A stretch of DNA of 38,073 nt from a virus. The DNA is taken from positions 1-38,073 of the IMG/VR virus record IMGVR_UViG_3300023184_000005; one strand, given 5' to 3'. This document shows, piece by piece, positions 1 to 38,073 of the stretch. The notes under the pieces were generated by a model. It made no database searches, was not told where the DNA came from, and was given only the letters and a program-made list of their open reading frames with translations. Numbering within the stretch: the stretch's first letter is position 1; every line of letters begins with the position of its first letter. The translations under genes and the position numbers were made by a program.

Positions 1-127
1 ACCAAAGGTTTGTATGGGCGCAAGAGCGTAGACACGCCAAAAGGAATGGAATGCTGAATCTTTTCGGTTGTGTCACTGCGGTTGTTGTACAGGTGAGTCA
101 ACAACAGCTTGCCAGCAATCTTGATTA
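1..127. repeat. Terminal direct repeat, left copy
   Basis: These 127 bases are identical to the last 127 bases of the window. The repeat lies inside the connector gene and restores its reading frame when the ends are joined, so the molecule is circular in the assembly with a unit of 37,946 bp. A length of exactly 127 is what a k-mer assembler with k=127 leaves at the ends of a circular contig, so it is more likely an assembly overlap than a biological terminal repeat. Confidence 0.97.
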
Positions 128-662
128 CCTCGTATGCCGCAACGGGATTTACGGGGGAGACATACTCACACACCACAGGGCTGGTCATATTGCTGTTCAG
201 ATCGCTTGGAAGCGTCTGCAAGACCACTTTATTGCCTGAGTTGTCGTAGTAGTAGGTTGTAGGGTCAACGGTCGTTAAAACGGGCGGTGTTGCGTCATTC
301 CAATATTTCACATTGGTGATGGTCACGCCACTTGCTGGTGTGGAATTGTTTTGGCTAACTTCAGGCAAATCCAGAGACAAAGGTGTGCCGTACAGACTTG
401 CAGAGTTGTAGTACACCCGATAGCTTGTGGCAAAAATGCTCATGCCCAAGTAATCTTCAATGGCTTGACGAGTTGCAATCTCCAACCCTGCCAAATAGGT
501 GTCCTGACTTGTGTCATCAAACAAGTTGAGTTGTTGGCGTATTTCAGCCAACGTCAACCATGCGGTAGCGTTGTCCCGCGCAATCTGTTCAATCTTTTCG
601 TAATTGAATGGATTGCGCGTTGGCGCACCAATGTTTAAATAGCCAAGTTGATCAACAGGCAT
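1..662 (-). CDS. Head-tail connector (gp6-like), 3' end runs off the left edge
   Basis: The ATG is at 662. Read leftward and continued through the circular junction to a TGA at 37940-37942, the gene encodes 222 residues, MPVDQLGYLNIG to TLLRPYKPLVM. The stretch with ATRQAIEDYLG and the C-terminal ITGxL-like helix region is typical of the phage head-tail connector family (HK97 gp6/phiE125 gp8-like), which forms the ring beneath the portal. Its position directly after the capsid genes and before the head-closure gene fits. The family assignment is by general resemblance and gene order. The gene is intact; only the linear ends divide it. Confidence 0.8.
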   Translation of the reverse strand, partial: MPVDQLGYLNIGAPTRNPFNYEKIEQIARDNATAWLTLAEIRQQLNLFDDTSQDTYLAGLEIATRQAIEDYLGMSIFATSYRVYYNSASLYGTPLSLDLPEVSQNNSTPASGVTITNVKYWNDATPPVLTTVDPTTYYYDNSGNKVVLQTLPSDLNSNMTSPVVCEYVSPVNPVAAYEVIKIAGKLLLTHLYNNRSDTTEKIQHSIPFGVSTLLRPYKPL

Positions 663-664
663 GG

Positions 665-1693
665 TTAGACACCAACCAAGCGAATGCCCGCAAACGGGTC
701 GCGCACTGTACTTGCAAGTCGTTTTTCTGCGTACAGGGTTATGAAACCGGGCTGTGTCTGGTCAAACGCTTGAATGGTCATTTCTTCCACATCAGCAATC
801 GTTACAAAACGAGGCCAGTTTGCAAGGTACAAACTGAAGTTGCCATTGCCAACAAGTTGCATATATGGATTTGGAATTACAGGGAATCCAAAGATATAGA
901 CAACTGCGCCGCCATCACCATTGCCAACTTCAGGGAATTGCTTAATTGCCGCGCCGCCTAGATTACGCAAATTGTGGATAGTCTGTGGATGCGCCATCCA
1001 TGCTGTGCCGGGCAATGTCCAATATTGTGCTGGAAACAAACGCGCCATATCGGTGATGTCACCATAGGCAATAGCCGCACCCGCTTGACTCACTGTAGCA
1101 ATGCTGTGAATGCCGTTTGTGATTGCTGTGCCACTTGTGCCAAAAGCCGAAGCAGAAGCAGTTGTGTACATATTCAAACCGCGCAAACCATTTACACCGC
1201 CTGTGGTGGTAGTGGTCGAGCCAGCTTGGTCGTTATTGATAATCATTGATTCAGCTTCAGCCGCGCCAAACTCAGCCGCCAAATCTTCAACCAAAGTTTC
1301 ATCTAAATAATTTACATCAGTCAACACCGCACTGCGAATAGGCAACTGTGCCGTAATGACGCGAGTAGGCAACTGCCAAATGCTTGTGTCTGTGTTGGGA
1401 GTTCCGCTGTCAGGCGTGAACGTGTAGCCCCAAGGGTTTGCAACAGTAGTTGCGTTACCCGTTTTGGCAACAAACTGAACCGCGCTTTGTCCAGAGCGAA
1501 CAACAGTTCTTGCCGCTTGGCGAATAGGGTTTGCAAAACGCAATGCCGCAAATGCGTCATCAAATAATGTGCGACCACCAACATTGTTGCCCGAACCTGT
1601 AATGGCAGAGGCTTCGCGCAAATCAATCTTGACTTTGTCGCCTGTTTCAAGTGTTTGTTTAATGCCCGTCAGGATTCGTTCAGTGATGCTCAT
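665..1693 (-). CDS. Second major capsid-like protein (HK97 fold paralog)
   Basis: This 342-residue protein is clearly related to the larger capsid protein encoded just upstream (1757-3106). Both carry an N-terminal GxNxGGRTxxD motif (here near residues 34-45), AxRxANP, a WGYT block, TSIWQL, QLPIRSA, NGLRGL and a C-terminal block with DQTxPGxITLYAEKRLAxxVRDPxAGxR. It lacks the roughly 100-residue N-terminal coiled-coil extension of its neighbour, so it probably has no scaffolding domain of its own. It could form the vertices, mix into hexamers or be a decoration subunit; the sequence does not decide. It ends two bases before the connector gene begins and is part of the late leftward operon. 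Confidence 0.85.
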   Translation of the reverse strand: MSITERILTGIKQTLETGDKVKIDLREASAITGSGNNVGGRTLFDDAFAALRFANPIRQAARTVVRSGQSAVQFVAKTGNATTVANPWGYTFTPDSGTPNTDTSIWQLPTRVITAQLPIRSAVLTDVNYLDETLVEDLAAEFGAAEAESMIINNDQAGSTTTTTGGVNGLRGLNMYTTASASAFGTSGTAITNGIHSIATVSQAGAAIAYGDITDMARLFPAQYWTLPGTAWMAHPQTIHNLRNLGGAAIKQFPEVGNGDGGAVVYIFGFPVIPNPYMQLVGNGNFSLYLANWPRFVTIADVEEMTIQAFDQTQPGFITLYAEKRLASTVRDPFAGIRLVGV

Positions 1694-1756
1694 GGTTATT
1701 CCAATTTAGGTTGCAGAAAAAAGGGTGGAGGCCGAAGCCCCCACCCAAGGCAACGA

Positions 1757-3106
1757 TCAGGTCGATGTGCCAGTTGAGCGATAACGCACCCCAGCATTAG
1801 GATCACGAACCGATGTGGCAAGACGCTTTTCGCCATAGAACGTGATGTAGCCCGGCAGGGTCTGGTCATAACGGCGCATAACCATGTTCAAGCGGTCAAT
1901 GATTGTGTGAAATCTTGAGAAATCAGCAAAATACATTGGGTACAAGCTGTTTGTACCAGCAGAGCCTGTGGTGGCTTGTGACGGGTTGTCCAAGTACTTG
2001 TTCATCACAACATCAAAGCCCAACAGTTGACCGATGATGCCATCAGGATTCAGTGATTCAACTGAATTGAAGATTGGGCGACCATTGGTGTCTTGCAGAC
2101 CACGAATTGCTTGAGCCAAAATTGGATTGACCATGAACTTAGCGTTCGGTGTCCAATATTGCTGTGGCAATGCGTAGATGAGGTTGATAACGTCTTTGTA
2201 CTGGATGGCATTTGCGCCAACAGTGTTCACGTTTGATGTCAACTGGTCATAGGTTGCTAAGCTGTGCAAGCCTGTGGTTGAACCTGTACCAGATGTGCCA
2301 AATGCGGCTGTTGAAGTTGTACCGCCTGTGTAGGTAGCGTTAGAACCAGCGTACTGGTCTAAACCTCGCAAACCGTTCAGGCCACCATAGGGGTTAGTGC
2401 CAGACTGTGCGGCTTGATCATTGTTTTGAACCATTGACAAGGCTTCGCTTTGTGCAAACTCAACCAACATATCATCAACCACGTTTGCTTCCAAACCATC
2501 AATGTCATCCAGAGCCGCAGTACGGATCGGGAATTGCACGTTCAAGTCTTGCAACACCAGTTGCCAAATTGAAGTGTCTTCAGTGGTAGTCGCGCCGTTG
2601 TTTTGGATCGTATAGCCCCAAGCGGCCCCGGCGTTGCCCGTTTTCACCCGGAACTGATAAGACGAACCATCAGTCGCCACAGTGCGAGAAATGCCACGCA
2701 TTGGGTTAGCCAAACGCAGAGCAACAAACGTAGGGTCATAGCCTGTACGACCACCTTGGTTGTTACCGCCAGCAGTCAATGCTGAGGCTTCTTGCAAATA
2801 TGCGTCATACTGACTTTCATCAGCAAACATCTTCAGTTCTTTTTCAACATTGCGACCGCCTTTGTAGTAAGACGCAATTTGTTCTTTAACAGCACGGTTC
2901 ACATCATCACGAACAGTTTTAGCTGGTGCGCGGATAATTGCTGGTGCTTGAACGGTTGCCAGTTTTGCTTCAAAGGCAGAGAATTTCTCAGCCATTTCAG
3001 CTTGCACGGCGGCAATAGCTTCAGGGATTTTTGCTTCAACTGCTTGAACGGCTTCGGCTTGTTTAGCTTCGATAGCGTCCAGTTTTTCGAGAATTACTTG
3101 AGACAT
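1757..3106 (-). CDS. Major capsid protein, HK97 type, with N-terminal scaffold domain
   Basis: The product has 449 residues. Residues 1-60 are rich in Ala, Glu and Lys (EKLDAIEAKQAEAVQAVEAK and following) and would form a coiled coil, as in the HK97 delta/scaffold domain that the prohead protease removes. The remainder carries HK97-fold capsid signatures: a GGNNQGGRTGYD loop, ALRLANPMRG, SYQFRVKTG and the C-terminal TLPGYITFYGEKRLATSVRDPNAG. It follows the protease gene directly, in the standard HK97 order portal-protease-capsid. This is the better candidate for the bulk shell protein, because it alone keeps the scaffold region. Confidence 0.93.
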   Translation of the reverse strand: MSQVILEKLDAIEAKQAEAVQAVEAKIPEAIAAVQAEMAEKFSAFEAKLATVQAPAIIRAPAKTVRDDVNRAVKEQIASYYKGGRNVEKELKMFADESQYDAYLQEASALTAGGNNQGGRTGYDPTFVALRLANPMRGISRTVATDGSSYQFRVKTGNAGAAWGYTIQNNGATTTEDTSIWQLVLQDLNVQFPIRTAALDDIDGLEANVVDDMLVEFAQSEALSMVQNNDQAAQSGTNPYGGLNGLRGLDQYAGSNATYTGGTTSTAAFGTSGTGSTTGLHSLATYDQLTSNVNTVGANAIQYKDVINLIYALPQQYWTPNAKFMVNPILAQAIRGLQDTNGRPIFNSVESLNPDGIIGQLLGFDVVMNKYLDNPSQATTGSAGTNSLYPMYFADFSRFHTIIDRLNMVMRRYDQTLPGYITFYGEKRLATSVRDPNAGVRYRSTGTST

Positions 3107-3108
3107 GA

Positions 3109-3912
3109 TTAACCTTTCAGTCGTTGATCTAACAATTTGACAAGCTCACGCATTTCAAGTGCTTTGAGAATGTCAGCTTCGGTCACTTCCGCATCAGAAT
3201 CTCTCTGGTGAGGCGCATTTTCAAGCGGCACTTCAACAGCATCTCGCTGTTCAATCACCCTCTTGAATACAGATGCGGCAGTGACCGCATTCTGTTTAGA
3301 AACCCCTGCATCTCGCAAGGATTGCTCTAATACTCGTAGATCAATTGCACCATCATTGGTGAAATATTCTAATTTTTGCACTTCGGCATTTGGATTGTTT
3401 GGATACATCACCACGCTGACTTCACGCAAGCCGCCTTTGGTAATTTGAAAATAACCATCGTTATAAGCGTCATCACTACCAACAATCATTGGTGTGCCGT
3501 CTTCTTTGACCATCTGATATTCATCAGCATAAGCGGCAACCGACACGCCGCCAAACATGGTTGGGCTTTCGGTCATGATTTGATACAAGTCTGAACCAGC
3601 GGTGGTGTTCATGTACAAGCGACCGCAAGCAGTCATGCCATCATCATCAAACTCAAAGCTGTGCCATTCGCCAACAGGCATTGCGTCAGCGGCATGGTTC
3701 AAAAACATTGGCAATGGCTTGCCCTCTTTTGTAAACGAGCCAGCCCAATCCATGAAGCCCTCTGGCTGATAGTTGAACTTGCGTCCATCCGCGCCCTCTC
3801 GCGCACCCCAAGTGGTTACTCGCGCTTCAATCTTGCCAGTTGGTTCTGCCGCTCCTGATTGCGCTTCCACGCTCAGTTTTGCTTCGCATACCATCATCAA
3901 GTTTTTTGTCAT
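3109..3912 (-). CDS. Prohead maturation protease (HK97 gp4/S78-like)
   Basis: The product has 267 residues. It shows the layout of caudoviral prohead serine proteases: an early strand (RVTTWGAREG), FLNHAADAMPVGEW holding the probable catalytic His, GGVSVAAY holding the probable Ser, and GLREVSVVMYPNNPNAEV, a very characteristic family end. It would cleave the N-terminal domain of the capsid protein during maturation. A GAGG ribosome site 8 bases before the ATG at 3912 supports this start, although it lies inside the small upstream ORF. It is followed two bases later by the capsid gene. Confidence 0.92.
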   Translation of the reverse strand: MTKNLMMVCEAKLSVEAQSGAAEPTGKIEARVTTWGAREGADGRKFNYQPEGFMDWAGSFTKEGKPLPMFLNHAADAMPVGEWHSFEFDDDGMTACGRLYMNTTAGSDLYQIMTESPTMFGGVSVAAYADEYQMVKEDGTPMIVGSDDAYNDGYFQITKGGLREVSVVMYPNNPNAEVQKLEYFTNDGAIDLRVLEQSLRDAGVSKQNAVTAASVFKRVIEQRDAVEVPLENAPHQRDSDAEVTEADILKALEMRELVKLLDQRLKG

Positions 3913-4039
3913 GGATTACCTCATCGACTTTTGTTCGGTCAATGTCATATATTGTTTTGGGTGGTCTACCTAGTTTTTTCAATTTGGTAGGCTTGTAATC
4001 TTGCAAATATCCTACCATTATTTTAAAAATAGCGGTCAT
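3827..4039 (-). CDS. Small basic protein between portal and protease (uncertain)
   Basis: This 70-residue ORF starts with the ATG immediately after the portal stop codon and overlaps the protease start by 86 bases in another frame. The product is basic and carries KKLGRPPKT near residues 21-29, an AT-hook-like core (GRP) that could bind minor grooves. I do not recognise the family. The tight junction with the portal suggests translational coupling; the long overlap argues that the C-terminal part may be incidental. It could also just be a bridging ORF that couples portal and protease translation. Confidence 0.4.
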   Translation of the reverse strand: MTAIFKIMVGYLQDYKPTKLKKLGRPPKTIYDIDRTKVDEVIHDKKLDDGMRSKTERGSAIRSGRTNWQD

Positions 4040-5437
4040 TTATTTCGTGCCAATATTCATTTTCTTGGTCTGATTACCGCCACCGCCTCCAGTGTCCTGC
4101 GGGGCTGAACCAGCAATTTTTGAATCTGTTGCACCTGATGCCATCAATTCATCACCGCCATCAAGATTAGCTTTACCCAGATATTCTCGCGCTTCATTTG
4201 GTGTCATGATGCCAGCTTTTACGCCAGCGACCACATAGTTCATTTGATCCAACGGTGCGCCTTTCAGGAAGTCCTGAACATCAAACTGTACGCTTAAATT
4301 AGGGTAGCCCTGTAGCAAAGATGCCTTGAGCTTTTGCTGGACGTTGGTAATGATGGGATACATGGTGGATTTGTAAAACTCGTCCAACATGGTCTGCGTG
4401 TTGTTGTATTTCTGATCCATCAAGTGAAGCATTGCAGGAGGTACACCATACACGCCGCAAATGCGTTTCATGGTTTGGTCTTTCAGATTGGCAAGGTCAG
4501 CATCCTGCAAATTCAGCATCTCAAGAGGCACATATTTCATGCCCTGATCAAGCAACATACCTTGACCCGGCTTACTCTTGTCGGTCTGCTGGCTTCCCAC
4601 CATAGAAGACCACGCCTCTTTCAATCGAGCGGCAATCTCTTTGTACTTGGCATCAGGAATTACGCTGTCGGTCACAAACATACCAGACGGTTTTGCGCCA
4701 TTCAACATGACGTAGTTTGCGTACACATCAATGTCTTGATCCAGACCCACCAATTCGGTCGCCAAGATGCCTTTATTAAAACCAGCCGAACCTTGCCATG
4801 CCATGTCCTTGCAATGCATGACTTGATGCGAAGCAAGAGGTTGGTCTTTGTTGTAGCCATAGCTAGGCGTGGACAAACGGTAGCTTGGATACCGTGTAGG
4901 CGTAATGGTGACTGCAATTAACGTGCTGTCAAGTTCGTACATCTCCAATGGTGTCTGAGTTGGATTTTCTTGGTCTTTTCTCCACCACAAAGTAAAAGCT
5001 TCACCAAGCAATTCATGCCACATCATCCATTGATACCAATATTCATATTGGCTCTGGAAATTATTTGGAGTTGTCAGCAAATTCAATACTTGCTTGGCCT
5101 TTTGCTTATCCCGCGCACCAACCTTGTCGGAAATCAGCGCATCAACAAATTTGCCATCATCATCCTGCCACATGATCTTGATTGGCAACTGAGCCATTGC
5201 CCGTGCCTTGATGCCAACGCAAGTCATGACGGTCGAATTGCGCGTCAGCAGTGAAGTATCAACAGGGCGACCAGCATTGGTCGAACTCGCGGTGGTTACA
5301 TAAAGAATCTGAGTGTTGACAGTGGCATTTTTATTGTTGCCCTGATAAACCACGTTATTGCCAAGGGCAGTTTGTCCAAAGAGCGTGTTGCTCTCTTTCT
5401 GCGTGGGCTTACGTTTAAAAACGTCTAGGATTCCCAT
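4040..5437 (-). CDS. Portal protein, HK97 family
   Basis: The product has 465 residues. It shows the hallmarks of the HK97/SPP1-like portal family: an N-terminal NSTVMTCVGIKARAMAQLPI segment, a stem region, VYGVPPAMLHLMDQKYNNTQTM, followed by the crown part FYKSTMYPIITNVQQKL and NEAREYLG. The dodecameric ring sits at one capsid vertex, serves as the DNA channel and docks the terminase. The C-terminus has a flexible GGGGGNQTKK tail. It lies between terminase and protease as expected. The ATG at 5437 is preceded by AGGAG in the transcript. Confidence 0.95.
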   Translation of the reverse strand: MGILDVFKRKPTQKESNTLFGQTALGNNVVYQGNNKNATVNTQILYVTTASSTNAGRPVDTSLLTRNSTVMTCVGIKARAMAQLPIKIMWQDDDGKFVDALISDKVGARDKQKAKQVLNLLTTPNNFQSQYEYWYQWMMWHELLGEAFTLWWRKDQENPTQTPLEMYELDSTLIAVTITPTRYPSYRLSTPSYGYNKDQPLASHQVMHCKDMAWQGSAGFNKGILATELVGLDQDIDVYANYVMLNGAKPSGMFVTDSVIPDAKYKEIAARLKEAWSSMVGSQQTDKSKPGQGMLLDQGMKYVPLEMLNLQDADLANLKDQTMKRICGVYGVPPAMLHLMDQKYNNTQTMLDEFYKSTMYPIITNVQQKLKASLLQGYPNLSVQFDVQDFLKGAPLDQMNYVVAGVKAGIMTPNEAREYLGKANLDGGDELMASGATDSKIAGSAPQDTGGGGGNQTKKMNIGTK

Positions 5438-5469
5438 TGGTAAAACTCCTGTTTTCGTGACTATATCAC

Positions 5470-7143
5470 TTAAAACAATCTAAATCCATAGGAATCATTG
5501 ACAAAAACATTGTCCAAATGACAGTGCAAAGCCATGATCAAAGCAATGATCCCGTCCACTTTTGCTGATGGATCAGCTTCATTTTTCCTCACTTTTACGT
5601 TGCCGTTCACATCTGTGTACACCTCGCAATTGCTCAATTGCCATCCAACAAAGGGATTGCCGTCATGCTTAATGCCTTTCTTCAGGATCAATTGTTCAGC
5701 GGTTTTCGATGGATTTGACAAGACCGCCATGCCCTGACCGACTTTTTTGACGGGTAGCCCTGAGCCAAACAGGTTTGCTACCAGCGCGGCGGCGTTGTAC
5801 GGGTCATAGCCAATTTCTTTGACATCATGAATACTGCATTGGTTGGTGACGAAATGTTCGATTTCATTTAGGTCGGTCACATTGCCGGGCGTGAGCCGCA
5901 GGATGCCCGATTTCACCGCCTGATGGTAAATCGGCAGATAGTGATTCGGAATCAGGTCAATCGAATCCTCTGGCATGAAGAATTGGAACTGTGCATACAA
6001 ATCTTCCTCACCGTACCTGTGAAGCGTACAAACCGCATTCAAATCCCTGCTGTGTGCCAAGTCAAACGCCACAAACGTGGCTTCAGGCTTATCTTCTGGA
6101 AGCTTGGCTTCTGACTCATCCCAATATCGGCGGTCAACCCAAGCTGAGTTTGCCGACACATAGATGTTCAACTGCTTGCACAGGAATTCGTTCAAGCTTG
6201 CTGGCTTGTTGTTGGCCTCGTCAGCCATGTGCTGAATGTGCGCGGTGGTCACCGAAATACCAAGCATGGGATTAGCTTTGCCCCAGACCGCAGGATCACT
6301 CCATTGGTCACCCGCATCCACGCTGTAAAGCAAACCAAACCAGTGGAATGTGTCATGAGCGGCGTTCCGCAACACCGACTTGAAGTGCGACAAGTCCTCA
6401 AAGAACTTGGTGTCCTTGGTGAATGATGCGGTGGTCAGGTACAGGCGCAAAGGATTCTTTCGCGCTCCCATGCCTGAATGCAACACCTCAATTGAAGACC
6501 GTTCAATGATTTGCGCCGCCTCATCAATCATGGCGCAAGATGGATTTTTGCCGTCACCCGTCTTTCGGTTTTCCCGACTCAGCGCACGGTAGGTCGAAGT
6601 CGAATCACCGAATTTCTTGATCTCATTCCTGAACACCACATATTTGGACGCAAGGTTTTTGTCCATGCCCTCAATCATGGCCTTAGACGAGTCAAAGCAA
6701 ATTGAAGACTGTTCCCTAGATGTCGCCAGCGTGAACACTTCCGCGCCAGCGTCACCAAACATCAGTTCAAACAAACCAATGATGGAAGCCAAAGTGGTTT
6801 TGCCAGACTTGCGCGGAACAAACAATATGACATCAGTCACCCACCGTTTGCTGTGATCTTTCTTGTCGCGGAATCCATAAATGCCAGCCAGAAATAAAAT
6901 CTGGAATGGTTGAAGCTCAATTGTTTTTCCAGCGTCTGCGCCCTTAACGTGCTTACAGAACTTGGCAAATTTAAGAATGTGTTCGGCCTTAGATGGCACA
7001 AACTCGTATGGCGCATCCTTGCGCTCCACCATGTCAAGAAATCGCTGACAAGCCAGCTTTACATCCTCACACGCCTGAATGTCTCCTCTGGTTACCGAAC
7101 TTGCATACCGAAACGCTGGCTCAAGTAATAGCGAATAGCTCAT
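5470..7143 (-). CDS. terL: Terminase large subunit
   Basis: The product has 557 residues and belongs to the Terminase_1/HK97 gp2-like family. The ATPase part has Walker A VPRKSGKT at residues 109-116 and Walker B CAMIDEA with D207 and E208. The C-terminal RNase H-like nuclease has FVAFDLAHSRD (D361, D367) and a late DGIIALIMAL block with a third acidic residue. It translocates DNA into the prohead through the portal and cuts it. The start overlaps the small subunit by 23 bases. All motifs look intact. Confidence 0.96.
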   Translation of the reverse strand: MSYSLLLEPAFRYASSVTRGDIQACEDVKLACQRFLDMVERKDAPYEFVPSKAEHILKFAKFCKHVKGADAGKTIELQPFQILFLAGIYGFRDKKDHSKRWVTDVILFVPRKSGKTTLASIIGLFELMFGDAGAEVFTLATSREQSSICFDSSKAMIEGMDKNLASKYVVFRNEIKKFGDSTSTYRALSRENRKTGDGKNPSCAMIDEAAQIIERSSIEVLHSGMGARKNPLRLYLTTASFTKDTKFFEDLSHFKSVLRNAAHDTFHWFGLLYSVDAGDQWSDPAVWGKANPMLGISVTTAHIQHMADEANNKPASLNEFLCKQLNIYVSANSAWVDRRYWDESEAKLPEDKPEATFVAFDLAHSRDLNAVCTLHRYGEEDLYAQFQFFMPEDSIDLIPNHYLPIYHQAVKSGILRLTPGNVTDLNEIEHFVTNQCSIHDVKEIGYDPYNAAALVANLFGSGLPVKKVGQGMAVLSNPSKTAEQLILKKGIKHDGNPFVGWQLSNCEVYTDVNGNVKVRKNEADPSAKVDGIIALIMALHCHLDNVFVNDSYGFRLF

Positions 7144-7480
7144 CTACGTCCGATGCTTTCTTGCTCACCCTGCCAAGAACATCAAGTTCTTTGAGGATTT
7201 TGACAATCTTGTCCAGACATTCAGTTCTGACTTTCATGTGAGCCGATACCGCCGCACCAGAGTTGTATTCATAAATGTAACCCTCAGTACTCACTACGGT
7301 GTGCGAGTCCAGCAAGGTTTGCGTGGTCATCACCAGCATACCAATCATCAATTCGTCAGATGCCGACAGGTCGCCCTTGTTGATTTCCAATTCTTGCCTG
7401 ATGGCAGTCTCAAAAGCCTTTCGATCCCATGTGTTCGGATTCTCAAGGTAGCCCAAAATTTGTCGAGGTGCTTTTTTCAT
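7121..7480 (-). CDS. terS: Terminase small subunit (P27-like)
   Basis: I place the start at the ATG at 7480 (MKKAPRQILGYLENPNTWD), giving 119 residues; an upstream in-frame TTG at 7498 would add six. The helical protein, with ETAIRQELEIN and a long C-terminal helix (MKVRTECLDKIVKILKELDVL), resembles P27-type small terminases that recognise the packaging site. It overlaps terL by 23 bases. Ribosome-binding signal is weak at both candidate starts. The assignment rests on helix pattern, size and position directly before terL. Confidence 0.78.
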   Translation of the reverse strand: MKKAPRQILGYLENPNTWDRKAFETAIRQELEINKGDLSASDELMIGMLVMTTQTLLDSHTVVSTEGYIYEYNSGAAVSAHMKVRTECLDKIVKILKELDVLGRVSKKASDVDELFAIT

Positions 7481-7498
7481 AACCAAATGATAAGCCAA

Positions 7499-7940
7499 TT
7501 TGACAGATTACGCAAAAAACCATCCCTGATGCCCATCGGATGCCTACGTTACACCCCCTAGAAGATGGGATTGGTGGGAAATTGACCCCGCGCCTGCTCC
7601 TGGGCCATAACAGCGCATTTTAGTTTCTTTTGTACTGCGTGAGTACTAGTTTTTGCCTTGAGTCGGCAATAGGTAGATGTAAATAATTAATTTATTTATT
7701 GTGGATATTGCTTGAATTGATAGAATAGAATGGAATAGTACTAGTTTATAGGCTGATCAGGGTTGATTTAGGCTGATCTGGTCATTGATCTGGACTGTGC
7801 TGGCTGATCTGGCTGGTTTTCAGGCTGTGCCAGTGGCTTAGGCTGGGCTGTGCTGGGCTTATGGCACTGGCTGGCTTATGTGCTGGGCTTGATCAGGGTT
7901 TAATCAGGGTTTAATCCTGATCCTGATGGTCTGGCTGGGG
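7499..7940. other. Intergenic region: GC-rich patch, AT tract, GGCTG/GATC word repeats
   Basis: This 440-base stretch between the HNH nuclease and the terminase has three parts. 7560-7615 is GC-rich (ccccgcgcctgctcctgggc) and sits where cos phages with an HNH-TerS order often have their cos site; that is a positional guess. 7630-7740 is AT-rich and holds gtact-gcgtg-agtac, an inverted repeat, at 7632-7646; a late promoter may lie here but no good consensus is visible. 7741-7937 is made almost wholly of the words ggctg, ctgg and gatc, with no CpG. No credible gene is present. Confidence 0.7.
7741..7937. repeat. GGCTG/GATC-rich low-complexity block, left
   Basis: Read on the plus strand, the block is a chain of irregularly spaced short words: ggctgatct, ggctgggctg, tgctgggctt, taatcagggt. 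It contains six GATC sites and no CpG in about 190 bases. The words are strongly strand-biased (GGCTG on plus). A similar block lies at 10012-10340 on the other side of the GP88 cassette. Confidence 0.85.
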
Positions 7941-8375
7941 TTATCTATAAAGATGTGCCATTGTTTGGCTATAGTCTTGTATGGTGTATTCATTGACCTG
8001 GTAAACGTCATAATGCAAAAAAATACCCTTTTTCTCTTGTGCTGTCTTTAGACTATGACAGCTTATGCATAAGCTTTGGAATAAATTAATTCTGAATGCA
8101 TCCAGACTGATGGCTTTCCAATTGAAGACATGATCAACTGCAATTGCTGGGGTAATCTGCTTATTGAGTAGACAGCACTGGCAAAGTGGCTGTGTTGACA
8201 ATTGCTTGATCCTGATGGATTCCCAGACCCTAAGCTTGTATTCATTATTGGATCTGATCCTATCGGTGCTGATCTTATGCTTTGATCCATGATTCTCACA
8301 ATAAGCAGATCCAGCCAGTCTATCGGCTTTGCACTGTAAAGCTTCACATTTAACTGCTTTAGGTACTGATGGCAT
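7941..8375 (-). CDS. HNH endonuclease
   Basis: The product has 144 residues. The C-terminal half carries an HNH core: PLCQCCL (first zinc Cys pair), AVDHVFNWKA with the catalytic DH, and NLFQSLCISCHSLKTAQEKKG with the second Cys pair and final His. An N-terminal Cys/His cluster (KCEALQCKADRLAGSAYCENH) is also present. HNH proteins next to terminase genes assist cos cleavage in HK97-like phages; here the gene is separated from terS by about 460 bases. Its DNA is AT-rich and full of GATC, like the neighbouring cassette, so it may be part of the acquired block. AAAGGA lies before the ATG. Confidence 0.88.
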   Translation of the reverse strand: MPSVPKAVKCEALQCKADRLAGSAYCENHGSKHKISTDRIRSNNEYKLRVWESIRIKQLSTQPLCQCCLLNKQITPAIAVDHVFNWKAISLDAFRINLFQSLCISCHSLKTAQEKKGIFLHYDVYQVNEYTIQDYSQTMAHLYR

Positions 8376-8481
8376 TGATATTTCCTTTAATCTAAGGGTT
8401 TATCCTAATGGTTTTCTATGTGCATAAGCCGAATATATAGGTATGCACTGGATTCCTGGTGTATTTTTTAAAGGATATGAC

Positions 8482-8565
8482 ATGAAAAAAGATGATATTT
8501 TGGATACTTTAGCGGCTATTTTCACTGGTTTAATGCTGGCCTTTTTCTTATTTTATAGGGGTTAA
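8482..8565 (+). CDS. 27-residue membrane peptide
   Basis: A short ORF, MKKDDILDTLAAIFTGLMLA followed by FFLFYRG, begins 7-8 bases after an AAGGA ribosome site and ends three bases before the GP88-like gene. Charged ends and a hydrophobic core of about 18 residues predict a single membrane helix. It is the first gene of the plus-strand cassette. Function unknown. Confidence 0.6.
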   Translation: MKKDDILDTLAAIFTGLMLAFFLFYRG

Positions 8566-8567
8566 TT

Positions 8568-9326
8568 ATGAATAATCCATATAAAGCAATTCTTAAGGCT
8601 GAGGGATTACCTTACAAGACAATTCTAGGGGAATCATCAACGAAAACCATCAAAGGAGAATTAATCGGCTTTTTAACTGGAATTATTTACCTTGTACCTG
8701 ATGCAAAGCTTTGTCCTTTTGCTGAACTGGCTGGGTGCATGATACCTTGTCTGAAAAGTTCAGGTAGGGGTGCTTTTAATTCAGTGCAAAAGGCTAGACA
8801 GTCGAAGACTCAATTCTTTTATGAGAATCAAAGGGCTTTTTTGCTGTCTGTCTGTGCTGATGTCTGGGCTTTGACCCGTAAAGCTGAAAGATTAGGATTG
8901 ATTCCTTTAGTTCGATTAAATGGCACATCAGATATCTTATATGAGAATTTAATTATTGTATCTGGTCGAAATATATTTCAGGAATTCCCAGATACTCAAT
9001 TTTATGACTACACTAAAATTCCTACTAGGAATCTAAAGGGTAAGACTATCGGGAATTATGATCTGACCTATAGTTATTCAGCTTTGACCCCAGAAAAAAT
9101 TACTCATAAGGGTTTACTCAATCCAGACAATTCTAGAGTGGCTGTCGTATTTATGAAAAAGGCCGATATACCATTATCTTTTAATGGCTGGTCTGTAATC
9201 GATGGGGATAATACTGATGTCAGACATATTGAGCCTAGAGCTGTTGTTGTTGGTTTATATGCAAAAGGAAAAGCCAAAAAAGATTATTCTGGCTTTACTC
9301 AGATAAAAGGAATTCATTATGCATAA
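8568..9326 (+). CDS. GP88-like protein with a Cys cluster
   Basis: The product has 252 residues and resembles the phage/plasmid GP88 domain family (function unknown) by its order of motifs: FLTGIIYLVPDAKLCP, then CPFAELAGCMIPCL at residues 49-62 (C49, C57, C61, spacing C-x7-C-x3-C), SGRGAF, FLLSVCADVWAL, VRLNGTSDI near residues 115-122, and a C-terminal TSYSALTPEK/GLYAKGKAKKD region. The Cys set could bind a metal or an Fe-S cluster; this is inference. The gene leads a co-directional run of small overlapping genes whose base composition (AT-rich, low CpG) differs from the rest of the genome. Confidence 0.62.
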   Translation: MNNPYKAILKAEGLPYKTILGESSTKTIKGELIGFLTGIIYLVPDAKLCPFAELAGCMIPCLKSSGRGAFNSVQKARQSKTQFFYENQRAFLLSVCADVWALTRKAERLGLIPLVRLNGTSDILYENLIIVSGRNIFQEFPDTQFYDYTKIPTRNLKGKTIGNYDLTYSYSALTPEKITHKGLLNPDNSRVAVVFMKKADIPLSFNGWSVIDGDNTDVRHIEPRAVVVGLYAKGKAKKDYSGFTQIKGIHYA

Positions 9327-9504
9327 AAATATAACTAAAAATTATAAAGGGTTTATTATTGATATTCATATCAATAGTGAAACAATTTATGCTTATTGGA
9401 CTGATGGGGATATTGAAAATTCTCGTAGATTCTCAGGGTATTCGATCAATGAAATTATCGAAATTATAAAAGATGAAATCACAGAAAAGGAGCTGACAGC
9501 ATGA
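9319..9504 (+). CDS. Small protein of the GP88 cassette (61 aa)
   Basis: The ATG overlaps the end of the GP88-like gene by 8 bases. The product begins MHKNITKNYKGFIIDIHINS and ends in an acidic amphipathic helix INEIIEIIKDEITEKEL. No family recognised. The alternating strand pattern followed by a helix suggests a small folded domain, possibly a partner of GP88. Confidence 0.65.
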   Translation: MHKNITKNYKGFIIDIHINSETIYAYWTDGDIENSRRFSGYSINEIIEIIKDEITEKELTA

Positions 9505-9701
9505 ATTTTATTGACTCTCAACTATTCAAAGTAGCACCATTTCCCATTAATCAGGAAAGCACAGCCAGCCACTTAAATGGTCAGATCAGCATCAAGATTC
9601 ATTCAGCAAAAGGATCAACGGTATGGCTTGATATCAGCCCTGATCAATTCAAGCAAATAGAATTAATTCTGTCAGACATCAATCAAAAGGATATATCATG
9701 A
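9501..9701 (+). CDS. Small protein of the GP88 cassette (66 aa)
   Basis: It starts at an ATGA overlap with the preceding gene. The sequence contains the strand-like segment QISIKIHSAKGSTVWLDISP and then DQFKQIELILSDI. This resembles small phage proteins of unknown function; no motif points to activity. Translational coupling through the 4-base overlap makes it a likely real gene. Confidence 0.65.
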   Translation: MNFIDSQLFKVAPFPINQESTASHLNGQISIKIHSAKGSTVWLDISPDQFKQIELILSDINQKDIS

Positions 9702-9934
9702 ATAATAAATTTCAATTATGTGAATCTGGAATTGCTGGGTATGGTGTAAGGCTTGATGATGTGTCTGGGCTTTGGGCTGTCGTTGACTATTTCCCAGACT
9801 CTGGTAGGCTTGAAATTGTGCCACTGGACAAAGCACAAGAAAAAGCCCTATTCTCTGATTCTGATCAATACCGATTTATTCATGAATCTGAATTCTGGAT
9901 GCTGATTGATGGCACAGTTAATCTATTGAATTGA
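9698..9934 (+). CDS. Last small protein of the GP88 cassette (78 aa)
   Basis: It starts at an ATGA overlap. The product is acidic, with GLWAVVDYFPDSGRLEIVPLD and a C-terminal SEFWMLIDGTVNLLN. No family recognised. The gene is followed 17 bases later by a strong intrinsic terminator, so it ends the plus-strand cassette. Confidence 0.65.
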   Translation: MNNKFQLCESGIAGYGVRLDDVSGLWAVVDYFPDSGRLEIVPLDKAQEKALFSDSDQYRFIHESEFWMLIDGTVNLLN

Positions 9935-9951
9935 TAGTCTAAATTTATAAG

Positions 9952-9979
9952 TAAGTCAGCTTAGGCTGGCTTATTTTTT
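9952..9979 (+). terminator. Rho-independent terminator of the GP88 cassette
   Basis: taagtcagc (9952-9960) pairs over nine positions with gctggctta (9965-9973), including one G-U pair, around a ttag loop, followed by six T (9974-9979). It closes the plus-strand cassette and insulates the DNA that follows. Confidence 0.9.
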
Positions 9980-9991
9980 AATCTGGATTGT

Positions 9992-10007
9992 AAGTGAGTA
10001 CTCACTT
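9992..10007. promoter_or_regulatory. Perfect 16-bp palindrome AAGTGAGTACTCACTT
   Basis: A perfect inverted repeat lies just after the cassette terminator. The half GTGAGTACT occurs again at 7639-7647 beyond the other side of the block. It could be an operator, a recombination or resolution site, or an insertion scar of the module; the sequence does not decide. Confidence 0.6.
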
Positions 10008-10011
10008 CAAG

Positions 10012-10340
10012 CGGCTTTTTAGGCTGATTTGAAGCTTTGGTCTAGGGTCTGGCTGTGCTGGTCTGGCTGGCTGATTTGCTGGCTGTCTGGCTGGGCTGGC
10101 TTAAAGCTTACCTTGTGGCTGGCTTAGGGCTGGCTTTAAGGCTGGCTTTAGGTTTAGTCAAATCTAGGCTGATCTGATCAAAAGGGATTATCTAAAGCTT
10201 TGGGCTGGCTTTGATCTGGATTTGAAAACCTAGTAATGTCTGGCTGGGGTTTAAGGCTTTGATCTGGGTCTAGATCAATGGCTGGGCTGGGTCTGATCTG
10301 ATCCTGATCTGGGTCTGATCCTGTGCTGGCTGGGCTGGGA
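10012..10340. repeat. GGCTG/GATC-rich low-complexity block, right
   Basis: This is an irregular array of ggctgg, ggctttaggctgg, tctgatctgatc and related words, strand-biased and free of CpG after 10016. It is the counterpart of the block at 7741-7937. Confidence 0.85.
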
Positions 10341-10492
10341 TTGATTTTGCTGTAATGATTTATTACTAGATTATGATTTATATAATTTATAATTAATATA
10401 TATTGTAACTTATATAAATTGTAATATTGCATTTTCTTAGTACTTTTTCCTTACTTTATTTTTATTATCAAAAGCATAATCGTAGGGTAGGA

Positions 10493-10550
10493 AAATCAAA
10501 AGCCAACTACGCATTCTTGAAAAAAAAAATTGAAATCGATTTTTTGGCTT
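10493..10550 (-). terminator. Possible terminator of the leftward early operon
   Basis: On the minus strand AAGCCAA (10550-10544) pairs with TTGGCTT (10506-10500), enclosing an A-rich/T-rich pair of runs, and is followed by TTGATTTT. It overlaps the last stop codon of the operon. The large loop makes it weaker than a classical terminator. Confidence 0.4.
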
Positions 10551-10737
10551 ACGCCCTGCCGCTGGGAAACACTTTTTTTCCAGACTCAGTTATTAAAATT
10601 TGAAAAATATTTTTTGCGTCTTCACCTTTATATCCGCTGGCGTAAGCGGCACGGGCGACAGACAAAGCTTTGGCTTTTGTGGGGAACGGGCCTTTGCTCC
10701 CCCACATCCAGCCTTGCTGAGTCTTTCTGAGCGGCAT
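10549..10737 (-). CDS. Small conserved-looking phage protein (62 aa)
   Basis: The sequence begins MPLRKTQQGWMWGSKGPFPT and continues with KAKALSVARAAYASGYKGE. This pattern, a Trp-rich strand pair followed by a helix with ARAAYASGY, is familiar from many short phage proteins of unknown function. It is the last gene of the leftward early operon, three bases after its upstream neighbour. Confidence 0.7.
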   Translation of the reverse strand: MPLRKTQQGWMWGSKGPFPTKAKALSVARAAYASGYKGEDAKNIFQILITESGKKVFPSGRA

Positions 10738-10740
10738 GGT

Positions 10741-11151
10741 TTACTTCAGTTCGCGCAGTTGATAGATGGTCTGCGACACCAGCGCGCGCAATTCGTCAAC
10801 AATATTCTGAAGCCATGATTCCTGTGGAAAGCCAGCTTCTTTCCTGAGTAAGTCGATCTCCTGTGCCAAGGCGACAAAGTAGTCCAGCGGTTTGCCAGTG
10901 GGGAAGACATAGCCGTCAATGACATCATGAAGCTTGCCGTATTGACCCTGAAATGCCTCCACAAAATTGTCCAAAATATCAACCACCCCGTCATAGAAAA
11001 AATTTAAGGCTTGATGGTCGCTCCTGCTGGCGGTCATCCAGTGTTGCAAATGAGCGTTGGTTCGGGCGTGGAGCATACACATGACAAACTGCATGAGGGG
11101 ATCGCTTCCCTGTGCTTCCTTGCGCTCTACTGAGGCGGTAAATTTGACCAT
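10741..11151 (-). CDS. DUF5856/Dps-like helical protein
   Basis: I set the start at the ATG at 11151 because AAGGAG lies 6 bases upstream; an upstream in-frame start would run into the tRNA gene. The 136-residue product (MVKFTASVERKEAQGSDPLM...) is all-helical. HARTNAHLQHWMTASRSDHQAL, FFYDGVVDILDNFVEAFQGQYG and PLDYFVALAQEIDLL resemble the ferritin/Dps-like fold of the DUF5856 phage family. Whether it binds DNA or iron cannot be seen. Confidence 0.65.
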   Translation of the reverse strand: MVKFTASVERKEAQGSDPLMQFVMCMLHARTNAHLQHWMTASRSDHQALNFFYDGVVDILDNFVEAFQGQYGKLHDVIDGYVFPTGKPLDYFVALAQEIDLLRKEAGFPQESWLQNIVDELRALVSQTIYQLRELK

Positions 11152-11166
11152 GATTGCTCCTTTGTG

Positions 11167-11241
11167 TGGTAGCGGGAGCTGGATTCGCACCAGCGATCTC
11201 TTGGTTATGAGCCAAGCGAGTTACTACTTCTCCACCCCGCA
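11167..11241 (-). tRNA. tRNA-Met (CAT), initiator-like with odd D- and T-loops
   Basis: Reading minus from 11241: acceptor TGCGGGG, D-arm GAG-AAGTAGTAA-CTC, anticodon arm CTTGG-CTCATAA-CCAAG with anticodon CAT, variable AGATC, T-arm GCTGG-TGCGAAT-CCAGC, acceptor TCCCGCT, discriminator A and an encoded CCA. Position 1-72 is a T-T mismatch, and GGGG T GGAG resembles initiator tRNA, where an unpaired 1-72 end is the formylation signal. The anticodon stem lacks the full run of three G-C pairs. The D-loop lacks the usual GG, and the T-loop has TGC in place of TTC. Confidence 0.8.
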
Positions 11242-11896
11242 ATAGGTTGTCGGCTACTCGCTACTTCTGGTTGACAATTAAGCAACGTGGCGGTCTAGGC
11301 CATCCTTCAGCATCCGCTTTCACCAACAAGTATGAGGACTGTTGCGCTACCCCAGTAGTCCCTAGAGTCAATCCCCATGCGTGTTGGCTCCGAGGGCTTT
11401 TCACTCGGATAGCTTGTCAGGCTTTACCCTGCTTGGTTGATGCACCAACACGGCTGAAGACTCCTCCTAAGATTATTAGTCTCGTGCCAGACCATTTATT
11501 TCTATGGCGGCTTTTCAGAAATCTTCAATCGTGTGGGTTGTTGGCTACTCGCTACGTCTGGGGCAGAGGCGCAACATTCTGCTCTTGCGGCTTTTCATCA
11601 GCATCCGCTTTCACCAACACGGCTGGGGACTGGTGAGGAATTACCAGAGGTGGCGCAAGCCCTTCAGCGGCAACCACATGAACCAGTCAATCCCCATGCG
11701 TGTAGGTTGTTGGTGGCCCAATCGCCAGCAGGGTGCTTCCCTCTGACAGGAGTTCTGGCAGGTTATATCAGCCGCAATGCCCTCACGATGCGACATAGCC
11801 AATGCGTCCACTGGCGTTACCCCTTTCACCAACATGGTCGGGAACTGGTTGGCCTCAAAAGCTTTTACAGTGAGCAATTCCCGATCATCTTGGCGG
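11242..11896. repeat. Imperfect modular repeats, no resolved gene
   Basis: Three blocks occur twice in the same order. ggttgtyggctactcgctac lies at 11245 and 11537. cagcatccgctttcaccaac lies at 11308 and 11599, with shorter relatives near 11445 and 11822. gtcaatccccatgcgtgt lies at 11367 and 11686. Open frames exist on both strands but none has convincing coding features. On minus, four short frames begin M/V-LV(K/H), for example VLVKADADEKPQEQNVAPL. I cannot say whether this is a decayed gene, a set of tiny genes or structured RNA. Confidence 0.55.
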
Positions 11897-12223
11897 TCAT
11901 TCCTCTTGCTTTGGAATCGGCAAATCAGGAACAACCAAGTTTCTGTCCAGCAATTCTAACCATGTATTGCGAAAAGCGTTCCACCACATTTGCTGTTTTT
12001 CTTCTTTTGTCAGATTATTTCCAGCGTCCAGCGTGTGATGGCAACTGGAACACAAAGCAACCGTGAATTCGTCCGATGCCTTGATTGCCTTGCCTTTGCC
12101 ATGTATCGCCATGTTGCTGTGCGCCGCTTGGGTGTACCCCTCAACTCCACAATGCTGGCATGGCAGGGATGCCACGTTCTTCAGGTGCTTTTTACTGCGC
12201 CAATATTGAAATTTTGGATACAT
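11897..12223 (-). CDS. DUF1364-like HNH-type nuclease
   Basis: The product has 108 residues. It carries LPCQHCGVEGYTQAAHSNMA with a CxxC pair and a conserved AAHSN, then GKGKAIKASDEFTVALCSSCHH with a second CxxCH, ending TKEEKQQMWWNAFRNTWLEL. This order is typical of the phage nuclease family DUF1364, a small zinc HNH enzyme found among nin-region genes. It starts 32 bases inside the end of the transporter gene. Role in recombination or junction processing is inferred from the neighbourhood (NinB, VRR-NUC). Confidence 0.85.
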   Translation of the reverse strand: MYPKFQYWRSKKHLKNVASLPCQHCGVEGYTQAAHSNMAIHGKGKAIKASDEFTVALCSSCHHTLDAGNNLTKEEKQQMWWNAFRNTWLELLDRNLVVPDLPIPKQEE

Positions 12224-12686
12224 ATTTTTTTAAAATAAAAGACCACATCATTCCACCAAATGTTTTTGCAAAAAATTGTAAAGCCACAATTTCAGGCATT
12301 AACACACCAAAAGCGATTGTAGGAAATATTATTGAATCGACCAATGCGCCAGCAGTATTTGCAATATTGGCACGTTTTAACCATTCGCCTTTAATTTTAT
12401 TAAACACCATCCAATCAACCAATGATGCCAAAGTAAATGACACAGCAGAAGCAATGGCAATTATTTGCATGGTGTCATTCAAGGCATAAGAAATTGCACC
12501 AGTACCAAATATCATTGCCCCCATTTGCCATTTGTTAAGTTGCAAATTTAACCAATTTCTCAAAGCCAAATCTAAACCAATAAAAACAAATGCGTTAATT
12601 GGCGTAATTGCTGGCCCAAATAATAAAACCAAATAATTTGCCAAAACAATCGCTGAAGCATAAATTAAAACTGCAAAAATTAACAT
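12192..12686 (-). CDS. yhhQ: VUT/YhhQ-family queuosine precursor transporter
   Basis: I start at the ATG at 12686, preceded by AGGAGA; the product then has 164 residues with about five or six membrane helices. FVFIGLDLALRNWLN, SFTLASLVDWMVF and ANTAGALVDSIIFPTIAFG are signatures of the VUT/YhhQ (DUF165) family, inner-membrane importers of preQ0/preQ1. It follows the DpdA-like gene with a 4-base gap, so the pair looks co-translated: the importer supplies the base that the transglycosylase installs. The phage has no visible preQ0 synthesis genes, so uptake or the host pathway must be the source. Confidence 0.88.
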   Translation of the reverse strand: MLIFAVLIYASAIVLANYLVLLFGPAITPINAFVFIGLDLALRNWLNLQLNKWQMGAMIFGTGAISYALNDTMQIIAIASAVSFTLASLVDWMVFNKIKGEWLKRANIANTAGALVDSIIFPTIAFGVLMPEIVALQFFAKTFGGMMWSFILKKYVSKISILAQ

Positions 12687-13360
12687 AAAGTCTCCTGTAA
12701 TGGGTTGCTTTTCCAAAAAGTTGGCGGGTTAGTTGAATCAATACGTTTTGCCATACATCCAGCACATTCTAAATTTCCAGAATGATTAACAGCCACATTG
12801 GTGGAATCAGCACTTGCTAAAGGCCAAGGCCCGGCAGATTGCCCAAGCATTCTCATACCATGCACCCAAGGAATTTGTCGCCCATAGGCTTGAACAAGGG
12901 CATTAAACGCTTCATCCATGCGCCCACACCATTTGGATGTGCCAATTTGCCAATATTCGCCAGCAGACCCAAAGCAAACCCGTCCCCATTGGTCACAAAG
13001 TTCAATCAAGTAGCTGATTGGCAACCCCAAATGCCACACAGGAATGCCAAATTCTTTGCGAAAAGGCCATGTTTTTGTCATTTCTTTTTGTTGGTCAACA
13101 GTTCCATCAATCACATCAGGTACTACCGCCCAATGTGGATGAGCCAATAAAGGCTCAACCCATTGATAAAATCCATGCAAATCAAATTCCAATCCTCTTG
13201 TTTTTGCACTAAATGCACCATTGTCCAACATCAAAGATTGACCAATTTTTAGACATCTTTGCAAATCATCTGGTCTGGCATAGGAAATACAAAAGTTTTT
13301 TCCCGCCATTGTTTGAATTGCTTTAATGGGACTGATTGGTGTCCCGTGATAATGAATCAT
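12680..13360 (-). CDS. dpdA: DpdA-like DNA 7-deazaguanine transglycosylase
   Basis: The product has 226 residues and resembles tRNA-guanine transglycosylase-type TIM barrels as found in phage DpdA. LMLDNGAFSA (residues 43-52) matches the substrate-binding DSGxF region of TGT. VVPDVIDG (79-86), WHLGLP, GSAGEYWQ (131-138), VHGMRMLG (166-173) and ASADSTNVA (182-190) follow, with D185 the likely nucleophile. CAGCMAKRID (199-208) keeps only a CxxC pair of the usual zinc site. It is much shorter than TGT (about 375). It would swap guanine in DNA for preQ0, preQ1 or a derivative. The upstream gene overlaps by 4 bases. Confidence 0.82.
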   Translation of the reverse strand: MIHYHGTPISPIKAIQTMAGKNFCISYARPDDLQRCLKIGQSLMLDNGAFSAKTRGLEFDLHGFYQWVEPLLAHPHWAVVPDVIDGTVDQQKEMTKTWPFRKEFGIPVWHLGLPISYLIELCDQWGRVCFGSAGEYWQIGTSKWCGRMDEAFNALVQAYGRQIPWVHGMRMLGQSAGPWPLASADSTNVAVNHSGNLECAGCMAKRIDSTNPPTFWKSNPLQETLC

Positions 13361-13815
13361 GTGATGTGAACGACTTTGTGGTTGTTCGACCGAATGTAAT
13401 TGATGGTTTTTTCGATCATCCGCTCATATTCCGACCGACTGATGCTGGTGCGCTGTAGGTCATGTAGGGCATAAAGTTCTTTGATGTACCGGATTCCTGT
13501 GCCTGTTAGTCCCATCTTGCGGGTTTTTTCGTACCTGTGGGCGGCGGCTTCCATTTCCTTTTGAACAACTTGACAGACTTCCAGCACTTCAATGCCAATG
13601 CCGTTTGTACTCATTGTTTCAGCAATGTTCAGCATATCCACCAAGGCTCTCCAATCGGCGGTAGTGGCATTACCCTTAACCATCGACTCAATTGCGCTTA
13701 ATTCGCCCATTCTGAGCCTGTCAAGCTTATCTTCGGCGGTGATCGCCGCGCCCGTGATTGCAAATTCAATTGGATTAACCTTGTTCCAGACTTTTCGCTT
13801 GCACATTTTTCTCAT
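13357..13815 (-). CDS. Unknown helical protein between NinB and DpdA
   Basis: This 152-residue protein starts at an ATGA overlap with NinB and ends in an ATGA overlap with the DpdA-like gene. The N-terminus is basic (MRKMCKRKVWNKVNPIE); the rest is helical, with TTADWRALVDMLNIAETM and a Lys/Arg-rich C-terminus. Similar proteins are common in Burkholderiales phages as hypotheticals. The tight coupling on both sides makes a role beside DpdA or NinB possible, but nothing in the sequence shows it. Confidence 0.75.
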   Translation of the reverse strand: MRKMCKRKVWNKVNPIEFAITGAAITAEDKLDRLRMGELSAIESMVKGNATTADWRALVDMLNIAETMSTNGIGIEVLEVCQVVQKEMEAAAHRYEKTRKMGLTGTGIRYIKELYALHDLQRTSISRSEYERMIEKTINYIRSNNHKVVHIT

Positions 13816-14213
13816 ATTTCAAATCCTCGCTCTGCCGCCCACGCCATGAGCCATTCTGTGAATTCCATAGCATCTTCTTTATTAAATTCCCGACTCAGCA
13901 AGCCAATCTGGACAATGCGTTTGCCATCGAGGCTAGGTGCAATCTTCCCAGCAGGACGGTCAGTCTCTTCAGCAAACTGATCCAACAAAAATCGTTTCCA
14001 GCTTTCGGAATCCCATTTTGCGCCAGCGTGTTCGGCTTGTTTAGTGATCTTGCCAATGATTGCGTGGTAAAGCTTTTCCTGCTCGCGGGACTTGTTTTCA
14101 GGCTTGACTTCAATTTCAAGCTTGTTGCCAGCTTCCAGCGATGCCTTGACTTTTTCCCACAGGGTGATGAAAAGTGCGTGGGCTTGTTTGACTTCGTACA
14201 ATTTATGAATCAT
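13812..14213 (-). CDS. ninB: NinB-like recombination protein
   Basis: The product has 133 residues and matches lambda NinB (Orf): KPENKSREQEKLYHAIIGKI with the conserved S/N-x-EQ-x-K-x-xH/Y pattern, GAKWDSESWKRFLLDQF, LDGKRIVQIGLLSREFNKEDAMEFTEWLMAWAAERG. Lambda Orf is an SSB- and DNA-binding recombination mediator. It works with the annealing protein/exonuclease pair, which in this phage is ERF and YqaJ in the opposite operon. It follows the PAPS-reductase-like gene without a gap. Confidence 0.93.
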   Translation of the reverse strand: MIHKLYEVKQAHALFITLWEKVKASLEAGNKLEIEVKPENKSREQEKLYHAIIGKITKQAEHAGAKWDSESWKRFLLDQFAEETDRPAGKIAPSLDGKRIVQIGLLSREFNKEDAMEFTEWLMAWAAERGFEI

Positions 14214-15032
14214 TTAATCCCCACAAAAACAAGAAATTGATTCTTCATTTGGGTCAAACATATCTCGTTGTTCTGCCGCAAATTTCATCATAGAAGCATA
14301 GGATGGACGGTCAGAACGAAATAATGCACCACTTGGTTTAGAAGCTAATGATGTGCTTTCCATTTTTGCCCACCAGATTGCACGTTCAGGTTTTTCTGCA
14401 ATTAAAGATAAAACTTGTGCGCCACCTTTGAGAAAACAAAGATCACAATTTCCATGCATAGTGACACCATTCATGTTTGGCAATTCAAGATCAAATGATT
14501 GATTGCGCCAAAACTCACCAATGGTTTCTTTGGTCACGCCAGCAGTAACCAATGGAATTCTTGATTTGTCAGAAATTTTGGCGGCGCGGCGTTGTTCATC
14601 AGCCCTCATGCCAACCCAATCCATGTTTTCATTGTGATCCCATCCCAAAGATTTCAAATATTTGTGGATTGTGCGTATTTTTAATTCTGCTGTGCAAAAT
14701 CTTGTTACTGGATTTGGCAAATAATTGCGTTTTTTAATCAATGCTTCAAATGGTTCACCATTTCTGCTGGGTGTTTCAAATGTCACACGTTCAAAAGCCG
14801 GGTCTACATCACGAAACTCAACCCAATGAATTTCAACATTCCAGTTATTAGAACAAGCTTGAACAAATCGAAGTGTGGCTTCATCTTCTTTTCCAGTATT
14901 AGCAAAACAAACTATTGCTTCTTCTGGTAATTTTCCACCGCCAGCTTCAATTACTTTAAATAACATAAATGCGCTTGTACGACCACCTGAAAAACTGATT
15001 ACAGTTGGTTCTTTTATTTCATATGGATTCAT
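14214..15032 (-). CDS. PAPS-reductase-like PP-loop enzyme
   Basis: The product has 272 residues. The N-terminal PP-loop SGGRTS sits at residues 15-20, as in phosphoadenosine phosphosulfate reductase and DndC-type enzymes. CFANTGKEDEATLRFV, RFCTAELKIRTIHKYL, GMRADEQRRAAK and MHGNCDLCFLKGG follow, with a C-terminal SCFCGD. The Cys pairs could bind a cluster. Phage versions of this family are usually named PAPS reductase, but activity is not established; sulfur transfer or DNA/nucleotide modification are alternatives. It sits between VRR-NUC and NinB with overlaps of 4 and 0 bases. Confidence 0.85.
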   Translation of the reverse strand: MNPYEIKEPTVISFSGGRTSAFMLFKVIEAGGGKLPEEAIVCFANTGKEDEATLRFVQACSNNWNVEIHWVEFRDVDPAFERVTFETPSRNGEPFEALIKKRNYLPNPVTRFCTAELKIRTIHKYLKSLGWDHNENMDWVGMRADEQRRAAKISDKSRIPLVTAGVTKETIGEFWRNQSFDLELPNMNGVTMHGNCDLCFLKGGAQVLSLIAEKPERAIWWAKMESTSLASKPSGALFRSDRPSYASMMKFAAEQRDMFDPNEESISCFCGD

Positions 15033-15310
15033 GCAAACCCCAGTACTTCAAATGCGTCATATATTGATCTGACAATATGAACTTCACCGCGCCATTCAAT
15101 GTGCCATTTAACTTGATCAGGCGTGAGTTTTTGTGCGCTTGGCATTTTGTCACCGTCTTTGATTTCCATTAGGTAATTAATGCCATTAAAGCCGACTAGT
15201 AGGTCAGGACAACCATTGCCGACCGATGCCAAGCTTTGCACCGTTGCACCAATCTTCCTGAGCGTGGCAACAATTTCCATTTGGTTTAGATCAACCTTTT
15301 TTGCTCTCAT
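15029..15310 (-). CDS. VRR-NUC nuclease
   Basis: The 93-residue product is a minimal VRR-NUC domain of the PD-(D/E)xK superfamily: GNGCPDLLVG (catalytic D) and INYLMEIKDGDK (ExK), then KLTPDQVKWHIEWRGEVHIV. Stand-alone phage copies act on branched DNA such as Holliday junctions. It overlaps the upstream gene by 20 bases and the PP-loop gene by 4. Confidence 0.92.
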   Translation of the reverse strand: MRAKKVDLNQMEIVATLRKIGATVQSLASVGNGCPDLLVGFNGINYLMEIKDGDKMPSAQKLTPDQVKWHIEWRGEVHIVRSIYDAFEVLGFA

Positions 15311-15500
15311 CCTGATTCCTTTTCATTCGCATCTTCAATTCTTCGACCATCACACGACCGCGCTTTCGCTCGATGTCAGCAAGGATTGCATTCCACCAAT
15401 GAATTGCCGCGCTTCGACCAAGCTCTCGAACCTTTTGTTTAAATCTTCTGTTCCAATCACGCGCTTCAGATTCTCGAAGCCTTTCAAGGTCAAATTCCAT
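15291..15500 (-). CDS. Small basic phage protein (DUF7696-like)
   Basis: The 69-residue product begins MEFDLERLRESEARDWNRRF and continues VRELGRSAAIHWWNAILADI, highly charged and helical. The pattern resembles short proteins seen near replication genes of Burkholderiales phages. It overlaps the 3' part of the winged-helix gene by 151 bases in another frame. Confidence 0.7.
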   Translation of the reverse strand: MEFDLERLRESEARDWNRRFKQKVRELGRSAAIHWWNAILADIERKRGRVMVEELKMRMKRNQDESKKG

Positions 15501-15652
15501 TTGCGGTCAGCCCTTTCGATGTGGCCTTGGAACTCCATGTATTGCAGGACTTTGGTCAGGCGTATGCCCTCCCATCCTGTGATTTCTTTGAGTTCTTTGT
15601 GGGAATGCGGCTCAAAACTCAGCAACATTCGGATTGCGTGTGATCTTGTCAT
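15350..15652 (-). CDS. Winged-helix DNA-binding protein
   Basis: The 100-residue product has an N-terminal winged-helix pattern: SHAIRMLLSFEPHSHKELKE, TGWEGIRLTKVLQYMEFQGH, then a wing ADRKWNLTLKGFENL. Its start overlaps the replication gene by an ATGA. The last 50 residues coincide with another ORF read in a different frame. It may act as a helicase loader or regulator; its position after the O-like gene is the lambda P position, but there is no P-like sequence. Confidence 0.7.
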   Translation of the reverse strand: MTRSHAIRMLLSFEPHSHKELKEITGWEGIRLTKVLQYMEFQGHIERADRKWNLTLKGFENLKRVIGTEDLNKRFESLVEARQFIGGMQSLLTSSESAVV

Positions 15653-16365
15653 GTTTTTACTCTCAATGCTTGAAGTTTTGCCAGAATCTCTGGACTTGGA
15701 GGCACGACTTTCAGCTTGTCTTGGTTAAGTTTGACCAAGGCTGGATCAAGTCCTTGCTTTGACGGCACGGTGGTAGTGGCAACATCAAACCTGTTGACCA
15801 GTTTAGGCTTGTCAGCAACCCATTCAGCCTTGAATGACTGCCATCCGCGCACCACGCATTCGGTCAAAGCCTGTTCCAGCGACCAACCAGCTTTGTTTGC
15901 TTCAACAATGATGCCATCAACAGCACGTTGGGTAATCGGTGCTTTTTTGGCTTTACGCAAGGTTTTGAAGTCATCCCACACCGATTGTGAAACGCCGTCA
16001 GGCGTAGCAACGACAGTTGCTTTCTGTCTCTTCTTTGTCTCTGTCTCTGTCTCTGTCTCTAGACTATCACTTTGATATTGCTCTGATATCGCATTGATAT
16101 CACTGCGTTCCAGCCAATGAGACAACTTGTTTAAGCAATCATTAGTTTGCTTTTCTGTCATTCTTAAACGAAATGCAAGATTTTTTGTTGACGGTAGATT
16201 TCCATCATCTTCGCTAGCAATCAGCCAGCACATTACTAGCACCTTGCTAGCAAGCGGGTCTAATTCATACCATTCAAGATCATCAAGAACATCTCTGTAC
16301 AACTTAACCCAAGGCGGTTTTCTGTCTTTAAAGTGCTGAAACTTGTTCCAGTTTTTAATTCTCAT
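15649..16365 (-). CDS. O-like replication initiation protein
   Basis: The product has 238 residues. The N-terminus (WNKFQHFKDRKPPWVKLYRD, LDPLASKVLVMCWLIASEDD, LAFRLRMTEKQTNDCLNKL) is a winged-helix replication domain as in phage O/DnaD-like initiators. A low-complexity linker ETETETET (residues ~103-110) from a gtctct microsatellite separates it from a helical C-terminus with KLVNRFDVATTT. As in lambda O, short repeats lie inside the gene (16073-16102) and may be the origin it binds. Confidence 0.82.
   Translation of the reverse strand: MRIKNWNKFQHFKDRKPPWVKLYRDVLDDLEWYELDPLASKVLVMCWLIASEDDGNLPSTKNLAFRLRMTEKQTNDCLNKLSHWLERSDINAISEQYQSDSLETETETETKKRQKATVVATPDGVSQSVWDDFKTLRKAKKAPITQRAVDGIIVEANKAGWSLEQALTECVVRGWQSFKAEWVADKPKLVNRFDVATTTVPSKQGLDPALVKLNQDKLKVVPPSPEILAKLQALRVKT
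16037..16060. repeat. gtctct microsatellite, four copies
   Basis: Four perfect copies of a hexamer encode the Glu-Thr repeat in the replication protein. Such tracts vary by slippage and would change the linker length without a frameshift. Confidence 0.95.
16073..16102. promoter_or_regulatory. Three TGATAT repeats at 11-bp spacing, candidate initiator sites
   Basis: TGATATTG (16073), TGATATCG (16084) and TGATATCA (16095) are spaced exactly one helical turn apart inside the O-like gene. This is the place and arrangement of the initiator-binding iterons in lambdoid phages. Confidence 0.5.
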
Positions 16366-16696
16366 AACAAACCTCTTTACGTTTATTACAATGATGAGTG
16401 TTATGAATTGGTTTTAGTCGTCTTATTAAACGAATTTCCCACATTGCCCAATCACCTAACTTTTCAGAGAATTTAGCTTTTATCCTTATGGCTGTTGACA
16501 TTGGCAAATCTTGCCAAGGTGTGTGGATATTTTTTGCATAGCCAAATCGAAACGCATGACCAGAAAATCTATTGCTTAAACTGTTCGATTGACCTACATA
16601 AACTAAATCATTGCCAAAATATATTGCATAAACACAAGGTTTGTTTGGCAATTTATCTGGATTTGGAAATAGCTTGTATTCTTTCCATTTGCTCAT
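16355..16696 (-). CDS. GIY-YIG endonuclease, first copy
   Basis: The product has 113 residues from the ATG at 16696; an upstream TTG at 16708 would add four. It has CVYAIYFGNDLVYVGQSNSL, matching the GIY-YIG core (VYAIY / VYVGQS), then NRFSGHAFRFG with the catalytic Arg and WEIRLIRRLKPIHN with the Glu. It is a single-domain nuclease, possibly a homing-type or DNA-degrading enzyme. The gene lies after the structured RNA/terminator. Confidence 0.88.
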   Translation of the reverse strand: MSKWKEYKLFPNPDKLPNKPCVYAIYFGNDLVYVGQSNSLSNRFSGHAFRFGYAKNIHTPWQDLPMSTAIRIKAKFSEKLGDWAMWEIRLIRRLKPIHNTHHCNKRKEVCYEN

Positions 16697-16706
16697 GTTT
16701 TGGCCC

Positions 16707-16789
16707 AAAAAAAAGGGCTACACCTGCTGTCTCATCCTTGCGGATGTTGGCGGACTGGCGCAATACCAGCAGACAGCATGTGTAACCCT
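16707..16789 (-). ncRNA. Three-way-junction RNA with U tail (terminator or small RNA)
   Basis: On the minus strand a 19-position outer stem (16789-16771 with 16732-16714) pairs at 18 positions including one G-U. It encloses two hairpins: CTGG-tattgcg-CCAG and CATCC-GCAA-GGATG, the latter with a GNRA tetraloop. Eight U follow (16714-16707, the first pairing at the stem base). On the plus strand two pairs are lost (C-A, C-U), so minus is the functional strand. It lies between the Cro-like gene and the GIY-YIG gene and could be an early terminator/attenuator or a processed small RNA. Confidence 0.8.
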
Positions 16790-16822
16790 ATTGCGAGTAA
16801 CGCCGCCAAGCGTTTCACAAAA

Positions 16823-16981
16823 TCATACCACAAACCATTCAGGCTTCAAAGCCCTCAACTGCCACAGCCTTGCTTCAGGCACATACCCATCCCACATATA
16901 GATCGCAGAACGACTGATGCCCAATAGCCTTGAAAGAGCGGTTACGCCCCCTGCTTTTTTGATTGCGGTGTGTTTGTCCAT
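16823..16981 (-). CDS. Cro/YdaS-like helix-turn-helix regulator (52 aa)
   Basis: The sequence begins MDKHTAIKKAGGVTALSRLL, continues GISRSAIYMWDGYVPEARLW and ends in KPEWFVV. The segment GGVTALSRLLGISRSAIYMW is a typical HTH of Cro/YdaS proteins, with a conserved EARxxQL block after it. It is the first gene of the leftward operon and faces the rightward operon across a shared control region. No ribosome site precedes the ATG; a TATAAT box ends 7 bases upstream, so the message is probably leaderless. Confidence 0.88.
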   Translation of the reverse strand: MDKHTAIKKAGGVTALSRLLGISRSAIYMWDGYVPEARLWQLRALKPEWFVV

Positions 16982-16987
16982 GCAAAA

Positions 16988-17018
16988 ATTATAGTACAGC
17001 CAGCTTATCAGGTGATAA
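16988..17018 (-). promoter_or_regulatory. Leftward early promoter with operator
   Basis: TATAAT on minus (16993-16988) is a perfect -10 box. Its -35 region is poor and is covered by TTATCA-cc-TGATAA (17018-17005), an inverted repeat likely bound by the Cro-like protein. The start of transcription would fall on or next to the A of the ATG at 16981. Confidence 0.65.
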
Positions 17019-17038
17019 CCTAGCTTACTATGTGGTTA

Positions 17039-17068
17039 TTGCACACAAGTGTCAAGCTGGCTTATACT
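17039..17068 (+). promoter_or_regulatory. Rightward early promoter
   Basis: TTGCAC (17039-17044) and TATACT (17063-17068) are separated by 18 bases, a good sigma-70 pair. It points at the gene starting at 17097 and lies about 20 bases from the inverted repeat at 17005-17018, so one regulator could control both directions. Confidence 0.65.
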
Positions 17069-17096
17069 GAACGCTCTCAACAACACAGGACAAGAT

Positions 17097-17315
17097 ATGA
17101 ATCAACCATACAACCCACCTGCATTTCCGCTACACAACCACGGGGTACAAACTCTAGGTACGCATATATCAGGCATGACATTGCGGGACTACTTTGCGGC
17201 AAAAGCTTTGCAAGGTTACATGAGTCGGCAATTGATTGATGGTTTTGATGAAGATGTAATTTCAGAAATGTCATACAAAGTAGCAGATGCAATGCTCAAA
17301 GCGAGGGAAGCATGA
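17097..17315 (+). CDS. Small phage protein with FAAKALQG motif (72 aa)
   Basis: I start at the ATG at 17097, preceded by AGGACA; the longer GTG-start frame would begin inside the promoter. MTLRDYFAAKALQGYMSRQL is a pattern repeated in many phage hypotheticals, always first in an early operon. The rest is helical and acidic. No function known. Confidence 0.75.
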   Translation: MNQPYNPPAFPLHNHGVQTLGTHISGMTLRDYFAAKALQGYMSRQLIDGFDEDVISEMSYKVADAMLKAREA

Positions 17316-17488
17316 CTTGGACAATAAGATTGACGTATGAAATAGATGATGACCCTCTTAAGGCCGTCAACATTGAACAAAAAATTACCGATCAAACTGT
17401 TGAAAATGCTTATTTTGATGTGTTGACATGGCAATTTGAGCGGATGGTTGAAGCAATGAAAAAACAAATGCAAGAGGGAAAATCATGA
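17312..17488 (+). CDS. Small acidic protein (58 aa)
   Basis: The ATG at 17312 overlaps the preceding stop. The sequence begins MTWTIRLTYEIDDDPLKAVN and ends VEAMKKQMQEGKS, a strand then helix layout. It overlaps the next gene by an ATGA. No family recognised. Confidence 0.65.
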   Translation: MTWTIRLTYEIDDDPLKAVNIEQKITDQTVENAYFDVLTWQFERMVEAMKKQMQEGKS

Positions 17489-17745
17489 CCTGTTCATTTA
17501 CACACCAGCTTGCGAGTGGCGCAGATGTCACAGTGGTTTACAACTTTGTCGATGAGGATGAAGATGTCGGTTTGAACGCCGAATTTGAGATCGAAGTTTT
17601 TCAAGATGGATTGGAGGTATCAAATGTCATCACCGAAAAAGACACCGCGCAAATTGAAACCGAAGTTGCATATCGTTGGAGAAAGCACTGCGAAGAAGAA
17701 CGTAGAGAATCCGACTACGATAGATGGGCGAGTCACAATGGGTAA
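17485..17745 (+). CDS. Acidic protein, unknown (86 aa)
   Basis: It starts in an ATGA overlap. The N-terminal half alternates strand residues (VTVVYNFVDEDEDVGLNAEF) and the C-terminus is charged (YRWRKHCEEERRESDYDRW). Similar small proteins occur in early regions of freshwater phages; no activity can be proposed. Confidence 0.65.
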   Translation: MTCSFTHQLASGADVTVVYNFVDEDEDVGLNAEFEIEVFQDGLEVSNVITEKDTAQIETEVAYRWRKHCEEERRESDYDRWASHNG

Positions 17746-17938
17746 TTTGCCATTTACCACTAAAAGTGGCTTGAGAATAGGCCAGTACTATGTGCCGCGC
17801 CAGCCAATGCAAATGTCACGCGATGAAGAATTCTGGCAAGGCATTTTGCTTGGCATTAAGCCAGTAAGCCATTTGCCTATGGTCATCTACATCATTGGTT
17901 TGCTGGTGCTTGTCAAATCATTGATGGGACTCAAATGA
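17738..17938 (+). CDS. Small membrane protein (66 aa)
   Basis: I use the ATG at 17738 (MGNLPFTTKSGLRIGQYYVP), which overlaps the preceding gene by 8 bases; the open frame continues upstream only as a shadow. A C-terminal hydrophobic stretch, LPMVIYIIGLLVLVKSLMG, predicts one membrane helix. Confidence 0.6.
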   Translation: MGNLPFTTKSGLRIGQYYVPRQPMQMSRDEEFWQGILLGIKPVSHLPMVIYIIGLLVLVKSLMGLK

Positions 17939-18129
17939 ACGCCGAAGAAATCATCAACAGGTTAAAGCAATTGGCGGCTGAACATGACGCTGAACCTCGA
18001 TACAGGCTTGCATTTCATGTGGGCTTACTTGAGGGTCAGGTAATGATCCTGTGCAATGAGATTATGCAAATGCAACAACAACACATTACAACTCTGAAAG
18101 AAATATATGAAAGTTTATCAAGCGATTAA
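17935..18129 (+). CDS. Small helical protein (64 aa)
   Basis: It begins in an ATGA overlap: MNAEEIINRLKQLAAEHDAE, then a second helix rich in Met and Gln (MILCNEIMQMQQQHITTLKE). It overlaps the ERF gene by 23 bases. No known family. Confidence 0.65.
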   Translation: MNAEEIINRLKQLAAEHDAEPRYRLAFHVGLLEGQVMILCNEIMQMQQQHITTLKEIYESLSSD

Positions 18130-18721
18130 TGCCGTGCAAGGCGCATTGGCGAAGACAGGCATAGCAAAGACTCGTACCAATAGCCAAGGAGCAGGATTCA
18201 AGTTTCGTGGCATTGATGACGTTTATAACGCTATTGCGCCACTACTGGCTGATCATGGCTTATGCATTCTGCCTAGAATGATTTCACGCATATGCGAAGA
18301 ACGAACATCAAAAAGCGGCGGTGCTTTGTTCTATGTGACAGTGGAAGCTGAATTTGATTTTGTTGCCGTGGAAGACGGGTCTAAGCACACTGTCAAAACC
18401 TACGGTGAAGCAATGGATTCAGGCGACAAGGCTACCAACAAGGCCATGTCCAGCGCATACAAATACGCTTGCTTTCAGTCGTTTGCAATCCCCTTAGAGG
18501 GCGAGCCTGATTCCGATGATGAAAGTTTTGAAGTTGGTCACGGTATGCCAGCAAATATTCTTGCCGATCATCTGACCGCAATCTTTGATGCCACCACCAT
18601 TGCTGAATTGACCAAGGCATATAGCGATGCTTACAAGGCGGCAGATAACGACAAAAAAACACAAAACCGCTTTATTCAAGCCAAAGATGACATGAAAGCC
18701 AAATTAGGAGCAAAAGCATGA
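18107..18721 (+). CDS. erf: ERF-family single-strand annealing protein
   Basis: The product has 204 residues. The ERF core is clear: GFKFRGIDDVYNAIAPLLAD near residues 31-50, then VEDGSKHTVKTYGEAMDSGD and KATNKAMSSAYKYACFQSF followed by IPLEGEPDSDD. ERF proteins form rings on single-stranded DNA and anneal complementary strands during phage recombination. The YqaJ exonuclease gene follows with an ATGA overlap, giving a two-gene SynExo pair. Confidence 0.96.
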   Translation: MKVYQAINAVQGALAKTGIAKTRTNSQGAGFKFRGIDDVYNAIAPLLADHGLCILPRMISRICEERTSKSGGALFYVTVEAEFDFVAVEDGSKHTVKTYGEAMDSGDKATNKAMSSAYKYACFQSFAIPLEGEPDSDDESFEVGHGMPANILADHLTAIFDATTIAELTKAYSDAYKAADNDKKTQNRFIQAKDDMKAKLGAKA

Positions 18722-19344
18722 AACAGCAAACACCTGAATGGTTTGCCGCCCGTCTGGGCAAGGCCACTGGCTCACGCATCTCTGACATAGTCGCCAAAAC
18801 AAAGACAGGTTATGCCGCTTCCCGCGATGACTATATGTTCCAACTGGTCGTGGAGCGTCTGACAGGCATCAATACGGTCAGCTTTAGCTCGCCAGCCATG
18901 CAGTGGGGTGTTGATCAGGAGGAGTACGCTCGCAGTGCCTACGAAGCTCATATGGGCGTTCTAGTGACTGAGGTAGGGTCTATTGACCACCCGCGCATTG
19001 CGATGTCTTCAGCAAGCCCTGATGGCCTTGTGGGCGGTGACGGTGAGGGCATGGTTGAAATCAAATGCCCCATGACGAAAAACCACTTGAATATGTTTTT
19101 GGGTCAACCTATTGCCAAAGTCTATAAAGATCAAATGATGTGGCAAATGGCGGTAACAGGCAGAAAATGGGTGGACTATGTGTCATTTGATCCCCGCTGT
19201 CCCGCAGGATTGCAATTGTTCATTCAGACGGTTGAACGTGACAATGAATATATTGCCGCCCTTGAATTTGAAGTGATCAAGTTCTTGGATGAAGTTGAAA
19301 TTAAAGAAAAAGAATTGCGCCGCATTCTGGAGTCCAAGATATGA
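18718..19344 (+). CDS. YqaJ-family recombination exonuclease
   Basis: The product has 208 residues. TPEWFAARLGKATGSRISDI opens the family, WGVDQEEYARSAYEAHMG carries the conserved Glu, SSASPDGLVGGDG the catalytic Asp and GMVEIKCPM the ExK pair of the lambda-exonuclease-like PD-(D/E)xK fold. It digests duplex ends 5' to 3' and hands single strands to ERF. Confidence 0.95.
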   Translation: MKQQTPEWFAARLGKATGSRISDIVAKTKTGYAASRDDYMFQLVVERLTGINTVSFSSPAMQWGVDQEEYARSAYEAHMGVLVTEVGSIDHPRIAMSSASPDGLVGGDGEGMVEIKCPMTKNHLNMFLGQPIAKVYKDQMMWQMAVTGRKWVDYVSFDPRCPAGLQLFIQTVERDNEYIAALEFEVIKFLDEVEIKEKELRRILESKI

Positions 19345-19715
19345 AGCTGGCTTATGGGGTCTTGGTTGCCAAGATTGAACGGCTTTTGCGCCAGCACGGT
19401 GAATTGACTTCAGCCGAAATCTGCGATGAATTGGATATTGATCGTAGACAAGGCGGCGCGGTGCTTTCTCGCATGAACAAGGAATCGCCACATCTTCCTA
19501 AGCGGATTTACAAGGTTAGATACATCCATGAGCATGAAAACCAGCGGCGGTATCCCCGCTCTGTTTATGCCTTGGGTGATCTGCCTGATGTCAAAAAGCC
19601 AAAAGCAAATCCTCATGCCAATTCAAAACGGTACAGAACACGGGTCAACAAAAAAGTGTCAAGTGTTTTTCATCTTGGCTTGACTCGTACTCAAAAACGC
19701 GAAATGAGGGTTTGA
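19341..19715 (+). CDS. Winged-helix protein (124 aa)
   Basis: It overlaps the exonuclease by an ATGA. Residues ~10-50 form a winged helix: IERLLRQHGELTSAEICDEL, DIDRRQGGAVLSRMNKE. The C-terminal third is basic (NSKRYRTRVNKKVSSVFHLG), as in DNA-binding tails. Probably a regulator of the rightward operon or an accessory recombination factor. Confidence 0.75.
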   Translation: MKLAYGVLVAKIERLLRQHGELTSAEICDELDIDRRQGGAVLSRMNKESPHLPKRIYKVRYIHEHENQRRYPRSVYALGDLPDVKKPKANPHANSKRYRTRVNKKVSSVFHLGLTRTQKREMRV

Positions 19716-19716
19716 C

Positions 19717-20076
19717 ATGAAATATATTTTGCTTTTATTGCTGGTCGGATGCGCGAACAAGATCATCATTGATCCAAAGTTCAGCACAACACCCGGCAAC
19801 ATCTACCTCGATCAAATGGAATGCGAACGCATTTCAGAGGAAGTTCATGTCCCTACCGAAATGGCAAAGTCAGCCGCCATCCAAGGTGCGGCATCAGCCT
19901 TGCTCAGTGCATGGATTGCCAGCAAAACAGGAATGCCTGTCCATAACGCCGCTGGCGCAGGACTCGCGTCAGGCGCAATTGTGGGCAGTGGCTCAGGCGC
20001 ATGGTCAGCTTATCAACGCCGACAAGCAATTGTTAAGACTTGCCTTAACGGTCGCGGTTATAAAGTATTGGAGTGA
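19717..20076 (+). CDS. Lipoprotein with glycine-zipper segment
   Basis: The 119-residue product starts MKYILLLLLVGCANK: a very short signal peptide with lipobox LVGC, Cys12 being the lipidated residue. AAGAGLASGAIVGSGSG (about 86-102) is a glycine-zipper membrane segment, followed by a short tail with C...GRGYKVLE. Lipoproteins made early by phages can block receptors (as Llp of T5 does), so superinfection exclusion is a possibility. It is flanked by non-membrane early genes. Confidence 0.75.
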   Translation: MKYILLLLLVGCANKIIIDPKFSTTPGNIYLDQMECERISEEVHVPTEMAKSAAIQGAASALLSAWIASKTGMPVHNAAGAGLASGAIVGSGSGAWSAYQRRQAIVKTCLNGRGYKVLE

Positions 20077-20078
20077 AC

Positions 20079-20435
20079 ATGAAAAATTTTGATTTGTTTC
20101 AAGCATCCACTGAAGACGTTGCATTTGAAAACAAGGATCAGTTTAGTGCCGAATTCCTTGAATGGCTTCCTGAGAATCATCATATCTGGATGGCCTTTGA
20201 AGCTGAAGCCTTAAAAGTACTCAGGAAAGGCTTTAAACACTATTCTGCGCGAGTTATTGTGGAAGTCTTGCGCCACCATTCAGCACTTGCAGAAAACCCC
20301 GACACGGGCTGGAAAATTAACAACAACATCATTCCTTACCTTGGTCGGTTGTTTGCTCTCATCAACCCTGCTCACGCCAGTTTCTTTGAATTTAGGCAAG
20401 CATTCAAGCCAGCACGGGATAAGTTTCTCAAATGA
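20079..20435 (+). CDS. Conserved phage protein, unknown (118 aa)
   Basis: The ATG at 20079 has GGAG 5 bases upstream and is preferred over the GTG at 20073. WMAFEAEALKVLRKGFKHYS, VIVEVLRHHSALAENPDTGW and IPYLGRLFALINPAHASFFE form a pattern I recognise from many phage and prophage hypotheticals, where it is often near recombination genes. No function assigned. Confidence 0.8.
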   Translation: MKNFDLFQASTEDVAFENKDQFSAEFLEWLPENHHIWMAFEAEALKVLRKGFKHYSARVIVEVLRHHSALAENPDTGWKINNNIIPYLGRLFALINPAHASFFEFRQAFKPARDKFLK

Positions 20436-20539
20436 GACACGCAATCACAATCTTGACTTCCTTGTTTTGGGCTATTGTTATTGGCATCATTTGCAAGATT
20501 TACAGTTTCTTTTTTATGTTTGGATGGGGATTGCTATGA
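20432..20539 (+). CDS. 35-residue membrane peptide
   Basis: The ORF starts in an ATGA overlap and ends in another. MRHAITILTSLFWAIVIGII and the following CKIYSFFFMFGWGLL are almost wholly hydrophobic, predicting one or two membrane spans. Function unknown; the coupling at both ends supports translation. Confidence 0.6.
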   Translation: MRHAITILTSLFWAIVIGIICKIYSFFFMFGWGLL

Positions 20540-20712
20540 GTGAATTCAATAAACCGACAGAACCGATTGCGCCAAAATCATCACAAGAGTTTTATGATGA
20601 TTTGCGGAATCAAGTCATTGATGAAGTTGTGCGTGAAACCATGAAGCTTACAAGTTTTGGCAAAGACACATTGGACAGTTTAATAATTACATATCAAAGG
20701 ATGAAAAAATGA
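20536..20712 (+). CDS. Small acidic protein (58 aa)
   Basis: It begins MSEFNKPTEPIAPKSSQEFY, with a helix DDLRNQVIDEVVRETMK. Both ends overlap neighbours by four bases. The pattern of helix and C-terminal ITYQRMKK is not one I recognise. Confidence 0.6.
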   Translation: MSEFNKPTEPIAPKSSQEFYDDLRNQVIDEVVRETMKLTSFGKDTLDSLIITYQRMKK

Positions 20713-21242
20713 GTAACTGGATGCAAAGCAGAACTCAAGAAGAACGAAAAGCGATTGCGGCAAAATCTGTAGCAACTCGACAAAAAAATATACAAGAACG
20801 CAAAGCAATTGAGCTTTTAGACTTGGATAAAAGAAATATTTTGAAACAGGAAATAAAAGCATTTGAAGACCGTTTATCAAAATTGAAACGTCTTGAGCTT
20901 GTCAATACAACTGCAATGACTTTGACAAATAAAGCTTTGTTAAATGAACAAGAAATTGTCAAAGCGGCAAATACTTGGTCAATGGCAATAGGTATTTATT
21001 TTTTGATTGATGGCAATAGAGTGGTTTACGTTGGTCAATCAGTCAATGTCTATTCAAGAATTTCATCGCATCAAGACAAAGTATTTGAAAGTTTTGCATT
21101 TATACCTTGTGAAAAAGAAATGCTTGATAAGCTTGAATCTTTGTATATTCACATATTGCGCCCTCCTCTTAATGGAAATCATGTTCATGGAGCAAAACAC
21201 GCTCCAATATCTTTTAATAAGTTAATGGAAGTATCCTTATGA
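20709..21242 (+). CDS. GIY-YIG endonuclease, second copy, with coiled-coil N-terminus
   Basis: The product has 177 residues. Residues 1-75 are charged and helical (EERKAIAAKSVATRQKNIQE onward). The C-terminal half has AIGIYFLIDGNRVVYVGQSV, the GIY-YIG core, then VYSRISSHQ with the catalytic Arg and LDKLESLYIHILRPPLNGN with the Glu and the usual PxxN end. Base composition is AT-richer than its neighbours, suggesting separate acquisition. Confidence 0.9.
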   Translation: MSNWMQSRTQEERKAIAAKSVATRQKNIQERKAIELLDLDKRNILKQEIKAFEDRLSKLKRLELVNTTAMTLTNKALLNEQEIVKAANTWSMAIGIYFLIDGNRVVYVGQSVNVYSRISSHQDKVFESFAFIPCEKEMLDKLESLYIHILRPPLNGNHVHGAKHAPISFNKLMEVSL

Positions 21243-21535
21243 AACAAGATGAAATCAACGCAGTCAAAAAAGCTGCTGAAAAAATGAGAAAGCAAGAATC
21301 TGCTCAAGGTGAAATTATTCGATTTGCAATTCAATGCCGCCTTGTGACAACAGGTAATCGCGATGGAATATACATGGACGCATTAACAGAGTTTGCCAAA
21401 CTGATAGCCGCCAAAGAACGTGAAGCCTGTGCAAAAGTGGTTGATGACATTGAAGCGCGGTGCATTGCAGAAGATGTTGATGACCAACCCTTGAAAGAAG
21501 TTGCCGTTGCCATTAGAGCCAGAGGTGAAGCATGA
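21239..21535 (+). CDS. Small early protein with AKEREACAKV motif, copy 1 (98 aa)
   Basis: An ATGA overlap marks the start. AAKEREACAKVVDDIEARC and the C-terminal VAVAIRARGEA are a common pattern of phage hypotheticals of unknown role. The next gene carries the same two blocks with nearly the same DNA, so the pair arose by duplication. Confidence 0.75.
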   Translation: MKQDEINAVKKAAEKMRKQESAQGEIIRFAIQCRLVTTGNRDGIYMDALTEFAKLIAAKEREACAKVVDDIEARCIAEDVDDQPLKEVAVAIRARGEA

Positions 21536-21732
21536 CACAAGAAATCATTGAGATGGCAAGAGAGGCTGGTCTGTATCAAGACATCAATGTTTCTTTTCAT
21601 CAAGCTCTGAGGAATTTTTATGACCTTGCAACCGCAAAAGAACGTGAAGCCTGTGCAAAGGTTGCTGAACACAGCTTTGGCGTTATAGGTAGCACGATTG
21701 CCACCGCCATCAGAGCCAGAGGTGAAGCATGA
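21532..21732 (+). CDS. Small early protein with AKEREACAKV motif, copy 2 (66 aa)
   Basis: The gene starts in an ATGA overlap and repeats TAKEREACAKV and ATAIRARGEA of its upstream neighbour but lacks the middle. The N-terminus, MAREAGLYQDINVSF, differs and resembles MARxAGL openings of other phage hypotheticals. Confidence 0.75.
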   Translation: MTQEIIEMAREAGLYQDINVSFHQALRNFYDLATAKEREACAKVAEHSFGVIGSTIATAIRARGEA

Positions 21733-21899
21733 CCACAGCATTTGATTACACAGGCAAAAGCATCTGGACACGCGACATCAAAATGAAACGGCTTAAGCAG
21801 GGCGAGGAATACGCCAAGCGCAAGCAGGATAACCGCGACATCAACGAAAAGAATCAAGTGTTTATTTATTCCAAGGCTTTATCAAGGAAAATAAAATGA
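21729..21899 (+). CDS. Small basic protein (56 aa)
   Basis: It starts in an ATGA overlap and ends in another. MTTAFDYTGKSIWTRDIKMK is followed by RLKQGEEYAKRKQDNRDINE, a highly charged helix. It may bind nucleic acid, but only charge supports that. Confidence 0.6.
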   Translation: MTTAFDYTGKSIWTRDIKMKRLKQGEEYAKRKQDNRDINEKNQVFIYSKALSRKIK

Positions 21900-22000
21900 T
21901 GGATTTTCTGGTGCTGGTATTTGTTTTAATGCTTGGCGGTGCGGTCACCGTTGGCGTTTGCTGTCTGCTTGCCAACTGGATTGCAGATTGGCAGAGTTAA
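21896..22000 (+). CDS. 34-residue membrane peptide, end of rightward operon
   Basis: MMDFLVLVFVLMLGGAVTVG followed by VCCLLANWIADWQS predicts one membrane helix. It overlaps the previous gene by four bases. Its TAA and the endolysin's stop codon lie on the same TTAA, so the two operons meet without a gap. Confidence 0.6.
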   Translation: MMDFLVLVFVLMLGGAVTVGVCCLLANWIADWQS

Positions 22001-22506
22001 GCCAGAATCTGTGATTCCTCACGCACCTGAGCAACCCGCCGTGTCCAGCCTTTGCCAAAGGTTGCAAAGGTTGGGAGAGATTCCAGAAACGTCAGCCGTT
22101 CAGCGCAAAATCGGTCAATGACTTCTTCCGAATTTAAGGCTTCTACAGCCGCCATAGTTGCGCGACCTATAACTCCATCATCATCCACGCCGACAGCCCT
22201 CTGAAGCAGTTTTGATGCCCTTTTCACGCCACTGTTGACTGCACAATCAAACACGCACATATCCACGCCATGCGGCAAACGGTCAGCTTGCACCATGTCC
22301 CAATATTTGGCTTTGTAAAGCGGCGCAACTTTTTCAGGGCTTAATGCTCGCATTTCAGCTTCATCAACTGGTTGACCGCGCCATTCTTCCCACACTTTTT
22401 TGGTCACGCCAAGATTGGTCATGCCGCCGGGGTCGGCTGGATGGTTAACAAAGCCGCCCTCATGAACCAATAATTTCAGCAGTGCAACATCAAAATTGGT
22501 ACGCAT
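21997..22506 (-). CDS. Endolysin, GH108 N-acetylmuramidase
   Basis: The start at 22506 is preceded by GTGAGG; the frame is open further upstream but inside the holin gene. The 169-residue product has LLVHEGGFVNHPADPGGMTN with the catalytic Glu16, then GVTKKVWEEWRGQPV, and a C-terminal peptidoglycan-binding part with FDCAVNSGVKRASKLLQRAV and DGVIGRATM. It would cleave the glycan backbone. No signal peptide is seen, so export depends on a holin. Confidence 0.93.
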   Translation of the reverse strand: MRTNFDVALLKLLVHEGGFVNHPADPGGMTNLGVTKKVWEEWRGQPVDEAEMRALSPEKVAPLYKAKYWDMVQADRLPHGVDMCVFDCAVNSGVKRASKLLQRAVGVDDDGVIGRATMAAVEALNSEEVIDRFCAERLTFLESLPTFATFGKGWTRRVAQVREESQILA

Positions 22507-22513
22507 GGCAACC

Positions 22514-23008
22514 TCACTTTGTTGGGCTGGATTGATGAAGCAATTCGTCTTTTTTCTGACTGCCAGCAGACGAGCCATAATAAAAACTTATGATGCCTGT
22601 CCACGCCGTGCCAAGCGAACCAAGCATCAACATCAAAGCATCACTGGTCTTGAAGTGTTCGGTCATCAAGCCAATCAAGATACCAAAAAATCCACAGGTG
22701 ACAATAATTGCCATCCCGCCGGGTATCCAAGACTGAGTTGAAACTTGCATTTCCCGCGCTGACTTACGGTCATCAACAGCAATCTTTTCAAAGTCTAGAC
22801 CAAGTTCCTGCGCTCGTGCCGCCATAGCAAGTTCAGCAGTCTTAATCTGTGCAATCTGGTCAGCAGTTAATTTACCCTCGCTGATGGTCTTTGTAACGTC
22901 TTTGGGGTCTATGCCTACAGCCTTGCTGATTGCGTCCACGGCAAGCCCTGCCAATGGCCCACCTAAAGCGGTTGCGATTGTCGGTGCAATTTGTTTAAGC
23001 CAATCCAT
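22514..23008 (-). CDS. GTA-type holin
   Basis: The product has 164 residues. The N-terminus (ALGGPLAGLAVDAISKAVGI) is followed by an Asp/Lys-rich helix and VDDRKSAREMQV, then STQSWIPGGMAIIVTCGFFG and MLGSLGTAWTGIISFYYGSS, two or three membrane spans. This order fits the GTA_holin_3TM family. It lies directly before the endolysin. Confidence 0.85.
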   Translation of the reverse strand: MDWLKQIAPTIATALGGPLAGLAVDAISKAVGIDPKDVTKTISEGKLTADQIAQIKTAELAMAARAQELGLDFEKIAVDDRKSAREMQVSTQSWIPGGMAIIVTCGFFGILIGLMTEHFKTSDALMLMLGSLGTAWTGIISFYYGSSAGSQKKDELLHQSSPTK

Positions 23009-23010
23009 GA

Positions 23011-23076
23011 TTACCCCTTGTTTGTAAAAATTAAAACCACCAGCATACTGATAATTAATAAATCAATTACATTCAT
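23011..23076 (-). CDS. 21-residue membrane peptide beside the holin
   Basis: An ORF beginning in an ATGA overlap with the gene upstream, preceded by GAGGTG, encodes MNVIDLLIISMLVVLIFTNK plus a final G. It is a single hydrophobic helix and ends two bases before the holin start. It could be an antiholin or lysis regulator; this is inference. Confidence 0.5.
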   Translation of the reverse strand: MNVIDLLIISMLVVLIFTNKG

Positions 23077-23360
23077 TTTGACACCTCGCGTTTTTCTTGC
23101 TCAATCTGTCTGCGTAACTCTTGAATTTTGACCAGTTCAATCTGAACGTCTTTCTTTGCAGTCAATATATCCACATACAGAAATCCAAGCAAGGGAAGCA
23201 ATAACCCTATGCAGATGCACATTGCAACCCATCCCATTATGTCTTTTGCCACCGATTGAGGAGTATCAGCCACAGCCAAACGTACAGGAGCAGGAACGCC
23301 GTTGCTAAAAGGTACGCTATTTTTAATCTGAGGTTCTTTTCTTTTTCCCTGTGTAGCCAT
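23073..23360 (-). CDS. Membrane protein with C-terminal coiled coil (lysis module)
   Basis: The product has 95 residues: a polar N-terminus, one hydrophobic span IMGWVAMCICIGLLLPLLGF (about 41-60), then a charged helix with LVKIQELRRQIEQEKREV. A helix anchored in the membrane beside a long coiled coil resembles inner-membrane spanins in shape, but the span is not at the very N-terminus. It overlaps the upstream gene by 124 bases in a different frame. Confidence 0.6.
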   Translation of the reverse strand: MATQGKRKEPQIKNSVPFSNGVPAPVRLAVADTPQSVAKDIMGWVAMCICIGLLLPLLGFLYVDILTAKKDVQIELVKIQELRRQIEQEKREVSK

Positions 23361-23911
23361 GAGTCCCGCCTGTCTTGTGCTTCTTGTGCGAGTCGTGCTT
23401 TGGTTTGCTGTTCCTGCATCTTGCCGCGCAACTCAAAAGTCTGGGTGTATAGGTCAGCTAGACCCGGTGTTTCATACACCATGATTTCACGAATTGTCAC
23501 TTCCAATTCTTGCATCTGTTGCCTACACATAATCACGTTCATTGCCGTACCCATCATTTCAGCATTGCTCATGTTTGGGTCATAGACTTCTGCTTTTAAT
23601 TCTTCAGCCCTCAAATAAGCATTGAGTTGGTCTTGCAAGGAAAAGAATTCGGTCAGTTGCTTAACAATGTCTGATGCGGCTTGTGTTTCGGTATAGGCGA
23701 CAAACTTTTCTTTCTTCCGCGCTTTCGCCACAGGATTGGGCGTTGATTTTTTGGGCTTGAAGAAGTTACTAAAGTTACTCCAAAATCCAGTAACTTCCTT
23801 ATATATGCCGACCACTTCATCAGCGGTTGACTTGATTTCAAGGAAAGATTCTTTTGCTTGCTTGTAAAGTGACGCACCTTGTCGGATAGCCGCCACGCAA
23901 CTATTTGCCAT
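23237..23911 (-). CDS. Helical protein with C-terminal membrane anchor (224 aa)
   Basis: I use the ATG at 23911; a TTG three codons upstream is possible. The protein is mostly helical and charged, with KSTADEVVGIYKEVTGFW near the N-terminus and a long coil ending in one hydrophobic segment, IAYLLATAFLLLYVWLWLIL. It lies among the lysis genes. Similar proteins occur in this position in other freshwater phages, function unknown. Confidence 0.7.
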   Translation of the reverse strand: MANSCVAAIRQGASLYKQAKESFLEIKSTADEVVGIYKEVTGFWSNFSNFFKPKKSTPNPVAKARKKEKFVAYTETQAASDIVKQLTEFFSLQDQLNAYLRAEELKAEVYDPNMSNAEMMGTAMNVIMCRQQMQELEVTIREIMVYETPGLADLYTQTFELRGKMQEQQTKARLAQEAQDRRDSWLHREKEKNLRLKIAYLLATAFLLLYVWLWLILLNRWQKT

Positions 23912-23938
23912 GACCAACAAAGTAATAGGGTCAATTTT

Positions 23939-24214
23939 TTACCCCTTTTTGCTTGCGTAAAACCAGACGCTACCAATCATCATAATCAGGAATCCTTTAG
24001 TCAGCCAGCTTATTGCCGTTCTAAACGCCGTGCGCTTTGCATCGCGCCATGTTTCAAGCAAGCCGCGCAATTCTTTAACGTCTGAGCCAGCTTCGTCATC
24101 ATGCAAGCCAATGTCAGCCAATGCGCGTTTTGCGCCCCATTCAGCCGCTTCGTGCAACATGGATTTTAATTCTTCATCGCTGATATTGCGAACAGCCACA
24201 ACGGGTGAATTCAT
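23939..24214 (-). CDS. DUF6127-like membrane protein (91 aa)
   Basis: ISDEELKSMLHEAAEWGAKR, ALADIGLHDDEAGSDVKELR and GLLETWRDAKRTAFRT are a well-known pattern of a phage membrane family. A C-terminal span, FLIMMIGSVWFYASKKG, anchors it. It lies between the oxygenase and the lysis proteins; a holin-like role has been suggested for similar genes by position only. Confidence 0.78.
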   Translation of the reverse strand: MNSPVVAVRNISDEELKSMLHEAAEWGAKRALADIGLHDDEAGSDVKELRGLLETWRDAKRTAFRTAISWLTKGFLIMMIGSVWFYASKKG

Positions 24215-24218
24215 TTCG

Positions 24219-25325
24219 TTACCTAAAAAATTTGCCTACCATCCAACACACAACAGAAAATCGTTCCCCGTCTTCCACATCTTCCACGCCGTGCATTATG
24301 AAAGATGGAAACACCAGCACAGTGCCTTTGCTCTGCGGTGGATAGTAACGATTCTGCCCGTCCTGCAAGAAGAACTTGCCACCCTTGAAATTATCGTTCA
24401 GGAACGCTAATACCGTCAATTTACGGCATTCATCGCCGTGTTGTAGAAATGTGTCCACATGAGCCTGATAACGACCGCCAGCAGGGTATGCAAGGAATTC
24501 AGCTTGGTTGGCATGGGTGACATCAAAGTTCCACATCTGCTTGTTTGCCCATAGACCAGCCGCCGCAAGCCGACCGCCAATGTCTTTGTATGTGGGCAAC
24601 ATCACACGGGTCACATTGCGAATAGATGTATCAATTTGACCATTGCCTATGTGCGGTGGTTCTTTTTCCAATCGGTCTTGTGTGTACAACTTAACAAGCG
24701 AATCACAGGCTTCAGGTGTCAGGATGTCGTTGTAAATCCAATGCCGCATTTCTGGTGACGGCAAGTTAAGTGACGGTCGCTTGTCAAACTTCCATTCAGC
24801 GTGTGGCCCATCAGCATCAACGTAATGCAAAAACACCTGTGCTTGCCATTTACCCTCAGTGTAAACCTCACGCCAATGGTGTTTGTCCATGCCCCTGTAA
24901 AGCACAGCATCGCCTACAACCATGTCAATCTTGCTTGGGTTAGCCTTACCCTCATCGCCCATGTAGATAGGCCACACATCGCCCTCAAAGCCAAGGGTCA
25001 AAGTTGCGCTTATTTCGCAGGATGGTCGGTCAGTGTGGATGGTTAAATCTTCGCCGGGCGCATATAGGCGAGCATAGGAATATGTCGGATAAAGACGTTT
25101 ACCAGACGCACGTTCAAAGTGCGGCAACAAGTCAACCAGCAATTTGTCAAATGCCATTGCCCCATGAACAGCTTCTGACTTTGGGCATTGACTATCTTGG
25201 ACAGTTCGCTTTTCAGAAACCAATCGCTTCAATTCGGCGGTTAACTCAGCGCAAGATTCTTTGGCAAGAAATTCTTTTAAATGGACATATTTGTCAACAA
25301 CGAATTGGCTGAGTTGGTCGCACAT
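24219..25325 (-). CDS. Tandem 2-oxoglutarate/Fe(II) oxygenase (P4H-type), two domains
   Basis: The product has 368 residues and holds two complete prolyl-4-hydroxylase-like domains. The first has YSYARLYAPGEDLTIHTDRP with H97 and D99, and KHHW with H149/H150. The second has AEFLAYPAGGRYQAHVDTF with H289 and D291, then FPSFIMHGVEDVEDGERFSV with H345 and R355. Both iron triads appear intact. Such enzymes hydroxylate proteins or nucleobases; substrate unknown. It sits after the tail-fibre genes, so modification of a structural protein is one option. Confidence 0.9.
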   Translation of the reverse strand: MCDQLSQFVVDKYVHLKEFLAKESCAELTAELKRLVSEKRTVQDSQCPKSEAVHGAMAFDKLLVDLLPHFERASGKRLYPTYSYARLYAPGEDLTIHTDRPSCEISATLTLGFEGDVWPIYMGDEGKANPSKIDMVVGDAVLYRGMDKHHWREVYTEGKWQAQVFLHYVDADGPHAEWKFDKRPSLNLPSPEMRHWIYNDILTPEACDSLVKLYTQDRLEKEPPHIGNGQIDTSIRNVTRVMLPTYKDIGGRLAAAGLWANKQMWNFDVTHANQAEFLAYPAGGRYQAHVDTFLQHGDECRKLTVLAFLNDNFKGGKFFLQDGQNRYYPPQSKGTVLVFPSFIMHGVEDVEDGERFSVVCWMVGKFFR

Positions 25326-25328
25326 AAT

Positions 25329-25514
25329 TTATCCTGTAATGTCAAATGCTTTGATTGTCTGGTCGCTTGGGTCATACCAGCATTGGTCTGCTTTGTCGGT
25401 ATCCGCACAGTCTACCCAAAACAATGGTGGTGCTACTTCAAATCCTGATTCAGATATTTCAGCAACACGATAACCAGATTGTCTTGGTTCATTTGGCGAA
25501 ATAAGTGCTTTCAT
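25329..25514 (-). CDS. Small tail-region protein (61 aa)
   Basis: It follows the adhesin directly and overlaps its last base. SPNEPRQSGYRVAEISESGF and FWVDCADTDKADQCWYDPSD match small proteins often found after fibre genes in cyanophages and freshwater phages. It may help fibre assembly, but nothing proves it. Confidence 0.72.
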   Translation of the reverse strand: MKALISPNEPRQSGYRVAEISESGFEVAPPLFWVDCADTDKADQCWYDPSDQTIKAFDITG

Positions 25515-26398
25515 TAATAAAACTCCTCAACAACGACATAACCCGCTGTACCGGGGCCTGATGTACCTAAACCCGGCGTGTTTGTACACTGTGCGCCACC
25601 ACCACCACTACCATATCCTGTGCCAGCTGTACCAGAAATAGGTGCAGGGCCAGGCCCTTGTGGAGTTGGGGAAGCGCCAAACCCCCATAATTGAAAAGAA
25701 TTGCCGCCACCGCCAGAAACTGTAGCTGGAACAGAACTAGGCGTACCCGCTGTTCCACTAAATCCTATTGCGGTTGGGCTAGGCGTAAAACTACCAGTTG
25801 CGCCGCCATTGTTGTTACTTCCTCCTGCGCCACCAGTACAACTAAGCAATGCGCCAAAACTACTTGACCCGCCAGTATTACCTTGCGTATACGCATTAGA
25901 TGCACCCGGCCCTGCCGCCGCACCTCCTGCACCAACAGTCACAGTTAGAGGGCCGGGAATTGATGGCGCAGGAATACCGCCCATTCCTCCTGAGCCACCA
26001 CCCCCTCCTGCACCATTACCACCAGTAGTAGGGCCCTTCCATACAGAACCACTGCCGCCGCCAGAAAGTAATGTGACGTTTACACCTTTAAGTGATGCTG
26101 GTTTTGTCCAAGGCGATGGTGATGTGTAAACACGCACTATAGGTGCTGGCCCACCTTGTGAAGCTGAAGATACCCATGCAGTGCCGTTTGCTGTCAACAC
26201 GTTATTTGCTGTTGCCGCAGGAACTGCCGTCATTGCTGATGTACCCGCGCCAACAAGAATTGCACCTGATGCGACTGTTGCGACACCAGTGCCGCCGTTT
26301 GCCACAGGCGTTTGGTTATATAGACCAGCCGCCGCATTAAGCTGACCACTGGTGTTTACGTTGTTGGCTAATTGCGAAAGATTGAACGCTTGCGTCAT
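25514..26398 (-). CDS. Glycine-rich tail adhesin
   Basis: The product has 294 residues. Residues 1-30 (MTQAFNLSQLANNVNTSGQL) resemble virion-attachment segments of fibres, and NGGTGVATVASGAILVGAGT is a common fibre repeat. From about residue 115 the sequence is full of Gly runs (GGNGAGGGGGSGGMGG, GAGGAAAGPG, GYGSGGGGA) and ends GYVVVEEFY. Gly-rich segments of this kind form polyglycine-II bundles in T4-like gp38 adhesins. Likely receptor-binding tip. Confidence 0.78.
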   Translation of the reverse strand: MTQAFNLSQLANNVNTSGQLNAAAGLYNQTPVANGGTGVATVASGAILVGAGTSAMTAVPAATANNVLTANGTAWVSSASQGGPAPIVRVYTSPSPWTKPASLKGVNVTLLSGGGSGSVWKGPTTGGNGAGGGGGSGGMGGIPAPSIPGPLTVTVGAGGAAAGPGASNAYTQGNTGGSSSFGALLSCTGGAGGSNNNGGATGSFTPSPTAIGFSGTAGTPSSVPATVSGGGGNSFQLWGFGASPTPQGPGPAPISGTAGTGYGSGGGGAQCTNTPGLGTSGPGTAGYVVVEEFY

Positions 26399-29300
26399 TA
26401 TGCTACTCCTGCACCATTAAAAGTTTGTTGAACAAGAACTGTTGTATTGTTTGTCGGGGTTGGCACAAGCGTATACAAGCCTGATGCGGTTGTGAAATCC
26501 GTGCCTTGGTCGTAATAGCACCCATTTCCATAAATCTCAAAATAATTTGGTGTATATGAGAATATGTAATTTGGTGTGCCGCTGACAGTGAATGTTGAAG
26601 TCGATGCTGGTGAACCATTTGGCACACCTTGATTGTTTGGTGAAAATTGAATGATGGTGAAATTGCCTGTTGCTGTGCTTGGAAAATTGTTAACCGTGTT
26701 GCCAACCAAATCATAATCTTGGTCATTCACCACAGTGCCATTTAAAAACAACAGTTCAGAACCAGACACCAACTGGAATTCTGTCGGCGTGTATGTGCTT
26801 GCCGCTGTCAGTGTTGCTGTCCAACGGCTGAATGATGGGTATGTTGAAGCTGATGCGCGATAGCGATAAACAAGGTTTCCCGCAGTTGCAGTAAACGCCG
26901 CCGTAAACACAATCTGCTTGGTTGTGTAATTAATGCTTGAAACCGTGTATTGCGTTGGTGTACCAGTGTTTGTAAATGTAATCTTGTCACCGACTTGAAC
27001 AGTCGCATGAGGCAGATTAGTGTAGGTCATTGTTGTCGTTCCTGTCCCGCTGGAATACAAAATACCCAAATCTTCATAAGTAATAGATGCCGCCACAGAA
27101 CGCATAGATACAATCGCAACAAATTCTCCAACCACGCAAGCAGTGTTCATGGTCACTGTTGTGCTTGATTCAGTGTATTCAGTTGTGTCCAACAACAAAC
27201 CATTTCGGAATACTAAATCTTGACCAGTGATGTATCCAGCTTGTCGAGCCGCAGGAGTGAAAACTGTTTGACCAGCAGTTGCGGTGAAATCTTCTGATGT
27301 GTAATAAAAATTGTCAGGCGTGATAACTCCAACCACACGCCCATAAATATCAATCGTTAACTGAGCAACTGAACTTGTGTAAGTTGACGCACCGCCAAAA
27401 TTCAAAAACTGAGCAAGAGAGCCGACCATTGTTCCATCAGGATTATTGGTAATGGAAATTTGTCCAGAGCCAACAGTGGTCGTGCCTGTGCGCGTAAGTT
27501 GACCAGTACGAATATCAAGGTCAATGTAGTTTGTGCCATCAGGCAAAGCAGACCAAAGCGAATTGTCAAATGTGGATGTAGGCACATAAGCCGCAGTCGA
27601 TGATGCATATCCCGCTGGTGCAGTACCAAAGCTGAACTTTCTGCCTGTGCGGTTTATGTATGCAAGTTTATTGACTGTGCCAAATGTGGGTTGTGCCAAA
27701 TACCATGTGTAGTTTGATGCAACTGCGCTATAAGTGTTTGATGCGCTGTTGTACAACCCATAATAATTCTTGCTTGTCGGTGATGATGAAATATTTGTGC
27801 CGACAAGGTCATCACCATAAGCCACAATCAAATATTGTTCTTGATAAGTGAATGTAGTTGGTCGCCATTGAAACACTGATGATGCTGAACTGTAAATGCT
27901 TGAGCCAAGGCCATTGACCATGCGCGTAAAGAAATACCAATTACCAGCGGGAATGTCTGATAGCGTAATGGTTAATGCCGTGCTTGGTGAATATGGGTTG
28001 CCATCTGAAGCAATGGCAGATGTACCCGCAAAGAATCGTTGCGCTGTTGTCGGGCTTGAATAAGCGGAATACCAGCATTCCACATAGTCAACAATACCCG
28101 CAGTGGATGTATTGATGTTGACAATGAAATACGGGTTGGCGGCATTGGGATAGTTAGCGGCAACCGATGGCGTTGGAATTGTTCCAAACGTCAAAGGCGA
28201 AGCCAAACCAGTGTTGGGTGATGGCGTGAATTGCGTGATGTTTTTATCGTCATAGACCGCGCTGTTGTACTCAGTCAGCATCAAAGTCGCAGTAATTGTT
28301 CCATCAGAGCCAAAATTCTCTGTTACTTTGGCAATGCGGAATAGCTTAACAGACCAGCCATAATTTGTATTGGTCAATGAAACAATGTCGCCAGCTTCTA
28401 ACTGCAAACCAACATAATCAATGGTTAACTGTATTTGTAAATCTTCACGGCAAGTTTCTAAAAACCGATTGGCAAGATATTGCGCCCGAACGTCATTGTT
28501 GACCAGCGGCAAACTGATTGATTGTTTATTAACTGGTTCATTTGGATAAAGCAATGATGGATTGGTAACAGCAAGATTAAATGTTGCCGAGTTAAAACTG
28601 TCTTGCGCTGAACTGTCAGGAAATTTAACTTCAGCAATATTAAACGATGAAGCAATATCCAAAGGCGATACGTTAATAGAACCAATGATGTTGCTGTCAT
28701 CAAGTGGCAATACAACAGTGTAGGTTGGGCTTTGAACAACCACGCCCCATGTGTTTGTGATTTCGCTATATCGAAGCAAGCAATCACAGCAAGTCGCCAT
28801 GTATTGCAAATTGGTCATGATGGGTTGTTGAGTATCCAGAACGCCATCAAAGCGGAATCGTTGCGGCAAAGTGCTACTGCCGCTGGTGTAGGTTGTGTAA
28901 GTAAATGTCTGGTTGCAATAGGCGTTTAATGCGGCAAGGCTTGTGCTGTTGATGTTGGCAGTAGGAATAGCCGCCCCATATCTAGTGGAAAACAAATAGT
29001 CGCTGAAGCAATCGCCGGGCGCGTATCTGGAATTTGTGACTTGAAACTTGGTCTGCTGAATGCCTGTCAGGTTTGCGCTTGCTGAGTATCTGATTTTGAC
29101 AATCACAAAAGCGCAGTTGCTCATCAGCTTGGTAGTGTTCCACTGATACGTCAAACTGGTGTTGCCCATGACTTGTGGGCTGTACGCATAGAAACTGGTG
29201 TTGGTTGGGTTGGTTGAACCGTTCTTGTAGAAGTAGAACTCCAACTTTCCAGCCACAGAGTAATCGTAAAGCCCCGTGGACTCATCTAATAGCGAAGCGA

Positions 29301-29703
29301 CCACATAGCCTGTGCCATCAAAAACAACCCGCTTACCGCCCCAATAGACGTTGCCAAAGGTGATTGTGTCAGGTGTGCCGCCGCTTTCGGTGTTAGTCAC
29401 CTCGCATAAGGCAAGGCAGTAGTAAAGGTTTTGATAATCGCTGGTGATTGATACGTCAGTAATTGTGCCGCCTGTATAAGCCGCGCCGTAAATCACTGGA
29501 ATCTTGTTGTCGCCAGCAGGAGGAATTTGCAAGCGACTGCCGGGGTTTAACTGGTCGCCACCCGTACTATTATTATTTGAATCATTTGAAAATTGCTTGG
29601 CAAGAATTGAAGATGCCACCATGTTGATGGCAAAAGACAGGGCGGCATAAGCGTAGCCTGTATTTACACCCAAAATAGCATAAGCAATTATTGAACCGGG
29701 CAT
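26398..29703 (-). CDS. Tail hub/tip attachment protein (J-like), 1101 aa
   Basis: The largest gene of the genome. The N-terminus holds a hydrophobic stretch (IIAYAILGVNTGYAYAALSF) followed by NPGSRLQIPPAGDNKIPVIY, GGTITDVSITSDYQNLYYCL, typical of the N-terminus of phage hub proteins in this position. The middle shows domains rich in Thr/Ser/Tyr with fibronectin-like strands, and the C-terminus is beta-rich. It would close the tail tip and carry the adhesin encoded next. Confidence 0.85.
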   Translation of the reverse strand: MPGSIIAYAILGVNTGYAYAALSFAINMVASSILAKQFSNDSNNNSTGGDQLNPGSRLQIPPAGDNKIPVIYGAAYTGGTITDVSITSDYQNLYYCLALCEVTNTESGGTPDTITFGNVYWGGKRVVFDGTGYVVASLLDESTGLYDYSVAGKLEFYFYKNGSTNPTNTSFYAYSPQVMGNTSLTYQWNTTKLMSNCAFVIVKIRYSASANLTGIQQTKFQVTNSRYAPGDCFSDYLFSTRYGAAIPTANINSTSLAALNAYCNQTFTYTTYTSGSSTLPQRFRFDGVLDTQQPIMTNLQYMATCCDCLLRYSEITNTWGVVVQSPTYTVVLPLDDSNIIGSINVSPLDIASSFNIAEVKFPDSSAQDSFNSATFNLAVTNPSLLYPNEPVNKQSISLPLVNNDVRAQYLANRFLETCREDLQIQLTIDYVGLQLEAGDIVSLTNTNYGWSVKLFRIAKVTENFGSDGTITATLMLTEYNSAVYDDKNITQFTPSPNTGLASPLTFGTIPTPSVAANYPNAANPYFIVNINTSTAGIVDYVECWYSAYSSPTTAQRFFAGTSAIASDGNPYSPSTALTITLSDIPAGNWYFFTRMVNGLGSSIYSSASSVFQWRPTTFTYQEQYLIVAYGDDLVGTNISSSPTSKNYYGLYNSASNTYSAVASNYTWYLAQPTFGTVNKLAYINRTGRKFSFGTAPAGYASSTAAYVPTSTFDNSLWSALPDGTNYIDLDIRTGQLTRTGTTTVGSGQISITNNPDGTMVGSLAQFLNFGGASTYTSSVAQLTIDIYGRVVGVITPDNFYYTSEDFTATAGQTVFTPAARQAGYITGQDLVFRNGLLLDTTEYTESSTTVTMNTACVVGEFVAIVSMRSVAASITYEDLGILYSSGTGTTTMTYTNLPHATVQVGDKITFTNTGTPTQYTVSSINYTTKQIVFTAAFTATAGNLVYRYRASASTYPSFSRWTATLTAASTYTPTEFQLVSGSELLFLNGTVVNDQDYDLVGNTVNNFPSTATGNFTIIQFSPNNQGVPNGSPASTSTFTVSGTPNYIFSYTPNYFEIYGNGCYYDQGTDFTTASGLYTLVPTPTNNTTVLVQQTFNGAGVA

Positions 29704-30149
29704 TATTTAATCCAAGTTTCTTCCAGCTTTTCAAAACCGAACTTTTCATACGACAAGTCGGGACTGTTGACCATTTTACTGAGACTGAAAAATTGGATGC
29801 GGTTTTCTTGCTTCCATTCTTCACACTGTTGAATGTAGGCATGAAGCAGTCGATGAGCAGACTTGCCGCCGCGATGTTCTTCATCAACCCAGAATGCAAT
29901 CTCGCTGACTTGCGTCACTTCTGGATTCCAAATATTTGGGTGTTGTGCGGCAACCACCATACCGACAGGGTCTTCATCTTTGATGGCAAGTAGGATGAAT
30001 CCCGCGCCAGCAAGAATGTTGTTAATCAGTTTTTCAATGTGTTCCTGATTGCTGGAATCTCGCAAGAATTGTGCTGGTGCTTTGTCGCGGTATGCCTTGA
30101 GCATCCGAACAATGGCTTCCATGTCAAATTTGTTGGCTTGTCTTATCAT
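29703..30149 (-). CDS. GNAT acetyltransferase in the tail module
   Basis: The product has 148 residues and a GNAT fold: EDPVGMVVAAQ in strand 4, then VSEIAFWVDEEHRGGKSAHR with the CoA loop RGGKSA, and EKFGFEKLEETWIK at the end. Such genes occur between tip genes in several phages. Substrate unknown; a host protein or a tail protein are candidates. It ends one base inside the hub gene start. Confidence 0.85.
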   Translation of the reverse strand: MIRQANKFDMEAIVRMLKAYRDKAPAQFLRDSSNQEHIEKLINNILAGAGFILLAIKDEDPVGMVVAAQHPNIWNPEVTQVSEIAFWVDEEHRGGKSAHRLLHAYIQQCEEWKQENRIQFFSLSKMVNSPDLSYEKFGFEKLEETWIK

Positions 30150-30157
30150 GTTTTGTC

Positions 30158-30847
30158 CTATGAATTGGGGCTTGCGTTTTTACCGAACTGATAGTTTATC
30201 GTTTGAATGAAGTTGACGCGATTCATGCTGGTGTCGGTCGCGTTGAATTGTGTCCATGCGTTATTGTTTGTGTAACGTCCTGCCGTGCGGTTTTGCAAAA
30301 TAAGCTGAATGCTGGATGCGCTGACAGTCACCGTGCCGACATAGCCGCGAATCTCCTCCATCCACTGCTCGCTAATGCCAAAGCTGTTTATGTAACCATT
30401 AAAATATTGGTACAAGCCGCTGTTAGCCGTTGATGTCTGCCACGGCACTTGAACATTACTGCTGTTTGTCCATCCAAGATAATAATTAGATGAATTAATC
30501 CAAACGGCATTGCTGGTGGTTATCAAGTTTCCAGCCGCATCAAAGAACCCATGCCACATTTCAATCTGTGAGCCTTTAATACCCGCGCCAAGAACCAGCG
30601 AAAGCATAGTGGTGTCTATGCCCACCAAGGTCACTGTCGTTTCGTTGGCGGTGCTTTTGATGTCTCTGGTGGCAGAACCAATGCTGACCAGTTGGCTCAA
30701 GCCTGTAAATGGCAAAGCATCTACTGCCGCAACAGTGATTGCGGTCGGTGCAGTTGAAAACCGATACACAGCCGATGCCGTTGTGATTCGCACAAAGTCG
30801 GCATAGCGGATTACGTTGGTATCTTCAACTGGTGCAATTATGTTCAC
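30158..30847 (-). CDS. Distal tail protein (DUF2163-like)
   Basis: I start at the GTG at 30847, which overlaps the upstream stop codon by four bases and has GAGG upstream. The 229-residue product begins VNIIAPVEDTNVIRYADFVR; it has SQIEMWHGFFDAAGNLIT and a C-terminal FNATDTSMNRVNFIQTINYQ. It is probably a beta-rich distal tail or hub adaptor, by position between tape measure and hub. Confidence 0.68.
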   Translation of the reverse strand: MNIIAPVEDTNVIRYADFVRITTASAVYRFSTAPTAITVAAVDALPFTGLSQLVSIGSATRDIKSTANETTVTLVGIDTTMLSLVLGAGIKGSQIEMWHGFFDAAGNLITTSNAVWINSSNYYLGWTNSSNVQVPWQTSTANSGLYQYFNGYINSFGISEQWMEEIRGYVGTVTVSASSIQLILQNRTAGRYTNNNAWTQFNATDTSMNRVNFIQTINYQFGKNASPNS

Positions 30848-31524
30848 AGCACAACCTCGTAAGCATTGAACGCACCATCCCATTGGATGAATGAATCATT
30901 GGTCATTGGCACAAGCGTATAGGTCGGGTAATCGCGCAGGACAACGGGGAAAGTCACGCCTGTGTAGGTTGACCCGCCCAAGCTCGTTGTTGTTCCGTAC
31001 TGACCGATTACGGCAGGGCTTTGAGCCGATACGGTGGTCATGATGGTGCGGTGGACAGGAATGGTCACAGTTGATGCGCCGCCGCGCTGAACATCAGCCG
31101 TTGCAATGTAGGCATAGCGGTCAATCTGGATAAAGTCGCCTGTCTTGACAATGTACAAAGTAGATGTGATTGCTGGCAGTGTTCCAAGAATAATGTTCTT
31201 GCCTGTTGTGCCAACTTCAATCGTTGTTGCGTTGGCTTGAACGCTGGACATATCGCCTTGATACTTTATGTAGTTCAGCCAACCCGTTGTGCCAAAGTTA
31301 ATGTATTGCTCAGTGATTCGGTCAGCCGTGCGAAGCGCAGACAACACACCGCGATTGGTGCTGTACTGCAAGTAGTTCATTGGCTTGATGGTGAATTGAA
31401 ACGGCTGAACAGTCAGAATCTCTGATGTGCTGATACGCATATTACGCGACAACATTTGACCAGCAAATTTATGGTCTTGAATGCTGACAGTTTCAGCGAT
31501 TGATAGGATACTTTGTAAGCTCAT
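30844..31524 (-). CDS. Tail tip protein, unknown fold (226 aa)
   Basis: It begins MSLQSILSIAETVSIQDHKF, then QMLSRNMRISTSEILTVQPF and QFTIKPMNYLQYSTNRGVL. The remainder is strand-rich with TYPTYTLVPM. Proteins of this type follow the tape measure in many siphophages and form part of the distal tail. Recognised only by context and general pattern. Confidence 0.7.
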   Translation of the reverse strand: MSLQSILSIAETVSIQDHKFAGQMLSRNMRISTSEILTVQPFQFTIKPMNYLQYSTNRGVLSALRTADRITEQYINFGTTGWLNYIKYQGDMSSVQANATTIEVGTTGKNIILGTLPAITSTLYIVKTGDFIQIDRYAYIATADVQRGGASTVTIPVHRTIMTTVSAQSPAVIGQYGTTTSLGGSTYTGVTFPVVLRDYPTYTLVPMTNDSFIQWDGAFNAYEVVL

Positions 31525-31533
31525 GGCATAACC

Positions 31534-31932
31534 TTAGTAGGATGGATACCATTTTAAAGTGCCTTGGTTGTAGGTCATTATCAATGCCTTACCCACCACG
31601 GCTGTTGAAGCCAATGCAATATTACCCGCGATTGTTGTAGTAAAAATTCCAGTTGGGATAATTGTTATTTGACCGCCTGTCAATGAAATAGGCGTTGGCG
31701 CAGTAATGGTAACGACAGGCGTAACGCCAGACACAAACAAAATTGATGTTGTTGGCGCAATCGTTGTTGCACTTGCAATCGTTGGCGCAGTTTGTTTAGT
31801 GGCTTGCAATCCTTGAAAAACCAAGTTTGCACCTGATGCGCTAAGTGCCGCATCGTAATAGGCAAAGTTAGCATCCAAGTCTGCCAATGGAATCGGTGAT
31901 GTATCTGTTGCAAATGTATTTGGGACTGCCAT
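31534..31932 (-). CDS. Small beta-rich tail protein (132 aa)
   Basis: The opening MAVPNTFATDTSPIPLADLD followed by ANFAYYDAAL is a pattern found at the N-termini of many phage fibre and accessory proteins. The rest is rich in Thr, Ile and Ala and ends LIMTYNQGTLKWYPSY. Possibly a tail decoration or trimerising element. Confidence 0.7.
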   Translation of the reverse strand: MAVPNTFATDTSPIPLADLDANFAYYDAALSASGANLVFQGLQATKQTAPTIASATTIAPTTSILFVSGVTPVVTITAPTPISLTGGQITIIPTGIFTTTIAGNIALASTAVVGKALIMTYNQGTLKWYPSY

Positions 31933-31935
31933 GTT

Positions 31936-34377
31936 TTACCTCGATACTGGAACTGAACGATTTGCTGATTGGTACGAAGCCCAGATTGTCTGCTTGTTCT
32001 TCGCCAAGAATTGCATTCCTGATTGTGTATCGATGGCACTCATGTTTGCAATGTAAGGGCCATTGTAGTTAATGGTCTGACCACCGCCGCCGCCCAAGAG
32101 ATTGTTTGGAATGATCGTACCCGCTCCTGATGGCATAAACAATTCTGGGCCTTGTTCGCCAACGATAGCTAATTGATTTGCATCTAAAGAACCACCACCA
32201 GCAAGCATCACAGGAGCTTCAACTGGACTTTTGGGCGCACCACTACCAAACCCACCAAAAATACCTTTTAACAAACCGCCAATGCCAGACGAGCCGCCTG
32301 TCAATGCAGTTAATTGCGCTTTCATTTGAATTGCAATCAAATCTTGGATGACACTTCGCGCAAAGTCTTTGAATTGAAATTTACCTGTACGAACAAATTC
32401 ATCAACATAGTTGCCCATGTTTGAATAAACGCTTTTTGCCATTTCATCCAAAGTCTTGTAATGATCTTGGAATTCAATCAATGCTTGTTTTTCAGCAAGC
32501 AATTCTTTATTGCGTCTACTGAATCCCTCTTTATCTTCTGATTTAATATCTGACCTTTGGCGAAGTTGATATTCTTTTTCAGAATATTCCAATACTGCTT
32601 GACGCAATGCAACTTCTTTTTCTGACATACCAAGCGTGTCATATTTCAATTGCAACTTGTCACCCTCAACGCGCAATGAAGTCTGTTCTGCCCGATTCAT
32701 TTCATTCATTGTCTTCAAAATATTGTTATATGCGTCATCTGCTTTGGCTTGATCTTCCAAAAGCATTTGAGAATATTCTTGTTCGTTTTGAAGTTTGGCA
32801 ACAAATGCTTTGTCTCTAACTTCTTTGATTTTTTGTTCTCTATCAATTGAAATTGACAATGTTTTTTCAAATAACTCTTTTTCGTTTAGCAATGCAAATT
32901 GACCATTTTGATCTCTATTTTTCTTTGCCATCTCCAATTTGGCTTCTTCTACTTTTTGCTTTGCATCAAGTTCAATTTTGCCAATTTCAGTAGCGGCTTG
33001 CTTTTCAAAAGCAATGTCATTTTGCAATTTAAGTTTAGCAATTGCATCTCTTATGTTATTTTCTTCAGTTATTCCACCAGCATTTTTGTATTTATTTATT
33101 TTTTCGGTTTCTTTTTGTGCAACTAAAGACTTTTGACGCTTCGCTTCAAGTTCTGATTCAAGCTTTGTAATTTGCTCTTGAATACGTCTTGCACGTTCTT
33201 CTGCAACTTTAGGATTTGCAAATCCACCAGTAATGTCTGCTTGTGCGCTTTCCAACGCTTTGCGAAGACCAGCAAGCTTTTCTTCAGCACCTTTTTCCGC
33301 GCCAATATTAAGAATTGCCGCCCAACTACGTTTAGCTGCATCAGCAACAGCATTCCATGATTTTTCAAGCAAACCAAGTTGACGTTCTTGACCTTTAAGT
33401 GCTTCACTAAAAGCATCAGCAGTTAATTTTGCGGCATCTTGAAATTTGTTTTGTTTCTCAAGTGCCTCAATATGCTTGTATTGTTCAAGAGTTAAAAAGT
33501 GATATTGATCATTCAATCGTTTTGCAGATGAGGCAGTTCCATCCATTGCAGGAATTAATTTACCCGCAACCACGCTTACGCTATCGCCCGACAATTTAGA
33601 TACTTGCAAAATCACATTGCCCACTGCGCCAAGTGACTTTTCAGTAAATTGACCTGAGGACACCAATGCCATGAATGCTTCTTTGGCATCGCCTAAGCCA
33701 ACGTGCAATTCTTTACTGGCTACATTTGCAAGATTCTGAAAGCCTGTCAGCGTCAGGTTTGCATACTGGTTTGTCAGGATCATCTGATCTCTGAAAGTGG
33801 AAGCTTCTTGTGCGCCTTTATAGAATGCGTAACCTAAAGCACCAACAGCAACCACAGATGCACCAATGGCAACATTCATTGGCGTAATAAATGTAGCAAG
33901 CATTCTAAACATTGGGCCAAGACCGCCCATTGAATCTTTAAGCTGACCACCTTGTTGCATCAAGGCAATCATTGCACTTTGACCCGAAACAATCTGAGTG
34001 ATCAAGTCGGTGGTTTGATAAGTCAACTGAAGCTGTTGTTGAGCATTCATTCCACCCGTTGCTTTTTTGGAAGATGTCGCCACAGCATCGTATGCCGCCG
34101 CTTTTTCTCTCAGTAAACGAACAGTCTCTGGTGCTGTATTCTTAAATCGACCATCAGCAATTTCACGTTCAATTTGCGCGACTTTGGTAATCTCTTTGCC
34201 GTAGTCCTCTGTCGCATATTTCAAATTGGCAATTTCTTTTACTGCCGCATTGGTATCTCGCGTGATGGCATCTTTTAACTTCTTGTTTTCAGAAATAGCC
34301 TTATCAACATCAGCCTGAAAAGCGGCAGTGTCAATCCCAAGGACAACACCTAATCGAGCGATATTGCTTGAGGCCAT
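31936..34377 (-). CDS. Tail tape measure protein, 813 aa
   Basis: It begins with a coiled-coil region (AVKEIANLKYATEDYGKEIT), then QQLQLTYQTTDLITQIVSGQ and a membrane-like segment MNVAIGASVVAVGALGYAFY as in lambda H-type proteins. A long charged coil with EAKRQKSLVAQKETEKINKY follows, and the C-terminal region is FKDFARSVIQDLIAIQMKAQ / GSSGIGGLLKGIFGGF. The length (813 residues) suggests a tail of about 120 nm if the usual 1.5 angstrom per residue holds. It follows the chaperone pair and gp10-like gene. Confidence 0.93.
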   Translation of the reverse strand: MASSNIARLGVVLGIDTAAFQADVDKAISENKKLKDAITRDTNAAVKEIANLKYATEDYGKEITKVAQIEREIADGRFKNTAPETVRLLREKAAAYDAVATSSKKATGGMNAQQQLQLTYQTTDLITQIVSGQSAMIALMQQGGQLKDSMGGLGPMFRMLATFITPMNVAIGASVVAVGALGYAFYKGAQEASTFRDQMILTNQYANLTLTGFQNLANVASKELHVGLGDAKEAFMALVSSGQFTEKSLGAVGNVILQVSKLSGDSVSVVAGKLIPAMDGTASSAKRLNDQYHFLTLEQYKHIEALEKQNKFQDAAKLTADAFSEALKGQERQLGLLEKSWNAVADAAKRSWAAILNIGAEKGAEEKLAGLRKALESAQADITGGFANPKVAEERARRIQEQITKLESELEAKRQKSLVAQKETEKINKYKNAGGITEENNIRDAIAKLKLQNDIAFEKQAATEIGKIELDAKQKVEEAKLEMAKKNRDQNGQFALLNEKELFEKTLSISIDREQKIKEVRDKAFVAKLQNEQEYSQMLLEDQAKADDAYNNILKTMNEMNRAEQTSLRVEGDKLQLKYDTLGMSEKEVALRQAVLEYSEKEYQLRQRSDIKSEDKEGFSRRNKELLAEKQALIEFQDHYKTLDEMAKSVYSNMGNYVDEFVRTGKFQFKDFARSVIQDLIAIQMKAQLTALTGGSSGIGGLLKGIFGGFGSGAPKSPVEAPVMLAGGGSLDANQLAIVGEQGPELFMPSGAGTIIPNNLLGGGGGQTINYNGPYIANMSAIDTQSGMQFLAKNKQTIWASYQSANRSVPVSR

Positions 34378-34865
34378 TATTTCTTCTTCCCTTTGTTCAT
34401 CTTGGCAATGTAGGCAGGAATAACCTGAGCCAATTCGGTTTTGAGAATTCTAACAACTTCCTCTGCATTTGAGTCTAATGCAGGACGCAAAAAAGCGTGC
34501 ATGGGTGTATTTGCATTGCCAAATTCCTGCGACAAGGAAACCGCGCTCCGTTTGGCTGAAACCACCGCAATCGCCGCATCAGTCTCGTTCACATGGATTG
34601 ACTTGTAATCGCCCTTGTTTGGAATTCTGGCATCCAACCTGATAGTGTTGCGAAGATGGATAGGGCCAGTGCTTTTCTCGTCATAGGGCGCATTTGCGAC
34701 CGCGCTGGCATAAACCCCTTGCATGGCGGCTTTGGCGGCTTTAACGACCGTCTGACGGGCGGCAAGGTCAGCTCTGAACATCTTTCCCATCTGGACAAGC
34801 TGATCCTCAAGTTCCGCAAAGCCCTCCAAGCGGAACGTGCGCGGATTTGGGGTGTAGTTATTCAT
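34377..34865 (-). CDS. HK97 gp10-like tail completion protein
   Basis: I choose the ATG at 34865 (MNNYTPNPRTFRLEG), overlapping the end of the frameshift product by eight bases. The 162-residue product has LEDQLVQMGKMFRADLAARQ, KAAKAAMQGVYASAVANAPY, then LSQEFGNANTPMHAFLRPAL, a clear HK97 gp10 pattern. In most phages this gene sits with the connectors; here it has moved behind the chaperones. Confidence 0.82.
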   Translation of the reverse strand: MNNYTPNPRTFRLEGFAELEDQLVQMGKMFRADLAARQTVVKAAKAAMQGVYASAVANAPYDEKSTGPIHLRNTIRLDARIPNKGDYKSIHVNETDAAIAVVSAKRSAVSLSQEFGNANTPMHAFLRPALDSNAEEVVRILKTELAQVIPAYIAKMNKGKKK

Positions 34866-35663
34866 CAGCCTTTGCCATGAATTTATGAGCGTTTGGCGCA
34901 CTGTTCATGAATGACAACAACCGCTCATTAACCTGAGCTTTTTTCTCTTCTTCAGACAACGGTGGCATTATGTAATCAATCATGGATGGAATAATATCTT
35001 TCATTGTGAAATGCTGTGCGCCTTTTTGTATCTTTGAATTTAGGTTGCCAGTAGCAAACCCACTCAAAGCCAAAGCCAAAGCTTTCTGACCGATCATTCC
35101 ATCTGACAACATGATTTCGATGTTCCGCATATCGTCTGTGGGGATGTTGTCAGGACACCCGCCGTGAGCAAAGATGTAAGCCCTTGCTTGTAGGTGAATG
35201 TCCTGAGTTAGTTTTTTCTTGAGTCTTTGTAGCCGGGTTGAATGGCTTCGCCAATCTTCTCCAGCATCTCCACCTGAATTGCAAAAGGCCACTCTTCATC
35301 GATCTCAGCATAGGTAATCTGGCTTAGATCGCCATCAACTGGAATCAGCAATCTGATGAACTCAACCACCCGATTCTCAATCTGAATCGCCGTGCGGATC
35401 AGTTCTTTGGTTGAACGCCCATCAATGACAACATCGTCTTCTTTAAATTCGATGCCCTCAGTCGTAGTGTCTTTAGACAGTCCTGAAATAGCTTTTTCAT
35501 ATCGTTCCTTTAATGCATCCTCTGGTACTTCTTGAATGCGTTTATTCAAGTCTTCCAGTTCTTTAGTCAGCGGGACACGAACTTTAAATTTATGTCCAGC
35601 CAGATCGAATGTCTTGGTGCGGATGTTGGTGGTGTCACCAAATGCAGATGATAGTTTTGTCAT
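34858..35663 (-). CDS. Tail assembly chaperone GT (frameshift fusion)
   Basis: A -1 slip at the A AAA AAC heptamer (35217-35211) near the end of G lets ribosomes continue into the second frame (KLTQDIHLQARAYIFAHGGC onward) to 34858. This is the G/GT arrangement of lambda-like phages, where a small share of chaperone G carries the T domain that binds the tail tube protein. The downstream frame has no start of its own near the slip site. Confidence 0.85.
35208..35663 (-). CDS. Tail assembly chaperone G
   Basis: The start is the ATG at 35663 (MTKLSSAFGDTTNIRTKTFD), one base after the upstream stop. The 151-residue product has FKVRVPLTKELEDLNKRIQE, ELIRTAIQIENRVVEFIRLL and ends GYKDSRKN. It folds the tape measure with its extended form GT. 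No homology is needed beyond position and the slippery site. Confidence 0.85.
   Translation of the reverse strand: MTKLSSAFGDTTNIRTKTFDLAGHKFKVRVPLTKELEDLNKRIQEVPEDALKERYEKAISGLSKDTTTEGIEFKEDDVVIDGRSTKELIRTAIQIENRVVEFIRLLIPVDGDLSQITYAEIDEEWPFAIQVEMLEKIGEAIQPGYKDSRKN
35211..35217 (-). other. -1 ribosomal frameshift heptamer A AAA AAC
   Basis: The heptamer sits in the reading frame of G as (AG)A AAA AAC, two codons before its stop. After slipping one base back, the frame continues through 116 more codons as the T part. Confidence 0.88.
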
Positions 35664-35664
35664 G

Positions 35665-35901
35665 TCAATATCTTGTGGTTGGTCGAACAATTTTCTGGTA
35701 GATGATTTCGTTAAGCTCAAGAGCATAGGAAACAATTTCATCTGGGGTCATCTTGTCAGCATGATTTTTTGCAATCTCATGCGACAAAGTGATGGCGGTC
35801 ATTTTCTGTTGAGTGAACCCAAACCAATCTTTTCTAAGTTCGGCTTGAGTTACCAGAAATCCCAACAGATCATTTGTGTTTTGTATTGTTGTGTCTGTCA
35901 T
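35665..35901 (-). CDS. Small tail-region protein (78 aa)
   Basis: It begins MTDTTIQNTNDLLGFLVTQA, then WFGFTQQKMTAITLSHEIAK and ends NEIIYQKIVRPTTRY. Helical. It lies between tube and chaperone genes. No family recognised. Confidence 0.7.
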   Translation of the reverse strand: MTDTTIQNTNDLLGFLVTQAELRKDWFGFTQQKMTAITLSHEIAKNHADKMTPDEIVSYALELNEIIYQKIVRPTTRY

Positions 35902-35903
35902 TT

Positions 35904-36110
35904 TTATTCTGATGGTTCAGATGATGCAACTTCTGTAGATACAGGGTTGTATTTGGAGAGTGCTGTCAAACAAACAAATTCGACAGTGTCGGGTTTTGCC
36001 TTAGCAAGAGCGGCGGCAACTTCGCTGGCTTTTACTTCCAACCCTTGGGCAACAAAGTCCAAGGATTGGTAAGTAGTCGCCAACACTTCAACAGCGTCAG
36101 CGACTTTCAT
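35904..36110 (-). CDS. Small tail-region protein (68 aa)
   Basis: The ATG at 36110 shares its A with the stop codon of the upstream tube gene, and GGAG lies 8 bases upstream. The product begins MKVADAVEVLATTYQSLDFV and carries ASEVAAALAKAKPD. No family recognised; coupling with the tube gene suggests a structural role. Confidence 0.65.
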   Translation of the reverse strand: MKVADAVEVLATTYQSLDFVAQGLEVKASEVAAALAKAKPDTVEFVCLTALSKYNPVSTEVASSEPSE

Positions 36111-36625
36111 TAGGAGTTGCTCCAACCGTACTGATTACCGCGAGGATGCAAGGTAAACACACACTTGGCTTCTGCGCCGGGCTGTGCATCAATCTGGAAT
36201 TGCGATGCGCGAGCGTTGAAAGCGTAGGCTACAGTGTTTGTTCCATCATAGGCGGCGATGACATAAGTGCGGTCAACCAGACCAGAATATGCGTCAGCAC
36301 GAACCAATAGCAGACCAGCATCAGAGGGATTCCATGCCGCAGTAATAGTCATTGAAGTAGGTGCAGATTGCGTTGGTATTTTGTCGCTTTGTCGTGCGCC
36401 AGCAACCATGAAACTTGCAACAGCGTCATCTTGACCAAAAGCAGGAACTGCTTCGATGGTCGCCAATGCTGTGCCTGATGCTCCTGTACCGCCAGCGGAA
36501 GTGCCGACAATGGTTGTGACCTGTGCCACCCAAACTGCCAAGTTGGCGGTGGTGAAAGGCGCGGCACTTGTCTGCATCCACATTGATGCAACAAAGCCGG
36601 GTAAGACTTTTGATGGTAATGCCAT
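36110..36625 (-). CDS. Tail tube protein, paralog 2
   Basis: The 171-residue product is strongly similar to the next gene up. The shared blocks are PxKVLPGFxAS, VEAVPAFGQDDAVAxF, ARQSDKIPTQSAPTSMTITA, AWNPSD, DAYSGLVDRTYV, YAFNARASQ, IDAQPGAEAKxVFTLHPR and QYGWSNS. The N-terminal third differs (MWMQTSAAPFTTANLAVW) and has extra Gly/Ala. Two tube subunits could alternate, or one may be a decorated variant. Confidence 0.85.
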   Translation of the reverse strand: MALPSKVLPGFVASMWMQTSAAPFTTANLAVWVAQVTTIVGTSAGGTGASGTALATIEAVPAFGQDDAVASFMVAGARQSDKIPTQSAPTSMTITAAWNPSDAGLLLVRADAYSGLVDRTYVIAAYDGTNTVAYAFNARASQFQIDAQPGAEAKCVFTLHPRGNQYGWSNS

Positions 36626-36640
36626 TTTTAATTCTCCTGA

Positions 36641-37135
36641 TTAAGCTGAATTTGACCAACCGTATTGGCCTGAACGAGGGTGCAAGGTGAAGACTGCTTT
36701 TGCCTCTGCGCCGGGTTGAGCATCAATTTGCCACTGGCTCGCGCGCGCATTAAAAGCATAATAAATCGTACCTGTACCGTCAGTCGCCTGAACAATATAA
36801 GTGCGGTCTATGAGGCCGCTATAGGCATCAGAGCGGATTTGAACCAGCACGGTGTCAGATGGATTCCATGCGGCAGTAATTGTCAAACTAGTTGGTGCAC
36901 TCTGGGTCGGAATTTTGTCCGATTGGCGTGAGCCAGCCACAGTGAAATTGGCAACTGCATCATCTTGACCGAACGCTGGTACAGCCTCGACCAAAACGGC
37001 ATTGCCAGTAATGCACAAAGCTGAAACTGTTGCGACAGTTGCAAGCGCGGCATTGGTTAGAACAGTCGGGGTTGCGCCCGGTTGCATGAACAACGAGGCA
37101 CTAAACCCCGGTAAGACTTTGGCTGGTAACGGCAT
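36641..37135 (-). CDS. Tail tube protein, paralog 1
   Basis: The 164-residue product begins MPLPAKVLPGFSASLFMQPG. It shares over two thirds of its length with the following gene, as noted there. The position after the tail terminator and before the chaperones is that of the major tail protein. The family is not one I can name by motif. Confidence 0.88.
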   Translation of the reverse strand: MPLPAKVLPGFSASLFMQPGATPTVLTNAALATVATVSALCITGNAVLVEAVPAFGQDDAVANFTVAGSRQSDKIPTQSAPTSLTITAAWNPSDTVLVQIRSDAYSGLIDRTYIVQATDGTGTIYYAFNARASQWQIDAQPGAEAKAVFTLHPRSGQYGWSNSA

Positions 37136-37170
37136 ATCAATCGTCCTTCAAAAAAGTTGCAATTAATGTT

Positions 37171-37587
37171 TTATGTTGGAATGTCCAGAGTGCAATCGAG
37201 AAAGATTTCCGCAAGCTTTTGCTCATTGTTGTATGAGTTGTAGAGCCAAAATACATCAGCCTTGGCAATCCAAAACCCATATGTTGCGCCACCAAAAAGC
37301 CCAGAATAACCGTGCAATGATTGTAAGATGGTATTTGAAATTGTGAAACCATCTTCTATCAGTTGCGTGAAAATACTTATCTGGAATGTTGGTCGGTCAA
37401 TGCCCTTGTTGTTCTGATTCTGACCCGTAAAAACAGGTTGGTGGACATTGCGAAGATTCCAAGTGATGAATTTCGGTTCAATCGCAAAATTGCGGTTGAA
37501 TGAGGCGTAGACAGGCACAGGCGTGACAATTGACTGCAACTGCGCTTGAATTGCCTTGCCGTATGTGTCTGGATTGTTCTGTGCCAT
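37171..37587 (-). CDS. Tail terminator-like protein
   Basis: The 138-residue product begins MAQNNPDTYGKAIQAQLQSI and has FTGQNQNNKGIDRPTFQISI and FGGATYGFWIAKADVFWLYN. It lies between head closure and tube genes, the tail terminator position. It starts one base inside its neighbour. Confidence 0.75.
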   Translation of the reverse strand: MAQNNPDTYGKAIQAQLQSIVTPVPVYASFNRNFAIEPKFITWNLRNVHQPVFTGQNQNNKGIDRPTFQISIFTQLIEDGFTISNTILQSLHGYSGLFGGATYGFWIAKADVFWLYNSYNNEQKLAEIFLDCTLDIPT

Positions 37588-37931
37588 TAAACAGCCACCA
37601 CAGGGTCATTGCGTACACACATCAGCATGGCGGTCATGCGGTCATCCGCTTCACGCACATTGTCAATTCGCCAATCAAAGCCGCGCCAAGTGATGGAATA
37701 GGCATTCTGGTTGTCAATGATGGTCTTCAGATTAGGCGTGTAGTTCAAGGTCATTTGGACAATGTCCGAATAGACCCTGTACTTGTCGGCTATCTTGACA
37801 TGGTTTGCCACAGAATGAACTCTTGCGCGGGTGCTGAACCACACTGATTGCGAAGTGGTCTGCTCACCAAAGTCAGTCTTCCCAAAACTCAGCGTGTTAA
37901 CTGCAATGTTTTCAAACCGTGCAATTGCCAT
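37587..37931 (-). CDS. Head closure/head-tail adaptor protein
   Basis: The 114-residue product has SVWFSTRARVHSVANHVKIA, QMTLNYTPNLKTIIDNQNAY and WRGFDWRIDNVREADDRMTA, a pattern typical of head-tail adaptors (SPP1 gp16/HK97-like). It closes the connector ring encoded just upstream. Confidence 0.82.
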   Translation of the reverse strand: MAIARFENIAVNTLSFGKTDFGEQTTSQSVWFSTRARVHSVANHVKIADKYRVYSDIVQMTLNYTPNLKTIIDNQNAYSITWRGFDWRIDNVREADDRMTAMLMCVRNDPVVAV

Positions 37932-37939
37932 GTCTTACC

Positions 37940-38073
37940 TCACATGACCAAAGGTTTGTATGGGCGCAAGAGCGTAGACACGCCAAAAGGAATGGAATGC
38001 TGAATCTTTTCGGTTGTGTCACTGCGGTTGTTGTACAGGTGAGTCAACAACAGCTTGCCAGCAATCTTGATTA
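37940..38073 (-). CDS. Head-tail connector, C-terminal part (5' end off the window)
   Basis: This is the C-terminal end of the connector at 1-662, seen again because of the terminal repeat. It encodes the last residues, ending HSIPFGVSTLLRPYKPLVM, and its TGA at 37942-37940 lies 8 bases before the next ATG. Confidence 0.95.
   Translation of the reverse strand, partial: IKIAGKLLLTHLYNNRSDTTEKIQHSIPFGVSTLLRPYKPLVM
37947..38073. repeat. Terminal direct repeat, right copy
   Basis: This stretch is identical to positions 1-127; see the left copy. Removing it leaves the 37,946-bp unit. Confidence 0.97.

Follow-up and report, generated by a model that had tools for sequence, protein, structure and literature searches.

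How does a phage that seems equipped to place a 7-deazaguanine base in DNA obtain the precursor when it has no genes for making it, and what does its enzyme modify? The question is raised by a viral record 38,073 bases long (the window, by which we mean this whole stretch of DNA; the record may be incomplete), whose phage genes include those for head, portal, terminase, tape-measure, endolysin and lambda-like recombination functions. Two of its adjacent ORFs (665-1693 and 1757-3106, minus strand) each hit families of major head proteins (phrog_10), which may reflect a capsid gene duplication, and 24219-25325 (minus strand) encodes a protein whose C-terminal portion is a 2OG-Fe(II) oxygenase domain (Pfam, E 3e-17) and whose N-terminal region is labelled ferrochelatase in PHROGs. 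From 13815 down to 12192 on the minus strand lie three overlapping ORFs, for a 152-aa protein, a 226-aa protein and a membrane protein (Table 1), which the original prediction read as a salvage system made up of a DpdA-like enzyme, a precursor importer and a third, coupled component. All three ORFs are present where it had placed them; the start of dpdA overlaps the 152-aa ORF by 4 nt, and the importer ORF overlaps the 3' end of dpdA by 7 nt.

Table 1. Positions of the features discussed, in the window and (last row) in related loci
Feature	Position	Strand	Description and basis
Short DpdA-like base-exchange enzyme (TGT fold)	12680..13360	-	226 aa, ATG start; phrog_887, AF2 model, conservation
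VUT/YhhQ (QPTR)-family membrane importer	12192..12686	-	164 aa, ATG start; PF02592, phrog_4899
Shine-Dalgarno-like AGGAG for the importer, within the dpdA 3' end	12692..12696	-	read from the sequence
152-aa unknown protein (phrog_20828), transcriptional neighbour	13357..13815	-	judged outside the module
phrog_37496 loci	L123:5645-5944, L129:5627-5932, L151, L174, L187-L209, L087:4678-4917		

Against PHROGs, residues 1-192 of the 226-aa product match phrog_887, 'queuine tRNA-ribosyltransferase' (E 6e-49). Pfam and NCBIfam gave no match to it, phmmer and profile searches of the PDB sequences returned no TGT, and comparing the DpdA profile with an alignment of TGTs by hhalign gave no significant score. 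An AlphaFold (AF2) model was built from 60 diverse relatives (pLDDT 93.1, pTM 0.90); Foldseek alone placed it among generic TIM barrels (E>0.006), with TGT absent from the best 50 listed. When Foldseek's top 1000 chains were realigned structurally and then ranked by Z, the best 50 PDB entries listed were all (50/50) of the TGT family, Cap10 included, at Z 13.6-14.8: Cap10 scored 14.8, archaeosine TGT 14.1 and Zymomonas TGT about 14, and the best entries aligned over about 200 residues with an rmsd of about 3. The modelled protein has a TIM-barrel fold of the TGT type, which places it in the TGT/DpdA superfamily, as had been proposed; a shared fold does not by itself reveal the substrate.

Invariant among the 60 diverse relatives are H5, D46, D82, P107, H110, G131, H167, R170, P180, D185 and S186. 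The aspartates D46, D82 and D185 were mapped to D102, D156 and D280 of Zymomonas TGT by the order of motifs rather than by superposing residues, and on that order we take D185 to be the nucleophile and D46 and D82 to be the counterparts of D102 and D156. A chance ORF is excluded because dN/dS is low (median 0.096 in 22 comparisons with unsaturated synonymous sites) and more than 570 relatives are found in IMG/VR; its substitution pattern marks dpdA as a genuine gene kept by purifying selection. Its product is 36.5% identical to the DpdA of Pantoea phage MED16 over 94% (E 2e-35), a similarity that assigns it to the short phage DpdA family (DpdA/TGT_1, of the DpdA-only phages) to which MED16 belongs. 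The enzyme had been described as unusually short. It is short beside canonical TGT (375 aa in E. coli) but ordinary for its family: among 316 full-length phage relatives, nearly all have 224-281 aa, and the DpdAs of MED16 and phage 7-11 have 261 and 234 aa. The C-terminal zinc site of tRNA-acting TGT (CxCxxC...H) is absent, with CxxC alone in the window DpdA; that motif had been read as a remnant of the site, but it occurs in 17 of the 60 diverse relatives, all from the window clade, and therefore does not represent a shared zinc remnant. At one related locus (L262:4007-5386) a 460-aa ORF contains a short DpdA, possibly as a fusion.

The gene that follows encodes a polytopic membrane protein of the VUT/YhhQ family (QPTR, COG1738, PF02592). 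It matches Pfam Vut_1 with E 1.3e-9 (39.1 bits against a gathering threshold of 27.2) and phrog_4899, shares 29% identity with the putative preQ0 transporter that phage CAjan encodes (E 6e-6), and is modelled by AF2 as long helices only (pLDDT 90). Its scores lie far below the NCBIfam equivalog cut-offs (20.7 against 50.95 bits for TIGR00697, 22.1 against 252 for NF008406); VUT specificity is unreadable from sequence, and the phage protein is a putative transporter of preQ0 or preQ1. A fold search gave no more than a weak likeness to ECF S-components (E 0.35 and above), and PADLOC has no family for either dpdA or vut. The transporter ORF stands as predicted, with a different start: translation most likely begins at ATG 12686, which lies behind the AGGAG motif, rather than at TTG 12716.

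The pairing of dpdA with the importer gene, as seen in gene neighbourhoods, is the strongest finding of the analysis. The coupling that had been predicted appears in the window as the 7-nt overlap, and vut lies directly 3' of dpdA in 108 of 123 window-clade IMG/VR loci (by scan, 78/80 in the first and 30/43 in further loci); of the 15 loci without vut, 2 have no downstream DNA. Many freshwater phages related to this one share the pair. A reciprocal search with the importer alone brought in 78 new loci, every one (78/78) with an adjoining dpdA, many of which fall in another dpdA clade, with 246-aa products that share about 37% identity with the window DpdA. Of 186 related loci, 160 show an overlap of 4-13 nt between the two genes, and 149 have a Shine-Dalgarno-like motif ahead of vut.

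Adjacency of this kind might reflect merely shared descent, with dpdA and vut as independent cargo of one phage lineage. The window-clade loci do come from related phages, outside the clade dpdA often occurs alone (75 of 80 MED16-like loci have no vut), and in phage mEp021 a VUT-family gene (L217:2459-2971) stands without dpdA beside adenine and cytosine DNA methyltransferase genes. Against this, the lineages of the two genes reassort while the adjacency is kept: vut reaches 65% identity where the dpdAs have only 36%, and conversely falls to 46% where the dpdAs are 93% identical, so that, on these identities, importers are exchanged between phages and still adjoin a dpdA. The pair also recurs in phages of Pectobacterium (PEAT2), Pseudanabaena (Pam5), Rhizobium (X2_30 and N3_2), Acinetobacter (AB3P2) and enterobacteria, in both gene orders, the annotated isolate phages having orders other than the window's, and elsewhere QueD and QueE genes hold a neighbouring position. 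Coliphages such as LHE71 and Lg3 likewise carry the pair. We disfavour independent cargo and would give it very little credence.

The association does not extend to the third gene. Of 80 related loci, just 3 encode a close homologue of the 152-aa protein that had been proposed as a member of the module, and in two of these the gene lies beyond the 3' end of the importer gene instead of ahead of dpdA; a search for the protein in phage records gave no match. On these neighbourhoods we reject it as a third component.

The original reading's statement that queCDE and folE are lacking holds under profile scans of the 38-kb record: nothing was found at E<=1 for QueC, PTPS/QueD, radical SAM (QueE), GTP cyclohydrolase I (FolE) or QueF, and the precursor must therefore come from the host or by import. 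Two genes upstream of the neighbour of dpdA (14214-15032, minus strand) is a PAPS-reductase-like ATP pyrophosphatase (phrog_424), of the PP-loop superfamily like QueC, which matches SspD in PADLOC (E 3e-17) and DndC weakly and is found at a minority of dpdA loci. Rfam found just a tRNA, and no preQ1 riboswitch lies upstream of the pair.

Some relatives of the window's dpdA are also tightly coupled to synthesis genes. In eight Pam5-like loci a QueD-like gene directly precedes dpdA, four of them also have a QueE-like radical SAM gene, and vut is present in none; on the two loci examined, Pfam (PTPS, Radical_SAM) supports these QueD-like and QueE-like genes. At L254:3064-4001, L242:3088-4007 and L088:3705-4001, the short dpdA is overlapped or adjoined by QueE-like genes and by QueD-like ones of miniature size (98-118 aa), again with no vut. 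These gene arrangements, a small sample and not a phylogenetically independent one, point toward the same metabolite by another route. In several phage clades a protein of about 80 aa, phrog_37496, is encoded beside the short dpdA, either between dpdA and vut or replacing vut, with conserved motifs CP, VE, FHE/IAD and HHG(V). By eye, CP...VE...FHE suggested a miniature QueF, a candidate we rejected on finding that its QueF HMM scores lie within the range of shuffled sequences; it matched neither QueF in Pfam nor any PDB entry.

What a host might supply can be approached through a betaproteobacterial MAG. The sole match in the genome collection, the MAG contig RFYV01000083, is the same phage: all of its 9,719 bases agree with the window (100% identity), no bacterial flank adjoins them, and the contig therefore shows co-binning only, so that the MAG was set aside as a host assignment. 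Among genomes of the MAG's order, our candidate host order, TGT was present in 31/31, QueF in 59/60 and QueC in nearly all sampled, and Vut_1 in 21/60, one of these being the MAG itself, with a weak match that scores like the phage gene. As judged from these gene contents, a host of such an order would make preQ0 and often would not import it.

Taken together, we think it probable, with some reservation, that the locus is a two-gene cassette for precursor salvage and base exchange, with the phage's own DNA as the likely target. The VUT/YhhQ-type importer would increase the pool of preQ0 (or preQ1) in the infected cell, and the short TGT-fold DpdA would then swap guanine for that 7-deazaguanine at selected sites in DNA, most probably that of the phage itself; D185 would act as nucleophile and D46 and D82 would serve acid/base chemistry and recognition. 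The modified sites may thereby be hidden from host nucleases.

The measured levels in related phages bear on this choice of target. MED16, with dpdA alone, has 0.13% of G as dADG by LC-MS/MS, and its DNA is cut by enzymes sensitive to such marks (PMC8306585); the DpdA-only Salmonella phage 7-11 has dADG at 0.02% of G, and CAjan has dPreQ0 at about 32% of G (PMC6884629). By analogy with the tested short-DpdA phages, such trace levels (0.02-0.13% of G) would fit a DNA target weakly. They, and the cutting of MED16 DNA, would agree with a TGT-fold enzyme that is fed by the importer and acts mainly on something other than bulk phage DNA: tRNA, a protein, or a few regulatory or packaging sites in DNA. 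The top structural match is to Cap10 complexed with a deazaguanylated protein (the Cap10/Cap9 deazaguanine system acts on a protein; PMC11996544), its Z of 14.8 being in effect tied with the 14.1 of TGT. On the other side, dADG in MED16 and 7-11 is DNA-linked, the window scan found no Cap9 (QueC-family) partner, and the sole phage tRNA is Met-CAT and not a GUN-anticodon substrate of TGT, which led us to drop the tRNA target it had suggested. We regard a target other than bulk DNA as rather unlikely. A related idea, that short DpdAs of this clade make up an enzyme class of their own whose main task is not bulk DNA hypermodification, acting on few special sites or on another molecule, with the importer kept because the host pool is limiting, seems to us similarly doubtful.

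A further possibility is that the importer and the TGT-like enzyme increase the queuosine of host tRNA during infection. VUT/YhhQ does feed queuosine in bacteria (PMC5372724, PMC11130926), and Hutinet et al. proposed an effect on host translation for some phages with synthesis genes (PMC6884629). The candidate host order, however, already has TGT, QueF and QueC, the window DpdA is without the C-terminal zinc site of tRNA-acting TGT, and E. coli tgt is not complemented by the DpdA of phage 9g. We consider this explanation improbable, and return to the two-gene cassette acting on phage DNA.

If that reading is true, the importer accounts for the acquisition of preQ0 and the pair constitutes a minimal two-gene system. 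A specific supply of precursor would then be known for the DpdA phages that lack synthesis genes, which are the largest group and the one understood least. It also raises the question of why short DpdAs give only trace modification, and whether bulk DNA is truly their target. Published precedents exist for phages with DpdA alone, for preQ0 transporters in phages and for YhhQ in the dpd islands of bacteria (PMC6884629, PMC8306585, PMC8310023, PMC11888242); a literature search of incomplete coverage found no description of a dedicated dpdA-importer cassette, leaving priority uncertain. With the enzyme family, the fold and phage preQ0 transporters known, the cassette would be modest news for specialists.

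Several known systems share parts of this arrangement. Cap10 of type IV CBASS has the TGT fold and is the best structural match to the window DpdA, but it binds a deazaguanylated protein with Cap9 as partner, whereas the window encodes no such partner and identity is 11%. About 9% of bacterial dpd islands include YhhQ (PMC11888242); these likewise combine DpdA with a preQ0 importer, and differ in carrying dpdB/dpdC and often restriction genes, none of which was seen in the window. The full-pathway phages CAjan (Seuratvirus) and EC151 also have DpdA and a VUT-family putative preQ0 transporter in one cluster, together with their own FolE, QueD, QueE and QueC and a longer DpdA (306 aa in CAjan). 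Closest are the DpdA-only phages (the third group of Hutinet et al. 2019; the DpdA/TGT_1 cluster of MED16), whose DpdAs are homologous and similarly short (234-261 aa) and which likewise have no preQ0 synthesis genes; the window clade is set apart by a translationally coupled importer, there being none beside the dpdA of MED16 or 7-11. In the 2019 survey YhhQ was uncorrelated with any phage group (Hutinet et al., PMC6884629), whereas inside the window clade the correlation with the importer is nearly complete.
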